From Gemmatimonadota bacterium (GTDB taxonomy: Bacteria; Gemmatimonadota; Gemmatimonadetes; Longimicrobiales; Gaopeijiaceae), in assembly GCA_016873995.1 (NCBI GenBank), contig VGVR01000004.1, positions 62,001 through 126,000 on the forward strand: a stretch of 64,000 bases of DNA, written 5' to 3'. The position numbers and the translations under genes are program-made. The notes under the pieces were generated by a model. It saw only the letters and a list, made by a program, of their open reading frames with translations, made no database searches and was not told where the DNA came from. This document shows positions 1 to 64,000 of the stretch, piece after piece. The number at the start of each line of letters is the position of its first letter. The first letter of the stretch is position 1.

Positions 1-157
<157 letters not shown>

Positions 158-161
<4 letters not shown>

Positions 162-1558
162 GCAACCTCCTCGGCGGCTGGCCGGTCGCCAGTCGCATCG
201 ATGTTCTTCCGCAGCGTTCTCCGTCCTACCTCGCCCACGATCAACGTCACGGGCGACTCCAGCTCCGCGGCGCGTACCGCATCGGCGAGCGTCGCGAGCG
301 TACCCGCCACGACACGTTCGGTCTCGCGCGACGCCCCACCGACCGCGATGGCCGGCGTATCGGGCGCGCGGCCTTCTTCGATCAAGCCGCCCAGCGTTTC
401 GTCGATGGCCGCGAGCGCCATCAGGACGATGACGGTCTCGTCACGCGGGTCGAGACGGCCCTGGGTGGCACCCTCGACATCACGCCCTGTGCGCACCGAG
501 AAGCCCTTGGCGAGTCCGCGCTGCGTGAGCGGGACGCCAGCCGCCGCCGGGGCTGCGAGCACGGCACTCACACCCGGCACGACCTCCCACGGAATCCCTT
601 CCGCCTCGAGTGCATCCACCTCCTCCCCGCCCCGCCCGAACACGAAGGCGTCGCCCGCGTGCAGGCGCACCACGCGCTTGCCCTCGCGAGCCTTCTCGAG
701 CATCAACGCGACACGACGCGCGTCCCCCTGCGCTTCCCTCACGACGGCACGGGCGCGCCGGCCCACGTCGATCAGCTCGGTGCCGGGCAGCGCGAGCGCG
801 AGCACGTCGTTCTCCACCAGGGCGTCGTGCAGGATCACGTCGGCGCGCTGGATGCGGTCGAGCGCGCGCAGCGTGAGCAGCTGTCGGCTCCCCGGGCCTG
901 CACCCACGATCGCTACCGTACCCGGCTCGAAGGGCTCTTCAGTCTCGTGGAACAGGGCCTCCAGACGGGCGCTGGCCGCCTCGGTGTCGCCGCGATCGAC
1001 CAACTTGGTGATCGTCGGGTCGGCGAGCGCCCTCAGGAGCCGCCCCCGCTTGGCAAGACCCTTCAAGCCGCGGTCCCGCACGCGCACCAGCAGCTCGGCC
1101 ACATCCGTGAGGCTCCGTGGGATGATCGCTTCCAGCAGACGCCGCAGCTGACCCGCGAGGAGCGGAGAGCCGCCGTCCGTGCTGATCGTCATCACCACCG
1201 GCCCCCGCCGAACGACAGCCGGCGAGTAGAAGTCGCAGTACGGCTTGTCGTCGGCGGCCTGCGCGAGGATCCCCTGTGCGCGCGCCGCATCGACCAGGAG
1301 TCGGTTCACGTCGTGGTCACTCGTCGCGGCAACCACGACCTTGGCGCCGGCGACGTCCGCCTCGGTGACCGGCCGGAGCTCCACCTTCCAAATGCGGTCG
1401 AGCCAGCGCTCCAACTCCTCCGACACGTCCGTGGTCACGACGTGCACCCGCGCGCCGGCGTGGATGAGGGGCACGACCTTCTCGGCCGCGACCGGCCCCC
1501 CTCCCGCGAGGAGGACGCGTTCGCCCTCGAGCGTCACCAGGTGAATGGGATATCCCAT
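158..1558 (-). CDS. cysG: siroheme synthase CysG-type (precorrin-2 dehydrogenase/ferrochelatase + uroporphyrinogen-III C-methyltransferase)
   Basis: This 466-residue protein makes siroheme for sulfite or nitrite reductase. Residues 1 to about 200 are the NAD-dependent precorrin-2 dehydrogenase/ferrochelatase half: a Rossmann loop (VLLAGGGPVAAEK, near residue 15), the DKPYCDFYSPA segment and GGSPLLAGQLR. From about residue 210 comes the SAM-dependent uroporphyrinogen-III methyltransferase half with VAIVGAGPGSRQLLTLRA, the HDALV stretch and GRGGEE. Length matches classical bifunctional CysG (about 460). The C-terminal half ends earlier and more weakly conserved than in Escherichia coli. The start at 1558 fits the MGYPIHLV motif typical of the N-terminus. 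Expression probably depends on the leader peptide and terminator at 1626-1759 just upstream. It is followed by the coupled reductase gene. Confidence 0.93.
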
Positions 1559-1625
1559 GATCTCACTTCGCCGTTTCGCTTCGTTCTCTCGCTGCGGACC
1601 GCACTTCGGGTGTCAGAAACACGAA

Positions 1626-1655
1626 AGCCCCGGCTCCCTCAGGGAAGCCGGGGCT
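1626..1655 (-). terminator. leader terminator (attenuator) upstream of cysG
   Basis: A hairpin with arms AGCCCCGGCT (1626-1635) and AGCCGGGGCT (1646-1655), extended inward by CCC/GGG around a short loop. Reading the minus strand it is followed by TTTCGTGTTTCT, a modest U-rich tail. It lies between the stop of the poly-Cys leader ORF (1676) and the cysG start (1558), as expected of an attenuator. The minus-strand GGCTCGGG at 1691-1698 can pair with CCCGAGCC at 1652-1659, which overlaps the terminator arm, so an alternative antiterminator fold exists. Confidence 0.75.
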
Positions 1656-1675
1656 CGGGAGACTCGCCGCGTCCG

Positions 1676-1759
1676 TCAGTCGCGGTCGGTCCCGAGCCGG
1701 CCCTCCCTGGGCCCGGCCGGGCGACAACAGCAACAGGCGTTTTGGCCTATCTTACGCAT
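1676..1759 (-). CDS. poly-cysteine leader peptide of cysG (27 aa)
   Basis: The minus strand from 1759 reads MRKIGQNACCCCRPAGPREG and seven more residues, ending at TGA (1676-1678). Residues 9-12 are four consecutive cysteines (codons TGT TGC TGT TGT), followed by Arg. It lies between a promoter-like sequence (1818-1844) and the terminator at 1626-1655, 117 bases upstream of cysG. A run of codons for the pathway end product before a terminator is the hallmark of amino-acid attenuation; poly-Cys leader ORFs upstream of sulfur genes are known from mycobacteria. The same CCCCR string recurs in front of cysH in this window (9781-9876), which makes chance very unlikely. There is no strong Shine-Dalgarno in front of the ATG. 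Translation of the peptide itself is inferred. Confidence 0.82.
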   Translation of the reverse strand: MRKIGQNACCCCRPAGPREGRLGTDRD

Positions 1760-1817
1760 GGCTTCAGTCCACTACTGTCCTGACGGCGTGACACTTAGTC
1801 CCGAGCAACGCGAGGAC

Positions 1818-1844
1818 AGTATAGGAAGGCTCGGGGGGGGTCAA
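1818..1844 (-). promoter_or_regulatory. putative promoter of the cysG leader transcript
   Basis: On the minus strand TTGACC (1844-1839) is followed after 15 bases by TATACT (1823-1818). The spacer is two bases short of ideal and contains a C run. It would start a transcript near 1811, giving roughly 50 untranslated bases before the leader ATG at 1759. This is a sequence-only prediction. Confidence 0.5.
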
Positions 1845-1983
1845 CCACGGGGATGGGGCGGCGCACCGGACCAGGTAACGACTGGCGTGGCCGCTGCAGA
1901 GGGCGGAAACTTCGGGTGTCCTCCGGAACCCGGCGTCCCCGGAAAGATCTCCCTCACCTGGTCCGCTCGCGGACCGCGTCCCT

Positions 1984-2664
1984 GTGCGCGTCCTCGTCGT
2001 CGAAGATGAGAAGAAGGTGGCGAGCTTCCTCGAACGGGGGCTTCGCGAAGAGGGGTACGCCGTCGACGTAGCGCATGACGGTGACGACGGCCTGCTGAAA
2101 GCGCTCGTGTACGAGTACGATCTCCTCATCCTCGACGTGATGATGCCTGGCCGCTCGGGGCTGGAGGTCGTCCGTGAGCTGCGGGCCAAGGAAAGAACGA
2201 CGCCCGTCCTGATGCTGACCGCGCGGGATTCCGAACGCGACATCGTGCTCGGCCTCGACGCTGGCGCCGACGACTACCTCACCAAACCGTTCGGCTTCGA
2301 CGAGCTGCTCGCCCGCACAAGCGCGCTCCTGCGGCGCGGTGGCGCCGCCCGACCGGACCAATTGCTGTTCGACGATCTCGTCCTGGATCGGCTGAAACAC
2401 GTCGCCCGACGTGGCGGCGCACCCCTCGACCTCACGCCCAAGGAGTTCCAGCTCCTCGAGTACTTCATGCTCAACCCCGAGCGTGTGGTGCGTCGCACCG
2501 AGCTGCTCGAGAAGGTTTGGGATCTCCATTTCGATCCGATGAGCAACGTGGTTGACGTGCACGTCGGCAATCTGCGGAAGAAGGTCGCGGGCGCTGGGAA
2601 CCATCCGCTGCTCCACACCGTGCGCGGCGTCGGGTATGTCCTTCGCAGGCATGAGCCCAGCTGA
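1984..2664 (+). CDS. OmpR/CusR-family response regulator
   Basis: A two-component response regulator of 226 residues. Residues 1-115 form the receiver domain: acidic pair (VEDEKK, residues 6-8), phosphoacceptor Asp in [10 protein letters not shown] (about residue 51), Thr in MLTARD and Lys in YLTKPFGF. Residues 130-222 form the winged-helix DNA-binding domain with [13 protein letters not shown] and [13 protein letters not shown], ending GVGYVLR. The best-fitting start is a GTG directly before RVLVVEDE; no clear ribosome-binding site is visible. The sequence most resembles CusR/CopR-type metal regulators, and the following frame begins like the cognate kinase, then becomes the end of a CusA-type pump, so copper or silver sensing is likely. 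Its stop codon overlaps the start of the next frame. Confidence 0.92.
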
Positions 2665-3260
2665 TGCGCTCGTTCCGAATCAGCCTCACACTGCGGGCCA
2701 CCGCGACCATGTTCGCCGCGCTGCTGGCGGTCTCGGTGGTCGGCGCGCTCGCGCTCCGATCCGTGCTCGACCGGGAGGTGGATGCCACCATCCTGGCCAT
2801 GGCCGCGGTGCAGGCTGCCTCCCTGACCGACGAGCAGTCGCACGAGATGCGCTTCCACGGCTGGAGTCTGACGCCGGCGGAGGCGGTCGAATTGAGGGAC
2901 CTGGTGCGCTACGCGCAGGTGTGGCAAACGGACGGTGTGAGCCTGCTCCGCAGTCAGTACATGACCACGGACCTGCCGCTCGAGCCCAGCCTCCTCATGA
3001 CGGTCACGGCCGTAGTCGGCGGGCTGCTCCCCATCTTCTGGGGACACGGCGCAGGTGGGTCGGTGATGCAGAGAGTCGCGGCGCCCATGGTGGGAGGCAT
3101 GATTTCGGCTACTCTGCTGGCGCTGCTCGTCATTCCCGCGGTGTATTACCTCTGGCAGGAGACTCTGCTGGCGCGAGAGGCCAGGGCCGCAGCACGGAGC
3201 GCAGCGCGCACACTCGTCGGAGCGCCGGCGCTCGGCCCGGCGGCCCCGATGGATACCTGA
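2664..3260 (+). pseudogene. chimera: sensor-kinase N-terminus fused in frame to the C-terminus of a CusA-type RND efflux pump
   Basis: This 198-residue frame joins two unrelated halves. Residues 1 to about 108 look like the start of a CusS-type histidine kinase: a basic N-terminus, a transmembrane helix (about 12-34) and a short periplasmic sensor with [13 protein letters not shown]. There is no second sensor helix, HAMP, HisKA or ATPase domain. From about residue 110 the sequence is the last part of an HME-family RND pump: [19 protein letters not shown], then [19 protein letters not shown] and [12 protein letters not shown], the family's conserved ending. The join is near base 2990. It sits where a kinase gene should follow the response regulator, so a deletion inside a cus cluster removed the rest of the kinase, the outer-membrane and adaptor genes and most of cusA. 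A misassembly would give the same picture. Neither kinase nor pump activity is expected. Confidence 0.85.
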
Positions 3261-3273
3261 ACGGGAGAGGCAC

Positions 3274-4185
3274 ATGGGCGGCCCGCCCACATCGCGCCCC
3301 GCGGCGGGAGCAACCGGCAGCTCGCGGGCTTTCGCACTCGTGCTCTGCGGTGGAGGTGCGCGAGGGTGCGTTCACGTGGGCGTCCTGCGCGCGCTCGAGC
3401 ACCTCGACCTGAGGCCGGCCGCCGTGGTCGGAGTCTCGACCGGCGCGGTAGTCGCCGCTGCCTACGCGCTTAGGCACGACTGGTACCGTGCTTTGCTCGA
3501 GATGCAGCTCGCGATGTCCCCGCGGGTCGTATCCCGCGCTGGTCGCCCGCGCACCGCAGGACTTCGCCGGGCCTGGTCCTAAGCGTTCTCGACCTGGAAT
3601 TTGATGACAGGATGGGGCGCATCCGAAGAAGTGATCGAGGCCACGCGCGCCTCCCTGGACGCGCTCTTCGTCTCGATGCGACTCGAGGACGCCCGGATTC
3701 CGATCGCCGTCTGCGCTACGGACCTGCGCTCGGGCTCGCGGGTCGAAGTCACGCACGGGCTAGCTGCGCCGGCGGTCTACGCCAGCTCCGCGCTGGCCGG
3801 CGTATTGCGCCCTTTACCGCTCGAGAACCGCCTCCTCGTAGATGGCGTGTACGCGGACAACGCGCCGGTCGATGTAGCGCGAAGGATGGGCGCGCCGGTC
3901 GTCATCGCGGTCGACCCCAGTCAGCCCGCCGGCGAGACGCCGGTCACGAACGGGCTCCAGGCCGTAATGCGTGCCATGGAAATCTGCCACTTGACCCATG
4001 CGCACCTGCGCGTCGACAGCGCCGACGTCGTCATCCGCCCCAAGTTCGCTGGAGCGGTGGACCTCCTCGACTTCAGCCGCCGGCGCGAGTGCATCGCGGC
4101 GGGCGTGAGGGCGGCGAGGGCAGCGCACACCGAGCTCGAGCGCGTCCTGGGCGGGAGACCCATCGGGCCATACGTCGGGCGGTGA
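3274..4185 (+). pseudogene. patatin-like phospholipase (RssA type), interrupted
   Basis: Two open segments in the same frame, 3274-3582 and 3601-4185, together cover a patatin-like serine hydrolase of about 300 residues. The first part holds the oxyanion loop GGGARG (about residue 29) and the nucleophile elbow GVSTG; the second holds the catalytic Asp in LLVDGVYADN, with CATDLRSG and VVIAVDPSQPA. They are separated by a TAA at 3580-3582. The stretch before it (about 3520-3600) does not resemble the family in this frame, while another frame is open there, so a pair of compensating indels is as likely as a single nonsense change. A good ribosome-binding site (GGGAGAGG) precedes 3274. The gene directly follows the pump remnant. 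Confidence 0.75.
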
Positions 4186-4332
4186 GCGATCGGGCAGCGG
4201 CGAGCGCGGTGATCGTGTCCGTGAACGCCCTGCCGAGGCGGACCAACCCTCATACCGCCAAAACCCGCCATCGACGCCAGGGCCGGACTCCCGAGTGGGG
4301 CCCGGCCTCCGTCCGTGCGCGACCCCAGTCGC

Positions 4333-5673
4333 CTAGTTCGATTCGTTCTCCGGCGCCCGCCGCAAGTTACTCGGAATCGGCTCGCCTACCACGTGGTGCA
4401 CTTCGTCGAGGTACTGGAAGCTCATGTACCCCTGGGACATCTCGGCATACGTGGGCAGGCCCCACTCGACATCAACGCTCGGATCGGGGTTGTTCGGGTT
4501 GTTCTCCGAATTGTCCCACCAGAGCGTGAAGCGCAGCACAGAGCCCTTCGGTGCGAACACCGGCTTCGCGAACCGATAGGTGTGTTGCCAGTTGAAGTCG
4601 TACTTGGGCACGTGCAGCAATGTCTCGTGCCGGCCGTCCGGGTAGGTGATCTCGTACTGCGCAGCCTTCCCGCGCAGGTGCATGTGCGGCAGGAACGAGA
4701 GGATCTCGACGTCGTCCTCGAATGCGTATTCGCGTGAGGCGGAGTAGCTCGAGGCGCCGGCGGGGATCTGGATCGGGCGAATGTAGAGATCCTCGCCGTC
4801 CGTCACGTGGGTGATGACTTCACCTTCGGGCTTGAAGCGGATGCCGGCCTGGATGTTCGTGCAGAGCGCGGTCCCCGGACCGGGCTCTTTGTTGAAATGC
4901 ATGTTGAAGATCAGGTTGCGCGTACCCGCACGCAGCACACGGCCATACCCCTGGTCGTAGGCGCGTGGCTCCGCGCCCGGCACCAGGCCGCCGACGCCAC
5001 CCAAGATGTGGTGGATGGCGGGTCCGTTGCGGTACTCCACCGAGCTCAACCAGCGGTCCGCGGGGAGCTGTTCCGCGGTGAGCTGCACGGGAAGGTTCAC
5101 GTAGATGTCCTGATCGTCGTCGCTCATGCAGTACGGCTCGGCGAACGACAGGATCAGGTCCGGCTCACCGAGGCTCCAACCGTCGGAGTTGGCGACGGCG
5201 ACCACGAAGTCCGGCGTGGGCGGCGCAGCCGCCGGGTCGCCGGCCGGTGCACCTCCCGTGGCCCACGCGACGATCGTCGCCTTCTCATCCTCTTCCAGGA
5301 TGCGCTCGTTCTCGAACGTGCCCTTGTGCCACGCGGCCGCAGACCACGGCGGCATGCGCCCCGTGCCGACGGCTCTCGCCATGCTCCCGGCGTAGCGGCG
5401 CGCATCCTCGTAGGTGAGTAGCGGGAAAGGCGCGACCATCCCGCCCATGTTCTTCCCCTCGGGCTGATGACACGCCTGACAGTTCTGCTGGAGGATGGGG
5501 AGAACGTCGGCGTAGAACGTCGGAGTCCCCGTCGCCGGAGCCGCGGCCGAAGCGAGCGTGGAGCTGTTCGCGCGTTGAGCGGTGGCGGGTGCGGTGAGCG
5601 CCAGAGCGAACAGGACCGAAACGGCTGGCAGAACGGCTCTCATGCGTGCCTCCGACAGGCGAGGAGTGGCCAT
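4333..5673 (-). CDS. exported c-type cytochrome fused to a copper type II monooxygenase-like domain
   Basis: A 446-residue secreted protein. A signal peptide (about residues 11-33, ending ATAQ) is followed by a cytochrome-c-like region with a single haem site CQACH (about residue 68) and, later, MPPW, which is common in planctomycete- and acidobacteria-type cytochromes. The rest resembles the copper type II, ascorbate-dependent monooxygenase (PHM/DBM-like) fold: histidine clusters at PAIHHILGG, IFNMHFNK and LPHMHLRGK and the Met-rich end near SQGYMSF. Such fused proteins are common in Gemmatimonadota, Acidobacteria and Planctomycetes, usually without known substrates. The start at 5673 could be replaced by M11 (RAVLPAVSV), which would give a cleaner signal peptide. 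It stands alone, convergent with the patatin remnant. Confidence 0.8.
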   Translation of the reverse strand: MATPRLSEARMRAVLPAVSVLFALALTAPATAQRANSSTLASAAAPATGTPTFYADVLPILQQNCQACHQPEGKNMGGMVAPFPLLTYEDARRYAGSMARAVGTGRMPPWSAAAWHKGTFENERILEEDEKATIVAWATGGAPAGDPAAAPPTPDFVVAVANSDGWSLGEPDLILSFAEPYCMSDDDQDIYVNLPVQLTAEQLPADRWLSSVEYRNGPAIHHILGGVGGLVPGAEPRAYDQGYGRVLRAGTRNLIFNMHFNKEPGPGTALCTNIQAGIRFKPEGEVITHVTDGEDLYIRPIQIPAGASSYSASREYAFEDDVEILSFLPHMHLRGKAAQYEITYPDGRHETLLHVPKYDFNWQHTYRFAKPVFAPKGSVLRFTLWWDNSENNPNNPDPSVDVEWGLPTYAEMSQGYMSFQYLDEVHHVVGEPIPSNLRRAPENESN

Positions 5674-5764
5674 CCCATCATTTTACGGGGGTGCTACGTT
5701 AGGGCAAGGGAAACCATCACTTAGCTCGACTCGAGCCCGGCCGTCGCCGCCACTCCTGGTCAGC

Positions 5765-7351
5765 ATGCACCCCAACAACCACGTCCAACTTCTCGATACG
5801 ACGCTCCGCGACGGCGAGCAGACCCGCAACGTCTCCTTCGCCACCTCGGAGAAGGTGAGCATCGCCGAGGCGCTGCTGGGTGCCCTCCGCGTCGACCGCA
5901 TCGAAGTGGCCTCCGCGTCCGTTTCGGAAGGAGAGCGCGAGGCGGTGACCCGCATCGCCGATTGGGCTGCGACCGAGGGTCACCTCGACCGGGTCGAGGT
6001 CCTGGGCTTCGTCGACGAGCGAAAGAGCGCCGACTGGATCGAGAGCGCCGGTGCACGGGTGCTCAACCTGCTGACCAAGGGGAGCGAGCGTCACTGTCGC
6101 ACCCAGCTGCGGAAGACGCTAGATCAACATCTCGCCGATATCCGGCGCACGGTGTCGTACGCGCTCGATCGGAACCTACGCGTGAACGCCTACCTCGAGG
6201 ACTGGTCTAACGGCTATCGCGACTCGCCCGACTACGTCTTCCGGCTCGTGGAGGGGCTTCAGGGCACCGGCCTCGCGCGCGTGATGCTCCCGGACACGCT
6301 CGGCGTCATGACGCCCGAGGACGTTCAGCGCGCCCTCGCGGACATGATCGCACGCTTCCCCGAGCAGCCTTTCGACTTCCATCCGCACAACGACTACGGG
6401 TTGGCGACGGCGAACTCGATGGCGGCGGTCCGGGCGGGCGTGCGCGCCATACACTGCACCGTGAATTGCCTCGGCGAACGCGCCGGGAACGTCTCGCTCG
6501 CCGAAGTCGCGGTGGTGCTGCGTGACAAGATGGGCATGACGCTCTCCATCGACGAGAGCAAGATCGTCACGCTCAGTCGCATGGTGGAGAGCTTCTCCGG
6601 CAAGCGCGTCGCCGAGAACGCGCCTGTGATCGGTGCGGACGTGTTCACGCAGACCAGCGGCGTTCACGCGGACGGCGACCGCAAAGGAGCCCTCTACCAG
6701 ACGCTGCTCAGCCCCGAACGCTTCGACCGCAAACGCACGTACGCGCTCGGCAAGATGAGCGGCAAGGCATCGCTCAAGAAGAACCTCGAGGAGCTCGGTA
6801 TTCGTCTGGCCCCGGAGGACGAAGCCGAAGTCCTGAAGCGAATCGTGAAGCTCGGCGACACGAAGGCAACGATCACCGCCGACGACCTGCCCTTCATCAT
6901 CGCCGACGTGCTGGAGAGCAAAGACTACAAGCACATATCCTTGCTCTCCTGCTCGGTGACGAGCGGGCTCGACCTCGAGTCGACCGTGAGCATCCGCGTC
7001 GACGTCGACGGCGAGATCCACAAAGCGTCGGGCTCGGGGAACGGCGGATTCGATGCGTTCATCGACGCGGTGAAGAAGGTGCTTCCGGCCCACGTCGGAC
7101 TCCCCGACCTTATCGACTACGAGCTGCACATCCCCACGGGCGGCAGTACCGCCGCGCTCACCGAAGTGCTCATCACCTGGCGCGACGATGGGCGCACGTT
7201 CCGCACGCGTGGGGTGAATGCCAACCAGGTATTCGCCGGCATCGAAGCGACCCTGCGAATGCTGAACATGCGGCTGCACCAGATCGCAGAGGCGCGCACA
7301 GCGTCACCAGCGCGCGCTGCCAACCGTCAGGGCGCGCGAACGTCCACGTAG
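5765..7351 (+). CDS. 2-isopropylmalate synthase / (R)-citramalate synthase family enzyme
   Basis: A 528-residue acetyl-CoA-dependent aldol-condensing enzyme of branched-chain amino acid synthesis. The N-terminal HMGL-like TIM barrel has LLDTTLRDGEQ (residues 9-19), the metal-binding HPHNDYGLA and the GERAGNVSLAEV segment. Around residues 330-400 is the linker/flap region (GVHADGDRKG), and from about 420 the C-terminal LeuA dimer/regulatory domain with SGSGNGGFDAFIDAVKK and the GVNANQVFAGIEATLRMLN ending. The start ATG at 5765 is chosen because conserved sequence begins within ten residues; the frame is open further upstream to 5582 without similarity. Whether the substrate is pyruvate (citramalate) or 2-ketoisovalerate cannot be told by eye. 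The 3' end overlaps the convergent M1 peptidase gene by 25 bases. Confidence 0.88.
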   Translation: MHPNNHVQLLDTTLRDGEQTRNVSFATSEKVSIAEALLGALRVDRIEVASASVSEGEREAVTRIADWAATEGHLDRVEVLGFVDERKSADWIESAGARVLNLLTKGSERHCRTQLRKTLDQHLADIRRTVSYALDRNLRVNAYLEDWSNGYRDSPDYVFRLVEGLQGTGLARVMLPDTLGVMTPEDVQRALADMIARFPEQPFDFHPHNDYGLATANSMAAVRAGVRAIHCTVNCLGERAGNVSLAEVAVVLRDKMGMTLSIDESKIVTLSRMVESFSGKRVAENAPVIGADVFTQTSGVHADGDRKGALYQTLLSPERFDRKRTYALGKMSGKASLKKNLEELGIRLAPEDEAEVLKRIVKLGDTKATITADDLPFIIADVLESKDYKHISLLSCSVTSGLDLESTVSIRVDVDGEIHKASGSGNGGFDAFIDAVKKVLPAHVGLPDLIDYELHIPTGGSTAALTEVLITWRDDGRTFRTRGVNANQVFAGIEATLRMLNMRLHQIAEARTASPARAANRQGARTST

Positions 7352-8964
7352 AAGTTTCGGTCCACCTCCGGGACGCCCCCTCCATCGGGGACCTGGAGCG
7401 ACTGCCAAGCCGTGGTCGGCGTGATCCACCTGGGCGCCCTCCCCTGCGCGCGGATGCGCACGGGCATCGCGAATCCATCGACCACGTTTGCCCATCGGTT
7501 CTCGAGACCGCCCCCGGCCCGACGCCACTCGAGCACGGGAATGCGGGACGTCCGCAGGTATTGGTCGAACACGCGGGAAAGATCGAGTCCGGCCGCGCGC
7601 GCCACGTACGCCTCCACTTGGGCGCTGGTCACGATCTGGCGCCCGAAATCGCGGTTCAGGCCGCGGAGGATCTCCCGCCAACGCGCGTCGTCGTCCACGA
7701 GCTGGCGGATCGTATGCAGGAGGTTCGCGCCCTTGTAGTACATGTCGTCCGACCCCGAGTCCTGGACGCCATAGGCCCCGATGATCGGCCGGTCGTTCAG
7801 GATGCGACTCCGCGTGCCGATCACGTAGTCAGCCCCGGCCTCCTTCGAGCCGGTGAGGCACTCGACGTAGAGGTTCTCGGCGTACGCACCGAACCCCTCG
7901 TGCACCCACATGTCCGCGACGTCCGCGGTGGTCAGGTTGTTGCCCCACCACTCGTGGGCGGTCTCGTGCACGATGATGAAGTCCCAGTCGAGCCCGCGGC
8001 CGCTCCCCGAGAGGTCCGTGCCCCGATACCCGTTGCGATACCCGTTGCCGTAGGCGACGGCGCTCTGGTGCTCCATGCCGAGGTGCGGCGCCTCGACGAG
8101 CTTGTATCCATCCTCGTACCACGGATAGGGGCCGAACCAGCGCTCGAAGCAGCGTAACACGGGCGCCGTCTGCGCCCACTGGCGCCTCGCCTGCGCCTCG
8201 TTCTCGGCGAGCGGCCAGAAGTCGAGCGTCAGCGCCCCCGCTTCGCCCTGGAGCGTCTCCTGCCAGTGCGCGTATGTGCCCGCGTTTACCGCGATCGCGT
8301 AGTTGTTGATGGGGGACGCCACGAACCATTCGTACGTGGTGGTGCCGTCTGGGTGGGGCGTAGTCCGCCGCAGCCGCCCGTTGGAGACATTCATCATCGG
8401 GTCGGGGACCGTGAGCGAGATGCGCTGGCTATCGGGCTCCTCGGTCTGATGGTCCTTGTTGGGCCACCACACGCTCGCGCCGAGCCCCTGGTTCGCGGTC
8501 GCGACCCAGGCGCGGCCGGCCCGGTCCTGCGTCCAGACGAAGCCGCCGTCCCAGGGCGGGTTCGCGGCCACGACAGGACGGCCGTGATAGTAGACCGTCA
8601 GCGTGCGCAGCTCGCCAGCACGCGCAGGCGCCATGCCCGTTACGAAGTAAGCGTTCCCTTCCCGGCGAAAGCCGAGCCGGCGGCCACCTTGCACCGCGCT
8701 GTCCACCACGAGCGGAGCCTGCAGATCCACTTGCAGCTCTGATCCCTCGGCGAGCACGCGGTACGTGATCGCGTTCCATCCGGAGATCGCGCTGTCCGCA
8801 GGGTCGATGCGTACGTGCAGGTCGTAGTACGTGACGTCCCACCAACTCCGCGCCGGACCGAGCGACCCCCGTAGGGTGTCGGCGTGGCTGAAAGGACCCT
8901 GCGCGCCGGCTGCACCTGCGGCGGCGAGGGTGGCGAAAAGCGTGAAGGCAAGGGCGCGACGCAC
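7327..8964 (-). CDS. secreted M1-family zinc aminopeptidase
   Basis: A 545-residue exported metallopeptidase. It has a signal peptide (about residues 1-22, AGAAGAQG), the beta-rich N-terminal domain with the GMEHQSAVAYG motif (GxMEN-like substrate-binding loop, about residue 305) and the zinc site HETAHEWWGNN with the third ligand Glu in WVHEGFGAY about 18 residues later. The tyrosine that stabilises the transition state is likely within the DDMYYKGANLLH segment. It ends shortly after the catalytic domain, so it is a short M1 without the large C-terminal helical domain of aminopeptidase N, which is typical of the exported M1 peptidases of Bacteroidota and Gemmatimonadota. It is convergent with the preceding synthase gene and has no obvious operon partner. 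Confidence 0.9.
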   Translation of the reverse strand: MRRALAFTLFATLAAAGAAGAQGPFSHADTLRGSLGPARSWWDVTYYDLHVRIDPADSAISGWNAITYRVLAEGSELQVDLQAPLVVDSAVQGGRRLGFRREGNAYFVTGMAPARAGELRTLTVYYHGRPVVAANPPWDGGFVWTQDRAGRAWVATANQGLGASVWWPNKDHQTEEPDSQRISLTVPDPMMNVSNGRLRRTTPHPDGTTTYEWFVASPINNYAIAVNAGTYAHWQETLQGEAGALTLDFWPLAENEAQARRQWAQTAPVLRCFERWFGPYPWYEDGYKLVEAPHLGMEHQSAVAYGNGYRNGYRGTDLSGSGRGLDWDFIIVHETAHEWWGNNLTTADVADMWVHEGFGAYAENLYVECLTGSKEAGADYVIGTRSRILNDRPIIGAYGVQDSGSDDMYYKGANLLHTIRQLVDDDARWREILRGLNRDFGRQIVTSAQVEAYVARAAGLDLSRVFDQYLRTSRIPVLEWRRAGGGLENRWANVVDGFAMPVRIRAQGRAPRWITPTTAWQSLQVPDGGGVPEVDRNFYVDVRAP

Positions 8965-8994
8965 GCCCGAAGGTACCGCCGCCCTACGCTCCCG

Positions 8995-9693
8995 TCAGGT
9001 CAGCGTGTGCAGGCCGCACTCGAGGCGGTCCTTGCCGCGCCACCGTCCCGCTCGTTCGTCCTCACCGGGAAGCGTGGGCGTGGTGAGTGGCTCGTCCCCG
9101 ATGCTGGTGTATCCGCGGTCGTGCAGCGCGTTGTATGGGACGCTGTGGTCGTGGATGAACCGCCACACGTCCTTGCGCGTCCAGGCTGCGAGCGGGTTCA
9201 CCTTGATGCGATCCCCGATCTCGACCGCCGGCATGTCCGCGCGCGACGACGCCTGGTCGCGACGGCGCCCCGTGATCCAACCAAATACGCCCTGAAGCGC
9301 CCGCTCCATCGGCTCGACCTTGGTCAAGCGATGGAACTCGTCGAGGTCCCGCTCCCAGAGCCGCTCGCCGTGCAGACGCTCGAACTCATCGCGCGTCTCG
9401 GCGGGACGGTAGATGCGCACGTCGAGCCCGTACCGTTCCGAGACCTTGTCCGCGAGCTCGAGCGTCTCGGGAAAGTGATGCAGCGTATCGATGAAGACCA
9501 CCGGCACCTCAGGAGCGATCTCGGCCACCAAGTGCAGATTCACCATCCCGGAAGGGCCGAAGGCCGTCGCGACCACGAGGTGCTGCGGGCCTACGTTGTT
9601 GACGGCCCACTCGATGATGCTCGACGGATCGGCGTCGTCGAAGTCGAAATCGAGCTCACGCGCGGCAGGCGCCTGCTTCTTGATGGCGATCAC
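8995..9693 (-). CDS. cysH: phosphoadenylyl-sulfate (PAPS) reductase
   Basis: A 232-residue cytoplasmic enzyme that reduces activated sulfate to sulfite with thioredoxin. Seen in the sequence: the PP-loop-like ATAFGPSGMVNLHL (about residues 43-56), VFIDTLHHFPET, the WITGRRRDQASSR substrate loop, VNPLAAWTRKDVWRFI and the C-terminal catalytic ECGLH. The paired cysteines that hold a 4Fe-4S cluster in APS reductases are absent (HRLTKVEPM where CCxxRKVxPL would be), so this looks like the cluster-free PAPS type. Its product feeds the siroheme sulfite reductase at the left end of the window. It lies 28 bases behind a strong intrinsic terminator and a poly-Cys leader, so it is probably controlled by cysteine supply. 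Other sulfate-activation genes are not in the window. Confidence 0.92.
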   Translation of the reverse strand: MIAIKKQAPAARELDFDFDDADPSSIIEWAVNNVGPQHLVVATAFGPSGMVNLHLVAEIAPEVPVVFIDTLHHFPETLELADKVSERYGLDVRIYRPAETRDEFERLHGERLWERDLDEFHRLTKVEPMERALQGVFGWITGRRRDQASSRADMPAVEIGDRIKVNPLAAWTRKDVWRFIHDHSVPYNALHDRGYTSIGDEPLTTPTLPGEDERAGRWRGKDRLECGLHTLT

Positions 9694-9721
9694 GTGCTCT
9701 CCGATGTGTACCTGAACGAAA

Positions 9722-9753
9722 AAACGGCCCCGGGGATCTCCCCGGGGCCGTTT
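9722..9753 (-). terminator. leader terminator (attenuator) upstream of cysH
   Basis: A perfect 15-base-pair inverted repeat (9722-9736 with 9739-9753, arms AAACGGCCCCGGGGA and its complement), followed on the minus strand by TTTTTTCG. It is a strong Rho-independent terminator, yet lies upstream of the cysH start at 9693 and downstream of the leader stop at 9781, so it must be bypassed for cysH to be expressed. The minus-strand GCCCCCGGGGAC at 9805-9816, just after the Cys codons, contains CCCCGGGG that can pair with the same octamer in the terminator arm. Confidence 0.85.
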
Positions 9754-9780
9754 GGGCGTCTGTCTCAGGATCGACTGGCG

Positions 9781-9876
9781 TCAACCGCTGGGCAGGGCGC
9801 TCCTGTCCCCGGGGGCTTGGCGACAACAACAACACCCGCGGGAGTTGGAGAGGAGCATCGAGCCGAGCGTGTTCAT
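9781..9876 (-). CDS. poly-cysteine leader peptide of cysH (31 aa)
   Basis: From the ATG at 9876 the minus strand reads MNTLGSMLLSNSRGCCCCRQ and eleven more residues, stopping at TGA 9781-9783. Residues 15-18 are four TGT cysteine codons in a row, followed by CGC Arg, the same CCCCR signature as the cysG leader. An internal ATG (M7) is an alternative start. GAGG lies about 12 bases before the first ATG, a loose ribosome-binding site. The peptide ends about 28 bases before the perfect terminator hairpin at 9722-9753, and cysH follows. The arrangement implies that ribosome stalling on scarce Cys-tRNA relieves termination; translation and mechanism are inferred. Confidence 0.85.
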   Translation of the reverse strand: MNTLGSMLLSNSRGCCCCRQAPGDRSALPSG

Positions 9877-9900
9877 GGTCGTGTGTAACCTCAAGGGCAA

Positions 9901-9929
9901 ACCTGTGTTCCGGCTCCAGGCATTGTCAA
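9901..9929 (-). promoter_or_regulatory. putative promoter of the cysH leader transcript
   Basis: The minus strand carries a perfect -35 hexamer TTGACA (9929-9924). At 17 bases spacing the -10 position reads ACAGGT (9906-9901), a poor match. The position, about 25-50 bases ahead of the leader ATG, is right for a promoter, but the weak -10 leaves the call tentative. Confidence 0.4.
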
Positions 9930-10035
9930 TGACGGGGCCGGAGGGGGCCCACCGCTGGCCCCCGGAGTGGGCGCCGTCACATATTCTAGCCGGTCAACGC
10001 AACGGCGGGCGGCAGGGCCCCGAGGAGAAATCGAC

Positions 10036-10524
10036 ATGAAGGGATCGCGTTGGATGTGCGGAGCGGCAGCAGCCGGAGTCCTGGGACTTATCTCGGCCGG
10101 GCCCGCCGGAGCCCACCACGCCTTCGGCGCCGAATTCGACGCCGATTCGCCGATGCAGATCGAAGGCGACGTGGTCCGACTCGAGTGGGTGAACCCGCAC
10201 TCGTGGATCCACCTCGCGGTGCGTCGCATGGTCATCGGTGGCCAAACCGTCACCCCAGCCGACCCGACCGCCGAGGTCTGGATGGTGGAGGGCGGTACAC
10301 CCAACGTGCTCGTGCGCCGCGGGCTCCGTCGCGAGTGCCTCCCCATCGGCTCGCGCCTCGTCGTCGACGGCTACCGCGCCAAGGATCAAACGCTCAAGCG
10401 TGCGAACGGTCGCGACGTGACGTTCCCGGACGGGCGTAAGTTCTTCATGGGCTCCTCCGGTACCGGGGCACCGCAAGATGGGCGCGACAATGCGGCGGCA
10501 AACAGCGGCGAAGTGAGGTGCTGA
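10036..10524 (+). CDS. DUF6152-family exported protein
   Basis: A 162-residue secreted protein with a signal peptide (about residues 1-26, ending PAGA) followed by HHAFGAEFDADSPMQ and GDVVRLEWVNPHSWIHL, the signature of the DUF6152 family (a small beta-barrel-like domain of unknown function common in Proteobacteria, Acidobacteria and Gemmatimonadota). A conserved GGTPNVLVRRG and PIGSRLVVDGYRAKD follow. The ATG at 10036 is preceded by GAGGAGAAA at good spacing. It begins a run of three same-strand genes for exported proteins (this one, a cytochrome c', a cupin). No function is known; the histidines just after the cleavage site might bind metal, which is speculation. Confidence 0.85.
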   Translation: MKGSRWMCGAAAAGVLGLISAGPAGAHHAFGAEFDADSPMQIEGDVVRLEWVNPHSWIHLAVRRMVIGGQTVTPADPTAEVWMVEGGTPNVLVRRGLRRECLPIGSRLVVDGYRAKDQTLKRANGRDVTFPDGRKFFMGSSGTGAPQDGRDNAAANSGEVRC

Positions 10525-10558
10525 CCGAAGGCCGGTTTCGGAAGTCCGCGGGCTGAGC

Positions 10559-11011
10559 ATGCGCGCTCGGGCACTCTTGGCCCTGTCCATGGCCGTGCTG
10601 GGATGCGCGTCTGCATCGGCTCCGACGCCGACCACGACGCCCACCGCCAAGACACCGGCGCGGCACGTCGGCACCATGAGCGAGCTCATGGCAGACTTCA
10701 TCTATCCTGCCTCCGACGCGGTCTTCTACATCAGCTCGCGCACGCCGGCCACCAGCGAGGAGTGGATGGCCCTGCAGGCCCAAACGCTCATGCTGGCGGA
10801 ATCGGCGAATCTCCTGATGATGCCTGGCCGTGCCCTCGACCAGGACCGCTGGATGAGCGACGCGAAGTTGCTGCTCGAAGCCGGCGAGGCGGCCTATCGC
10901 GCCGCCAAGGACCGTGACGTCGCTGCGCTCGAGGCGTTGAGCGACCAGATGTACGAATCGTGCGTCACCTGCCACCGCAACTACCGGCCGGACTACGGCC
11001 GCCCTCGCTGA
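10559..11011 (+). CDS. cytochrome c'-like lipoprotein
   Basis: A 150-residue protein with a lipoprotein signal (lipobox AVLGC, Cys about residue 16) and a four-helix-bundle-like, Met- and Ala-rich body. Near the C-terminus is a single haem-binding CVTCH followed by RNYRPDYG, the position expected in class II cytochromes c. So it is probably a membrane-anchored periplasmic electron carrier or gas-binding cytochrome. It lies 34 bases after the DUF6152 gene and 13 bases before the cupin gene, probably one operon. Confidence 0.8.
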   Translation: MRARALLALSMAVLGCASASAPTPTTTPTAKTPARHVGTMSELMADFIYPASDAVFYISSRTPATSEEWMALQAQTLMLAESANLLMMPGRALDQDRWMSDAKLLLEAGEAAYRAAKDRDVAALEALSDQMYESCVTCHRNYRPDYGRPR

Positions 11012-11024
11012 CCAAGGAGCACCC

Positions 11025-11573
11025 ATGTCGAACGTACCCAAGAAGCTCTGGCTACTCGGCGGCCTTTCGGGCGCACTGATCGCCTCGCAGGTCGTCCTCG
11101 TCGCCGCGACCAGCGCACCCGCCGAGCAGGCGCAGGAGCCGACTTGCCCCGGTGAGACCATGGGCGTGCAGGCCACCGGCGTCTACGTGAACCGCCCTGT
11201 GCCGGAATTCGTCGTCAACGGCGAGCCGTGGGGTGGGGCGTACTGGGAGGGCGGCATGCGCTCGTACTGGCACTGCCACACAGCAGGTCAGCTGCTGCAC
11301 GTGTGGGAGGGCGAGGGCCGCACGCAGAAGCGCGGCGAGCGCATGCGCACGCTCCACAAGGGCGACAGCGATTGGGCCGGGCCCGGCGAGGAGCACTGGC
11401 ACGGCGCCGCCGCGCACACACACGCGCAATTCCTGCAAGGCTCACCGACGCCCTCTCAGACGCTCTGGATGGAGGAGGTCAGCGAGACCGACTACATGGG
11501 GAACGGCATCGGCATGGAGACGCGCGCCGAGTTCCTCAGGACGGGGGTGAGGGAGCAGCCGCGCGGCCGCTGA
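11025..11573 (+). CDS. exported cupin-domain protein
   Basis: A 182-residue protein with an N-terminal signal/anchor (about residues 7-32) and a single cupin core: the first motif SYWHCHTAGQLLHVWEGEG (about 81-99) and the second in PGEEHWHGAAAHTHA, with His residues placed to bind a metal. Such small exported cupins are seen next to DUF6152 and cytochrome genes; their substrates are unknown. A ribosome-binding site AAGGAGC precedes the ATG at 11025. Confidence 0.78.
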   Translation: MSNVPKKLWLLGGLSGALIASQVVLVAATSAPAEQAQEPTCPGETMGVQATGVYVNRPVPEFVVNGEPWGGAYWEGGMRSYWHCHTAGQLLHVWEGEGRTQKRGERMRTLHKGDSDWAGPGEEHWHGAAAHTHAQFLQGSPTPSQTLWMEEVSETDYMGNGIGMETRAEFLRTGVREQPRGR

Positions 11574-11636
11574 GTCCGGCGGCTCCGGGGGCGGGGTTGT
11601 TCGGCGGGACGGATAGAGAGCGCCGCCCGGCGAGCC

Positions 11637-12194
11637 TCACGCCTCGTGGGCCAGCTTGCTCCACGCCTCCGACAGGTGCGCGGATACCTCACGCATCGCG
11701 TCGAGCGCGATCTTGTCGAGACGCTGCGCGATCTGAGCGCCGATCAAGCGCCTGAGGAAGTGCACCGGATGGTCGAGATCCCAGTCGAGGAACGGCTGCG
11801 GACCCTTGTCCAGATTCTGGAGCGTGCGGATGACCAAGTAGGAGTCGTCCAACAGACCCGCGAGGCCCTGCGTCATCTCGGGGATGAGATCGACGGGCCG
11901 CAGGAAGTAGCGCTCGGCCTGATCGAGCAGCGGTCCGGCCACACCCTCGAGCCCGCGACTCAAGGCCTCCTGCCGGGCGCGCGCCAGGAAGATCGGGATC
12001 GAGTCGATGATTTCGGTCGCCACCTCCGCCGCCTCGACCACCTCCGCCGCGGTCGCTTAAGGCAGGGCCTTGGCGATGTGCTTTTCGAGCCCGAGCCGCC
12101 CATCGCGCGCCTTGGCGCTCTCGATGATCGCGACGATGTCCGCGAGCGTGCCGGCGAACACGATCTCCTGAACGGGTTCCTGCTCGGGCTCCAT
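11637..12194 (-). pseudogene. DUF1232 (YkvA-like) protein split by an in-frame TAA
   Basis: Reading the minus strand from an ATG at 12194 gives 45 residues (MEPEQEPVQEIVFAGTLADI and on), then TAA at 12057-12059, after which the same frame continues open for about 140 residues to 11637. The second part contains YFLRPVDLIPEMTQGLAGLLDD, matching the DUF1232/YkvA motif (a membrane-associated or amphipathic segment with conserved Asp-Leu-Ile-Pro). A GTG at 12041 could start the second part alone with a GGAGG behind it, so the cell may make a shorter protein. Because both parts share one frame and no signal separates them, a single disrupting stop is the simplest reading. Function unknown. Confidence 0.6.
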
Positions 12195-12286
12195 GGCGGA
12201 TCACGGACGGGGGGGACGCCGACCCACGGTTGGCGGCATCAACGTCGCCCACGGCGGAGCGGTTGGCCACCCCCGCCGGTCTGGCG

Positions 12287-14536
12287 CTACCCGAGCCGCA
12301 TGCGCTCGAGCCGGAGGCTGTTCCCCACCACCGTCACGGAGCTCAGCGCCATGGCGAGCGCGGCGAGCACGGGGTGGAGCGCACGTAGCATCATGGGCAG
12401 CGCGGTGAAGGAATAGAGCGCGCCCGCCGCGATGGGGATGAGCGCGACGTTGTAGAAGAACGCCCAGAAGAGATTCTGCTCGATAGTGCGCATGGTGGCG
12501 CGGCTGAGCGCGAGCGCTTCGGGCACGCCCCGCAGATCGCCGCTCATCAACGTGACGTCGGCGGTCTCCATGGCCACGTCGGTGCCGGTGCCGAGCGCGA
12601 TGCCCACGTCGGCCTGCGCGAGCGCCGGCGCATCGTTGATGCCGTCGCCGACCATGGCGACACGCACGGTGCCGCCTCGCTGCAGCTCGCGCACGACGTC
12701 GGCCTTCTCGCCCGGCAGCACCTGCGCGCGCACGGACCCGATGCCGACTTCGGCCGCAATCCTGCGGGCGACGCGTTCGCTGTCGCCGGTGAGCATGACC
12801 ACCTCGAGCCCGGCCTCCTCGAGCGCGCGGACGGCCGTGGCCGAGCCCTCCTTCACCGAGTCTGCCACGCCGATGAAGCCGAGGACGCGCCCGCCGGCCG
12901 CAACCCAGAGCGGGGTCTCGCCCGCCTCCTCCAGGCGGACTGCCTCGTTCGCCATCGCGTCCGTGCCGACGCCCCAGTCGGCGAGCAAGCGCTGCGTCCC
13001 CACCAAGAGCGGCGTCCCATCTGCGACCGCAGCGATCCCCTTCCCCGGCACAGCCTCGAAGTGGGACGTGGCCGCGAGCGCGAGCCCACGCTCCTCGGCG
13101 GCGCGCACGACCGCCTGGCCGAGTGGATGCTCGCTGTTTCTTTCGGCCGACGCTGCCAGCCGGAGAAGTTCGGCCTCGTCACCTCCCGCCGTCACGACGA
13201 GACGCACGGCCGGCTCACCGCGCGTGATGGTGCCGGTCTTGTCGAGGACCACGACCTGAACGCTCCGGGCATGCTCGAGCGCCTCGGACGAGCGGAACAG
13301 GACGCCCAGGCGGGCACCACGACCCGTGCCGACCATGACCGCGGTGGGGGTGGCCAAGCCGAGCGCGCACGGGCAGGCGATCACCAGGACCGCCACCAAT
13401 CGGATGAGCGCTTGCGTAAAGCCTGCGTCCACCCAGAGCCACCACACAGACATCGTGGCCAGCGCCACGACGATCACCACCGGCACGAACACGGACGAGA
13501 CTCGATCGGCGAGCCGCTGGATGGGCGCCTTGCTCCCCTGCGCCTCCCGCACGAGCTGCACGACTCGTGCGAGGGCTGTATCCGCACCCACGCGCGTGGC
13601 CTGGAAGCGGAGCGCGCCGGTGCGGTTCAACGTCGCCCCCACCACCTCGCCGCCCACGTCCTTCTCCACGGGCATGCTCTCCCCGGTCAGCATGCTCTCG
13701 TCGACGGCCGACCTGCCCTCGAGCACGACGCCATCCACCGGGATGCGCTCGCCCGGACGGACGACGACCTCGTCGCCGACCCGTACGTCCGCAACGGGGA
13801 TCTCGGCCTCGACACCAGCGCGCAGCACACGAGCGGTCTCCGGTCGGAGCGCCATGAGCTCGCGGATCGCCTGGCCGGCCTCGCCCTTGGCCTTCACCTC
13901 GAGCAGCTTGCCGAGCTTGATGAGCGTGATGATGAGCGCCGCTGTCTCGAAGTACACGTGCTCGCCCCACGCGTTGGAGCCGAGCGCGACCGCCGTCGTG
14001 ACTGCGATCGAATACACGTAAGCGACCGACGATCCCAGCGCGACCAGCACGTCCATGTTGGCCGAGCGGTTGCGGAGCGATTTCGACCCTCCCACGTAGA
14101 AGTCGGCGCCGACGTACAGCTGAACGGGCGTCGCGAGCGCGAGCATGAGCCAGTTCATCCACGCTCCGTGCGCCCACATGCCGAGCAGCATGAAGTCGCG
14201 CGCCATGCTCAGCACGAAGAGCGGCGCCGTGAACGCGACGCCGATCCAGAACTTCCGCGACTGGCTCCGAATTCCCTGGGCGCTTGCTCGCGCCTCCGCG
14301 TCCTCGAGCTCACCCTCCGGGGCGAGCACGACGCCGTAGCCCGCGCGCTCCACAGCAGCGGCGAGCTGAGCCATCGACACCCGCGCCGGATCGAAGCGCA
14401 CGGTCGCGCGCTCGGATGCGAAATTCACCGCCGCTTCGACGACGCCCTCGGTCTTCTTCAGCGACCGCTCGACCGTGAGCGCGCAGTTCGCGCACGTCAT
14501 CCCCGTGATGGGGAGCGTCGCCTCGCCGCCCGACAC
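12287..14536 (-). CDS. copA: copper-exporting P1B-type ATPase
   Basis: A 749-residue heavy-metal ATPase that pumps cuprous ions out of the cytoplasm. One N-terminal metal-binding domain with GMTCANC (about residues 13-19) is followed by the transmembrane region, the actuator motif TGES, the membrane metal site CPC in VIACPCALG (about residue 388), the phosphorylated Asp in DKTGT (about 433), the HP motif in SEHPLGQ and the hinge [10 protein letters not shown] near 640. The CPC plus a CopA-like last helix pair with [12 protein letters not shown] indicates monovalent copper or silver. It is the third gene of csoR-copZ-copA, 13 bases behind copZ, so it is expected to be induced by copper through CsoR. 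Confidence 0.95.
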
Positions 14537-14549
14537 GGCGGCGCCAGCG

Positions 14550-14759
14550 TCAGTCGAGGGGCGCGTAGTTGATCTCCTTCAGGAGGCCCTCGATCGCGTT
14601 CCAGCTCGTGGAGGCCGGGTCCCAGGCAACGGTCACGTGTTTGGTCTTTGGGTCCGCGTTCACCGAAGCGACTCCCTCGAGCGCGCTCACCTCGCGCTGG
14701 ATGGTCGCCACGCAGTGGCCGCAGCTGATGTTCTGCACCTTCACCGTCTTGGTCGTCAT
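14550..14759 (-). CDS. copZ: copper chaperone (HMA domain) CopZ-like
   Basis: A 69-residue single heavy-metal-associated domain: [17 protein letters not shown] with the two-cysteine loop SCGHC (residues 12-16) and the betaalphabetabetaalphabeta pattern of copper chaperones. It is expected to hand cuprous ion to the ATPase encoded directly downstream. It lies between csoR and copA. Confidence 0.9.
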
Positions 14760-14809
14760 GCAGTCGATCTCCGTCTCGTCGTCGGGTCTTCGTCAGTCGT
14801 CGTCGCAGG

Positions 14810-15088
14810 TCAGGACCTACCCGTGGCCTCGAAGACATCCAGCAGCTCTCCGAGCACGCGCTCGCGCGCACTCGTGTCCGGCCCGCGCATCGCGTCGGTC
14901 ACGCAGGCATGCAGGTGGTGGTCGAGCAGCATGCCGCTCACCTTCTTGAGCGCCCGCTGGATGCCCGTGATCTGGTTCACGATGTCGATGCAGTACTCGC
15001 CGTCCTCCACCATGCGCTGCACGCCGCGGACGTGGCCCTCCACGCTCTTGAGTCGGCGCTGCACGTCGGCGCTCTTCTTGGCATCCAC
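14810..15088 (-). CDS. csoR: CsoR-family copper-sensing repressor
   Basis: A 92-residue all-helical metal-sensing repressor (CsoR/RcnR family). The copper ligands are in place: Cys in DGEYCIDIV (about 33), His in LDHHLHACV and Cys four residues later, the X-Cys-His-Cys fingerprint of copper CsoR, with the conserved RLKSVEGHVRGVQRM N-terminal helix. Without copper it should block the promoter of this operon; a matching inverted repeat lies 40-60 bases upstream (15132-15149). First gene of csoR-copZ-copA. Confidence 0.93.
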   Translation of the reverse strand: MDAKKSADVQRRLKSVEGHVRGVQRMVEDGEYCIDIVNQITGIQRALKKVSGMLLDHHLHACVTDAMRGPDTSARERVLGELLDVFEATGRS

Positions 15089-15128
15089 TCGGCGGGCTCC
15101 TTCCGGAATCTCGGTCCGGGTCTTGCCT

Positions 15129-15152
15129 TATCCACCCCCCCTGGGGTGGGGC
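15129..15152. promoter_or_regulatory. putative CsoR operator
   Basis: An inverted repeat CCACCCC (15132-15138), spacer CCCT, GGGGTGG (15143-15149), upstream of csoR. GC-tract inverted repeats flanked by TA (here TTAT at the left) are the typical CsoR operator. It lies in the divergent space between csoR and pdxH. Confidence 0.7.
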
Positions 15153-15270
15153 CACCAGAAGGATCGCCGCGAGCGGCCCGCTCGTCAACGGGGCGCCCTT
15201 GTGACCCACCCGCGCACTGTCGACCTTGCGTCCGACGCCCGTCTCCCCAGCCCTCCCGCGCCCGGCCACC

Positions 15271-15924
15271 ATGTCGCTGAAATCGTCGCTCAAGGCCGTG
15301 GTCACGCTCGGCCAGGGGGTGGCAGTCGGCATCCCCCCCGCGGCGGAGAGCGAGGACCCCATCGAGCTCTTCGGCACCTGGTTCCAGGCGGCTCAGGACG
15401 CCGGCATCCTGCTCCCGGAGGCCGTCACCCTCGCCACCGCCTCGCCGGACGGCTTCCCCTCGGCGCGCATGGTCCTCCTCAAGCACGCCGACGCGAAGGG
15501 ATTCGTCTTCTTCACCAACTACGGGAGCCAGAAGGCGCGCGAGCTGGAGGCGAATCCGCGGGCGGCGCTCTGCTTCCACTGGGCGATACTGCAGCGCCAG
15601 GTGCGCGTCTCGGGAAGCGTCGAGCGCGTCGACCGGGATGAGAGCTCCGCCTACTTCGCCACGCGCGGACGCGGAAGCCAGGTCGGAGCTTGGGCCTCGA
15701 AGCAGAGCCAGGACCTTCCTGCCCGCGCCGAGCTCGAGGAGCGCGTTCGAGAGACGGAGGCCGAGTTCGCGGGCCGAGAGGTGTCCCTCCCCCCGTTCTG
15801 GGGCGGGTACCGACTCGCCCCGACGCGCATCGAGTTCTGGCAGGGACGCGCCGACCGACTCCATGACCGCCTCGTCTTCACGCGCGTTGGAGGCGGCTGG
15901 ACCGTCAAGCGCCTCTACCCCTGA
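15271..15924 (+). CDS. pdxH: pyridoxamine 5'-phosphate oxidase
   Basis: A 217-residue FMN-dependent oxidase that makes pyridoxal 5'-phosphate. Family motifs: SARMVLLKHADAKGFVFFTNYGSQKARELE (FMN/PLP phosphate binding), ALCFHW, QVRVSGSVERV, SQVGAWASKQSQ and the C-terminal WGGYRLAPTRIEFWQGRADRLHDR plus the last residues RLYP. Length is typical (about 215). The ATG at 15271 is chosen; a TTG at 15226 would add 15 residues without similarity. It is followed 6 bases later by the DUF2461 gene. Confidence 0.95.
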   Translation: MSLKSSLKAVVTLGQGVAVGIPPAAESEDPIELFGTWFQAAQDAGILLPEAVTLATASPDGFPSARMVLLKHADAKGFVFFTNYGSQKARELEANPRAALCFHWAILQRQVRVSGSVERVDRDESSAYFATRGRGSQVGAWASKQSQDLPARAELEERVRETEAEFAGREVSLPPFWGGYRLAPTRIEFWQGRADRLHDRLVFTRVGGGWTVKRLYP

Positions 15925-15930
15925 GCCACC

Positions 15931-16602
15931 ATGGCCGCCTACTACTCCCGCGAGACGTTCGGCTTCCTGAAGGACCTGAAACGGAACAACACGCGCGCCT
16001 GGTTCGCCGAGAACAAGTCACGCTACGAGGATCACCTGAAGGATCCCTCGCTCAGGCTGATCCAAGATCTCGCCCCTGCACTCGCGCGTATCAGTCCGCA
16101 CTTACTCGCCACGCCGCGAGCGCTCTTCCGCATACATCGCGATACACGCTTCTCGAAGGACAAGAGCCCGTACAAGACGTACCTCGGCCTGCAGTTCCGC
16201 CACCGGAGCGGCCGCGATGCGCACGCACCCGGCTACTACTTCCACATCGAGCCCGGAAGCGTCTTCGTCGGCGCCGGCATCTGGCACCCGGATGCTCCGG
16301 CCCTGCGCGAGATCCGCGAGCACATCGTCGAGGATCCTGCCGCGTGGAAACGCGCTTCACGCGCGAAGTCGTTCGCGGCAGCGTACTCGCAGCAGGGTGA
16401 TCGGCTGAGCCGCCCGCCCAAGGGTTTCGATGCCGACCACCCGCTGGTCGAGGACCTGAAGTGGAAGGACTACATCGGTGTCGCCGAGGTCGAGGACGCG
16501 TTCGCGCTGAGTCCCGACCTCGCGCCCCAGCTCGCGCGCACGTTCAGCGCCGCGACGCCCTTCATGCGCTTCCTGTGCGACGCCTTGGGGGTGCCTTTCT
16601 GA
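15931..16602 (+). CDS. DUF2461 (TIGR02453) family protein
   Basis: A 223-residue cytoplasmic protein matching DUF2461: FGFLKDLKRNNTRAWFAENKSRYED at the start, RIHRDTRFSKDKSPYKTYLG in the middle and GAGIWHPDAPALREIREHI. Function is not established for the family. It lies 6 bases after pdxH and is probably co-transcribed; that context does not reveal a role. Confidence 0.9.
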   Translation: MAAYYSRETFGFLKDLKRNNTRAWFAENKSRYEDHLKDPSLRLIQDLAPALARISPHLLATPRALFRIHRDTRFSKDKSPYKTYLGLQFRHRSGRDAHAPGYYFHIEPGSVFVGAGIWHPDAPALREIREHIVEDPAAWKRASRAKSFAAAYSQQGDRLSRPPKGFDADHPLVEDLKWKDYIGVAEVEDAFALSPDLAPQLARTFSAATPFMRFLCDALGVPF

Positions 16603-16723
16603 CGACAACGCCCCTTGGTAAGCCCGTAGCACCGACACCGGCCGGCCCGGGCACCTTGAGGATGCACGACACTTTCCCCACCGTATCACCGTATCGGCTC
16701 ACCCCGACCCCGAGATCGCCCGC

Positions 16724-17170
16724 TTGAGTCAGGATTGCCCTGTCGACCACGACGCCGCGGAGCGCGCGGTCGAGAAGCTGCCCCACCCACTGCGGCGCGG
16801 CGTCTATTTTTCGGTGGGGGCCGTGTCCGTGGGTTTCGGCGTGATCGGCATCTTCGTGCCCCTCTGGCCGACGACCTGCTTCCTGTTGCTCGCTGGCTGG
16901 TGCTTCGCGCGCAGCTCGCGCCGCGCCGAGCGCTGGCTGCACGAGAACCGTGTCTTCGGGAAGTACCTGAAGGACTACCGAGAGCACGGCGTCATCTCGC
17001 ATCGCGTGCGCCGCACCTCGCTCGCAGTGCTGTGGTTGTTCATCGGCGCCTCTGCGTTCTTGTTCATGGGACGCCTCTGGGTGGTCGCACTGCTGCTGCT
17101 CGTGGCATCGGCTGTGACGGCACACCTGTACTCGCTGCCGACCGAGGCGCGGACCTCCGCGGGCGAGTGA
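16724..17170 (+). CDS. DUF454 (YbaN-like) inner-membrane protein
   Basis: A 148-residue membrane protein with a DUF454 signature: GVIGIFVPLWPTTCFLLLA and WCFARSSRRAERWLHENRVFGKYLKDY, plus two or more further hydrophobic helices towards the C-terminus. A TTG at 16724 is the apparent start; no better upstream codon is visible in frame. Function unknown; in other bacteria YbaN lies near nucleotide-salvage genes. Confidence 0.85.
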   Translation: MSQDCPVDHDAAERAVEKLPHPLRRGVYFSVGAVSVGFGVIGIFVPLWPTTCFLLLAGWCFARSSRRAERWLHENRVFGKYLKDYREHGVISHRVRRTSLAVLWLFIGASAFLFMGRLWVVALLLLVASAVTAHLYSLPTEARTSAGE

Positions 17171-17245
17171 AGCCCTGGCCCGCACCGCGCAGCCTACGTC
17201 ATCTGACCTAGAGCGGCCGGCGCCTCGGCCGCGTAGGTTGAGGGC

Positions 17246-17881
17246 ATGGAAGCCACGCAGTTCCATCGCTTGGTCGTGCGCGGTGCGGGCGTGCTCGTCG
17301 TGGTCGCCACCACAGGGTGCGCCACCCTGGTCCAGAGTGTCGCGGACGAGCTCGACGACGGGACTCGACCTGGAACTCGCTCGCCGTCGCGCCCTGATGA
17401 GCTCGGCCTGACGACGTCGCGTGCGGCGGCGCGGCGTGAGGAAACGGGGGCGGTGACCGGCGACTACCAAGCGGCGCCGACCATCGACTGGACCTTGTAT
17501 CGCTACGGGCCGCCGTTCTCACTTTCGCGTGGCCTCTTCGAGCCCGCGGCAAGATCGAACGGCCGACTCTGCCGCGGAGCCCCCATCGGTCTCGCACGAG
17601 ACTGGTCGTCGTGGACCACCACGAACCACATCGAGAGGGACGGGAGCAACGTGTCAGCGTCGGCGGCGAAGCCGGTCTCGGAGGACTGGCGTGGCGAGCG
17701 CGAATTGCTGGACAACTCGGTGAGGCTCGGCACGCTCTTCGAGGCCGACCACAACACGCTCACCGCGCGGTACATCGCCTCGGCAGGACGACTCAGCCAG
17801 CAGGGCCACGTCTGCAGTCCGTCCCTCTTCCTTTCGGTGTGGGTCTGGGGCGACGAAGCCGCCGTCACCAGCCACAGGTAG
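17246..17881 (+). CDS. hypothetical lipoprotein
   Basis: A 211-residue frame with a convincing lipoprotein signal (VLVVVATTGCATLVQSVADE, Cys about 25). The rest is low in hydrophobic core, rich in Arg, Ser and Thr, and is not recognised. The region around residues 35-80 is less protein-like, so a frameshift is possible. It is convergent with the hybrid kinase gene, 22 bases away. Confidence 0.5.
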   Translation: MEATQFHRLVVRGAGVLVVVATTGCATLVQSVADELDDGTRPGTRSPSRPDELGLTTSRAAARREETGAVTGDYQAAPTIDWTLYRYGPPFSLSRGLFEPAARSNGRLCRGAPIGLARDWSSWTTTNHIERDGSNVSASAAKPVSEDWRGERELLDNSVRLGTLFEADHNTLTARYIASAGRLSQQGHVCSPSLFLSVWVWGDEAAVTSHR

Positions 17882-17903
17882 CCCGAGGGCAGCTCGGGCG
17901 GGA

Positions 17904-20469
17904 TCAGGCGGCGACGATGCTGTCGCGAAGCGTCGAAGTAACGCTCCCCACGGCCGCGTCGAGATCCGTAACGAGCGCGGTGGCCTGCACGAGCTCGCCC
18001 CGCCTCCCCAGCTCTGCAATGCGATGAGCGATGTCCCGGATCCGGGGCAAGGCCAGCGTCACTGCCTCGTCCTCCAGGAGGTGCGCCCAGCGCTCCAGAC
18101 TGCCGGCATCGTGCGCATTCAATGCGCGGTGAATCGCCTCCAGCTGTTCGGGTGCCCGCTCGAGGAACGAGTTCACGATCGCCGCCAGCAAATCCTCGTT
18201 CCCGTCCGCCAGGTCGAGCGCGCGCGCCGGCTCGAAGTCGGCGAGCCGCCCCGTCCAACGTTGAATGGCTGCCTCGAGCTGGTCGGGATCGATAGGCTTG
18301 CTGACGTAGTCGTCCATCCCGGCGTCGAGGCACCGCTTCCGATCACCCTCCATCGCATGAGCGGTGACCGCGATGACAGGAAGCCGCCTCGATGTCTCGG
18401 ACTCCATCGCCCGGATCATCGCGGTGGCCTCGAAGCCGTCGACTTCGGGCATTTGCACGTCCATGAGCACGACGTCGAACTCGGCACGGCGCACCAGGTC
18501 CACGGCCTCGCGCCCGTTGTCGGCGACCGAGACGTCGTAGCCGCGCTTCCGCAGCAGCGCGACCGCGAGCATCTGATTGACCTTGTTGTCTTCGGCGAGC
18601 AGCACCCGGAGGTTCCGCCGCATAGGGTGATCCGTCACGTGCAAGGTGGTCACCGGCGCTGGCTCGAAAGAAAGCACCCGCACGTGCTGCTGAAGTGCTT
18701 CGCGGAGCTCCGTGGGAAGCACGGGCCGGGCGAGGTACCCCGCACGCACCTGCTCAGGGCGCCTCAAGCCCCAGGTGCCGCCTCGTTCCTTCGGTCGCTT
18801 CGAGGTGATGAGAACGAGGTCCTGCCGGCCGTACTCTGGTGATGCCAGGCGCTCGCCCATGGACGCGCCGTCCCGGGCACGGAGGTCTCCGTCGGCGATG
18901 ACGACGTCGAAGGCGAGTCCCGTGGCTCGAGCGGTCAGGATCTCCCCCAGGGCAGCCTCTACGGAGTCTACCGCAATGGGCCGAGCACCCCAGCGCCGGA
19001 GGTACTCGGAAAGCACGCGCCGACTCGTCGCACAGTCGTCGGCGATCAGGGCGGTGCGCCCCTGCAGCGTCGCTCCGCGCGTAGTTGCTTCCTCGGGGTC
19101 CACCGCCGTCCCAAGCCTTGCAGTGAACGCGAACGTGCTCCCTTCACCGTCTGCGCTCTCGACCCCCAGATGCCCGCCCATCATTCTGGCCAGTTCCGAG
19201 GATATCGCGAGCCCGAGTCCCGTCCCACCGAACTGACGTGTAGCAGACGTATTGGCCTGCGCGAACGCCGCGAAGATCCGTGCTTTCGCGTGATCCGGAA
19301 TCCCAACCCCCGTGTCACGCACCGAGAATTCCAGCGTGACCCCATCCGGGTGGCGCTCCCGTAGGGACACGCCCACGACGATCTCGCCACTCGGGGTGAA
19401 CTTCACCGCGTTTCCCACGAGGTTGACGAGGACCTGACGGAGCCGGCCCTCGTCCCCGACCAGGCGAGTGGGAACGTCCGGTGCTTGCTCGTACACGACG
19501 TCTACACCCCCGCTCACCCGACCGCGCGGCGAGCGCTTTCAGCGAGTCGGCAAGGCACTGCTCCAGGTGGAACGTGGACGGCACCAGCGCGAGGCGCCCG
19601 GATTGAATCTGGGAGAAGTCCAAGATGTCGGTGAGAATGTCGAGCAACGAGCGCGCGGATTCGTCGACGGCCCCGATGAACGCGCGCTGCTCCGGAGTGA
19701 GATCGGTGTCGAGGGCGAGGCCCGTCATGCCGAGTATGCCATTCAACGGCGTGCGGATCTCGTGGCTCATGTTCGCAAGGAAGTCGCTCTTGGCTCTGCT
19801 GGCCTCCTCCGCCGCCTCCTTGGCCGCCAGCAGCAACTCGCGCGATTCCCGGGACTGCGTGACGTCGCGACCGATCGCGTATACCTCGTTCTCGTCCGGC
19901 ACCGTCATGGCGTTCCACTGGATCCAGCGATATCCGCCGGACTTGTGACGCAACCGCACTTCGTAGCGGTCCACCGTCTCACCCTCACGCAAGCGTGCGG
20001 CCCGACGCGCAGCGTCTTCGCGGTCGGCCTCGACGACGAGATCGAGCGCCGTCAGCCCCCGCAGTTCGTCATACCCGTAACCGAGAACACGCTCGAAGCC
20101 GGGGTTGATACGGCGAAACGCGAGCGTGTCCAAGTCGAAGATCGCCAGTGCATCGGGCGACAGCGCGAAGAAGCGTTCGATTTGTGCGTCGAGGCGGCGG
20201 TCGAGATCGGCCCGTTGCAGTTCCTGGAGCTCGTGCTGCGTCTGACCGAGACGGAGCGCAAAGAGACCGAGCACCAGAGGCGCTGCATCGATGACCCAGA
20301 GCAGCGGCTGCGCCCTTTGAGCCTCGAGGAACGCGCCCACGGAGAGACCTCCGAGACCGAGCCCGACGGTGAGCAGCGTCCCTATGAACGGAAACACCGC
20401 ACCGAAGGCCGCGCCGTAGAGTGCGTAGCGCAGCGGGGGCGAACGACCCCCTCCCAACCCCTTCGACAT
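17904..20469 (-). pseudogene. hybrid sensor histidine kinase (TM-PAS-HisKA-HATPase-REC-REC-Hpt) broken by a one-base frameshift
   Basis: Two overlapping minus frames (20469 to about 19512, and about 19517 to 17904) make one kinase of about 850 residues. First part: two membrane helices (about 15-70), a PAS domain (about 90-215) and HisKA with FLANMSHEIRTPLNG (His about 234). Second part: ATPase domain (GDEGRLRQVLVNLVGNAVKF, DTGVGIPD, GGTGLGLAIS), a degenerate receiver, a good receiver (LAEDNKVN, VLMDVQMPEVDG, VSKPI) and an Hpt-like C-terminus. At the join the minus strand has GAGCGGGGGTGTA; dropping one G restores a continuous frame (SGERGVDVVYEQAP). So an extra G in a G5 run is the whole defect, either a real mutation or a homopolymer error. 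The Hpt motif reads AHLLEDEA where HSLKGSA is usual. Confidence 0.88.
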
Positions 20470-20611
20470 CGTAGGTTCTTCTCTTCGCCTTGGGGAGGCT
20501 GGCTAAGAGCGCCACCTGCGAGCGTATTGTGCGGGACTCCCACGCGGGCGTCAAACCCCGTCCGCCTTCGTCGCGCCTGGCGCCGAAACGGGGGCTCCGC
20601 GAAGCTGGGGC

Positions 20612-21535
20612 ATGTTTCCTAGCATTCGAGGCCTGACGATCGCCCTGACGGGTGCGTGGCTTGGCACATCCGCAGCCGCCCTCGCCGCCCAGACACCGAC
20701 GCCCGTCGACTCGGTACGGCTGCTCCGCAACCTCTCCATACTTGCGCACGACTCCATGGAGGGGCGCGCGCCCGGAACCGCGGGAAGCCAGCGTGCGAGA
20801 TCGTTCCTCGAGCGGGAGGTCGCCGCGACGGGGGCCAGTGCAGGGCCCGGTGGGTTCGCGAGGGCCTTCACCTGGGCGGACGGGGACGGCGTCAACCTGG
20901 TGGGAATCGTGCCGGGCCGGGGAGCGTCGAGCGACGTGGTCGTCCTCACCGCGCATTACGACCACCTCGGCGTGCGGGACGGCCAGATCTTCAACGGAAC
21001 GGACGACAACGCCTCGGGTGCCGCCGCGCTGATCGAGATCACGCGGCAGGTGGTCGCGCGTCCGCTGCAGCACACGCTGGTGGTCGCGCTCTTGGATGCC
21101 GAAGAGCGGGGATCGAGGGGCGCGCGCGCCCTCGTCGCCTCACCGCCCGTGCCCCTCGAGCGCATGGCGGTGAACGTCAACTTGGATATGGTCGCCCGCA
21201 CGGATGGGGTGCTCTGGGCAGGAGGTGCGTATCACACGCCAGGCCTCCGTCCCATTCTGGAGAGGGTCGCCGCCGAGGCACCGCTCACGCTCCGGCTCGG
21301 TCACGATCGCCCCGGTGCGCCCGAGGGAGACGACTGGACCAACCAGTCCGATCACGGCGTCTTCCATGCGCTGGGGATTCCGTTCGTCTATTTCGGCGTC
21401 GAAGATCACCCCGACTACCACCGCCCGACCGATGACTTCGAGCGCGTGGACCCGGGCGAGTACGTGGCCTCCGTTCGCACGATCCTGCTCGGACTCCGGG
21501 CCCTCGATGCGGCGCTCCCGCTCGGCTCGCCCTGA
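20612..21535 (+). CDS. secreted M28-family zinc peptidase
   Basis: A 307-residue exported aminopeptidase. After a signal peptide (about 1-26) the co-catalytic zinc site is complete: His-Asp in LTAHYDHLG, Asp in GTDDNASG, the Glu-Glu pair in LDAEERGSRG, Asp in VNLDMVAR and His in DHPDYHRPTDDF. The segment DWTNQSDHGVFHALGIPFVYFGVEDH is typical of the family. It is divergent from the hybrid kinase gene. Confidence 0.93.
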   Translation: MFPSIRGLTIALTGAWLGTSAAALAAQTPTPVDSVRLLRNLSILAHDSMEGRAPGTAGSQRARSFLEREVAATGASAGPGGFARAFTWADGDGVNLVGIVPGRGASSDVVVLTAHYDHLGVRDGQIFNGTDDNASGAAALIEITRQVVARPLQHTLVVALLDAEERGSRGARALVASPPVPLERMAVNVNLDMVARTDGVLWAGGAYHTPGLRPILERVAAEAPLTLRLGHDRPGAPEGDDWTNQSDHGVFHALGIPFVYFGVEDHPDYHRPTDDFERVDPGEYVASVRTILLGLRALDAALPLGSP

Positions 21536-21562
21536 CCCTCGTCGCTCCCCACTCTGCCCTGC

Positions 21563-21967
21563 TTGAGCGAGCATCGAGCTTCGCAAGCGATTCCGGTCGT
21601 GGCGGCCGTGATCCGCAGGAATGGCCGTTACCTGCTCGGCCTACGACCACGCTCGAAGCGGCACGGAGGCCTCTGGGAGTTCCCGGGCGGAAAGGTCCAC
21701 GCGGGCGAGTCGCAGCTGGATGCTGCCCGGCGCGAGCTCGCCGAAGAGCTCGGGGTCGAGGTCACGTCGCTGGGCGCGCCGCTCCTCTCCGTTCACGACG
21801 AAGGCTCCCCCTTCGTGATCGAGTTCATCGAGGTCGTGATGGTGGGCACGCCGGCCGCCCACGAGCACGAAGCGATCGGGTGGTTCTCGATTGACGAGCT
21901 CCGCGGCATGGCGCTGGCTCCTGCCGACGCGCGCTTCGTGGCGCAGCTCGCCGGCGGGCGCGGTTAG
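21563..21967 (+). CDS. mutT: Nudix hydrolase, MutT-like 8-oxo-dGTP diphosphatase
   Basis: A 134-residue protein with a full Nudix box, GGKVHAGESQLDAARRELAEELGV (the GX5EX7REUXEEXGU pattern, about residues 42-65), preceded by LWEFPGGK as in MutT/(8-oxo)-dGTPases. The start is a TTG at 21563. Its end overlaps the convergent RsmF-like gene by 4 bases. Substrate inferred from motif context only. Confidence 0.88.
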   Translation: MSEHRASQAIPVVAAVIRRNGRYLLGLRPRSKRHGGLWEFPGGKVHAGESQLDAARRELAEELGVEVTSLGAPLLSVHDEGSPFVIEFIEVVMVGTPAAHEHEAIGWFSIDELRGMALAPADARFVAQLAGGRG

Positions 21968-23412
21968 GCCGCCCCGACTCGGTCGATCGACTTCGCCAAC
22001 TCGAGCGCGCGCGCCTTCGGCACGTGGCTCACGAGACCCGCCCGCGTACAGAGCCCCCGCCCCACGACCTCTCCCTCGTACCGTAGGGCCACGGCACCGG
22101 GCTTGCCGCCCTCGGGCACGGACCCCGGCTCCCCCCGCAGCACGCCAAGGAGCGCCGTGCGGTCGAGGTCGGCCGCGGAGCGTATGCTCTTGGTGGCGTA
22201 CCGGAGGAACTCGTTGGTGGCGCGTGGACGTCCGTGGGTGTCGAGCTCGATCGCACGCAGCCCTATGGAAACCGTCCGCCACCCATTGGGCGCCCAGGCT
22301 TCCATGGGCCACTCGCCGCACGTGTGCACCCAGATCGTGTCGCCTCGTAACGTCCACTGGCAATCCGCCAGCGCATCGTCTGTGATGCCGTGCCTGCTCC
22401 GCACCTCCGCGAGGCTGTCGTCTACGATGCGCCGAGCCTCGTCGGCGTCCCGCGCGTCGCCGGGGTACCGCACTGGAACAGGCGACCACCCGCGCCTCGA
22501 CGATTCCGACGGCACGTCTCCCTCGAGCCGCCGCAGCTTGGCCAGGAAGAGGCCGCCGGAGTCGAGGTGATGGGGGTAGATGCGCGCGGCCAGCTCGAGT
22601 CGCTCGTCATAGACTTGGCCCTCGAAGGCGGTGAGCCCGGGCGCGTGGGGGACGTCGAGGTCGAGCGGCACGATTTCCACGGGCGCGTCCCTCATCACTG
22701 CACTCACGGTCGCCTCGTTCTCCTCCGGAGCGAACGTGCACGTGACGTACAGGATCTCCCCGCCCGGTCGCGTGAGCCGCACGGCCCTGTCGAGCAGCGA
22801 CCGCTGCGACCTGGTGATGTAAGCGCGGAACGCCTTCGACTGGTTGGGCACTTCGCCCGACCTGCGCCGGAGCGTGCCCTCGCCCGAGCAGGGCGCATCG
22901 ACCAGCGCGCGATCGAAGAGCGCTCCTTCTGGAAACGAACGCCCGTCGCCCGCGACCACCATCACGTTCGTCACGCACAGTCGGTAGAGATTCCCGAGGA
23001 GGCCGCGTATACGCCGCTCGTCGATCTCGCACCCGACCAAGCAGCCTTCGGACCGCATGAGCTCGGACATGTGCGTTGCCTTGCCGCCGGGAGATGCGCA
23101 CAGGTCGAGGACGCGCTCTCCCGGCCTGGGAGCGAGCGCTGGGGCCGCGACGCCCGTCGACGCCTGCTGCACGTAGAGCAGGCCAGACCAGTGCTCGAAC
23201 GTGTGCGAGAGCGGGCGCGGGCCGTCTTCCACCAGGAAGTACGTCGGGAGGGCGTCGAGCGCCCGCACGCGAAATCCCTGTCGGGCCAACCGGGCGAGCA
23301 GGTCGGCTTCGTCGACGCGCCCGCTTCGCAGGCGGAAGACCGTCGGCTCCGGCCGGGATGCCGCGTCCAGGAAGCGGCGCCACTCCGGGATGATGCCGCT
23401 GTAGCGCTCCAG
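21964..23412 (-). CDS. RsmB/NOP (RsmF-like) RNA 5-methylcytosine methyltransferase with unusual start
   Basis: An SAM-dependent rRNA m5C methyltransferase. Motifs: VLDLCASPGGKATHMSELM (SAM binding), GCEIDERR, the catalytic DAPCSGEGTLRR and second cysteine in LYVTCTFAPEENE, and a C-terminal PUA-like region (GRGLCTRAGLVSHVPKARALELA). A TTG at 23289 would start inside a conserved domain; the frame stays coding upstream (ERYSGIIPEWRRFLDAASRP and on), as in homologues, back to about 23410. No ATG, GTG or TTG exists there, so the likely start is a CTG at 23412 or 23418. The gene starts about 50 bases after the GroES-like gene on the same strand. Confidence 0.85.
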   Translation of the reverse strand: MERYSGIIPEWRRFLDAASRPEPTVFRLRSGRVDEADLLARLARQGFRVRALDALPTYFLVEDGPRPLSHTFEHWSGLLYVQQASTGVAAPALAPRPGERVLDLCASPGGKATHMSELMRSEGCLVGCEIDERRIRGLLGNLYRLCVTNVMVVAGDGRSFPEGALFDRALVDAPCSGEGTLRRRSGEVPNQSKAFRAYITRSQRSLLDRAVRLTRPGGEILYVTCTFAPEENEATVSAVMRDAPVEIVPLDLDVPHAPGLTAFEGQVYDERLELAARIYPHHLDSGGLFLAKLRRLEGDVPSESSRRGWSPVPVRYPGDARDADEARRIVDDSLAEVRSRHGITDDALADCQWTLRGDTIWVHTCGEWPMEAWAPNGWRTVSIGLRAIELDTHGRPRATNEFLRYATKSIRSAADLDRTALLGVLRGEPGSVPEGGKPGAVALRYEGEVVGRGLCTRAGLVSHVPKARALELAKSIDRVGAA

Positions 23413-23464
23413 CTCCAGTCGCGCCGGGGCCCGTGCAGCTCGCTCGGGCGCCGAGCCCTTCCGG

Positions 23465-23848
23465 TCAGTAGGGAAGGCCCGCGTCCTCGTCTTCCTCGCG
23501 TACGAGCGTCAGGATCGCCGCCTGGGGCACGACCAGGTACTTCTGCCCCTCGAACGTGATCTCCACGGACGCCTTACGGAAGAAGATGGCATAGTCGCCA
23601 ACCCGCGCCTGCAGCGGCACGTACCTCGGCTCCGCTCCGCCGATCTTCCATGGCTCCTGGTCCAGCTCGGTGGGCGCTGACACCGCGTGTCCCGGCCCGG
23701 TCGCCATGACCTTGCCACCCTGCACCGCCTGGCTGTCCACGGCGGTGGCGGGCAAGTAGAGACCGACCTTGGTGCGATCCTCGCCCTCCTCAGGCTGGAT
23801 CAGCACGCGGTCACCCACGACGATGAGGCGCTTCCTCGGATTGGCCAT
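23465..23848 (-). CDS. GroES-family co-chaperonin (long form)
   Basis: A 127-residue Cpn10-like protein: KRLIVVGDRVLIQPEEGEDRTKVGLYLPA at the start, GKVMATGPG in the middle and VGDYAIFFRKASVEITFEGQKYLVV near the end. It is longer than classical GroES (about 97), with an insertion (SAPTELDQEPWKIGGAEPRYVP) and an acidic C-terminal tail. It stands without groEL, so it is probably a second, divergent copy. The ATG at 23848 is the first conserved start; the open frame further upstream is the antisense of the YeeE gene. Confidence 0.82.
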   Translation of the reverse strand: MANPRKRLIVVGDRVLIQPEEGEDRTKVGLYLPATAVDSQAVQGGKVMATGPGHAVSAPTELDQEPWKIGGAEPRYVPLQARVGDYAIFFRKASVEITFEGQKYLVVPQAAILTLVREEDEDAGLPY

Positions 23849-23923
23849 TGCCGGAAGTTCGACGGTCGGCGGGGATTCCCCAAGGGGTGCCGCCGCCGGC
23901 CCGCTCTTACTATCGTCTGCGCC

Positions 23924-24487
23924 ATGCTCGACGCCCTGCGCAGCCCGTGGCCTTGGTGGGTCGCCGGCCCCCTCATCGGACTCGTCGTCCTCTTCGTGTT
24001 CTGGTACGGCGGGAGGAAATGGGGGGTCTCGCAGAGCCTGCAGCACATCTGCGCAGCTACGCTCCCCCGCGGGATCGAGTACTTCCGCTACGATTGGCGG
24101 AAGGACGGATCCTGGAACCTGGCGATGGTGGCGGGCGTCGTGCTCGGGGGGTTCATCGGCGGCCGCGTTCTGTCGGGACCCGACGACGTCGTGGCCATCT
24201 CGGAGGCCACCCGCGCCGATCTCATCGGTTTCGGCATCACGGACTTCACGGGGCTCGTGCCGTCGGACCTCTTCTCGTTCCAGGCGCTGCTCACCCCCAC
24301 GGGTGTCGCCCTCGTCATCGGCGGCGGATTCCTCGTCGGCTTCGGTGCGCGCTGGGCGAATGGCTGCACCTCTGGCCATGCGATCTCGGGCCTGGCGACG
24401 CTCCAGCCATCGTCCCTGCTCGCCGTGATTGGGTTCTTCTTGGGTGGGCTGATTTCAGCGCATTTCCTCCTGCCGCTTCTCTTCTGA
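23924..24487 (+). CDS. YeeE/YedE-family transporter, first half
   Basis: A 187-residue polytopic membrane protein with the YeeE/YedE signature GFGARWANGCTSGHAISGLATL (Cys about 150). The family (TsuA) imports thiosulfate through conserved cysteines; here the transporter is split over two genes, this and the following DUF6691 gene. About five hydrophobic helices are visible. It is divergent from groES, with 75 bases between. The two genes overlap (TGATG), so translation is coupled. A role in sulfur uptake would fit the cysteine-biosynthesis genes elsewhere in the window, but the substrate is inferred. Confidence 0.85.
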   Translation: MLDALRSPWPWWVAGPLIGLVVLFVFWYGGRKWGVSQSLQHICAATLPRGIEYFRYDWRKDGSWNLAMVAGVVLGGFIGGRVLSGPDDVVAISEATRADLIGFGITDFTGLVPSDLFSFQALLTPTGVALVIGGGFLVGFGARWANGCTSGHAISGLATLQPSSLLAVIGFFLGGLISAHFLLPLLF

Positions 24488-24960
24488 TGCCTGCCGCAAC
24501 GTCCGCGCCGGCGGAAAAGCACGAGCAGGCCCGTAGCGCCGAGTCGCTCGTAGTCTACCTGCTCCTCGGGCTCTTCCTCGGCATCGTCTTCTTGAAGTCG
24601 GAAGTCGCGTCCTGGTTCAGGATCCAGGAGATGTTCCGCTTCCAGGCTTTTCGCATGTACGGCGTCATCGGCGGCGCGGTCGCGGTCGGTGCACTCGGAG
24701 TGGCGCTACTGAAGCGTACGGGCGCGCTGACGATCCGCGGCGAGCCGATCCAGTTTCCGGATGCGGAGGAGCGGCGCCCCGGCATCCGCCATTTCGCCGG
24801 CGGCACCTGCTTCGGACTCGGCTGGGGACTGCTGGGCGCTTGCCCGGGGCCGATCTACGCCCTGTTGGGGAGCGGGCTCGGCGTCATGCTGGTGGCGCTG
24901 GTGTCGGCCCTCGCAGGCGCGTGGGTGTACGGCCTCCTGCGCCCCGAGCTCCCGCATTGA
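24487..24960 (+). CDS. DUF6691 / YeeE-YedE second half
   Basis: A 157-residue membrane protein with about four helices and the motif RHFAGGTCFGLGWGLLGACPGP, whose cysteines match the second half-site of YeeE transporters. It starts on the last base of the previous gene's stop codon. Pairs of this kind are widespread in Proteobacteria and Gemmatimonadota and often linked to sulfur transfer. Confidence 0.85.
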   Translation: MPAATSAPAEKHEQARSAESLVVYLLLGLFLGIVFLKSEVASWFRIQEMFRFQAFRMYGVIGGAVAVGALGVALLKRTGALTIRGEPIQFPDAEERRPGIRHFAGGTCFGLGWGLLGACPGPIYALLGSGLGVMLVALVSALAGAWVYGLLRPELPH

Positions 24961-24980
24961 CCCCGCCTCACCCGGGCGCC

Positions 24981-25016
24981 AAAAAAAGCCCCGGGCGGCA
25001 CCGACCACCCGGGGCT
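24981..25016 (-). terminator. intrinsic terminator oriented on the minus strand, without an obvious upstream gene
   Basis: Arms AGCCCCGGG (24987-24995) and CCCGGGGCT (25008-25016) with a 12-base loop; on the minus strand it ends in seven T. It lies just after the plus-strand YeeE pair but points the other way, and no minus-strand gene lies to its right before 26.8 kb. It may end an antisense or small RNA, or act weakly in the plus direction. Confidence 0.6.
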
Positions 25017-25190
25017 GAGCCGTCGAAGGCGGTCCCCCACTTCCCGTCCCGACCCCACCTGCCTCAGCACGCGGCTCATCCCATGGGACAGGAATACCGC
25101 CCCAATGGTTGCCTCTCATGGCCGACCGGACTTGCCGCACAGCGCCGCCGCTCGCCATTCATTGACGTCCCCCTGGAAGGAGTTCATCCC

Positions 25191-25553
25191 ATGATTCGAC
25201 GCGCGTTTCTCGGCTTTTCCGTGGCCTTGGCCCTGACAGCCTGGTCCGCCCCCGCAGCAGCCCAGGCGGTCGCCGGCACCTGGCTACTCGACGTCACCCT
25301 GGACGCAGGCAGCGGTCGGGCATCCTTCGTCCTGCAGACCCAGGGGAACGCGATCACGGGGACCTACTCGGGCGTGCTGGGCGACCAAGACGTCACCGGT
25401 ACGATCGAGGGCTCCAACGTCACCTTTGGGTTCGAGTCTCCGGACGCCGGCAAGGTCACGTTCGAGGGAGTGATCGACGGCGACAAGATGGAGGGCACGT
25501 GCGAGTACGGTGCGCTGGGCACGGGTTCTTTCAGCGGCAGTCGGTCTCGCTGA
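25191..25553 (+). CDS. small exported beta-rich protein
   Basis: A 120-residue secreted protein: signal peptide (about 1-25, APAAAQA), then VAGTWLLDV, FVLQTQGNAITGTYSGVLG and VTGTIEGSNVTFGFE, repeating strand-turn-strand units with Gly-Thr turns. Such small proteins are frequent in Gemmatimonadota and Bacteroidota and have no established function. The start ATG at 25191 has GGAAGGAG at good spacing. The end overlaps the frame of the next gene. Confidence 0.75.
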   Translation: MIRRAFLGFSVALALTAWSAPAAAQAVAGTWLLDVTLDAGSGRASFVLQTQGNAITGTYSGVLGDQDVTGTIEGSNVTFGFESPDAGKVTFEGVIDGDKMEGTCEYGALGTGSFSGSRSR

Positions 25554-25561
25554 GACTCGGC

Positions 25562-26767
25562 GTGCGAGCGTACGGATGGTCCCTCCTGCTGGCGGCGTGC
25601 GTCTGCCCCGTGGCTGCGCAGGCGCCCGCTAACTTCGCCGCCGTGGAGCTCGGGCGCTCACGCGACTGCGTGGGTATCCTGGCGCGGGTCGAACGGCTGA
25701 ACGCCCAGCTCGCCCCGTTCGCCGAGCGCTCCCAACGCTTGCTCGCGATCGGGCAGGCCGTCACGCTCGAGGAGCGCGAGGTCATGGACTCCCTCCGCTC
25801 GTCCGACCCGGTCGAGGCGAGGGTGCACGCCTGGTTCGTCGCAGACGGCCAGCTGGCGCAACAGTACGTCGCCTCCCGCACCCCCGCGTTGATCGAGCAG
25901 CGGAGCGTTGCCAAGGACAGCGTCGAGGCGATGCTACGCGCGGAGCTCGAGGGCCTTCAGGCCGGCGCCGACTCCGTGCTCGCGTCGACCGGGACCCTGG
26001 GACAGGAGGCCGGCAACTGCTCGGGCGCGGTCTTCATTCGGCCCGCCGTGCTCGAGTCGTGCCAATCGGTCGAGAGCCCCGTCTGCGAGGCGGCGCGGGA
26101 CAGTGCGAGGGTTGCGGATTTCCGTTTCGTCGACTCGGCCGACGTTCTCTGGGGACTCCAGGAGCTGAGAGCTTGGAGCGCACCCGGCGCGCTGCAGGTG
26201 TCGTCCACCGGGCAGCTCGGCGGCGCGCGCACCGTCGGTCTCACGCGCGCTGCGAACGTCGTCGTGACGCTCGCCTTCGGCCCACGGCTCCGTCGCCGCG
26301 CGAATCTCACCTCCAGCGAGACCACCCACACGACTGCGCTCATCGACTCGCTCGGCTTCGGAGGCTCCCACCCCGAGGTTCTGTTCACGCCCTCTCTCGC
26401 CGTGCAGGCGACCTTGCCCACGGCGCTCGGGGGGGAGACCCGCTACGTGTTGCACTTCGGCACGCCTGAAGAAGCGGACATCCTGTGGGCGGCTGATGCC
26501 GGGACCGGCGCTCCGATCGAAGGCATGATCGACCTGGGTCCGGCCCAGCTCTCCAAGCTCCAGGCGGGTGAGCCACTCGCGCTCACTGCGCTTCGCCCAA
26601 CCAGTACCGGCGCGAACGAGCCCGTGTACTCGATCGAGCTCACCTCGCTCAACCAAGAGCCTGCCGTCGGCACCCTCATCGCGTACATGGCGGCGCAGCT
26701 CGGAAGCGATCTGGCGCAGCTGATTCCTCCGGCACCCGCCCAGCCCCCGTCCCCCTCGCCCCGGTAG
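25562..26767 (+). CDS. exported hypothetical protein
   Basis: About 401 residues from a GTG at 25562, chosen because a signal peptide (GWSLLLAACVCPVAAQA) follows at once. The body has a helical, Glu/Arg-rich middle (about 40-130) with four cysteines (NCSGA, SCQSVESPVC) and then a beta-rich C-terminal part. No family was recognised. It starts 8 bases after the previous gene and may be co-transcribed with it. Confidence 0.65.
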   Translation: MRAYGWSLLLAACVCPVAAQAPANFAAVELGRSRDCVGILARVERLNAQLAPFAERSQRLLAIGQAVTLEEREVMDSLRSSDPVEARVHAWFVADGQLAQQYVASRTPALIEQRSVAKDSVEAMLRAELEGLQAGADSVLASTGTLGQEAGNCSGAVFIRPAVLESCQSVESPVCEAARDSARVADFRFVDSADVLWGLQELRAWSAPGALQVSSTGQLGGARTVGLTRAANVVVTLAFGPRLRRRANLTSSETTHTTALIDSLGFGGSHPEVLFTPSLAVQATLPTALGGETRYVLHFGTPEEADILWAADAGTGAPIEGMIDLGPAQLSKLQAGEPLALTALRPTSTGANEPVYSIELTSLNQEPAVGTLIAYMAAQLGSDLAQLIPPAPAQPPSPSPR

Positions 26768-26786
26768 GCCCCTCCTACCGACCGCC

Positions 26787-27395
26787 TTACCGGATCTGCG
26801 AACCGCCCTGTCGGTCGTCCACGACGAAGCGGTCACGCGCAGGCATGATCACGGCCGGCAAGGTCTGCGCGTCCATCTCGGCGTCCGCCGCAACGACGCC
26901 GTTACGGTGGAGGATGTAGGCGATGACCGCGTACGTCTGATTCGGCGTGAGCACACCCGGGGTGAGCTGGGGCATCGCACGCGAGATGTAGTCGTACAGG
27001 GTCGTCGCGTACGGCCAGTACCCACCCACGGTCACGCTCCCCGGCCACGCTTCCCACGGGTCGCTCCCCACCAAGACGTCGTTCGGACCCTCCGTACCGG
27101 TCGGGCCGTGGCATGCCACGCAGTAGGTCATGAACACCACTTCGCCCTCTGCCACCGTGCCCTTCCCCGCGGGCAGGCCCTCCCCGTCGGGCTTCACGTC
27201 CGTGTCCCAGCGCGCGACCCGGGCAGCGGACGCCTCGGCGCCGAACCCGAACCGGCGCGGCGCCTGCTCCGGGAGCGCATAGGCGATGTCCGCAAACGAC
27301 TCGTCGGCCGGCGTGCCCGGTGCGTCTGCAGGTCCAGCGCAACCTACGAGCATCCACGATGCTGCGAGTGTGACCGCTGCAGCCGTTGGCCTCAT
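26787..27395 (-). CDS. cytochrome c lipoprotein, SoxD-like partner of the sulfite dehydrogenase
   Basis: A 202-residue protein with a lipoprotein signal (SWMLVGCAGP) and a single-haem cytochrome c domain: MTYCVACHGPTG with the CVACH haem site (about residue 103) and probable Met ligand in SRAMPQLTPGVL, then NQTYAVIAYILHRN. Its ATG overlaps the TGA of the SoxC-like gene (ATGA), so the two are made together. By analogy with SoxCD the cytochrome takes the electrons from sulfite oxidation. Confidence 0.85.
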   Translation of the reverse strand: MRPTAAAVTLAASWMLVGCAGPADAPGTPADESFADIAYALPEQAPRRFGFGAEASAARVARWDTDVKPDGEGLPAGKGTVAEGEVVFMTYCVACHGPTGTEGPNDVLVGSDPWEAWPGSVTVGGYWPYATTLYDYISRAMPQLTPGVLTPNQTYAVIAYILHRNGVVAADAEMDAQTLPAVIMPARDRFVVDDRQGGSQIR

Positions 27396-28657
27396 ACGAG
27401 GTCCCCCAGTCCGAACGTGACTGCGCCGTCGCTCGCGACCTTCCAGGCGCGCTGATGGTTGAAGTGGTAGCGCGTGCGCTCGCCGCGCGCCTCCCACAGT
27501 TGCTGCACGGTCGGCTGCACGTAGCCGGTATCGTCCGTGGCACGACTGAGTATGACGGTTTCACGTCCGTTCCATTCCCACAGATGGCGGAAGCGCGCCG
27601 TGCACTTGGGCAGCACCGGCTGTTGCAGCACCGCGTCTGCCCAACGCGCACCGCCGTCCGTGCTGACCTCCACGCGCGTGATACGGCCCCGTCCCGACCA
27701 GGCGAGGCCAGTGATCTCCCACCACCCCCGCTCAGGGAGGACGAAGGGGTAGGTGGGAAACGTGATGGTCGACTTGGCGTCCATGAGGAAGCTGAACTGG
27801 CGCGCGGTCCCGCCCTCGAGCGGATCCGTGTACTTCGACGTCTCCTCACGGGTCATGGTCGGCCGGTCGGTCACCTCGATGCGCCGCAACCACTTCACCT
27901 GAGCGTTCCCCTCCCAGCCCGGAAGCATCAGGCGAAGCGGATATCCCTGTTCAGGCCGGATCGCCTCTCCGTTCTGACCGAACGCGAGCAGCGCATCGTC
28001 CATCGCCTTTTCGAGCGGGACGCTCCGGGACATCATCGCTGCGTCGCTCCCCTCGGCGAGCAACCAGCTCGCGCCCGAGCGCACCCCCACTTCTCGCAGG
28101 ATCGTCGAGAGTGGCACTCCGGTCCACTCGCTCGTGCTGAGCAGGCCATCGAGTGCTTGCACGGTGATTTCCGTGGGCATGTTCTCGCGCGAGTAGGCTG
28201 AGCCGCCGTTCCCCGAGCACTCGATGAAGTAGAGGCGCGATACCCGCGGATAGCGCTCGATGTCGGACATGCGGAAGACCATCGGTCGGTCGACCATGCC
28301 GTGGACCAGCAGCTCGTGGCTCCCCTTGGCGATCTCGGGAATGCCGGCGTGGTGGCGCTCGAAGTGGAGGTCAGCCGGGGTGATGATCCCCATCAGGTCC
28401 TGGAGCGGCGACTGTGCCGAGCTCGACAACGCCTGCGCGCGGGCGAGCCGGCGCGGTTGCTCACCCACGGCGCGGCGCCCGACCTCGGACGTGAAGCGCC
28501 CGGGTACTTTGGTCGGATCGGGGGTCTGGAGCGGCGCCGTTTGGGCGTCCAGCCTCAGAGCATCGGCTTGCGTCTTGATCAGGCCGGCTGCCACGACGCC
28601 CGACGTGGTCGTGATCCAGGCGCGCCGCGATAGGCGGGGTCCGTGCTTCTCGGACAT
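27392..28657 (-). CDS. SoxC-like molybdopterin sulfite dehydrogenase
   Basis: A 421-residue TAT-exported enzyme (LSRRAWITTTSG, residues 8-20) of the sulfite-oxidase family. The Mo-coordinating cysteine lies in YFIECSGNGGSAY (about 147). PGWEGNAQVKWLRRIEV and the C-terminal dimerisation domain with VEVSTDGGARW and WEWNGRETV follow. It groups with SoxC rather than SorA or YedY by its length and the GNxQxKWL segment. With the cytochrome downstream it is expected to oxidise sulfite (or a protein-bound sulfur group) in the periplasm. No other sox genes are in the window, so whether it works in a full Sox pathway is open. Confidence 0.88.
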   Translation of the reverse strand: MSEKHGPRLSRRAWITTTSGVVAAGLIKTQADALRLDAQTAPLQTPDPTKVPGRFTSEVGRRAVGEQPRRLARAQALSSSAQSPLQDLMGIITPADLHFERHHAGIPEIAKGSHELLVHGMVDRPMVFRMSDIERYPRVSRLYFIECSGNGGSAYSRENMPTEITVQALDGLLSTSEWTGVPLSTILREVGVRSGASWLLAEGSDAAMMSRSVPLEKAMDDALLAFGQNGEAIRPEQGYPLRLMLPGWEGNAQVKWLRRIEVTDRPTMTREETSKYTDPLEGGTARQFSFLMDAKSTITFPTYPFVLPERGWWEITGLAWSGRGRITRVEVSTDGGARWADAVLQQPVLPKCTARFRHLWEWNGRETVILSRATDDTGYVQPTVQQLWEARGERTRYHFNHQRAWKVASDGAVTFGLGDLV

Positions 28658-28746
28658 CGATCCTCCAGGCAGGGGTGCGCGCCGGAAGGTGCGGCGCGCG
28701 ACCGGCGACGGCCAGGGGCCGGGTCGACCTACCCGGCGGAGCCGCC

Positions 28747-29256
28747 TCAGCCCCGCGAAACGATCCCGGGAGCCTCGCGGCGGTTCGCGCGCGCCAGCTC
28801 CGAGGCCGTGCGCATGGATCCGAATCCCAGGAAGCTCAGCACCAGGAAGGCGGCCAGATACTTGAGCTCCTGGAGCGCACCACCGATGGCCACCGCCGCC
28901 TGCGCGTCGGGCTCACGCAATGCGCGCACCTGCATCACGTCCATGGGCCAGAGCACGATGATCATCAGGAGGACCACTGCCATGACCGCTCCGAGGATCC
29001 CCAGCGTGCGCAGCACGCCTGCATGGGCCTGCCAGTACGCCACCGCCGACGCGATCACGAGACCGAGGAGCGGCGTCTGCAGATAACCCGCGGCCAGGCC
29101 CAGGAATCCATAGCGCCACGAGAGGTCGCCCAGTCGCGGAGGAAACGCCGTCGAGAAGAGGTCGGAAAGGGGCGCGACCACGAGCATCGCGGCGAAGACG
29201 TAGAGGCCCGCGATGGCCCCCGAAGATGGAGTCGGTCGGTTCATGGGAAGAGACAC
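28747..29256 (-). CDS. integral membrane protein of unknown function
   Basis: A 169-residue protein with four hydrophobic helices (about 13-35, 45-70, 85-107 and 130-150), an amphipathic loop WPMDVMQVRALREPDAQAA and a basic C-terminus. No family was recognised. It lies on the same strand just upstream of the SoxC-like gene with 89 bases between and may belong to that transcript. Confidence 0.65.
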   Translation of the reverse strand: MSLPMNRPTPSSGAIAGLYVFAAMLVVAPLSDLFSTAFPPRLGDLSWRYGFLGLAAGYLQTPLLGLVIASAVAYWQAHAGVLRTLGILGAVMAVVLLMIIVLWPMDVMQVRALREPDAQAAVAIGGALQELKYLAAFLVLSFLGFGSMRTASELARANRREAPGIVSRG

Positions 29257-29269
29257 TAGGGCAAGAAGA

Positions 29270-29298
29270 AGCGGAGCGCGAGAGACTCGCGCTCCGCT
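29270..29298 (-). terminator. intrinsic terminator of the PEP-CTERM gene
   Basis: A perfect 13-base-pair inverted repeat (AGCGGAGCGCGAG, 29270-29282, with 29286-29298) and a 3-base loop, followed on the minus strand by TTCTTCTTGCCC. It lies 35 bases after the stop of the PEP-CTERM gene and before the next minus-strand gene. Confidence 0.8.
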
Positions 29299-29332
29299 CA
29301 GGCACGGCTTGGGGGGTTCGTGCCTGGACGCG

Positions 29333-30019
29333 CTAGGCGTCCCTCTCTCTCATTTCGGTGATTCGCTTGCGGCTCACCGCGGCGAGCATCAGGAGCCCCG
29401 TGGCCATGAGGAGGAAGCCGGCCGGCTCGGGGACGGAGACCCGCGTGCGCATCAGGAACTCCTGGCCGGAGCTGCTCTCGGCCGCGTTCGTCGGCGTCAG
29501 GATGTACCAGCCGTCGGTGCTGAAGCTGGTGGGGACCGCGGCGGCGAGCAGTTGGTCGCGATAAGTCGCCGTTGCGCCGGTGCCGAGCGTGACGCCAGAT
29601 GCGATCTTCCAAATGGCAGCTTGGATGCCGCCCCAAGACGTTTGGGTCTTGGGGGCGGTGTCGAACAGCGATGCCAGATACGCGAGCTTGCGATACCGGG
29701 TGTAGTCGTCGAGCCTCGTGGGACCGTTGGCGCCGACCGAGTTCAACAATGTGACGTTGACGTTGCCGTCCTTGGCATAGTGCAGGTAGTCGACGCAGTA
29801 GAGGCTGAAGGGCGACGAACCCGCGCCATCATTTCCCCCGACGAACTGGCCGGTGTACGGCCCCACCTGGACCCCGTATCCGCCGCTGAAGCCGGACCCG
29901 GACATGAAGTTCAGGTACTCGGTCGCATCGGGAATGCCGTTGTAGTAAAGCTGGGCAGATGCCTGTCCAGGCTGGGCCAGCAACGCGGCACTCAGCGCGA
30001 TCAGCAGGAACCTCTTCAT
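29333..30019 (-). CDS. PEP-CTERM sorting-domain protein
   Basis: A 228-residue exported protein with a signal peptide (about 1-23), a Gly/Ser/Thr-rich body (YLNFMSGSGFSGGYG and QTSWGGIQAAIWKIASG) and a C-terminal VPEPAGFLLMATGLLMLAAVSRKR: the PEP motif, a hydrophobic helix and basic tail recognised by exosortase. So the genome should encode an exosortase, which is not in the window. Such proteins usually go to the outer surface or exopolysaccharide matrix. Confidence 0.9.
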   Translation of the reverse strand: MKRFLLIALSAALLAQPGQASAQLYYNGIPDATEYLNFMSGSGFSGGYGVQVGPYTGQFVGGNDGAGSSPFSLYCVDYLHYAKDGNVNVTLLNSVGANGPTRLDDYTRYRKLAYLASLFDTAPKTQTSWGGIQAAIWKIASGVTLGTGATATYRDQLLAAAVPTSFSTDGWYILTPTNAAESSSGQEFLMRTRVSVPEPAGFLLMATGLLMLAAVSRKRITEMRERDA

Positions 30020-30330
30020 CCAGCCTCCCTCGAGTAGGGCGCAACGGGCTTACACGACCACACGCCACCCTCGAGCAACCGGCATGCCCAAACCGTGGCA
30101 GGCGTGCCAGTGGGTGGACATATGCCTCAACTTGCTATGCATCAACGACTTATGGGCACATGCTCGACCTCACTTCGTCGACGGACAGGGCCCCAGCCCC
30201 CCCGGCTGTTGCGGCCGAGCCACATCGTCTTGGGGACAAATCGCCACATACTCCGGTACCCGCGGGAACACAAGCACTTCGTGTGGTATCAATTCGGCGG
30301 ACTCCTCTGCGTGCTCCCTAGGAGCGACCG
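30020..30330. other. intergenic region between divergent genes
   Basis: About 310 bases separate the PEP-CTERM gene (minus) from the small FmdB-like gene (plus). It is visibly less GC-rich than its surroundings (for example 30100-30180). I see no convincing gene; it presumably carries the two divergent promoters, but no clear hexamer pair could be fixed. Just before 30331 CTAGGAGCGACC provides a ribosome-binding site for the plus gene. Confidence 0.5.
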
Positions 30331-30573
30331 ATGCCATACTACGAATACCGCTGTGCCTCCAACGGCCGGACCCTCGAGGTCCGCCATGGGATGGACGAGC
30401 ACCTAGAGACGTGGGGTCAGCTCGCCGGCCTGGCCGGAGTCGAGCCCGGTGGCACCCCGGCGGAAGCACCCGTCGAGCGACTCCTCAGCGCCCCGGTCCC
30501 GCTGAAGGGCGGCGGCGGCCAAGCGGCTTTCCAGGGGTGCAGCGCCGGGTGCGCCTGCGCCCGCGACGCCTAG
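30331..30573 (+). CDS. small FmdB-like zinc-ribbon protein
   Basis: An 80-residue protein starting MPYYEYRCASNGRTLEVRHG, the N-terminal pattern of FmdB-type zinc ribbons (MPIYEYRC..CG), but with CASNG in place of CxxCG, so only one of the usual first cysteine pair is kept. Cysteines reappear at the end (GCSAGCACARDA). Metal binding is therefore uncertain. Function unknown. Confidence 0.65.
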   Translation: MPYYEYRCASNGRTLEVRHGMDEHLETWGQLAGLAGVEPGGTPAEAPVERLLSAPVPLKGGGGQAAFQGCSAGCACARDA

Positions 30574-30606
30574 AGCTCGCCCGGCTCGATTCAGGATCCG
30601 ACGCTA

Positions 30607-31218
30607 CTACCGCGCTTCCGCGATCCGCTCCAGCATCCCTCGCGCGCTGGACCGCCAGCCGTCCTCGACGGCGTACTCCACCATGAAGCGCTCCAGGTAT
30701 TTCTGAGCCAGCGGGTAGTCGCCCCGATCGAATCTGGCGGCGCCGGCGTGGTAGAGCGCCATGTAGTGGTTCGGCCAGTAGTCCACCACGAGCTCCATCA
30801 ACGGCCCTGCCGCGACGTCGTCTCCGGCGTCGGCGGCAGGGTGTCCGGCCTCGAACACCACGCCAGCAGCCTGCGCGCGGAGCCCCGCGGGCAGAGCGTC
30901 GATGGTCTCGCGAGCGCGATCGATTCGCCCCGCGAGCGCGTAGCACGCCGCCACGTACATCGCGCCCTCGGGCGTCGCCGGGGCGGGCTCGAGGCGCATG
31001 CGCGTATCGACGTCGACGGAGTTGCAGAACTGACGGACATACCCGAACCACCCGGACGCGTCCATCGGGGCCGGCTCGGGAATCAGGAAGGGTTGCACAT
31101 CGACGATCGGTGGTTCCACGAACACGTCGCGCTCTCGGTTCCACCGGATCGCCACCGTGCCGGCGAGGGCGAAGGCGACAAGGGCACCGATCAGCAGCAC
31201 TTCAGGTCTGTGTCGCAC
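30607..31218 (-). CDS. membrane-anchored TPR-like protein
   Basis: A 203-residue protein with one N-terminal helix (VLLIGALVAFALAGTVAI) and a helical body with TPR-like pairs (AMYVAACYALAGRIDRARETI, ALYHAGAARFDRGDYPLAQKYLERFM). It is probably a periplasmic scaffold. A perfect 16-base palindrome lies about 130 bases upstream (31350-31365). It follows the MMPL transporter gene on the same strand. Confidence 0.65.
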   Translation of the reverse strand: MRHRPEVLLIGALVAFALAGTVAIRWNRERDVFVEPPIVDVQPFLIPEPAPMDASGWFGYVRQFCNSVDVDTRMRLEPAPATPEGAMYVAACYALAGRIDRARETIDALPAGLRAQAAGVVFEAGHPAADAGDDVAAGPLMELVVDYWPNHYMALYHAGAARFDRGDYPLAQKYLERFMVEYAVEDGWRSSARGMLERIAEAR

Positions 31219-31349
31219 CTTTCTACCTCCCCCTGGACTTCCTTGCCCACGTCCGTCTTCCCGTCCAGCTCATAGGACGTCGGAAGGGCCTGAAGTCGCA
31301 CAGGGCCTGCACCATCAGTGTGCAAGGCGCGTACCAGTGACGCGAGAGG

Positions 31350-31365
31350 CGTGACTCGAGTCACG
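31350..31365. promoter_or_regulatory. perfect 16-base palindrome, possible operator
   Basis: CGTGACTCGAGTCACG reads the same on both strands. It lies between the MMPL transporter gene and the TPR-like gene, both minus. It is followed by two copies of ACGAGGCCCGG (about 31364 and 31389). A dimeric repressor site is plausible; no regulator gene is adjacent. Confidence 0.4.
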
Positions 31366-31416
31366 AGGCCCGGAGAAAAGGCCGGTAGACGAGGCCCGGG
31401 AGACGGGTAGAGAGGG

Positions 31417-33519
31417 CTAGGCCGAGGTCGCGGAAGCAGCGGCCTCGCGGCGGGCCAGCCCGGGCAGCACGACGAGCGCGAGCGTCGCGGCGGCAGCCGT
31501 GCCGAGGATCACCCCGAGCCCGAAACGCTGCGTGGGCGGGAACGTCGACAGCACGAAGATGCCGAACCCGGCCGAGATGATGCCGGTCGCGCCGAGCACG
31601 GGCCGCCCTATCTGCGCGACCCCACGCGTCCAGGGCGTCAGGTCGCCGGCGGCGGTCAGCCTACGCACGCGCACGACCAGGTGGATCATGGAGTCCGCCC
31701 CCATGCCCAGCGCCACGTTGGCCGCAGGCGAGGTGATGATGTCCACGGCGATGCCGAGGTGGCCGAACGTGCCGAGCACCACGGCCGGGATGCCGGCGAG
31801 ACACACCCACATCTTCAGGGCGGTCGGCACAGCGCGGGAGACGACTACGGCTACGCCCAAGAAGAGGACGAGTAGGCCGCCGATTCCCGAGACGAGGCTG
31901 GAGGATATGAGGCGTGCGAGCTGTGCCTGCAGGTCGTAGAGCCCGGCCACCGCAACCGGCTCGAGGCCTTCGTCGGTGGCATAGCCGCGAAGGCGATCCA
32001 TGACCACCTGGCGCTGCTCCTCGTGTCCCGACTCGCGCATCCGCAGGAAGTAGTGCGCCTCGTCGCGCTCCTCGGTGATGTAGCCCAGACCCACGCCCCC
32101 CAGGCGGGGGCTCGAGGCCATGTCGAGCAGCAGCGGCGTCGGCAGGAGCCCAGCGAGCGGCAACGTGCGCGCATGCGCGACGAGCACGGTCGGCGAGAGT
32201 GCTACCCCCACGGCGGAGTCCGCTTCGATGGCAGTTTGCAGCGCCTCGAGCCGGGCGAACGAGGGCGGCGCGTCCAGCCGCCCGCCTTCCCTGTTCCGCA
32301 CCACGATGTCCAGGGTGCTGCTCCCCCCATCCTGGTCCATCTGCTCGAGTCCCTCGCGCAGCTCGGTCCCCTCGCCGAAGTAGGTGAGCAGCCCGGGGTC
32401 GGTGTTCACCCGCACTACCCCGATCGCGGAAACGAGCACGATCGCCACCACCGCCGCGACGAGCGGACGGCGGCCGCCCGCAGATCCCTGCGCGAGCACG
32501 CTCTCTACCACCGGCCGGACCTTGGCCCAGCGAGCGATGAACGCCGGGTAGAGCGCGTAGGCGGTGAAGAATCCGACGAGGGTCCCGATCGATCCCGCCA
32601 GGCCCAAGTCCCGCAACGGCTTCGCGCTGGCCAACAACAAGCTCAGGAAGCCCAGCAGTGTGGTCGCCATGCTCCAGAAGGAGCCCTCCATCGTGTCGCC
32701 GATGCCGAGCCGGAGCGCCGCGCCGCGGTCCGTCTCGGCCGCTGCCCGACGCTTCCAGTTGGCGGTGAGGAAGACGACGTGGGAGAGCGTGAGCACGAAT
32801 ACGATCGTGACCAGGTTCGCCGTGAGCAGCCCGATGCGGACGCCGATCGCCTGCACGAGGATGAGCGTGAGGCTCACGGAGGCGAACGTGGTCGAGAGCG
32901 TGCCGACGAGGATCGCGAGGTCGCGATACACGAGCCCGATGATGAGCCCGAACACGAGCACCGCGGCAATACTGAAGACCACCAGGTCGCGGTAGAGACT
33001 CCGGCGGATCAGCTCCACGATCACGGGCACGCCCGACGTGATCACGCCGAGCTGGGGGCTCGCGTGCTCCGCGACGACGGCCTCGATGCGGGGGACGAGC
33101 ACTTCCGGATCCGTCGCGTCGGCGGAGAGAATCACGTTCGTCGCCGCCGCATCCGGGGTGAGCAGGATCCGGCGGAAGAGCGGACTCGCTGGATTGTCCG
33201 TGGCGATGCTGTAGCCGCCCGTGACCCCCTCCACTGCCAGCAGGTCGGAGGTCAGGCCCGCTACGCGCTCGCGATACGCCGCGCTGTCCCCCGCGAGGTC
33301 CTCGACCCGAAGGATGATCTGCGGGCTCGAGGGGAAGCGCTCCGCGACCGCTCGGGACGCCTGCATCTGCGGGTCGTCGTCCGCGAAGAAGAAGTCCCCC
33401 TCGACGCGCGGCGCGAGGTCCACGAAGCGCGCCACCACGAGCATGCCCACCACAGCGAGGGTCGCCGCGGCCCACGGCGCGCCTGTGCTGGCCCAGAGCC
33501 TGTGGAGCCCGGCAATCAC
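31417..33519 (-). CDS. MMPL-family RND transporter
   Basis: A 700-residue membrane protein with two homologous halves. Each has a first helix, a periplasmic domain (about 35-180 and 385-500) and a six-helix bundle; MMPL/SSD features include FSIAAVLVFGLIIGLVYRDL, GDTMEGSFWSMATTLLGFLSLL in the first half and NVALGMGADSMIHLVVRVRR in the second. It resembles hopanoid/lipid exporter-like RND proteins (HpnN type) more than drug pumps, but the substrate is unknown. Its start overlaps the end of the small TPR-like gene upstream by 4 bases. Confidence 0.85.
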   Translation of the reverse strand: MIAGLHRLWASTGAPWAAATLAVVGMLVVARFVDLAPRVEGDFFFADDDPQMQASRAVAERFPSSPQIILRVEDLAGDSAAYRERVAGLTSDLLAVEGVTGGYSIATDNPASPLFRRILLTPDAAATNVILSADATDPEVLVPRIEAVVAEHASPQLGVITSGVPVIVELIRRSLYRDLVVFSIAAVLVFGLIIGLVYRDLAILVGTLSTTFASVSLTLILVQAIGVRIGLLTANLVTIVFVLTLSHVVFLTANWKRRAAAETDRGAALRLGIGDTMEGSFWSMATTLLGFLSLLLASAKPLRDLGLAGSIGTLVGFFTAYALYPAFIARWAKVRPVVESVLAQGSAGGRRPLVAAVVAIVLVSAIGVVRVNTDPGLLTYFGEGTELREGLEQMDQDGGSSTLDIVVRNREGGRLDAPPSFARLEALQTAIEADSAVGVALSPTVLVAHARTLPLAGLLPTPLLLDMASSPRLGGVGLGYITEERDEAHYFLRMRESGHEEQRQVVMDRLRGYATDEGLEPVAVAGLYDLQAQLARLISSSLVSGIGGLLVLFLGVAVVVSRAVPTALKMWVCLAGIPAVVLGTFGHLGIAVDIITSPAANVALGMGADSMIHLVVRVRRLTAAGDLTPWTRGVAQIGRPVLGATGIISAGFGIFVLSTFPPTQRFGLGVILGTAAAATLALVVLPGLARREAAASATSA

Positions 33520-33983
33520 GGAAGGCTAGCTCCGCGGACCACCGCGGTCAGCGGATGCCGGAGAGCGAAGATCTGCCCGGCCGCGTGCGAATGCCGCTTC
33601 GCCTCCTTGGCGGCATCGACGTAGTCACGCAGGTGGAGGAGGGCCGTCGCGGTGTGTCGCGCGGCGAGGTCGAGCCACGTGAGCGTGCACAGCGTGCGCA
33701 CCGCATGCGGCCGCACCCGGATGATCTTGTTGGCGACGCCCCGCGCGGCCTCCGGCTGTTCGTCCGCCAAGAAAGCGTCGATGGCCCGGCCGTAGAAGCC
33801 CATGGCGCGCTCGGCGTCGCCCTCCCTGAGCGCCACGTCTCCGGCCCGATTGTACGACGTGCCGACGTAACCCGGAGCCGCGTTCTGCGCCTCTTCCTCG
33901 AGCCGCTCCAGCCGCTGCGTCAGGCGACCGCCAGGTTGGGCTGGCTCGCCCTTGGACCCGAACAGGCGTGACAGGAACGACAT
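33516..33983 (-). CDS. small TPR-like protein
   Basis: A 155-residue cytoplasmic protein with TPR-like repeats (SYNRAGDVALREGDAERAMGFYGRAIDAF and VANKIIRVRPHAVRTLCTLTWLDLAARHTATALLHLRDYVDAA). It starts MSFLSRLFGSKGE, a possible membrane-surface amphipathic helix. It is coupled to the MMPL transporter gene (overlap at 33516-33519) and may assist it. No named family. Confidence 0.7.
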   Translation of the reverse strand: MSFLSRLFGSKGEPAQPGGRLTQRLERLEEEAQNAAPGYVGTSYNRAGDVALREGDAERAMGFYGRAIDAFLADEQPEAARGVANKIIRVRPHAVRTLCTLTWLDLAARHTATALLHLRDYVDAAKEAKRHSHAAGQIFALRHPLTAVVRGASLP

Positions 33984-34034
33984 ACGAGGACCGAGTCGGC
34001 GACGAGGGAACGAGCCCGACGCTACTGTACGCCG

Positions 34035-34748
34035 CTATTCGGCGTCAACGATCTCCAGGAGCTCGATCTCGAAGATGAGCGTGGAGTTCGGGCCGATCCG
34101 TCCCGTTCCCTGCGGACCATAGGCGATGAGCGAAGGGATGACGATGCGGTAGTGGCTTCCCACCTGCATGAGAAGGAGTGCCTCGGTGAAGCCGGGGATG
34201 ACTCCGCTCACCATGAAGACCGCGGGCTCCCCACCGTACGAGGTGTCGAACTCCGTGCCATCGACCAGGGTGCCGCGATAGTGCAGACGCACCGTGCTCT
34301 CGCGGGTAGGCCGCTCACCATCGCCCACGCGCAGCACCTCGTACTGGAGGCCGCTCTCGGTCGTGGTGACGCCCGTCTTGGCTCCGTTCTGAGCGAGGTA
34401 CGCCTCACCCGCGACGCGGTTGGCCTCGCCCTGGGCAGCACGCTCGGCATTGGCAGATGACTCCACCTCGTTGCCGAACTGCATGAGGATCTGCTGCATC
34501 TCGCCGTCGGAGATCTGCGGGTCACGACCCTGCAGCCCGTCCTCGATTCCGCGCAGGAGCGCCATCCGGTCGAGGCGGTCCTTCGCCGCGGCGAGCTGAC
34601 CGCCCATGTTGAGGCCGATGCCGTAGCTCGCCTTCTGGTCGTTCGTCTCCATGGCCGCCGACTCGTAGTCGGAAGTCGCGTCGCCGGAGCAGGCCAGGAA
34701 CGTGAACGAGGCGAGAAGGACTCCGAGCCGGGGGGTCGAAGGCGTCAT
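34035..34748 (-). CDS. FKBP-type peptidyl-prolyl isomerase lipoprotein (Mip/FkpA-like)
   Basis: A 237-residue exported isomerase. A lipoprotein signal (LASFTFLACSGD) is followed by the helical FKBP N-terminal dimerisation domain (YGIGLNMGGQLAAAKDRLDR) and the FKBP domain: VRLHYRGTLVDGTEFDTSY, PGFTEALLLMQVGSHYRIVIPSLIAYG and a final TLIFEIELLEI. It should assist folding of exported proteins. The ATG at 34748 is chosen since the lipobox follows within 25 residues. Confidence 0.9.
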   Translation of the reverse strand: MTPSTPRLGVLLASFTFLACSGDATSDYESAAMETNDQKASYGIGLNMGGQLAAAKDRLDRMALLRGIEDGLQGRDPQISDGEMQQILMQFGNEVESSANAERAAQGEANRVAGEAYLAQNGAKTGVTTTESGLQYEVLRVGDGERPTRESTVRLHYRGTLVDGTEFDTSYGGEPAVFMVSGVIPGFTEALLLMQVGSHYRIVIPSLIAYGPQGTGRIGPNSTLIFEIELLEIVDAE

Positions 34749-34847
34749 GGTCGTGCGGTGCTCCTGTCCACGCGTTGGAATGCGGGCCCGAAGGTAACGA
34801 GAGGACACTGGCCCGCCCACTGGAAGCCGGGTTAGGTGCACTCTCGA

Positions 34848-35249
34848 TCACCAAACGCAGGTAGCACCGCCGACTTCGCGAAGCGTCCGGTCCTTCGTCA
34901 GGATCGGGACTTCGGCGAGCAGCGCGCTCGCCACGATCACGCGATCCGCGGGGTCCCGAAGGGCCCGCTCCAGGCTCAGGGAGCGGAGCCAGGTGGTCGT
35001 GTCGACCGGGAGCAGGTCCACGACACCGCCCCGTTCGATGCGCCGCGCCAGTTCGTCCACCGTAATGGGCAGTTCGAGCGTGCCGTTCCTCACCTTCACG
35101 CCCAGCTCCCAGAGCGAAATCGAGCTGGCAAAGCCCCCATCCTGCTCCATCCGGGAGGTCACCGTCGCGGCCGTGGTCGAGAGCTTTCCGGGATCGAGCG
35201 CCCACCAGAGCAACGCGTGCGTGTCCAGGAGGATCACGTCTCGGGCCAC
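34848..35249 (-). CDS. PIN-domain toxin (VapC family)
   Basis: A 133-residue ribonuclease-type toxin. The acidic residues of the PIN site are visible: Asp in LLDTHALLWW (about 9), Glu in SLWELGVKV, Asp in DPADRVIVASAL and Asp in LTKDRTL. It overlaps the end of the antitoxin gene by 16 bases, the usual antitoxin-first order. Expected to cleave tRNA or rRNA when freed from its antitoxin. Confidence 0.9.
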   Translation of the reverse strand: MARDVILLDTHALLWWALDPGKLSTTAATVTSRMEQDGGFASSISLWELGVKVRNGTLELPITVDELARRIERGGVVDLLPVDTTTWLRSLSLERALRDPADRVIVASALLAEVPILTKDRTLREVGGATCVW

Positions 35250-35464
35250 TCTTCGGTGGTCGGCTCGAGGATGTCAGCGTGGTAGACCACCTTGTTGCGG
35301 AGGTCGGCGAAGAGCTCGGCGGCCGGTACCCGATCGCGAATCGGCACCACGCGCAGGACCGGCCGGTTGTGGTCCGTGACGATCAGCTCCTCGCCGGTTT
35401 CCTCGACGCGGCGGAAGTACTCGAGCATGCGGGCCTTGAGTGCGCTCTTGGACACGGTTTCCAT
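35234..35464 (-). CDS. Phd/YefM-type antitoxin
   Basis: A 76-residue antitoxin: VSKSALKARMLEYFRRVEETGEELIVTDHNRPVLRVVP is the N-terminal DNA-binding and dimerisation part of the Phd/YefM family, and the acidic C-terminus (ILEPTTEEWPET) should wrap the toxin. The palindrome just upstream (35475-35496) is a likely autoregulatory operator. Confidence 0.88.
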   Translation of the reverse strand: METVSKSALKARMLEYFRRVEETGEELIVTDHNRPVLRVVPIRDRVPAAELFADLRNKVVYHADILEPTTEEWPET

Positions 35465-35474
35465 CCCGCAATAT

Positions 35475-35496
35475 GACCAGAGTCATGACTATGGTC
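35475..35496. promoter_or_regulatory. toxin-antitoxin operator palindrome
   Basis: A 22-base inverted repeat with a single mismatched pair; the central ten bases AGTCATGACT (35481-35490) are a perfect palindrome and the flanks are GACCA and TGGTC. It lies 11 bases upstream of the antitoxin ATG on the minus strand, where the antitoxin-toxin complex would bind. Confidence 0.7.
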
Positions 35497-35668
35497 CAGT
35501 CTCCGCGGGCTGATGGCTCCGGCAGAATCGCCGAGCTCACGGAGCGCCGGGGACATCGCGTTGGGTGCACGATGTCCCGGCCCCTACCACGTGACCCGCG
35601 GCTCCGAATGGCAGGACATGGGTATTGAATGGCTCCCAACGTACGTTTGCCCCCATGAGGAACCTGAA

Positions 35669-36646
35669 GTGACGCCAGCCCTGACCGCGGCCAGTCCCGT
35701 CGAACGCCTGAAGGGCGTCCTGCCGGACGTCGAGATCGCAGCGCTCGCGCCCCTCTTCGAGGAGATCGAGGAGCTGAAGCAGCGCCGCAACGCCGTCGTG
35801 CTGGCGCACAACTACATGACGCCGGACATCTACCACGGCGCGGCGGACCTCAAGGGTGACTCGCTCGCCCTCGCGCGCATGGCCGAGAAGACCGACGCCG
35901 ACGTGATCGTCATGGCCGGCGTCCACTTCATGGCCGAGACCGCCAAGATCGTGAACGAGGCCAAGACGGTCCTCATTCCCGACACGACCGCAGGCTGCTC
36001 GCTCGCCGAGTCGATCACGGGCGCGGATATCCAACTCCTCCGCCAGCGCTACCCCGGCGTGCCCGTCGTCACCTACGTGAACACGTCAGCCGACGTGAAG
36101 GCCGAGTCCGACATCTGCTGCACGTCGAGCAACGCCGTGAAGGTGGTCGAGTCGCTCGGTGTGGATCGCGTGATCTTCCTCCCCGATCAGTACCTCGGCC
36201 GCTGGGTCGCGTCGCAGACCGACGTCGACGTGATCCTCTGGCAGGGCTCGTGCATCGTGCACGAGCGCTTCACGGGCGCCGAGCTGCGCGGCTACCGGCA
36301 GTCGTTCCCGGGCATCCAGATCATCGCGCACCCGGAGTGCCCGCCCGACGTGCTCGCCGAAGCCGACTTCGTGGGCTCGACGTCGGGGATGATCGACTGG
36401 GTGAAGCGCGTCCGCCCCGAGCGCGTGGTCATGGTGACCGAGTGCTCCATGAGCGACAACGTGGCGGCCGAGGTGCCGGAGACCGACTTCGTGCGGCCGT
36501 GCAACCTCTGTCCATATATGAAGAAGATCACGCTCGAGGGGATCCGCGACTCCCTGCGCGACATGAAGTACGAGGTGCTGGTGGATCCGGCGGTCGCCGA
36601 GCGCGCCCGCCGCGCGGTCTCGCGCATGCTCGAGGTGAAGGTCTGA
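35669..36646 (+). CDS. nadA: quinolinate synthase
   Basis: A 325-residue iron-sulfur enzyme that makes quinolinate from iminoaspartate and dihydroxyacetone phosphate in NAD synthesis. Seen: [31 protein letters not shown] (first cluster Cys), [38 protein letters not shown] and [13 protein letters not shown] (last cluster Cys). The GTG at 35669 is preferred because AGGA lies 8 bases before it; an ATG at 35618 would add 17 residues without similarity. nadC follows with overlapping stop/start. Confidence 0.95.
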
Positions 36647-37527
36647 CGCCTCGGAAGGCGTCGGCCCGGTCCCGCGCCAAGCCGTTCTCGGAGGTCGATC
36701 TCGACGGCCTGCTCGCCGCGGCCTTGAGCGAGGATCTGGGGCGCGCGGGCGACATCACGTCCCAGGCGACGATTCCGGTCGACGCGGAAGCGGCCGCGAA
36801 CGTCGTCGCTCGCGCTTCGGGGTGCGTTGCCGGACTCGCGCCGGCGCTGCGCGTGTTCCAACTGCTCGACGCTGCGGTCGCTGCGGGCGCGCTCGTCACC
36901 GACGGTACCGTGGTGAGGCCGGGCACCGTGCTGGCCTCGGTACGCGGACCCGCGCGCGCAGTCCTCGCGGGGGAGCGCGTGGCGCTCAACCTGCTTGGAC
37001 ACCTGTCGGGCGTGGCGACCGCGACACGCGCGCTCGTCGACCGTATCGAGGGGACGCGCGCCACGATTCTGGACACCCGCAAGACCACGCCGCTCTGGCG
37101 CGCGCTCGAGAAGGCCGCCGTGCGCGCCGGCGGAGGCGCGAACCACCGCATGGGGCTCTACGACGCGGTGCTCATCAAGGACAACCACGTCGAGTCCGTC
37201 GGCTCCGTGGCGGAGGCCGTGCGGCGCGCGCGGAAAGCCGTCGGCCCGAAGGTGCACGTCGAGGTCGAGATCGATCGGCTCGCGGATCTCGAGTCGGCCA
37301 TCGAGGCGGGCGCGGACATCGTCATGCTCGACAACATGCGGCCCGCCACCATGCGAAAGGCGGTGGCACTCGCACGCGGGCGCTGCCAACTCGAGGCGTC
37401 GGGTGGCATCACGCTGGCCAACGTGCGGCGGGTCGCCGAGACCGGCGTGGACTTCATCTCGGTGGGGTGGATCACCCACTCGGCCCCCGCGCTGGACGTG
37501 GCGCTGGACTTCGAGCGGGATCGCTAG
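36643..37527 (+). CDS. nadC: nicotinate-nucleotide pyrophosphorylase (decarboxylating)
   Basis: About 294 residues; the enzyme converts quinolinate to nicotinate mononucleotide. Motifs: [70 protein letters not shown] (substrate-binding Arg/Lys/His), [19 protein letters not shown] and EASGGIT. No ATG, GTG or TTG exists in frame between the nadA stop and the conserved start; a CTG at 36643, overlapping the nadA TGA (CTGA), is the probable start. It is coupled to nadA; nadB is not in the window. Confidence 0.92.
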
Positions 37528-38042
37528 CCGGCCGGGATCGACAGTGCGAGTGCCACGCCGTTCGGCGTCGGCACGACCCGGAGAGCCGCCCCCGCGGCTC
37601 GTAGCCGTGCGTTGCGGTTTCGCGCCACGTTCGCCGCGTCGACGACCCCGAAGACGTATCCGCCTGCGGTCAGAGCGAGCCCGAGGTAGAGCAACCCCTC
37701 CGACTCGTCGTTCGTCGTCCAGTCGATGATCTCGACCGTCTCGATGAGAAAGAGCGTGCTTCCGACGGCCATCACCCCCATCGGGATGAGGCCCCGCGGC
37801 ACGTTCCCGGCATACAGATAGCCGAGCGGAAGTAGGGGGAAGGCCGCCTGCAGGAGCCCCGCGAGAAGGGGACTTCGCTCCGAGTGTGCGGGTCGAGTCT
37901 GCAGCTCCACCGGCCACAGCTCGACAGCTGACGGCTCGATGGACGAAGACTCGACGGACGCAGAAAGAGTCTGTGCCGCGGTCGGTGCGGCGGCGGTCAC
38001 CACCAAGGCGGCCGCCCATGGCAGGGATCGGCGCGTGGTCAT
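37524..38042 (-). CDS. exported/membrane protein with TM2-like segment
   Basis: A 172-residue protein from the ATG at 38042. It has a signal peptide (about 1-23, PTAAQ), then a membrane region LLQAAFPLLPLGYLYAGNVPRGLIPMGVMAVGSTLFLI with a TM2-like Gly/Tyr pattern, and a further helix pair (GLLYLGLALTAGGYVFGVVDAANVARNRN). The C-terminus is a short beta-like stretch. Function unknown. It overlaps the convergent nadC gene by 4 bases and is divergent from the ABC-F gene. Confidence 0.65.
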   Translation of the reverse strand: MTTRRSLPWAAALVVTAAAPTAAQTLSASVESSSIEPSAVELWPVELQTRPAHSERSPLLAGLLQAAFPLLPLGYLYAGNVPRGLIPMGVMAVGSTLFLIETVEIIDWTTNDESEGLLYLGLALTAGGYVFGVVDAANVARNRNARLRAAGAALRVVPTPNGVALALSIPAG

Positions 38043-38119
38043 GCTGAAAGTTAACGGAACGGCTGTTACCCGCCGACGACCCCCGGTCGCCGCCCGCCTC
38101 ATTGTTACATTCTCCCCCC

Positions 38120-40060
38120 ATGATTGCGGCTTCCAACGTCACCATGGACTTCGGCGGGCGCGTCCTCTTCCAGCACGCGTCGTTCCAGCTCAACCCCGGC
38201 CAGCGGTACGGCCTCGTGGGCGCGAACGGCTCGGGCAAGACGACGCTGCTCAATATCCTGACGGGCTCCGTCGAGCCGACGGATGGCTCGGTCTCGCTCC
38301 CGAAGCGCCTGCGCCTGGGCGTGCTCCGTCAGGACCAGTTCCTCTTCGAGGACCGTGAGATCCTGTCGGTGGCGCTCATGGGGAACGCCGAGCTCTACGA
38401 GGCGATGGCCGAGAAGGAAGCGATGCTCGCGAAAGGCGAGGCGGGTTTCGACGCCGATCGCTTCGGCGAGCTCGAGGAAATCGTACAGCTGCACGACGGC
38501 TATTCGGCCGAATCGCGCGCGGGCACCATCCTGGAAGGCCTCGGGCTCCCGACCGCGATCCACCGCCAGCCGCTCTCGACGCTTTCGGGCGGCTTCAAGC
38601 TGCGCGTGCTGCTCGCGCAGGTGCTCGCGAGCAACCCGGGCGCGCTCCTGCTCGACGAGCCGACGAACCACCTCGACATCCTGTCGATCCGATGGCTCGA
38701 GAAGTTCATGCGCGCCTTTGCGGGCCCCGTGGTCGTGATCTCGCACGACCATCGCTTTCTCGACAACGTCACCACCGACATCCTCGACGTCGACTACCGC
38801 ACGGTCACGCACTATCCGGGCAACTACACGCGCTTCCTCACCGCGAAGGTCGAGGACCGCGACCGGCGCGAGAAGGACATCGAGAAGCGCGAGAAGGAGA
38901 TCGCGCACCATCAGCTGTTCGTCGATCGCTTCAAGGCGAAGGCGAGCAAGGCGCGGCAGGCTCAGAGCAAGGTCAAGATCATCGAAAAGAAGATGGAGTC
39001 TCTCGAGACCTTGCCGGGCTCGAGCCGGCGTTATCCGACGTTCAGGTTCACGGCTAGGCGCCCGTCGGGACGCGACGTGCTCACCGTGAAGGGCGTGAAG
39101 AAGGCGTTCGGCCAGAAAGAAGTGCTGCACGGCGTGAACCTCGAGGTCCGGCGCGGCGATCGCCTCGCCATCATGGGCCCGAACGGGATCGGCAAGTCGA
39201 CGCTCCTCAAGATCCTCATGGGCCAGCTGAAGCCGGATGCCGGCGAAGTGACGTGGGGGTACGAGGCGCACCGCGGATATTTCGCGCAGGACCACCGCGA
39301 GGACCTCGCCGGCTCCGAGCGCACCTGCGAGGCGTGGCTCTGGGACTTCTGCCCCGGCAAGGACCGCGGCTACGTGCGCGGCCAGATGGGGCTCATGCTC
39401 TTCTCGGGCGACGACGGCGCCAAGAAGCTCGACGCGCTCTCCGGCGGCGAGGCCGCGCGGCTCGTGTTCAGCCGCCTCATGCTCGAGCACGCCAACGTGC
39501 TCCTGCTCGACGAGCCCACCAACCATCTCGACCTCGAGTCGATCGAAGCGCTCGTCGAGGGGCTCGAAGGGTTCGAGGGCACGCTCATCCTCGTGTCGCA
39601 CGACCGCTGGCTGGTCAGCCAGGTGGCCACGCGCGTCGTCGAGATCACGCCCGGGCGCATCCGCGACTACCTCGGCACCTACGAGGAGTACGTGGCCGCG
39701 TGCGGCGACGACCACCTCGACGTCGAGAGCGTCGTCCTCAAGGCGCAGAAGGAGAAGAAGGAGGCGAAGCGCGAGGCGGCGCCTTCCCAGAAACCCAAAG
39801 TGGCCCGCCCGGCTGATCCGGCCGCGCGCTTGCGCACACTCGAGAAGCAGCGCGAGGAACTGACGGCGCGCATCGAGGCTGCCGAGGCGCGCGTGATCGA
39901 GATCGACGACCTGTTCTGCCGCGAAGGCTACTTCGAGAAGACGCCCAAGGCGGAGATCGCGTCCGCGGAGCGCGAGCGCGCTGACCTCAGTGACGAGGTG
40001 GCACGGCTGCTGGCGGAGTGGGAAGGGCTGGAGGACGAGATCGGGGAGTTGAGCGCGTAA
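38120..40060 (+). CDS. ABC-F family ATPase (Uup/EttA-like)
   Basis: A 646-residue cytoplasmic protein with two ABC domains and no membrane part. First domain: Walker A GANGSGKTT (about 34), signature LSGGFKLRVLLAQ and LLLDEPTNHLD; then the linker with charged helices (RREKDIEKREKEIAHHQLF and KVKIIEKKMESLE); second domain: GPNGIGKSTLL, LSGGEAARLVFSRL and LLLDEPTNHLD. It ends in a coiled-coil C-terminal extension (AARLRTLEKQREELTARIEAAEARV), as in Uup. ABC-F proteins act on the ribosome or on replication intermediates. The ATG at 38120 is the first conserved start. Confidence 0.92.
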   Translation: MIAASNVTMDFGGRVLFQHASFQLNPGQRYGLVGANGSGKTTLLNILTGSVEPTDGSVSLPKRLRLGVLRQDQFLFEDREILSVALMGNAELYEAMAEKEAMLAKGEAGFDADRFGELEEIVQLHDGYSAESRAGTILEGLGLPTAIHRQPLSTLSGGFKLRVLLAQVLASNPGALLLDEPTNHLDILSIRWLEKFMRAFAGPVVVISHDHRFLDNVTTDILDVDYRTVTHYPGNYTRFLTAKVEDRDRREKDIEKREKEIAHHQLFVDRFKAKASKARQAQSKVKIIEKKMESLETLPGSSRRYPTFRFTARRPSGRDVLTVKGVKKAFGQKEVLHGVNLEVRRGDRLAIMGPNGIGKSTLLKILMGQLKPDAGEVTWGYEAHRGYFAQDHREDLAGSERTCEAWLWDFCPGKDRGYVRGQMGLMLFSGDDGAKKLDALSGGEAARLVFSRLMLEHANVLLLDEPTNHLDLESIEALVEGLEGFEGTLILVSHDRWLVSQVATRVVEITPGRIRDYLGTYEEYVAACGDDHLDVESVVLKAQKEKKEAKREAAPSQKPKVARPADPAARLRTLEKQREELTARIEAAEARVIEIDDLFCREGYFEKTPKAEIASAERERADLSDEVARLLAEWEGLEDEIGELSA

Positions 40061-40530
40061 GACGCCGGCTGGGCGTGCCACAACCGGCAGGTTCGAGCAG
40101 GGCGACGCCCGGTCGGCTCCAGCGTCCGCCATGGCCACGTGCACCGCGCTGCCGAGACGGCGCACGTTCCTATCCGTGACGCGGTGGTGCTGGCGGGCGT
40201 GCCCGCGATCGGGACGCTCACCGGCCTCTTGGCCTGCGCGGTTCCCGCGGGTGGGATCCGGAGGTGGCGATGCACTCGCCGTAGCGCGTCGCCGCCCCTT
40301 TGGCCAAACTCGTTCGGTCCCGCCGAGCACCAGGAGCGGGCGGCGTGCGCAAGGGCCATGGCATCGCCCTTCCTGTTACGACTGTAGGTGCCGGCGACCT
40401 CGACACCGGCGTTCCGACTGCCGAGGCCCGTCTACGTCAGTCGTCCCCTGCCCCCACCGACCTTGCGGGGACCGGCGCACGGCGAACAGAATCCCCCTTG
40501 GCAGCTGTCTTCGGCCCCGGGAGGCACACG
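40061..40530. other. 470-base region without a supported gene
   Basis: Between the ABC-F gene and the D-threonine-aldolase-type gene. Several short frames exist on both strands but none shows family similarity or a plausible start site. I see no tRNA or clear terminator. The last 12 bases carry GGGAGG, the ribosome-binding site of the next gene. Confidence 0.5.
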
Positions 40531-41766
40531 ATGAGCGACGCCCTGCCCCGTCGCCGGTTCCTACAGAGCGCGGGCGCCGCCGCCGTATGGGTGCCCACGA
40601 CCGTGAAGGGATACTCGGCGGAGGAGATGCGTTCGAGGGCCCTCGACGACGAGCTGCAGGTCGAGGTGTCGAAGTGGGAGCTCGACACGCCGGCCCTCTG
40701 CGTCGATTTGGACGCGCTCGAGGCGAACCTCCGCAGGATGCAGGAGGCGGTGGCTCGCAACGGCATCGCCACCCGGCCGCACGCGAAGACGCACAAGTGC
40801 CCTCAGATCGCGCGGCTCCAGATGGAGAGCGGCTCGGTCGGGATCTGTGCCGCCAAGGTCAGCGAGGCGGAGGTGCTGCTCGAGCACGGGCTCCAGAGCG
40901 TGCTGATGACCACGCCGAACGTGACGCCCTCGAAGATCCAGCGCGCGATGCGTCTCAGGGCGCGGCACGGCGGCTTCATCCAGGCCACTGACTCACCCGA
41001 AAACGCTCGCGACCTGTCCGCAGCCGCCGTGGCCGCCGGCATCACCGCCGAGGTGGTCATCGACGTCGACCCGGGAGCCCATCGCACGGGAATCGCGCCT
41101 GGGCGGCCGGCCCTCGAGCTGGCCCAGCTCGTGGACCGCCTGCCCGGGCTCCGGCTCGCGGGTATGCTCTGCTACGACGGAGGCTCCCAGCACGTGCGGG
41201 GATTCCAGGAGCGCAGAGCTCAGACGCTCGCGCGGCTCGAGCCGGCCGTCGAGACGCGCGCGATGATGCTGCGCACTGGGCTGAGCACGGAGATCTTCAG
41301 CGGCGGCGGCACCGGGACCTACAACATCGACCACGCGAATGCGGGCTTCACCGACGTGCAGGCCGGCAGCTACGTCTTCATGGACGCGCAGTACCTGGCG
41401 ATCGGCGGCGCGACCGACCCCGAGGTGTACTCGGACTTCGAGCCCTCCCTCACGATCCTCACCACCGTCCTCAACAGCCAGCACGAGGGGCAGGTCACCA
41501 CGGACGCCGGGACCAAGGCGTGCACGCTCAACCAACCGTGGCCGATCGTGAAAGGTGAGGCCGGCATGACGTATCGCGCGGGATCGGACGAATTCGGTAC
41601 GCTCCGCTACGACGATCCGTCGCGCACGTATCGCGCCGGGGACAAGCTCGAGCTCATCGTCTCGCATTGCGACCCGGTCGTGAACCTCTACGACCAGATG
41701 TACGCGGTGCGGAACGATCGAGTCCGGGCGATCTGGCAGATCGCCGCGCGGGGCAAGTCCGTCTAG
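40531..41766 (+). CDS. TAT-exported D-threonine aldolase / D-serine dehydratase-like PLP enzyme
   Basis: A 411-residue fold-III (alanine-racemase-like) PLP enzyme with a twin-arginine signal (LPRRRFLQSAGAAAV). The PLP lysine lies in RPHAKTHKCPQIARLQ (about 87-102), with LDTPALCVDLDALEANLRRM before it. GGGTGTYNIDHANAGFTDVQAGSYVFMD and the C-terminal domain with the metal-site-like VSHCDPVVNLYDQM match the D-threonine aldolase/DSD1 group. The substrate (D-threonine, D-serine or 3-hydroxyaspartate) cannot be set by eye. Periplasmic location is unusual for a PLP enzyme but is seen in related exported members. Confidence 0.88.
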   Translation: MSDALPRRRFLQSAGAAAVWVPTTVKGYSAEEMRSRALDDELQVEVSKWELDTPALCVDLDALEANLRRMQEAVARNGIATRPHAKTHKCPQIARLQMESGSVGICAAKVSEAEVLLEHGLQSVLMTTPNVTPSKIQRAMRLRARHGGFIQATDSPENARDLSAAAVAAGITAEVVIDVDPGAHRTGIAPGRPALELAQLVDRLPGLRLAGMLCYDGGSQHVRGFQERRAQTLARLEPAVETRAMMLRTGLSTEIFSGGGTGTYNIDHANAGFTDVQAGSYVFMDAQYLAIGGATDPEVYSDFEPSLTILTTVLNSQHEGQVTTDAGTKACTLNQPWPIVKGEAGMTYRAGSDEFGTLRYDDPSRTYRAGDKLELIVSHCDPVVNLYDQMYAVRNDRVRAIWQIAARGKSV

Positions 41767-41962
41767 AACCAAGGAGGAGGGCGCGCTTAGCCCGCGCGCT
41801 CAACGGCCACACGGGCCGAGCATGCGCTTGGGGACGCTGCGCTTGGGTCTCATGATGGCACGCGGTGCGGCGCGCCAGGCGCCGTGCAAGCCGTTGCTTC
41901 GGGCCACGGGCCACTGCAGTGTGAAAGGATCCAAGCGTCGGGCTTCAGAAGGAGGCTTCCCC

Positions 41963-43090
41963 ATGGAATGTCGACCGAAGCGATCCTCCCACGGCCAGGC
42001 TCGTGCGACGCGGTCGTGGCCTCGGCGGGGTCTGCTCCTCCTGCTCGCCGTGGGCACCGCTGTCTCGTGGGCGGCAGCGGCCGAGGCGCAGCAGGCCACG
42101 CCACGTTGGGTGGTCCCCCGGACGACGGACGGCCACCCCGACCTCCAGGGCAACTGGACGAACGCCACGCTGACGCCGGTCGTGCGTCCGCCCGGGCTCG
42201 GTCGGGTGCTCACCGGGGAGCAGGTGCGCGAGCTCGAGGGTGAGCGGGCGGCATTCATCGAGGCGGACCTCGCTCCGAGCGCTCCGGACCGGGCGCCGCC
42301 GCCGGTCGGTGGCCAGCTCACGGGCGACGCTCGTTGGGACGCAGGCGCGGGTGCGGTCGGAGGTTACAACCAGTTCTTCATCGACGCGGGCGACTTCGTC
42401 GCGATCTACAACGGCGAGCCACGCAGCTCACTCATCGTCGACCCGCCCGACGGAGGCAGGCCGTCTTTCACGCCCGAGGCCCAGAGCCGCATGCGCCAGC
42501 GAGCGGAGCTCAACGCGCAGTTCGGCCAGTACGACAATCCGGAGAACCGCCCGCTCGCCGAGCGTTGCCTGATGTCCTTCGGCTCGAACGCGGGTCCGCC
42601 GATGATGCCGAACTACTTCTACAACAACAACTATACGATCGTGCAGACGGCCGACCACGTCGTGATCATGACGGAGATGGTTCACGACGCGCGCATCATC
42701 CGGCTCGGCACTCCCCGACCCCTTCCCCCTCATGTCCGCCCCTGGATGGGTGACTCGTGGGGAAGATGGGAAGGCGATACCCTCGTCATCGAGACGACGA
42801 ACATCCACTCTGGGCAGACCCTGGTGGGCGGCGGTGCGGGCTTCAGTCCGTCCGAACGCGCCAGGATCACCGAGCGTCTCACCCGCGCGGGTCCCAACAC
42901 GATCAACTACGAGTTCACGGTGGATGATCCGGGAACCTTCACGCGGCCCTTCAGTGGCGAGGTGCCGTTCAACAGGCTGGACGCGCTCGTGTACGAGTAC
43001 GCCTGCCACGAGGGTAACTACGCGATGGCCAACGTGCTGAGCGGCGCCCGCGCTCAGGAGCGAGCGGGCCGCACCGAGGTGGGACGTTGA
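41963..43090 (+). CDS. exported protein of a Gemmatimonadota/Acidobacteria family of unknown function (paralogue of 63032-64000)
   Basis: A 375-residue secreted protein from the ATG at 41963, which has GAAGGAGG at good spacing; a signal peptide (GLLLLLAVGTAVSWAAAAEA) follows. Motifs TTDGHPDLQGNWTNATLTPVVRP, SLIVDPPDGGRPSFTPEA, VIMTEMVHDARIIRL, GDSWGRWEGDTLVIETTN and VYEYACHEGNYA are shared, nearly word for word, with the incomplete gene at the right end of the window. The family is common and abundant in these phyla but has no assigned function; conserved Trp, His and Asp residues suggest an enzyme. Confidence 0.85.
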   Translation: MECRPKRSSHGQARATRSWPRRGLLLLLAVGTAVSWAAAAEAQQATPRWVVPRTTDGHPDLQGNWTNATLTPVVRPPGLGRVLTGEQVRELEGERAAFIEADLAPSAPDRAPPPVGGQLTGDARWDAGAGAVGGYNQFFIDAGDFVAIYNGEPRSSLIVDPPDGGRPSFTPEAQSRMRQRAELNAQFGQYDNPENRPLAERCLMSFGSNAGPPMMPNYFYNNNYTIVQTADHVVIMTEMVHDARIIRLGTPRPLPPHVRPWMGDSWGRWEGDTLVIETTNIHSGQTLVGGGAGFSPSERARITERLTRAGPNTINYEFTVDDPGTFTRPFSGEVPFNRLDALVYEYACHEGNYAMANVLSGARAQERAGRTEVGR

Positions 43091-43371
43091 GCGGGCCCCG
43101 TCGATTCCGCAGCGGAGCGTCGGTCGCTCTCGCCGTGGTCTGCGTCGCGGTTCCTCGCACGGCGACGGCCCAGACGCCCGCGACCCCGCTGTAGTCGGAG
43201 CTCGTTTTCGAGCTGCTGCTCGGCGAGGGCCCGCAGCTCAACGCCGGTCACGTCCGCATCGCGCCGATCGCGGGCGGGGAGTTGAGCGCGCAGACTGCCC
43301 GCCTGGCATCCGGATACCCCGCGCACCGGGCGTCGAGGACCGATCTGATCGAGGCTCTGAGAGCCGAGTAG
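43087..43371 (+). pseudogene. remnant of an exported protein, interrupted by an in-frame TAG
   Basis: A frame starting with TTG (overlapping the previous stop) encodes a signal peptide (SVALAVVCVAVPRTATAQT), then TAG at 43192-43194, after which the same frame continues for 58 residues (SELVFELLLGEGPQLNAGHV and on) to a TAG at 43369. The second part is short and not recognised. The signal peptide and continuing frame argue for one exported protein broken by a stop and probably truncated downstream. The opposite-strand TPR gene begins shortly after. Confidence 0.55.
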
Positions 43372-43417
43372 TGGTCCTCGGACGAGCGTCGTCGGCTTGC
43401 ACTTGCTGCGAACTCCC

Positions 43418-44764
43418 CTACTGGAGCATGATCCCCACCAGCCCATCGCCGAGCGCTGCCCGCGCCTCGCGCACCTGCCGGGGCGACAGCTCCGCGGCCC
43501 CGTCGAGGGCTTGGCGCAGCAGTTTTCGCGCGCTCCTCCTGTCTCCTGCCGCCCCCGCGATGATCCCAGCCCGGAACGCGACGGGCGGGGACGGCGCCCG
43601 TGAGCGTATCGCGCGCTGCGCGTGCTGCCAGGCACCGCTGGTGTCCCCCATCCTGTACAGCACCCAGGCCAAGGCTTCCCAGGCGCCCGGGTCGTGCCGC
43701 TCCGCCAGGTCTGCGCGGACGAGTCGCAGCGCCTCCCCCAGGTGCTCGCGACTTTCCGCCAGCACGAACGCGAGCGGCCGTCGGTAGAGCCGTTCCGAGG
43801 CTGCGCTCGCCCTCGCTCGCGCGATGAACTCACCACGGATCGCCGCGGCGTCCGCACGGTCTCCCATCTCCTCGACGATGTCCGCGAGCACGGGCATCAC
43901 GTCGAGATGCGCCCCGTTCCGGAGCGCCCGCCGGTAGAGATCGCGCGCGGACGGGAGGCTTCGGTCCGCGCCGTATGCCACGGAGGCGAGCCCCTCGATC
44001 GCCGCCGGATTCGCTGCAACCACATCCAGCGCGGAGCGGTAGCTGCGCACCGCGGCGGCGGGATCACCCGAGTGCAGCTCGAAGTTGCCGTGCTCGACCC
44101 TCGCCCACGCTCGCACGGGCGCCGGCTCGGCATACGCGTCGACGTTCCGGACGACCAGGCGGAAGTCGTCGCGCGCGGCGGCGACGAGGCCCTCTGCGTC
44201 CAGCAGGCGCGCGCGCCGCGAGAGGTACGCGGTCGAGAGCGTGTCCGACGTCCCGCGCAGCGCGCGGCGAGCCTGATCGTCGTCACCCAGCGCCCAGTGC
44301 ACGTCGAAGAGTCGATACCCGTCGACGTCGGGCGAGCCGTGCGCCGCGGCGCGGGCGAGCCCGAACTCGTGGCGGGCGAGGTGCAGCGCCGCGCGCACTC
44401 CTCCACCGGCCGAGGCCTTCCGGATCAACGTGTCGACGGCGTCGAGATGCGCCGGATCCCCGTAGGCCCGAAACGCCAGCATCCGCGCTTGCGCGACTCG
44501 AAGAGCGGCAAAGGCCTCCTCGGGGCGCTCCGCTGCGCGCGTTTCGAAGTATCGGATCTCATAGGTCATCGTCGGATGCGCCGGGACCTCGATCGCCAGG
44601 ACCTCGGCGAGCACTGCATCGGTCACGTACTGCTGCCCTTCCTCGCCGCGGCCGTCGAGGCGCGGGAGCGTGAACGCTCCTCCGGCGGCCACGGCGAGGA
44701 AAAGCAGGGCGCGCGAGCCGTTGCGGGCAGCTAGCGGACGGCCCTTCCAGACGCGGGCGTCCAT
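43418..44764 (-). CDS. TPR-repeat protein with N-terminal membrane anchor
   Basis: A 448-residue protein: basic start, one hydrophobic helix (ALLFLAVAAGGAFTL), then helical repeats (GNFELHSGDPAAAVRSYRSALDVVAANPAAIEGLASVAYG and ALAWVLYRMGDTSGAWQHAQRAI). It should be a periplasmic or membrane-bound scaffold. Its ATG overlaps the stop of the choice-of-anchor protein gene (ATGA), so it is the last gene of the sigma/DUF4331 cluster. No enzymatic motif. Confidence 0.8.
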   Translation of the reverse strand: MDARVWKGRPLAARNGSRALLFLAVAAGGAFTLPRLDGRGEEGQQYVTDAVLAEVLAIEVPAHPTMTYEIRYFETRAAERPEEAFAALRVAQARMLAFRAYGDPAHLDAVDTLIRKASAGGGVRAALHLARHEFGLARAAAHGSPDVDGYRLFDVHWALGDDDQARRALRGTSDTLSTAYLSRRARLLDAEGLVAAARDDFRLVVRNVDAYAEPAPVRAWARVEHGNFELHSGDPAAAVRSYRSALDVVAANPAAIEGLASVAYGADRSLPSARDLYRRALRNGAHLDVMPVLADIVEEMGDRADAAAIRGEFIARARASAASERLYRRPLAFVLAESREHLGEALRLVRADLAERHDPGAWEALAWVLYRMGDTSGAWQHAQRAIRSRAPSPPVAFRAGIIAGAAGDRRSARKLLRQALDGAAELSPRQVREARAALGDGLVGIMLQ

Positions 44765-45591
44765 CAGTGCGGCGCCGCCACGTAGGGGAACGTCGCGAGA
44801 AACGCCTTGTCGTTGGCGTCTACGTTGTCCGACTGGAGGCCAGGCACGCCGACCGTGACGGACAGCGCCACGTCGACGGCGTCGTCCGCTAGAGCCCGTC
44901 CCGTCAGGGTCGCGAGCGACGTGGCGGCACCTAGGCTGACGGGCAGCTCGTCGGGCAGCAGCAGCGCGGCGGTCGCCGCCGGGTTCGGGTTGGCGACCGC
45001 GCCGAGCACCAGCTCTAACTGGGCTCGGTACGTCGCGAGATCGCTCGACGGCGCCGCGATGTTGTAGGGTTTCTTGCCGAAGCTGCCGATGCCTGAGACG
45101 TGGTTGAAGACCGTGTTCAGCGTGGGGATGCCCTTGCGGTCTACCTGCGTGTACTGGAAGCTCGCGCCCCGACCCATCACGGAGACCTCGATCCGCGGCT
45201 CGCTCGGATCGTTGGTCGATATGACGATCCGAGCGGCTTTTTGGCCCAAGCCCTTGGGCGCGAATCCGACCTCGATCTGTCTGGCACTCCCCGCGGCCAC
45301 CACGAAAGGTCCGCTCGAGGCGATGGCGAAGTCCGCAGGGTCGGCGCCTTAGAGAACGACGTCGGAGACGAAGAGCGGGGCCCCGCCGCGATTCACGACT
45401 TCGACGCCGATCACCTCGTCCGACCCGAGCAGAGGATCCGCGTCGAAGAAAGAGCCACTGGAGGCCTGCACGACGGCGTCGGGGAGGGTGGCAGGGTCGA
45501 GCGCGCCGTCGCACGCGAGCAGCGCCGACGACAAGAGAGTAAGCGTGGCGCCCAGCGCACGGCGGGTCGCCCGAGCATGGTTCGTGCTCAT
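44764..45591 (-). pseudogene. exported choice-of-anchor D (ASPM-SPD-2-Hydin-like) protein with an in-frame TAA
   Basis: From the ATG at 45591 the frame runs through a lipoprotein signal (LTLLSSALLACDGA) and an Ig-like beta domain, hits TAA at 45349-45351, and continues in the same frame without a gap to 44764. The stop falls inside a clear domain: EVVNRGGAPLFVSDVVL, stop, GADPADFAIASSGPFVVAAG and QIEVGFAPKGLGQKAARIVIS. That is the standard choice-of-anchor pattern with L-x-GADxxDF, so one residue has become a stop. The C-terminal half resembles a DUF4331-associated partner (NTVFNHVSGIGSFGKKPYN). The gene lies between DUF4331 and TPR genes. Function unknown. Confidence 0.78.
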
Positions 45592-45641
45592 TTCGATATG
45601 GCTCCTGAATGGCGGCATGAGACTGGTTGGCTTGGAGTGAT

Positions 45642-46382
45642 TCAGCGGACGCTCGTGGTCGCCCACGCGTAGAAGACGCCGTTGGCCGGGATGCCCAGCG
45701 CATCGGCCACGGTCTGCTTGGGCAGGCGCACGACGATGGAGAGGGTGTTCAAACCCGCCAGGTCGTCCGCGGCGGGATCGGCGAACGCCAGCGTCTGCTC
45801 GCTGGGATCCCCGACCTGCCTTCCAAGCGCAGCGCCGTAGGCCGCGTTGAGGACGCTCCTCACGCTCCGGTCGCCGAAGAGGTTGATGAAGAACGGGTCA
45901 TCGCTCGGGCCCACCCACGCCGTGATCCCCGAGCCGCTGAGCGTCGAGCCGAAGCGTCCCTTCAAAGAGGGCCCGGGCTCGATCCGGGAAGTCGTCCCAG
46001 TGACGGCGGGCCGGACCGGACCGCGCACCATGATGGTCTGCGACGCGCCCGAGCCGGCTGTGGCGACCTGGATGACGGACTCCTCGACACCATCACGCTG
46101 CGCGTCCAGGTTGAACTCGTAGAGCCCGCGCGGGTTGAGCGCCGCGGTGCGGGTCGCCTCCCCGGGGGTCAGGAACGGGGCGACGGTCATGATGAACACG
46201 ACGTCGTTCCCGTCGTTGAAGACGTACAGATCGTTGATGTCGAGGTTGCCTTCCATGGTATCGGGGGCGTCGGCATGGTCGGCGGCACGCACGAGGGCGG
46301 TGCCGATCGCAAGCGCGCAGGCGATGAGGCCCGCGACGGTGACGGACCATGCCCAGCGCGCATGTGTGGTCATCGATTTCAC
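45642..46382 (-). CDS. DUF4331-family exported protein
   Basis: A 246-residue secreted protein: signal peptide (about 12-33), then ADHADAPDTMEGNLDINDLYVFNDGNDVVFIMTVAPFL, the DUF4331 hallmark, and repeats of the beta-propeller-like fold with DPFFINLFG and AGLNTLSIVVRLPKQTV. The family lies in clusters with TPR proteins and ECF sigma factors, as here; function unknown. It starts 59 bases after the anti-sigma gene. Confidence 0.88.
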   Translation of the reverse strand: MKSMTTHARWAWSVTVAGLIACALAIGTALVRAADHADAPDTMEGNLDINDLYVFNDGNDVVFIMTVAPFLTPGEATRTAALNPRGLYEFNLDAQRDGVEESVIQVATAGSGASQTIMVRGPVRPAVTGTTSRIEPGPSLKGRFGSTLSGSGITAWVGPSDDPFFINLFGDRSVRSVLNAAYGAALGRQVGDPSEQTLAFADPAADDLAGLNTLSIVVRLPKQTVADALGIPANGVFYAWATTSVR

Positions 46383-46440
46383 CGGCTCGAGGGTGAACTC
46401 TGGTCACCCTCAGTACGTCAGCCGGCGGCGATCGGATGGT

Positions 46441-47289
46441 TCAGGCCCCCGCGGCCGTCCAGGCGCCTACGAGGAAGGGTTGCGTGGTCGGCTGAGGCGA
46501 GCCTCCCGCGGGCTCTTCCGTGAGCGCGCTCGCGTCGTATTCGGCGGCGCTCGCAGCCAGCGTGAGCAAAGCAGCTCCGCTCGCTTCGGTGTCGAACGTC
46601 CCGAGGCTCACAGGCGCCTCCGCTCCGCGGATCCCCCAGAGCTGGTAGGTCCTGCCCGCGGGTGCCGGGGGCAGGTTCTCCGCGGCTACCAACAGCAGCG
46701 CCCGGTCGGGGCTCCAGAAGAGCCGCAGGCTGGGCGCCAACTCTCCGGTCGACCTGGCGAAGCGGAGGTCCGGCCCCGTCAGCGCGACCGCCAGCGAGTC
46801 GAAGCGGGCCAAGGAGATCTGCGCCGCTTCCAGCGCCGCCCCCGCGGACTCGAGCGACGCGCGCGCCGCCGCGAGCTCGTCCCCGAGCGAGGCCGACTCA
46901 CGCCCCAGTCGGGCGTTGTCGACGCCCAGCCAGATGAGGCCGGCGACCGATGCCGCCAGGAGGAGCCACGGCGCTGCGGTCACGTATGGGCGCCGCCGCA
47001 CCGTCGGGCCCGCGCGTGGCGTGGTGCGCCCACCCACCGGGCCCATGCTCGCCACTCTGCCGGACCGATCGCCTCGAGCCCGTTCGAGCAGGCGGTCGCG
47101 AAGCCGTGCCGGGGGCCGCGCATCAGGAAGCTCCTCGGCGACCGCCAGCAGGGCGGCACGGGCCTCGTCCACCGAGCGCCGAAGCTCCGCGTCCTCGGCA
47201 AGGCGCGCCTGGAAAGCGGCCAGCTCGTCGGGCTCGAGTGCATCGAGCACGTATCCTGCGACCAGGTCCGGCCAGTTCTCGCGGCTCAC
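46441..47289 (-). CDS. anti-sigma factor, RskA-like
   Basis: A 282-residue protein with an N-terminal anti-sigma domain (VAGYVLDALEPDELAAFQARLAEDAELR), one transmembrane helix (AAPWLLLAASVAGLIWLGV, about 101-120) and a C-terminal RskA domain (FARSTGELAPSLRLFWSPDRALLLVAAENLPPAPAGRTYQLWGI). It should hold the sigma factor at the membrane. It overlaps the sigma gene stop (ATGA). Confidence 0.9.
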   Translation of the reverse strand: MSRENWPDLVAGYVLDALEPDELAAFQARLAEDAELRRSVDEARAALLAVAEELPDARPPARLRDRLLERARGDRSGRVASMGPVGGRTTPRAGPTVRRRPYVTAAPWLLLAASVAGLIWLGVDNARLGRESASLGDELAAARASLESAGAALEAAQISLARFDSLAVALTGPDLRFARSTGELAPSLRLFWSPDRALLLVAAENLPPAPAGRTYQLWGIRGAEAPVSLGTFDTEASGAALLTLAASAAEYDASALTEEPAGGSPQPTTQPFLVGAWTAAGA

Positions 47290-47927
47290 GAGCGGCCTCC
47301 CGTCGTTGCGAATCGGTCTCTCAGGTTGCGCATGCCGTCGCGGATGCGGGTCTTCACGGTGCCGAGGGGCTCGTCCAGTCGCCGGGCGATTTCCGATTGG
47401 GACAGGCCGGCGAAGTAGGCGAGCTCGATCGCGCGCCGCTGGTCCGGGCTGAGGTCCGAGAGGGCACGCTCCAACGCAGTGCGGATCTCGGAAGCGAGCG
47501 TCCGCTGGTCCGCGGCCACGGCCGGTGAAACCTCCACGGCCATCCCTTCACCGACCCGCTCCGCGGCGCGGGCGTGCGCCGCCTGTCGTCGGTCCCGGGA
47601 TCGGACGTGATCGAGCGCGCGTGAGCGCGCGACCATGGCAAGCCACGTCCGCGCCGAGCCACGGGTGTGATCGAAGCCGGCCGCCCCTCGCCACACCTGG
47701 AGGAAGACGTCCATCGTGACCTCCTCGGCGTCCGCATCCCCCCCGACGATGGCTCGGGCGAGCTTGAACACGAGCGGCTAGTGTCGGTCGTAGGGCTGGG
47801 CGAGCGCGCGGTCGTCCCCGTCGCGGATGCGCTCCAGCAGCGAGAGGTCGGCTTCGAGGTCCGCCACAGATCCAGACAGGAAGGGGCTTTGGCTGCTCAG
47901 GCAAGGCACACCTAGTTCGGGGGACAT
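47286..47927 (-). pseudogene. ECF RNA polymerase sigma factor interrupted by an in-frame TAG
   Basis: From the ATG at 47927 the frame reads into region 2 of an ECF sigma factor (LLERIRDGDDRALAQPYDRH), meets TAG at 47778-47780, and resumes in the same frame with PLVFKLARAIVGGDADAEEVTMDVFLQVWRGAAGF. Region 4 is complete (LSDLSPDQRRAIELAYFAGLSQSEIARRLDEPLGTVKTRIRDGMRNLR). Only the one codon is wrong. If real, no full-length sigma factor would be made, leaving the downstream anti-sigma/DUF4331 cluster unregulated by it; if an error, the gene is intact. Confidence 0.82.
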
Positions 47928-48073
47928 GATAGGCTGCCGGGCCATTCTTCCAAAGCTCGCTCCGTGGTTTGGCGTGATCCCGATGGCGACCGGCACCCTC
48001 CCCCTTCGTCAGGTACGCCGGAGGCGAGGGCCCCGGATGGCCGCTCGCCGCCCGGGCTACTGGAGTGTAAGCG

Positions 48074-48240
48074 CTACCAACCCGCGTCCGCGCCGCTCCC
48101 GTACACCACCACGGTGTGCTGCCGCCCGTCGGCCATGTACGTCATCGGCGTGGCGGTCGGCGTCGCCGGCAGCTCGATGGCGTGCAGCGTCGCTCCCGTG
48201 GCCTTGTGGATTGCGAGCAGCGCGGGGCTAGCAACGGGTC
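48074..48240 (-). pseudogene. C-terminal remnant of a PQQ-dependent dehydrogenase
   Basis: The minus strand encodes LLAIHKATGATLHAIELPAT, then PTATPMTYMADGRQHTVVVYG, which is the last propeller blade of quinoprotein (PQQ) glucose/alcohol dehydrogenases (usual text: LxAxDKxTGxxLxxIELPxxxxxxPMTYMxDGRQYIVVAxG). Nothing of the other seven blades is present; upstream of about 48240 the sequence changes to the lower-GC segment. The tail is also cut by a stop (GADAGW, TAG). It is a non-functional fragment left by a rearrangement. Confidence 0.72.
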
Positions 48241-48285
48241 GCGTTCGAACACGCGCAGTGCTGCGCGTGTGTTGGCGAAGGATCT

Positions 48286-48879
48286 CTAGTTGCCGTGTTT
48301 GCCCGGGCTCCAACCCATGTGTCCCAGATGTTGCTGACCGGCTGACTGGGCGCCTGGTTCAAGGCTAGTTCCCATCGAGTCGTGCCAGCGGTTGAGATAG
48401 CCGAACAAGGCGACCACACCCAGGATTTCAACGATCTCGCCATCGTCCCAATGGCGGCGCAGCTGATCGGCGATGGCGTCATCGACCGCGTTCGGCACGG
48501 CAGAGGCCGCAATCGCAAATTCGAACGCCGCCTTTTCAGCGGCGCTGAATAAGTCAGTGTCACGGAAGTTCCAGATCGCATGCAGGCGGGCGTCACTGCC
48601 GCCGTAGCACTGCGCCGCAAGGATGGTGTGTGCCTGGCAGTACTTGCAGCCGGTGTTGGCCGAAGTCAGGTAGCCGATCAGGCGCTTCTGCTCGCTGGTG
48701 ACGCGGCCGTGGTTTCCCATCACGGCCTTGTTGAGCTCGATAAAGGCTTTGGCGATGGCCGGGCGGCGTTGCATGGTCAACACGCTATTGGGCGGGAAGC
48801 CGAGCGTTTCGTTGAAGAACGTGGCCAGCTCGGCAACTTCGGCGTCATGGCCAGTAGGCAGTGGCCTGATCAGGGGCAT
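48286..48879 (-). CDS. carboxymuconolactone decarboxylase / AhpD-like protein (probably acquired)
   Basis: A 197-residue AhpD-like protein: NKAVMGNHGRVTSEQKRLIGYLTSANTGCKYCQAHTILAA with the CxxCxxH site CKYCQAH (about 78-84), then LFSAAEKAAFEFAIAASAVPN and EIVEILGVVALFGYLNRWHDSMG. Such proteins act as peroxidases or decarboxylases. The gene and about 80-100 bases on each side are less GC-rich and use more AT-ending codons than the neighbours, and a truncated dehydrogenase abuts it, so transfer or a foreign join is likely. Closest in style to proteobacterial members. Confidence 0.85.
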   Translation of the reverse strand: MPLIRPLPTGHDAEVAELATFFNETLGFPPNSVLTMQRRPAIAKAFIELNKAVMGNHGRVTSEQKRLIGYLTSANTGCKYCQAHTILAAQCYGGSDARLHAIWNFRDTDLFSAAEKAAFEFAIAASAVPNAVDDAIADQLRRHWDDGEIVEILGVVALFGYLNRWHDSMGTSLEPGAQSAGQQHLGHMGWSPGKHGN

Positions 48880-49126
48880 GGCGAATATCAGTGGCGATGG
48901 TCAAGAGGGAAGCCGACAAGACGGGAAATGGTAGTCGGCCCGAATGCCCGCGCGTAAGACGATCTCGGTTCGCCAGGCGTCCTGTTTAACGCCCCGGCAA
49001 AGAGCCGACGTTTTGGACCCCACCTCGTGATAAGTCGCCGAGCGATCCGCCTTAGGATGAAGACCAGTGCGAGTCACGTTCTCCTCGTCTTCCTCCGGAC
49101 AGCAGGATCCCCGCTCATCGGCTGCC

Positions 49127-51646
49127 TCAACCGATGGGATCGCCAGGGGGCATCCCCAACTTCGGTGCTGGCTCCGTGTTCTGCGAGCGGGCCTGCCAGC
49201 GCCGGATGTCCTCGGCGACCAGCCTGGTGTGCGGCGTCGGGTCGCCTCCTTGCTCGATGCGCGCGGCCAGCTGGTCGAGCCGATCCGACAGCACCGCCCG
49301 CACCTGCGCAGGATTCCCGCTGGAGCCCCCCTCGGACATCATGCGATCCACGACCACGCGCTGGACGATCTGTTGGACCTTCTGCCGGTACTCGTCCCCG
49401 GGCGCCGGCGTTTCCCACGTGGCGCGGAGCACGCGATCGACGACCTCGGCGAGGTCCGGGTAGTCGCCCATGCTCCCAAAGACTTCGAGCCGCGCCATGC
49501 GCGCGGGGTGGAAGATCTCCCCGATGCTGAAATCAGCCGCCGCCTCCGCGGCACCCAGCGGATCGAAGAGGCGCTCGGTGTACCCGGGGAACGGCTCGCC
49601 CCTCGTGTAGCGATCGGCGGTGGGCGGAATCATGGCGACGATGCGCTCGGGGAGTGCCAAGAAGTACGGCGTCACCGTGGAGAGGATCAGGTCGAGCGCG
49701 CGGCGCTGCTCGTTCCCCGGAACGACCTCGACGGGCGCCTGTCCGTCGCCACGCACCGCTGGCCGGTAGTCGGCACCCCCGAGACTCTGCGCGGCCGAAC
49801 GGAGCTGGAAGCGGTGGTGCATGTAGAGCGGCAGGAGGACGTACTCGAGGTTCGAGAGCGGCTCGCCCACGCGGATCTGGTCCATGCCGAAGCGCCGCAA
49901 ACCGATCTCGCGCACGCGCAGCTCCACCTCGAGGTGGTCCACTAGGTTCGAGCCGTTGTCCCAAACGCTCGCGTAGCGATGGCCTGCGCCGACGAACGTG
50001 TTGTTGGTGTGACCTCCGTAGCGGAGATCGCGCCCGAGTCCGTCGCGCACGATCGCTTCGAGGGCCGCCTCTTCGTCCGTCGAAGCGTCGAACTCGCGGT
50101 ACAACCAGTTCACCGAGAGCTTGTCGTACTCGCCGATCCGCCTGGTGTAGGCGTTCGACAGGTCGAGCGTGCCGTCGCCCCTGATCTCCACGAGGGGCGC
50201 GGGATAGTCCATCACGGTCTCCCTCCCCTGCGCGCTGCCGATGTAGTTGTGCGGGAAGCCGAGCGTGTGCCCCACCTCGTGCGCGGAGAGTTGGCGCACG
50301 CGCGCCAGCGCCAGCTCGTAGGCGTCCGAGCCCTCCGCGACTTGCGCCAGGTACTCGAAGTCCGGAGCCCCGGACAGGTCGCATCCATCGAGGCCCCATG
50401 CGCCCTCGAATACGCTGCCGCCGTCTGCCGACAGCGTGCTGCCCGAGAACGGTGACACCATCCCCTGCCCGAGCAGGAAGTCGTGTCGCAGGCGCAGGCT
50501 TCCGAGGTTCACGACGCCGCGGATGATCTCGCCCGTGCGCGGGTCGATGATCGAGTTGCCGTAGGAGTATCCGCGAGTCAGCCTGTGCGTCCAGTGGATG
50601 ATGTTGTAGCGGATGTCTTGCGGATCGGCGCCGTCGGGAAGCACTCGGACCTGGAATGCATCGATGAAGCCGGCGGCCTCGAACGCTTCGTTCCACCAGC
50701 TCGCTCCTTCGATCAGCGCGCTCCGCACCGGCTCGGGCGTCCCCGGGTCGACGTAGTAGACGATCGGCTCGACCGCCTCCGAGGGCGCCACGCCGGGCGT
50801 TCGCTTCTCGAGCCTGTGGCGCGCGCTCAGCCGTACCATCATGTCCGCGTCGATGGCCGTCGCGTAGTCGAGCACGTTGGGGCCGCTCACGCCGATGCGC
50901 GGATCGGCAATGCGCGTACGGAACCCTGGTTCCGGTAGTCTGATGAGCGAGTGATGCACTCGCAGCGTCACCGCTTCACCGGAGGACGCCACGCCCTGTA
51001 CCAGCGGGCCCGGGTCCGAGCTCGTGAAGGTGAGGAGCGCCTCCACCTCCGTGTTCTCGGGATACGACTTCGTGTTGGGCAGGTAAACCGCGCTCCTGCT
51101 CCGGTCGAGCTGGTAGCGACCCTGACCGCTCTCGGCCAGCGTCTCGACGACGCCGCTGGCGTCACGCAGGAAGAAGTCGGTCGCGTCCACCAGGATGCTG
51201 CCGTCCGAGGTCGCTTCGATGTCGAAGCCCCAGTGCACCGAGGGAGCGAACGCGTCGCGCACGGCCGACGCCTCCGTGGGGTTGTCCGTGTTCGCCACGA
51301 AGCGATAGTTCGGCTCGAGCAGGAGCACCCGTGGTCCCGCGCGCAGCACGCTCAACACGCTGGTGCCGTTCAGCTGGCCACGGTCGATTCCGACCGGGTT
51401 GCTGCCGAGCCCTGATGCCATGGAGATCTGATAGAGGAACTCCCGGTCCGGCTCGGAGATCTCCCAGAAGAGCGACCCCGTTCTCTCTTCCCAGTAGAGA
51501 TCGAAGAGGCCGGCTAGGCGGGTCATGCCTTCGGTCCGCTCTGCGACGGAGGGGAGCGCCTCCTGCGCGGCGGCCGCCCACGGGAGCGCGGCGGTGATGG
51601 CGGCGAGGGCGAGTGCGCGGAGAAGACGGGGTGCGGCGGTAGTCAT
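49127..51646 (-). CDS. secreted zinc metalloprotease, DUF5117/DUF5118 type
   Basis: An 839-residue exported protease: signal peptide (about 1-27), DUF5118-like start (AERTEGMTRLAGLFDLYWEERTGSLFWEI), DUF5117 domain (FLYQISMASGLGSNPVGIDRG), then the metzincin-like zinc site SAHEVGHTLGFPHN (about residue 440) and a DUF4953-like C-terminal part (SIGEIFHPARMARLEVFG). The family is large in Bacteroidota and Gemmatimonadota; substrates are unknown. The ATG at 51646 is the start; a longer frame upstream lacks similarity. Confidence 0.9.
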   Translation of the reverse strand: MTTAAPRLLRALALAAITAALPWAAAAQEALPSVAERTEGMTRLAGLFDLYWEERTGSLFWEISEPDREFLYQISMASGLGSNPVGIDRGQLNGTSVLSVLRAGPRVLLLEPNYRFVANTDNPTEASAVRDAFAPSVHWGFDIEATSDGSILVDATDFFLRDASGVVETLAESGQGRYQLDRSRSAVYLPNTKSYPENTEVEALLTFTSSDPGPLVQGVASSGEAVTLRVHHSLIRLPEPGFRTRIADPRIGVSGPNVLDYATAIDADMMVRLSARHRLEKRTPGVAPSEAVEPIVYYVDPGTPEPVRSALIEGASWWNEAFEAAGFIDAFQVRVLPDGADPQDIRYNIIHWTHRLTRGYSYGNSIIDPRTGEIIRGVVNLGSLRLRHDFLLGQGMVSPFSGSTLSADGGSVFEGAWGLDGCDLSGAPDFEYLAQVAEGSDAYELALARVRQLSAHEVGHTLGFPHNYIGSAQGRETVMDYPAPLVEIRGDGTLDLSNAYTRRIGEYDKLSVNWLYREFDASTDEEAALEAIVRDGLGRDLRYGGHTNNTFVGAGHRYASVWDNGSNLVDHLEVELRVREIGLRRFGMDQIRVGEPLSNLEYVLLPLYMHHRFQLRSAAQSLGGADYRPAVRGDGQAPVEVVPGNEQRRALDLILSTVTPYFLALPERIVAMIPPTADRYTRGEPFPGYTERLFDPLGAAEAAADFSIGEIFHPARMARLEVFGSMGDYPDLAEVVDRVLRATWETPAPGDEYRQKVQQIVQRVVVDRMMSEGGSSGNPAQVRAVLSDRLDQLAARIEQGGDPTPHTRLVAEDIRRWQARSQNTEPAPKLGMPPGDPIG

Positions 51647-51797
51647 GGGGTCATCTCGCTGAGGACGGAGCACCAGGGCCTGAAAGTACGGGGCTGCGGC
51701 GACGGGTGCCTACCGCCCGCCGGGGGTTTCACGACCCGGCGACGCTGTTCGGGCCGCCGTCTTTGCGACGGCTGAGTCGGTGGGCTACCCTGTCGTC

Positions 51798-53423
51798 ATG
51801 CGAGCGCGCCGGGCGTGGGACAGGCGCATGTTCTTGGCGGGGAGCGCCGGAGCCGTGGGAGCCGCGTGCTTCGCAGGGGTTCCGCTCGACCTGCTACGAG
51901 GACTCGGACCACCGCCGCAGTCGCGCTGGAATCCGGGGCGCGTGCGGCACCTCCTCCCCACGGTGAGCGACACCCGGATCCTGCTGAAGGTCTCCTTCGT
52001 TGAGCCTCTCGCCGGCGCGCCCAGGCTGCGGGTCGGGGCACGTGACTTCCTCGGCCGCATGAACGACACGAGCGGATCGTTCTGTCAGTTCTACGCGACG
52101 CAGCTGCGGGCGTCCACCACGCACACGCTCTCGCTCGTGGCCTCGAACGGATCGTCGCTCTGCGAGCCCTGGGAGATCTCCACTTTTCCGCCCCCCGACG
52201 CGCGTCCGGAGCGCTTCCGTCTACTCTGCTTCACCTGCGCAGGGGGGCCCGAGGGCGCTTACGCGGGAATCGGCAGCCTGCGCGGCAACCTTCCCACCGC
52301 AATTCGCAGCAGGCTGCTCCGTCGGGCCCTCTCGTTCGCACCCGATGCGGCCGTCGCGAACGGCGACCACGTGTACTGGGATCTCCACGCCTGGAGCGGG
52401 TCGCTCACGGGGTCGCTCAGCCCTCGAGCGCGCGAATCGAACTTCGACTTCGCGGCGCCGGTCTATGGCACCCGCAATGAAGACGCGCTCCACCTCGCGG
52501 CGGGGCCGCAGATCGTTCCCGTGTACGGAACGGACTTCCGCTCCACTCCGGTCTTCTTTCTCCAGGACGATCACGACCACTGGGAGAACGATGCCGCGGG
52601 CGCCTTCCCCGTCGCATGGTTCCAGCTCCAGCTGGCCCGCGCCACCCAGCAGCTCTACTACCCGGAGTTCCTACCCGACGCGACGCGCCCCGGAGGCCTG
52701 CCGTGGTCGTCGATAAGCGACCGCGGCGACCTGTCGGAGAGCTTCGGCACCATCCGCTACGGCGCGCTCGCCGAGGTGCTGCTCTACGACGTTCGACGCA
52801 CCATGTCCCTCGGACCGACCGCCGTGTTCGTCGACCCTGTGGTGGAGGAGTGGCTCGTGCGGCGCACGAGCGCACCAGGCGTGCGCCACCTCGTGCACGC
52901 GCCCTCCAACCCCATGGGGTGGAGCGCGGGCAAGTGGGGTGAGTGGTACCCGGACCTCCTGGACGAGGCGGCAGGTCGGTTGACGACATCGGTACCCAAG
53001 CCGTTCTGGCCCGAGGGCTGGCTAGGGCAGCACGATCGCCTCGTGCAGGCCATGACTTCGATGCGCGAGCGCGCCCCTCTGGTCGTGAGCGGTGATCTGC
53101 ACGCGATCGGCCTCGGAGCGATGACGCGCGCAGGCTCACTCGATCTCCGCGCGAACCCGGTGACCGCGGTTCTCAGCGGACCCGTGGGGACGGCGCCGGC
53201 CGGGTTCCCGTCCGCCGTGCGCGGCATAGGCGCCACGCCACCGAGCCACTTGGACCTGGTGGAGCACGCGCCGCCGAGAGAGGAGCACGGCTTCACGCTC
53301 GTCGACTTCCTACCCGACCGCGCCGTCGTGAGGCTCTTCGCCTGGGACGTGAATAGCCAGCCCCTCGAGGCCATCGACACCCTGGCGCCGTTCCATACCT
53401 CGGAGGTGGCGGTGCCGGCGTAG
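51798..53423 (+). CDS. TAT-exported PhoD-like metallophosphoesterase
   Basis: A 541-residue protein with a twin-arginine signal (RRMFLAGSAGAVG) and a calcineurin-like/PhoD fold: Asp/His of the metal site in ANGDHVYWDLH, the DDHDHWEND motif (QDDHDHWEND) and the late SGDLHAIGLG. Fn3-like beta strands (KVSFVEPLAGAPRLRVG) precede the catalytic domain. Expected to hydrolyse phosphate mono- or diesters in the periplasm; alkaline phosphatase D-like, substrate unknown. It is divergent from the metalloprotease gene. Confidence 0.85.
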   Translation: MRARRAWDRRMFLAGSAGAVGAACFAGVPLDLLRGLGPPPQSRWNPGRVRHLLPTVSDTRILLKVSFVEPLAGAPRLRVGARDFLGRMNDTSGSFCQFYATQLRASTTHTLSLVASNGSSLCEPWEISTFPPPDARPERFRLLCFTCAGGPEGAYAGIGSLRGNLPTAIRSRLLRRALSFAPDAAVANGDHVYWDLHAWSGSLTGSLSPRARESNFDFAAPVYGTRNEDALHLAAGPQIVPVYGTDFRSTPVFFLQDDHDHWENDAAGAFPVAWFQLQLARATQQLYYPEFLPDATRPGGLPWSSISDRGDLSESFGTIRYGALAEVLLYDVRRTMSLGPTAVFVDPVVEEWLVRRTSAPGVRHLVHAPSNPMGWSAGKWGEWYPDLLDEAAGRLTTSVPKPFWPEGWLGQHDRLVQAMTSMRERAPLVVSGDLHAIGLGAMTRAGSLDLRANPVTAVLSGPVGTAPAGFPSAVRGIGATPPSHLDLVEHAPPREEHGFTLVDFLPDRAVVRLFAWDVNSQPLEAIDTLAPFHTSEVAVPA

Positions 53424-53521
53424 TCGGCAGTTCGAGCACCGACGATGTCGCCGTCTCGCCCGAGTCAGGCGTTCGACTTGCAGCGGAGCGACACCCCAGA
53501 CCACGGAGTCCCTCCGGCCGC

Positions 53522-54046
53522 TCACCTTCGTCCGGTGAGCCGCGCGACGACCTCCTCGACCACGGCGTCCGCGCGCGCCCGGATCTCGGCAGGCGTCTGG
53601 TCCTGGATGGGATGGGGCACGAGCACGACCTCGAGTCCCGTGCGGCCGAGCCGGCTCGCCTGCACTCTAGCCGCCGTCCGAAACTCCTCGGTCGCCACAG
53701 GCACCGCGGGTATCCCTTGCCTCTCGAATGCTGCGCTGTCGTGCAAACTGCACGTTGTGCACGACCCTCAATCGGCGAGCGCTTCGATCACTCCGTCGAC
53801 GAAGCCCAACTTGCCCACGAGCGCCGGAGGCGCCGGCTTGGTGTAGGTCGGCTTCGTCTCGCGGACGATGCGCGCGACGCCGTAACGCGAGACGAGCAGC
53901 TCGGCCATACGGTCCAGGAAGTGACTTCCGCCCGGCTTGCTGATGTCGAGGAGCGCAAGCGTGCTGCCTTCCAGACGTTCGAGGCGCGGGGCCGGAACAC
54001 CGGAAGCCTCGGCGCGCTCGTCGAGCGGGTTCACCAGCGTGGTCAT
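53522..54046 (-). CDS. UGSC-family selenoprotein with in-frame UGA (selenocysteine 93)
   Basis: Reading the minus strand from the ATG at 54046, 92 residues run to a TGA at 53768-53770. The same frame continues through GSCTTCSLHDSAAFERQGIP to the stop at 53522, for 174 residues with selenocysteine at 93. The U-Gly-Ser-Cys string followed by TTCSLHDS is the hallmark of the UGSC family of (seleno)proteins, first recognised in marine metagenomes. Two bases after the UGA a perfect 8-bp stem begins (see SECIS entry). The N-terminal part (LALLDISKPGGSHFLDRMAELL, ARIVRETKPTYTKPAPPALV) is also conserved. The role is unknown; a redox function with a thioredoxin-fold partner is likely, because a redoxin-fusion gene is coupled upstream. 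It requires SelA-D in the genome, not seen here. Confidence 0.88.
53738..53765 (-). promoter_or_regulatory. bacterial SECIS-like hairpin for selenocysteine insertion
   Basis: On the minus strand, two bases after the UGA, GTCGTGCA pairs with TGCACGAC (8 bp, perfect); a bulged C, then AAC/GTT (3 bp) closes a five-base apical loop GTGCA. A G as first loop base, next to U, agrees with the SelB-recognition requirement of bacterial SECIS elements. The UGA-to-loop distance (14 bases) is at the short end of known elements. The hairpin overlaps the codons for the conserved CTTCSLHD, so the sequence is constrained by both. Confidence 0.75.
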
Positions 54047-55665
54047 CGCATCTCCTTGCGGATCGGGTACGTGACGCTCTCGGAGCCCTTCGGTCCCGCG
54101 AGCCAGCCGCCGATGACGGCCGAGAACTTCCCTGCCGTGCCGCCGGCGACGACGAGCTGAATCTGATATGGGTCGGCGAACTTCCGGTAGTGGCGCTCAC
54201 CATCGATGAGCACCTCGGTGAGTCCGTCGCGGCTCTGCGTCCCCTCGGTCCCCTCGTGCTCGAACGCGCGCAAGGGGACGCCCGTGTTCTCGAAGAGGAA
54301 GTCGCGCGCGTCCCGCTTCGAGAAACCGTCTGCGGCGATCGTGGCGGCGTGCTCCGGGCAGACGACCACGACGGCATCCACGCGCCCGCACCGGCGCCAG
54401 CTGAACACGACGGAGAGCGTCGCCGCGATCGTTCTGAGCACCCCCTCCGCCTTGCGGGCGGTGTGCTCACTCACCTCCATGGGGGCCGCAGCAGCGAAGA
54501 GCGTGACGGTGCTCTCGTCGGGGGCGAATCCCAGATCCACGTGCAGCGGTTCCCATGGGCTGGCCGCGTGGTTCTCCGCAATGCAGTACGAGAAGCGGCC
54601 CGGGTGGGCGAGCGTGGCCATGTCGATCTCGCCCGGGCGCGCGCCGCCGAGGTTCGCCATGATCAGCTGGAGCGCGCGGCCGACGGTGCTGTTGGCGCGG
54701 GCCACGTTGCCGAAGACGCCGGCGCCGCTCACGAAGCCGAGCCGCGCGGCGGCGGGCCCGCTCAAGATGACGAGCGGCGTGGCCGAGTTCGTGGTCGCCT
54801 GCACGCCGTGCAGGTTGAAGCGCTCGTCACACGCAGCGCGGACGATGGGGATGAGCACTTCCATGTGCTCCGGCCCACACCCCGCCATCACCGCGTTGGC
54901 GGCGATCTTCTCGACCGTGGCGGCCCCGTAGCAGGGCGGCACGAGGCCGATCACGCGCTCGGGCGCGAGGCCCGCCGCAGCCACGAACGCTTCGACCCGG
55001 TCGACCGTGGGCGGCACGACCGGCAGAAAGCCGGAGAAGCCGGCGCGTATGCAGTACTCGTAGGCATCCTCGGAGTCGGACACCTCGATGCGCGAGGCGC
55101 GCGCGCCCCGCTCGGGGCGCAGGTCGAGCGGCTCGGGCGACGCCGCGCCGCCGGTCGCGGTCGCGATCGACAGATGTCTCGATGCGCACCCCGGCTTGCT
55201 CTCCGGGGCACCGTCGTGTGCATCGGCCACCGGCGTGGCGCTCAGCCCCAGGCTCGCGAGCAATGCCCCCGCGGTTGCGTTCAGGTCGGCCTTGTGGAAG
55301 CCCACGTGCGCACTCCCGATGCGCCCGTCGGCCCCGACGAGAAAAAGAGCGGGCACGCTCGGGGGATCGAAGGCACGCGAAGCCTCGAGCGCCTCGTCGA
55401 GGAGCACCGGGACCGCCAGCTCGTAGCGGGCGACGAGTGCGCGCGTCTCTTCGGGGCCGTCCTGCGAGACGAGAACGAGTCGCTCGCACCGCTCGCCCAG
55501 CAGCCCCGCGAGGCGGTTCAGGTAGGGGAGCGTGAGCCGGCACGTCGGGCAATCGACCTCCACGAACGCGATCAGGCGCGGGCCGTCGTCCACTCCGAGC
55601 GCGTGGCGCTCGCCGGCGAGTGAGCGTAGCGTCGGTGAGGGGGCGAGGTCTCCAGGGCTCAGCAT
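54043..55665 (-). CDS. redoxin-fold protein fused to a UGSC-associated domain
   Basis: A 540-residue protein. Residues about 1-150 are a thioredoxin-like (TlpA/peroxiredoxin) domain with FVEVDCPTCRLTLPYLNRLAG (CPTC, about 38-41) and FDPPSVPALFLVGADGRIG (cis-Pro). A Ser/Ala linker follows, then from about 190 a large domain with AYEYCIRAGFSGFLPVVPPTVDRVEAF, GLVPPCYGAATVEKIAANAVMAGC, HGVQATTNSATPLVILSGPAA and GEIDMATLAHPGRFSYCIAEN, rich in conserved cysteines. I do not know a named function for it; homologous domains occur next to UGSC proteins. It is coupled to the UGSC gene (ATGA overlap), so both probably form one redox system. Confidence 0.75.
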   Translation of the reverse strand: MLSPGDLAPSPTLRSLAGERHALGVDDGPRLIAFVEVDCPTCRLTLPYLNRLAGLLGERCERLVLVSQDGPEETRALVARYELAVPVLLDEALEASRAFDPPSVPALFLVGADGRIGSAHVGFHKADLNATAGALLASLGLSATPVADAHDGAPESKPGCASRHLSIATATGGAASPEPLDLRPERGARASRIEVSDSEDAYEYCIRAGFSGFLPVVPPTVDRVEAFVAAAGLAPERVIGLVPPCYGAATVEKIAANAVMAGCGPEHMEVLIPIVRAACDERFNLHGVQATTNSATPLVILSGPAAARLGFVSGAGVFGNVARANSTVGRALQLIMANLGGARPGEIDMATLAHPGRFSYCIAENHAASPWEPLHVDLGFAPDESTVTLFAAAAPMEVSEHTARKAEGVLRTIAATLSVVFSWRRCGRVDAVVVVCPEHAATIAADGFSKRDARDFLFENTGVPLRAFEHEGTEGTQSRDGLTEVLIDGERHYRKFADPYQIQLVVAGGTAGKFSAVIGGWLAGPKGSESVTYPIRKEMR

Positions 55666-55843
55666 GGTGGTGCAAACTAGCAGGTCGCTGAAGAACGGGA
55701 GTGCCCGAGCGCAGGGGGCGCGCTCCTCATCGCCTTGGCGATCGAACTCGTATGGACTTCGTATGGACGCGGCTCGCGGTTCGCCGACAGGTCGCCGCCG
55801 ACTAGGATGTCACGTTCGGGGGGGGCGCGATCGTCTGATAGTC

Positions 55844-56479
55844 ATGGGCCACACGCCGAGACACGCTGCGCCGGTCCTCGCACTCGTTCCGATTCTGCTC
55901 ATCGGGGGCTGCAGCACGAGCCCCACGGGACCGCACGATCTCGAAGGCTTGTCGATTCGGTTGGACGTGTCGGGCGGGATCGCGGGCGCGGACATCTCCT
56001 ACGTCGTCGAGTCCGACGGCTCCGTGGTCGGCTTACGCTGCGCGTCGCTCTGCGCGTTCGCTCCAGGGGACACGTTGCACCGGCTCAGTCCCGCGCAGGC
56101 GGAGGTGCTCGTCGCGGCCATCGTGTCGTCTGGCCTCATCGAGGTCGAGGGCCTCGTCGACTACGGCACCCAGTGCTGCGACCAGTTCGAGTACACGATG
56201 GCCCTCACCGACGACGACGGCGAGCACACGATCCGCGGTTCGAGCGAAGTGCTTCCCGAGGGAATGGCTCGCCTCGTGGGCTTGCTCGAACGCTATCGCC
56301 AGGGCATCGATCCGATCGTCATTCAGATGGAGGGCGATCTCGACGGGTGGTCGGCGGACGCGGTCCAGATCGTCGAGGCGACGCTCGACGCACCGCTGCT
56401 CCGTCTGACCGTCCGCTTCGGTGGCGGCTGCGAGCGTCACGATCTGGACTTGGTCGCCTGGGCGGCGATCCGCTCCTAG
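55844..56479 (+). CDS. hypothetical lipoprotein
   Basis: A 211-residue protein from the ATG at 55844: lipoprotein signal (ALVPILLIGGCSTSP) then beta-strand-rich sequence with two cysteine pairs (LRCASLCAF and GTQCCDQF). The C-terminus RFGGGCERHDLDLVAW ends abruptly at a TAG, and relatives of such lipoproteins usually carry a further beta stretch after this point, so truncation is possible. No known function. Confidence 0.65.
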   Translation: MGHTPRHAAPVLALVPILLIGGCSTSPTGPHDLEGLSIRLDVSGGIAGADISYVVESDGSVVGLRCASLCAFAPGDTLHRLSPAQAEVLVAAIVSSGLIEVEGLVDYGTQCCDQFEYTMALTDDDGEHTIRGSSEVLPEGMARLVGLLERYRQGIDPIVIQMEGDLDGWSADAVQIVEATLDAPLLRLTVRFGGGCERHDLDLVAWAAIRS

Positions 56480-56909
56480 GACATGCGAAAAAGCGCGGCG
56501 AGGAGTGCACGGCGGGCGCGATCACCCCGGGGGGCCTGCAGTCGTGCGGGCGGGCGGCCTCAGCTCGTCGGCGGGTATCGAGGACCGGCCCTGCGGGACA
56601 CGCTGTGGGCGACATGACCGCGCCCGGGACATGGGGCTCGCCGGCGTTCCGGGGCCACCCGGCCGGGCGCCCACCTCGAGCACGACGCGCAGCTTCGACG
56701 ATGGGAGCGAATGACGCCCGCGCGCTCAGCGACCGCACCGCATTCGTTGAGCCGAGGACGCGAACGTGACGGAGGCCGCCCCGATGATCGCGCCCCTTGA
56801 CGGTCGCGCGGCGTCCGTACCGCTTTCCGCCTGATCAGGGCCTCCGTCCGCCCTCTGCGCCACCAGGCTCTGGCGCCCCACCCTGTATGCCAAGCATGAG
56901 AGATCCTCT
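56480..56909. other. 430-base region without a supported gene
   Basis: Between the lipoprotein and the SDR gene. The sequence is very GC-rich with short frames only, none with similarity I can support. The start of the next gene is a TTG preceded by a weak GAGAG. Confidence 0.45.
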
Positions 56910-57812
56910 TTGAAACTCGTCATCACGGGGGCCAACAGCTCCGTGGGCCTCAGTCTGCTCGGCCGTCTGCGGGGTCCGGGCGACGTGGAGGTCTTCGCGA
57001 TCGTGCGATCGGAGCGCGCGGCCCGCGAGATCGCGGGGGCCGGCCGCATGCACGTGCGCGTGGTCTCGTACGACGACGCCGATGGCCTCGCAGAGACGCT
57101 GACCGGCGCTGACTGTGTCGTGCACCTGGCGGGGATCCTCCTCGAGGGCCGGGGGACGAGCTACGCAAGCGCGAACGTGGCGCCGGCCGCGGCCGTTGCC
57201 GATGCGGCGGCGCGTGCAGGGGTCGGGCACCTCGTGCTCGTGAGCGTCGTGGGTGCGGACTCGGGGTCGACGAACCGTTACTTCCGCACCAAGGGCCAAG
57301 CCGAGCGCGCATTCGCCGAGTCGGGCGTTCCGGCGACGATCGTGCGCACGCCGATCCTGCTCGGCGTGGGCACGGCGGGCGCTCACGCGATCTCGCGAAC
57401 GATCGAGGCCGGGCGTGCGCGGTTGCTCGGCGGCGGGCGCCACACGATGCGGCCGCTCGACGTCGACGACCTCTGCGAAGCGATCGTGCGCATCTGCCGA
57501 GCCCGCCCCGAGGGAGTCCGGCTGCTCGAGCTCGTCGGTCCCGAGCCGGTGACGTACCGCGCCTTGCTGGAGCGGGCCGCGACGGTGGCGGGCACCGACG
57601 TGGCGCTGGGCTCCATTCCAGTCGGGCTCGCGAAGGCCGGCGCGGCGGTGCGCGCGGCGCTGACGGGCAGCGGTTTCACGCCGACCGTCGTCGAGGTGAT
57701 CACGCAGGACGAAGTCGTGGAGAGGAACGCGGACGTGGATCTCGGCATGACCCTCACGCCGCTCACGGAGACGTTGCGACGAATCCTAGCGAGGGGTGAA
57801 CGAGCGACATGA
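56910..57812 (+). CDS. NAD(P)-binding atypical SDR (NDUFA9-like)
   Basis: A 300-residue Rossmann-fold protein: MKLVITGANSSVGLSLLGRL (glycine-rich loop), HLAGILLEGRGTSYASANVAP, LVLVSVVGADSGSTNRYFRTKGQAERAF and TIVRTPILLGVG. The TKGQAE string sits where the YxxxK catalytic pair of classical SDRs would be, with the Tyr (RYFRTK) shifted. Such proteins act as NAD(P)-sensing epimerase/dehydratase relatives or complex-I-type subunits. It starts with TTG and its end overlaps the flippase-like gene start (ATGA), so the genes are coupled. Confidence 0.82.
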   Translation: MKLVITGANSSVGLSLLGRLRGPGDVEVFAIVRSERAAREIAGAGRMHVRVVSYDDADGLAETLTGADCVVHLAGILLEGRGTSYASANVAPAAAVADAAARAGVGHLVLVSVVGADSGSTNRYFRTKGQAERAFAESGVPATIVRTPILLGVGTAGAHAISRTIEAGRARLLGGGRHTMRPLDVDDLCEAIVRICRARPEGVRLLELVGPEPVTYRALLERAATVAGTDVALGSIPVGLAKAGAAVRAALTGSGFTPTVVEVITQDEVVERNADVDLGMTLTPLTETLRRILARGERAT

Positions 57813-58798
57813 CCGACACGACAGACGCACCCATCGGAGCTCAGCAGCCCGCCCCTCCGCAGCAGCGACGCAAGAGCCTGCTGCAGCGGATAGTGATGAC
57901 GGCCGTCGCGGCGGCCTGTTTCGTCTATCTCTACTTGCGGGTGGACAGCGCCGCGGGCCGCGCGGGCATGTCGCTCGTCGATTACATGGCGGACGTATTC
58001 GCCAACGTGGCCTGGCTCCCGTGGCTCTTCCTGATGATGGCGTACTCGTTCCTCTACTTCGCCATCGACACGATGGTGATCACGAGTGCGGTCGGCTGGT
58101 TCATCAAGAGGATCCCCTTCCGCGACATCATGCCGATCCGCGCGAGCGCCTACATCATCTCGATCTTCAACGAGCAAATCGGCAAAGGCGCGATGGCTTG
58201 GTACCTCTACCGGCGCGACCGCGTGCCGGGGTGGGAGGTCGGCTCGGTGATGCTCTTCATCATGTTCTGCGAGATGTTCTATCTGGGAGCTTGGGCGACG
58301 GTCGGGTACTTCATCACCCGGGACGAGCTTCCCGACGCGTTCGACCTGATTCCGTCGATCGCGGTGGGCGCAGTCGTCTTCTTCATCCTCTGGCTCCTCT
58401 ATTTCGAGGGTAAGCTCCTCCCGGGCAGCAAGCTGAGGGAGCGCAGCATTCTGCACGCCTTTCGTCAGGCGAGGCTGCGGCACTATGTCGGGTTCTTCCT
58501 GCTGCGGTCGCCCGCGCTGCTCTCCGCGGTCTTCGTCTACAGCACGGCGCTCGGGTTCTTCGGAGTGGAGACTTCCGTCCTCTCGCTCATCGGCTACCTG
58601 CCGGTGATCTTCTTCGCCGCGACGATCCCGACCCCGATGCGCGCGGCAGCGATCACGTCGTGGGTCGTCCTCTTTCCGGCAAACGAGGGGCAGATGGCCG
58701 CGTTCGGTCTGCTGCAGCACAACTTCTTCATCTTCTTCAACGCGCTGATCGGGCTCGTCTTCCTGCCCCGCGCGCAACGGGAGCTCGCGGACAAGTAG
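57809..58798 (+). CDS. polytopic membrane protein (UPF0104 / lysyl-PG flippase-like)
   Basis: A 329-residue protein with about eight hydrophobic helices and conserved ASAYIISIFNEQIGKGAMAWYLYRR and EMFYLGAWATVGYFI, which resembles the UPF0104/MprF-like flippase fold. It is coupled to the SDR gene and precedes a CDP-alcohol phosphatidyltransferase by 4 bases, so a lipid-related role is likely. Substrate unknown. Confidence 0.7.
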   Translation: MTDTTDAPIGAQQPAPPQQRRKSLLQRIVMTAVAAACFVYLYLRVDSAAGRAGMSLVDYMADVFANVAWLPWLFLMMAYSFLYFAIDTMVITSAVGWFIKRIPFRDIMPIRASAYIISIFNEQIGKGAMAWYLYRRDRVPGWEVGSVMLFIMFCEMFYLGAWATVGYFITRDELPDAFDLIPSIAVGAVVFFILWLLYFEGKLLPGSKLRERSILHAFRQARLRHYVGFFLLRSPALLSAVFVYSTALGFFGVETSVLSLIGYLPVIFFAATIPTPMRAAAITSWVVLFPANEGQMAAFGLLQHNFFIFFNALIGLVFLPRAQRELADK

Positions 58799-58802
58799 CG
58801 CC

Positions 58803-59345
58803 GTGGCCCATCTGCTCACCACCGTCCGGCTGTTCGTCGTGGTGCCGTCGGCGCTCGTCATTGCGGGTGGTGCGCCAGGAGGCTCGATCCTGCCGGCGCT
58901 GTTCGTGGCAGTCGCGATCGCGACCGACTACTTCGACGGCATGGTCGCCCGCGCGCGCGGCACCGCGTCGCCCGCCGGCATGCTCTTCGATCACACGAGC
59001 GACTTTCTCTTCGTCACGGCGAGCCTCGCCGCTGCGGCCGCGGCGGGCGCGGTCCCGTTCGTTCTGCCGGTGCTCATCGCCGTGGCGTTCACGCAGTACG
59101 TGGTCGACTCGTACTTCCTCCACCGGCACAGGGCGCTCCGCATGAGCCGCCTCGGACGCCTGAACGGCATCTTCTACTTCGTGCCGCTCGTCGTGCTCGG
59201 GCTCGCGTGGCTGCCGCCCGTGCCGGAGGGCGCGCGCGCTCTGCTCATGAGCCTCGCGCAGGTGGTGGGCTGGGCGCTCGTGCTCTCGACGCTGGCATCG
59301 ATCGTGGACCGCGCGTTGGCGGCTCGAGATCCAATGCCGCCGTGA
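58803..59345 (+). CDS. CDP-alcohol phosphatidyltransferase
   Basis: A 180-residue membrane enzyme with the CDP-alcohol phosphotransferase motif, DYFDGMVARARGTASPAGMLFDHTSDF (DxxDGxxAR, 8 residues, GxxxDxxxD), and about five helices. It should transfer a phosphoalcohol from a CDP-lipid. The acceptor is unknown. It starts 4 bases after the flippase-like gene. Confidence 0.9.
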   Translation: MAHLLTTVRLFVVVPSALVIAGGAPGGSILPALFVAVAIATDYFDGMVARARGTASPAGMLFDHTSDFLFVTASLAAAAAAGAVPFVLPVLIAVAFTQYVVDSYFLHRHRALRMSRLGRLNGIFYFVPLVVLGLAWLPPVPEGARALLMSLAQVVGWALVLSTLASIVDRALAARDPMPP

Positions 59346-59502
59346 GCGGGCTCGCCGGAGACCGCTTCCTCGTGGAGCTCCCCCGTGCAGCGGGAACGAT
59401 CCGCGGTGCCCGCGCCTAGGGTGGGCGGCGGCATTGGCGAGGCGCTACTTTCGGCGCCGCTGTGGTCCGAACGCGGTCGCTCATGCGCACAGGGGGAGCT
59501 CG

Positions 59503-60003
59503 ATGGCTGGAAAGGCGAAGGTCGCAGGCCTCACGATCGGAGCAGCGCTGGCGCTCCTGATCTTGGTTTGGATGTTCACGGCACCCTATCTCGGCAACCG
59601 GGGATGGCGGCGTACGCCTGGCGTGATCCTCGGCGGCACGCCCACGCCCCCGCCCGCCGACTTCACGCCGCTCAACGACCTGGGCGGGCCCCTGATCATG
59701 AAGCTCGGGGGCTTTCCGCCGTTCGTGGCCTACCTCGCCTACGTAGGCACGCCCGAGGGCGTGATCACCGCGACGCGGCCCGACGGGGGCTATTGGGCGC
59801 GTCGGGTGCGGGAGGGGGACGGCGACGGCTGGCTGCGCGTCGGTGACGCCACCTACGCGATGCGGGCAACCGAGGTCCTGGGCGACGCCCGCATCCCCAT
59901 GCTCGAGCAGTACTCGGCGAGGACCGGCCTTCCCATGGACGTTCCCATGGGCGGGCCCGATCCGGTGCGCGACTGGGAGGTCTTCTTCTGGACCCCTCGC
60001 TAA
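59503..60003 (+). CDS. membrane-anchored hypothetical, deazaflavin-nitroreductase-like
   Basis: A 166-residue protein: N-terminal helix (VAGLTIGAALALLILVWMF) then PADFTPLNDLGGPLIMKLGGFPPFVAYLAYVGTPEGVIT and ARRVREGDGDGWLRVGDATYAMRATEV, resembling the small split-barrel (DUF385-like nitroreductase) fold. A strong ribosome-binding site AGGGGGAG precedes the ATG at 59503. Weak call; function unknown. Confidence 0.6.
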   Translation: MAGKAKVAGLTIGAALALLILVWMFTAPYLGNRGWRRTPGVILGGTPTPPPADFTPLNDLGGPLIMKLGGFPPFVAYLAYVGTPEGVITATRPDGGYWARRVREGDGDGWLRVGDATYAMRATEVLGDARIPMLEQYSARTGLPMDVPMGGPDPVRDWEVFFWTPR

Positions 60004-60145
60004 CCTCTCGTCATCGCTGGCCATTCGGGGCCAGCCGCGGCCGCCGAAGGACCTGGCCCCGCGCGGTCGAGCCGCCCACTTTGGGCGTCCGATGCCGCCG
60101 TGCCGCAGCGGCACTCACCCGTTCATCGAAGACACGAGGGAATTC

Positions 60146-61282
60146 ATGATCACGAGCCCTGCCCGTCTGAGCCTTCTCGCCCTCGCCGCGAGCGCCACGG
60201 TGCTAGGCGCGGAGCCGGCCACCGCGCAGCGCGGTGCCTCCGGTCCGCCAGAGCACGCGCGGGTTGCACCGCTCAACCATCACCCCAATCCGTACGAGAC
60301 GCAGCGCAACTGGGGTCGACTTCCGGGCGGCCGGACGTGGGGTTCCGTGAGCGCGATCCACGTCGATGTCGACGGCAGGCACATATGGGCGGGCGACCGG
60401 TGCGGCGCGAACTCGTGCGCCGGCTCGCCGGTGGCTCCCATCGTGAAGCTCGATCCACATGGCAATGTCGTGGCCAGCCTAGGCGCGGGGCAGATCCTCT
60501 GGCCGCACGGGATGGACGTGGACCGCGAGGGCAACGTGTGGATCGCCGACGCACGCTCCGCGACGCCCCAGGAGATTCAGCAGTTCCCGACCGCGGCTGG
60601 CAAGGGTCATACGGTCATGAAGTTCAGCCCCGACGGCCGATTGCTCATGACCCTCGGAACGCCTGGCGTCGCCGGAGATCCGCCGACGCACTTCACGGAG
60701 CCCAACGACGTCCTGGTGGCCCCCGACGGGAGCATCTTCGTGGCGGAAGCACACAATGCGCAGTTCCTCGACCAGGCGGGGCCGGGTGCGATCGGACGCA
60801 TCTCCAAGTTCTCGCCCGACGGGCGGCTCATTCGGACATTCGGTTCTTTCGGATACGGACCTGGCCAGTTCCGGGGGCCGCACTCCCTCGCGATGGACAC
60901 ACAGGGACGGCTCTTCGTGGCAGACCGGGGCAATCGCCGCATCCAGATCTTCGACCAGGACGGCAACCACCTGCACACCTGGTACCAGTTCAGCCGCATC
61001 AGCGGGCTCTACATCGACCACAACGACGTTCTCTACGCGATCGACTCCGAGTCGGACGAGAACTACAACCCGGGCTGGCGCAAGGGGCTGCGTGTAGGTA
61101 GCGCTCGGACCGGAGAGGTGTGGTACTTCGTGCCGGAGCACATGTCTGGTCGCGCCTCCGGAATGGGCGGTTACGGTTCGATGGGCGAGGGTGTTGCCGT
61201 GGACGGAGAGGGCAACGTGTTCGCGGGTGAGGTGGGCCCGGTCCAGGGGATCACGAAGTACGTACCGCGCCTGACGCGCTGA
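60146..61282 (+). CDS. exported NHL-repeat / six-bladed beta-propeller protein
   Basis: A 378-residue secreted protein: signal peptide (about 1-28, ATAQ), then NHL-type blades: LGAGQILWPHGMDVDREGNVWIADARS, TEPNDVLVAPDGSIFVAEAHN, GPHSLAMDTQGRLFVADRGNRRIQIFDQDGN and GEGVAVDGEGNVFAGEVGP. It resembles peptidyl-amidoglycolate lyase-like propellers common in these phyla, but catalytic residues were not checked. The ATG at 60146 has GAGGG before it. Confidence 0.85.
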   Translation: MITSPARLSLLALAASATVLGAEPATAQRGASGPPEHARVAPLNHHPNPYETQRNWGRLPGGRTWGSVSAIHVDVDGRHIWAGDRCGANSCAGSPVAPIVKLDPHGNVVASLGAGQILWPHGMDVDREGNVWIADARSATPQEIQQFPTAAGKGHTVMKFSPDGRLLMTLGTPGVAGDPPTHFTEPNDVLVAPDGSIFVAEAHNAQFLDQAGPGAIGRISKFSPDGRLIRTFGSFGYGPGQFRGPHSLAMDTQGRLFVADRGNRRIQIFDQDGNHLHTWYQFSRISGLYIDHNDVLYAIDSESDENYNPGWRKGLRVGSARTGEVWYFVPEHMSGRASGMGGYGSMGEGVAVDGEGNVFAGEVGPVQGITKYVPRLTR

Positions 61283-61351
61283 GAGGGCCCGGCAGTCGAC
61301 CGGACCCAGCTCGTTGCCGGAGGTTCGCGCGCCCGAGCGCGGCCAGACCGC

Positions 61352-62974
61352 TCACCCCAGCTGTCTGGCGCGCTCGCGCAGCAGGAACTTCTGGATCTTC
61401 CCGGTCGACGTCTTGGGGAGCTCGCCGAAGACGACCGTTCTAGGCGCTTTGAAGTGGGCCAGGTTCTGCCGGCAGAACGCGAGGAGGTCCGCCTCCGAGA
61501 CCGACGCACCGTCGCGTAGCTCGACGAACGCGCACGGCGTCTCGCCCCAGCGGTCGTCCGGACGCGCGACCACCGCCGCGGCCGATACCGCTGGATGGCG
61601 ATAGAGCGCGCCTTCGACCTCGATCGAAGAGATGTTCTCGCCGCCGGAGATGATGATGTCCTTGGAGCGGTCGCGGATCTCGATGTAGCCGTCCGGGTGC
61701 ATCACCGCGAGGTCGCCCGTGTGAAAGAGCCCACCGGCGAAGGCGGCTTCCGTGGCGCTGGCGTTCTTGAGGTAGCCCTTCATGACGATGTTGCCACGCA
61801 TCATGACCTCGCCGAGCGTCGCGCCGTCCGCGGGCACGGGCTCGAGCGTCTCGGGGTGGCGCACCGAGAGCTCCTCCTGGACCACGTACGCGACACCCTG
61901 GCGCGCCTTGCGCGCAGCCTGCTCGGCTGCCGGGAGCAGGTCCCAGTCAGCGTGCCACGCGCACACCGTATTGGGGCCGTACACTTCGGTGAGCCCGTAC
62001 GTGTGCGTCACCCGGAAGCCGACGCGCCCCGACCGCTCGAGCACCGCCGCCGGCGGAGCCGCACCCGCCGTCATGAGCTCCACCGTGCTCGGCAGGCGCT
62101 CGCCCCTCCGCTCGGCCTCGGTCGTCACCGTGTTCAGCACGATCGGTGCGCCGCACATGTGCGTCACGCCTGCGTCGCGGATGAGCCTCAGGATCTCCGC
62201 GGCATCGACCTGGCGCAGGCACACGTTCGTTCCGGCCACCGCCGCGATGGTCCAAGGGAAGCACCACCCGTTGCAGTGGAAGAGCGGCAAGGTCCAGAGA
62301 TAGACCGGGTGTCGCGGGAGCGCCCACTCGAGCGCGTTCCCGACCGCGTTGAGGTACGCGCCGCGATGGTGATAGACCACGCCCTTCGGGTCGCCGGTCG
62401 TGCCGGACGTGTAGTTGAGCGCGATGGCGTTCCACTCGTCCGCCGGAAGCGACCAAGCCCCGTTCGGATCTCCCTCTGCGAGGAGGGCCTCGTAGGCGAG
62501 CGCGCCCGAAGGCGGCGTGGGCTCGATGGTCGAATCGTCCAGCTCGACGAGTAACGGCGTCACGTTCGCGAGCGCGAGCGCCTCGCGCCCGAGCCGCATG
62601 AGGCCGCGGTCGACCAGAAAGGTCCTGGCCTCTCCGTGATCGAGCATGAACGCGATGGCCGGCGCATTCAGCCGCGTATTGATCATGTTGAGCACGGCGC
62701 CGGCCATGGGCACCCCGAAGGCGACCTCGACCGCAGGCGGCGTGTTCGGGCAGAGCACGGCGACCGTGTCGCCCTCGCGTATCCCGCGCCTGCGCAGGGC
62801 GTCGGCAAGGCGCACGCACCGCTCGTAGGTCGCGGCCCAGCTCTGCGTGCGACCCGCGTAGCGGATGGCGGGACGCTCCGGGTAGACCTCTGCTGTCCGC
62901 CTCAGGAAGGTCAGCGGCGACAGCGGCACGTGGTTCGCTGGGCGCTTGCCGAGATCAGCGTCGTACTTGTTCAT
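61352..62974 (-). CDS. acyl-CoA synthetase (AMP-dependent, medium-chain/DmdB-like)
   Basis: A 540-residue ANL-superfamily ligase. It has the AMP-binding P-loop NYTSGTTGDPKGVVYHHRG (about 188-205), GLTEVYGPNT, the adenylate-binding HTGDLAVMHPDGYIEIRDRSKDIIISGGENISS hinge and the catalytic lysine near the end (LPKTSTGKIQK). The overall text is close to methylmercaptopropionate-CoA ligase DmdB and other short/medium-chain acyl-CoA synthetases, but the substrate cannot be set by eye. It is convergent with the NHL gene. Confidence 0.9.
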   Translation of the reverse strand: MNKYDADLGKRPANHVPLSPLTFLRRTAEVYPERPAIRYAGRTQSWAATYERCVRLADALRRRGIREGDTVAVLCPNTPPAVEVAFGVPMAGAVLNMINTRLNAPAIAFMLDHGEARTFLVDRGLMRLGREALALANVTPLLVELDDSTIEPTPPSGALAYEALLAEGDPNGAWSLPADEWNAIALNYTSGTTGDPKGVVYHHRGAYLNAVGNALEWALPRHPVYLWTLPLFHCNGWCFPWTIAAVAGTNVCLRQVDAAEILRLIRDAGVTHMCGAPIVLNTVTTEAERRGERLPSTVELMTAGAAPPAAVLERSGRVGFRVTHTYGLTEVYGPNTVCAWHADWDLLPAAEQAARKARQGVAYVVQEELSVRHPETLEPVPADGATLGEVMMRGNIVMKGYLKNASATEAAFAGGLFHTGDLAVMHPDGYIEIRDRSKDIIISGGENISSIEVEGALYRHPAVSAAAVVARPDDRWGETPCAFVELRDGASVSEADLLAFCRQNLAHFKAPRTVVFGELPKTSTGKIQKFLLRERARQLG

Positions 62975-63031
62975 GCCCGTTGCGCCGGGAGCTCCGTGCC
63001 GGGGTGGTGATCGCCCATCCGCGTCACGACG

Positions 63032-64000
63032 CTAGCGCGGATTGGCCTCCGTGCGCTCCTGGTACCGTGCGCCGCGCAGCACACCTTCGACGGCGCGATT
63101 CCCCTCGTGGCAGGCGTACTCGTAGATCAAGTACTCATCGTCGCGCATGAGCGGGAAAGCGAGCGTCCAAGGCTGCGTGAAGACCTCGGGGTCTTCGATC
63201 CTGGCCTCGTAGTCGATCCGATCGGCCGCCACGCGAGTGAAGCGCTCGACGATGCGCAGCGAGGTGCTCTGCGGGATCCCCTTGATGCGACCCGAGGCGG
63301 CGCTGGTCGCGATCCAGTTGCGGTCGCCGAAGTTCGTCGTCTCGACCACCAGCGTGTCGCCCTCCCAGTGCCCGCGCGAGTCGCCCTCCCAGAGGCGGAG
63401 CGACGGCGGCAGCGGCGGGCGACCGTCGAGCGGAATGATCCGCGCGTCGTGAATCATCTCCGAGTGAATCACGACGAAGTCGGAGGTCTGCACGATCTGG
63501 TAGCCGTTGTTGTAGCCCGCCGGGATGACCCAACCGGGGGCGCCACGCGAGATGCACCGATCCCAGACGCTCATGTACTCGGGCTCGTCCGCGCTCCGGG
63601 CCAGCGCGAAGTCGCGGCGCTGCTCGGCCTGCGGACGGAGCGGAACGCGGCCGTCCGGCGGATCCACCACGAGCGACGTTTGCCCGGTGGGGAGGTTGGT
63701 GGTGCCGGAGTCGAACCAAACCTGGTTGTAGCTGCCGACATCGCCCCGCGCCGCCGCCTGCGCGCGGGTCGCGGCGGCGTCGGCGTTCGCGCGCTGTCCG
63801 GCCGCCCGGGCTGCGATGGCGGAGGCTTCCTCGTCCGTGAGGAACGCGCGGTCACCGAGCGCCAGGGGACGCTCGAGCGGCGTGAGCGTGGCGTTGGTCC
63901 AAATACCCTGCAGGTCGGGACGTCCATCGGGTGTCCGAGGCGGCGTCCAAGTCGGTCCGGCGCGTGACTGCGCCGCGACTGGTGCGCCGCCGCCCAACAC
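63032..64000 (-). CDS. exported protein, paralogue of 41963-43090, cut by right window edge
   Basis: 322 residues are visible; the first codons at the edge (MLGGGAPVAAQ with a GTG at 63998) look like the end of a signal peptide, so the true start probably lies outside. Shared motifs: TPDGRPDLQGIWTNATLTPLERP, SLVVDPPDGRVPLRPQA, VIHSEMIHDARIIPLDG, GDSRGHWEGDTLVVETTNF and IYEYACHEGNRA. Same unknown-function family as the gene at 42 kb, with a different middle part. Confidence 0.85.
   Translation of the reverse strand: MLGGGAPVAAQSRAGPTWTPPRTPDGRPDLQGIWTNATLTPLERPLALGDRAFLTDEEASAIAARAAGQRANADAAATRAQAAARGDVGSYNQVWFDSGTTNLPTGQTSLVVDPPDGRVPLRPQAEQRRDFALARSADEPEYMSVWDRCISRGAPGWVIPAGYNNGYQIVQTSDFVVIHSEMIHDARIIPLDGRPPLPPSLRLWEGDSRGHWEGDTLVVETTNFGDRNWIATSAASGRIKGIPQSTSLRIVERFTRVAADRIDYEARIEDPEVFTQPWTLAFPLMRDDEYLIYEYACHEGNRAVEGVLRGARYQERTEANPR

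Follow-up and report, generated by a model that had tools for sequence, protein, structure and literature searches.

Upstream of cysH in the window (the whole stretch of Gemmatimonadota DNA analysed here, 64,000 nucleotides), a short open reading frame (ORF) with a run of cysteine codons is followed by a strong hairpin. Do the two together form a switch that reads the supply of charged tRNA-Cys, and do other sulfate-reduction genes follow the same rule? In our assessment, the cysH leader is very probably a classical ribosome-mediated transcription attenuator responding to charged tRNA-Cys. A preliminary description of the locus had proposed a poly-Cys transcription attenuator and one rule for the sulfate-assimilation genes, and the comparison of genomes agrees with both, with the layout recurring at cysH, cysC-cysH, sir, and cysG-sir.

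The 31-codon ORF with four TGT Cys codons upstream of cysH was found as described, on the minus strand at 9876-9781 (Table 1). The hairpin that follows it, AAACGGCCCCGGGG-AGAT-CCCCGGGGCCGTTT (9753-9722; -30.7 kcal/mol), carries the expected U-run (9724-9719) and ends 28 nt before the cysH start codon, a GTG at 9693; its stem is indeed perfect, at 14 bp and not the 15 bp first counted. The leader also contains a sequence able to pair with the stem arm, as had been suggested: CCCCGGGG at 9814-9807 is complementary to the 5' arm of the terminator. The strength of the stem by itself does not demonstrate that cysH is silent. We found no clear -10 box for the cysH leader of the window and no strong Shine-Dalgarno sequence for its ORF, and a Rfam scan of the leader gave sub-threshold matches only, none over the gathering threshold. 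The leader region sits between divergent genes; the divergent neighbour of cysH encodes a DUF6152 protein, and a small ORF without a match in Pfam comes after it (window 10036-10524). A screen of the 64-kb window for hairpins resembling intrinsic terminators, with 8 bp or more in the stem and TTTT behind it, yielded one short hairpin of 8 bp and a pair of long ones, of which the cysH hairpin is one. The other long one lies at 24986-25017 on the minus strand, with no obvious co-directional gene.

A sister leader with its own terminator precedes cysG, and the sulfite reductase gene lies 3' of cysG, past the window edge (G000:C4:60401-61684). The description of the two sulfate-assimilation loci as unlinked was wrong, since the cysG-sir and cysH units are neighbours about 8 kb apart on the same strand.

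Table 1. Features of the cysH and cysG-sir leaders in window coordinates
Feature	Position	Strand	Remarks
cysH leader peptide ORF, MNTLGSMLLSNSRGCCCCRQAPGDRSALPSG, 31 codons + stop	9781..9876	-	homologous leaders in G001, G002, G003
Four consecutive UGU Cys codons (regulatory codons), TGTTGTTGTTGT	9823..9834	-	
Segment 1, GCUCCUCUCC	9847..9856	-	predicted protector/pause hairpin with segment 2 around the Cys codons, unconstrained fold
Segment 2, CCCCCGGGGACAGGAGCG	9798..9815	-	predicted 5' strand of antiterminator
Segment 3, GACGCCC + terminator 5' arm AAACGGCCCCGGGG	9740..9760	-	partner: segment 2 (antiterminator) or segment 4 (terminator)
Intrinsic terminator, 14-bp perfect GC stem (9722-9753) + U-run (9719-9724)	9719..9753	-	
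cysH, PAPS reductase, GTG start at 9693	8995..9693	-	NCBIfam TIGR02057, PRK02090, TIGR00434
Candidate -35 box, TTGACA	9924..9929	-	conserved in G003
Sister leader ORF before cysG, MRKIGQNACCCCRPAGPREGRLGTDRD	1676..1759	-	four Cys codons, 1724-1735; antiterminator strand 1691-1710
cysG-leader terminator	1625..1656	-	
cysG, siroheme synthase	158..1558	-	

In the proposed mechanism, RNA polymerase would transcribe the leader while a ribosome behind it translates the 31-codon peptide. With Cys-tRNA plentiful, the ribosome would pass the four UGU codons, reach the stop codon, and cover segment 2, whereupon segments 3 and 4 would form the 14-bp terminator and transcription would stop before cysH. 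With Cys-tRNA scarce, it would stall on the UGU codons and segment 2 (CCCCGGGG plus GGAGCG) would stay free; segment 2 could then pair with segment 3 while segment 4 is still to be transcribed, and the polymerase would continue into cysH. The sister attenuator would work likewise for cysG-sir. From this layout we infer translation of the leader ORF, stalling, termination, and the cysteine response, and cysteine shortage is probably the condition for making CysH.

We folded the leaders as they would be with a ribosome at the first Cys codon, before the 3' arm of the terminator is made. In all four cysH leaders of the genus, the predicted fold joins CCGGGG, which lies 3' of the Cys codons, to the CCCCGG in the 5' arm of the terminator, and the inner helix of the same predicted antiterminator involves a conserved ACGCC just upstream of the terminator. 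With the ribosome placed at the stop codon instead, the terminator had a probability of 0.88-0.97 in this group. The unconstrained fold contains an additional hairpin between the codons before the Cys run and segment 2, and a longer antiterminator is predicted for the cysG leaders. The terminator loop is the part not constrained by the terminator itself, and among 23 representative leaders these loops extend the complementarity to segment 2 beyond random loops (Fisher p 0.005), with the signal coming mainly from cysG, G054, G037, G020, and the second G409 leader. For the cysH leader of the window, the pairing of segments 2 and 3 reaches -20.9 kcal/mol, yet it is not better than that of shuffled segments (p 0.13; 20/60). 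The arms had been put forward for a covariance check, and two compensatory pairs were indeed present in each of two genus alignments, at a level not above shuffles; we regard the covariation for the antiterminator as suggestive. A mutually exclusive antiterminator is thus likely rather than proven, since the shape is shared and the loop test is positive, but neither the shuffles for the cysH leader of the window nor the covariation reach significance. Equilibrium folding favours the terminator even when the ribosome is stalled; the switch would then have to depend on kinetics, as known attenuators do.

The arrangement is conserved across the phylum. Four family-level groups together supplied 37 Cys-rich leaders, each standing before cysH, cysC-cysH, sir, or cysG-sir, so that relatives do carry such leaders before sulfur genes, against the possibility raised beforehand that they might not. 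A Cys-cluster leader lies upstream of cysH in 12 of 12 genomes of the same family with readable upstream sequence (G000-G003, G007, G020, G034, G036, G037, G042, G054, and G409); G027, whose contig ends about 38 nt upstream of cysH, is outside this count. Further leaders precede cysG-sir (G000, G002, G003, G004), sir (G032), and one sir operon (G077, family-level group f3), and they are found before cysH, cysC-cysH, or sir in group f6 and before cysC or sir in group f7. Among the downstream genes tested against Pfam, four were APS kinases and two sulfite/nitrite reductases. All 33 leaders that were scored have a GC stem with a T-run after them, and the terminators of the four others that make up the 37 were read from the sequence. 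For G007 and G409_a, which offered two terminators, later steps relied on the nearer one. The distance from the Cys codons to the terminator 5' arm is usually 60-75 nt, and longer in f6 and f7. Within the genus, all changes in the leader Cys codons are synonymous. The CCCCR string did not stand as a shared signature: the leader clusters also read CCCCH, CCCCCR, CCAMCC, CCPCC, and CCCM. As a control, a match was obtained in one of 62 cyanobacterial cysH upstream regions. The nearest named record for the window CysH is a Lake Baikal metagenome-assembled genome (87% identity), and the window itself belongs to Gemmatimonadota. A poly-Cys leader also precedes a Gemmatimonadota-type cysH on one contig labelled Gammaproteobacteria (L048, JAHEKL010000172.1), which is probably mis-binned.

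The regulon put forward at the outset would cover sulfate-reduction genes, to which the leaders are limited, and not ATP sulfurylase, with Cys-rich leaders at none of 26 sat upstream regions. They were likewise absent from the dissimilatory-type reductase loci of G023 and G033, and in G046 there is one Cys-rich ORF and no Cys-rich leader assigned to dissimilatory-type reductases; an extension of the regulon to either class of gene was rejected on these grounds. Cys-rich leaders were also absent at the main cysH operons of f3, at the sir genes of G005, G020, G054, and G057, and, within the short upstream stretch read, in several f7 genomes.

Some leaders are more elaborate. Two complete poly-Cys leaders, each with terminators, stand in series before cysH in G409 (L204), and two serial terminators whose 5' arms both match a single antiterminator strand are present in G007 (L021) and G042 (L022). 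Downstream of the Cys codons, eight f6 leaders (L218, L220, L221, L222, L225, L227, L228, and L238) keep an almost unchanged GGGGAGCGGACGCGG with complementarity to the 5' arm of the terminator, and in f6 leaders one Cys codon lies directly before a hairpin that a stalled ribosome would open.

The most unusual feature of the Cys leaders is their codon choice. Their Cys codons are TGT in 103 of 136 cases (~76%), compared with 17 of 113 for genes in the window and 71 of 303 for those of relatives, a contrast whose p-values overstate independence because the leaders are related to one another. TGT is thus the disfavoured codon in genes, at 15-23% of Cys codons. Repeat slippage was rejected as the cause, isolated leader Cys codons being equally TGT-rich (23/30). 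Like the enterobacterial his, trp, leu, and thr attenuators, the leaders combine biased regulatory codons, predicted alternative 2:3 and 3:4 hairpins, and a U-run terminator (theory: PMC1183508), and selective charging of isoacceptors is the accepted explanation of biased leader codons (PMC1183508). The leaders described here depart from those attenuators in that their amino acid is Cys. Typing of 42 of 47 tRNAs in an assembly 94.6% complete identified only one tRNA-Cys (GCA); the other five matches, at 83-84 nt, are too long for an ordinary tRNA-Cys. With a single tRNA-Cys, selective isoacceptor charging would not apply. The bias may come from slow wobble decoding, or it may reflect avoidance of unwanted RNA pairing. 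It is possible, if rather doubtful, that the leaders make up a phylum-wide cysteine regulon whose attenuators use the disfavoured UGU on purpose: with UGU and UGC apparently both read by this one tRNA-Cys(GCA), slow wobble decoding would have been selected for.

TGTTGTTGTTGT is a triplet repeat within a GC-rich region, and one might suppose that such a repeat reads as Cys codons by chance beside an ordinary gene-end terminator. When the 350 nt upstream of cysH and of cysG were each dinucleotide-shuffled, a poly-Cys short ORF arose in ~1% of cases, which argues against this, as do the divergent-gene region, where no co-directional upstream gene needs a terminator, and the phylum-wide recurrence with non-repeat Cys clusters that show the same excess of TGT. 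To judge from the sequences, conservation in relatives already contradicts coincidence, which we consider exceedingly improbable. The 3.37-Mb genome contains 16 matches to TGYTGYTGYTGY, which fall in about nine places with at least four consecutive TGY codons; of these places only two, the cysH leader and the cysG leader, are short ORFs that have a start codon and are not contained in longer ORFs. For runs of three Cys codons (CCC) the genome has 228 places. The CCCCR string had been said to lose its meaning if it were equally common far from sulfur genes; in the genus, CCCC strings of short ORFs occur only at the leaders and in one start-less relic, and the remaining Cys runs in five genus genomes all lie within longer ORFs. 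The relic (G004:C16 near 20933; L274) resembles the cysH leader and precedes an ORF with no Pfam match; no cysH was detectable in G004. A functional Cys-rich micropeptide, for example a metal- or thiol-binding one next to an unrelated terminator, is suggested by clusters such as CCPCC and CCRC, which resemble metal-binding motifs. This is very unlikely: the non-Cys parts of the peptides vary between lineages in length and sequence, their tails coincide with the RNA pairing strand, and the leaders always adjoin a terminator before sulfur genes.

A closer competitor to transcription attenuation is translational or Rho-dependent attenuation, the mode proposed for actinobacterial Cys leaders, in which a stall on the Cys codons would make the cysH ribosome-binding site, or Rho sites, more or less accessible, with a secondary part for the hairpin. 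Precedents come from the mycobacterial polycysteine short ORFs, which are cysteine-responsive attenuators (Canestrari et al. 2020, Mol Microbiol 114:93, as cited in PMC13236596, PMC9031893, and PMC9094748), and from actinobacterial leader peptides of cys operons and cbs, which contain runs of Cys codons and no conserved terminator hairpin (Seliverstov et al. 2005, PMC1262725); in addition, G042 has an extra CCC short ORF directly before cysH, 3' of its terminators. In each of the 33 leaders scored, a GC stem and T-run separate leader from gene, a feature missing from the published description of the actinobacterial cases; this makes such a reading quite unlikely for Gemmatimonadota and favours transcription attenuation. 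The Gemmatimonadota leaders resemble the mycobacterial ones, as these are portrayed in the citing papers, in having contiguous Cys codons in short ORFs upstream of sulfur or cysteine operons, for which higher expression under cysteine shortage is proposed, and the actinobacterial ones in the Cys-codon runs within leader peptides that precede cys operons. They differ from both in the terminator hairpin. The same accounts describe the mycobacterial short ORFs as leaderless and their control as translation attenuation, whereas in Gemmatimonadota, a different phylum, a strong intrinsic terminator with a U-run follows each leader. The ATG lies ~10 nt after a putative -10 box in G002 cysG and G003 cysH, and farther in G000.

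The closest counterpart in layout is the uORFC-8-2 motif upstream of cysS in Rhodobacterales (PMC8632094), where a Cys-codon upstream ORF is likewise followed by an intrinsic terminator and the same mechanism is proposed. That motif has two tandem Cys codons, mostly UGC, and serves cysteinyl-tRNA synthetase in Alphaproteobacteria, whereas the Gemmatimonadota leaders have 3-6 Cys codons, mostly UGU, and serve sulfate reduction. A 2010 survey noted that, before its own finding in Firmicutes, leader-peptide systems were known only in Proteobacteria and Actinobacteria (PMC2965389), and our literature search returned no earlier report of a leader-peptide attenuator in Gemmatimonadota. Attenuation by Cys leaders is therefore a known principle, of which the Gemmatimonadota leaders would be a further instance. 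Taken with the mycobacterial and alphaproteobacterial cases, they suggest more than one origin of Cys-codon attenuation.

For Gemmatimonadota, these results predict a regulon responsive to Cys-tRNA and give a pointer to the control of sulfate reduction in a major, poorly studied phylum of soil and water. A UGU design rule, if true, would fall outside the accepted account of biased leader codons. With a UGU preference and a single tRNA-Cys, the question of why leader codons are biased becomes testable where the usual answer fails.
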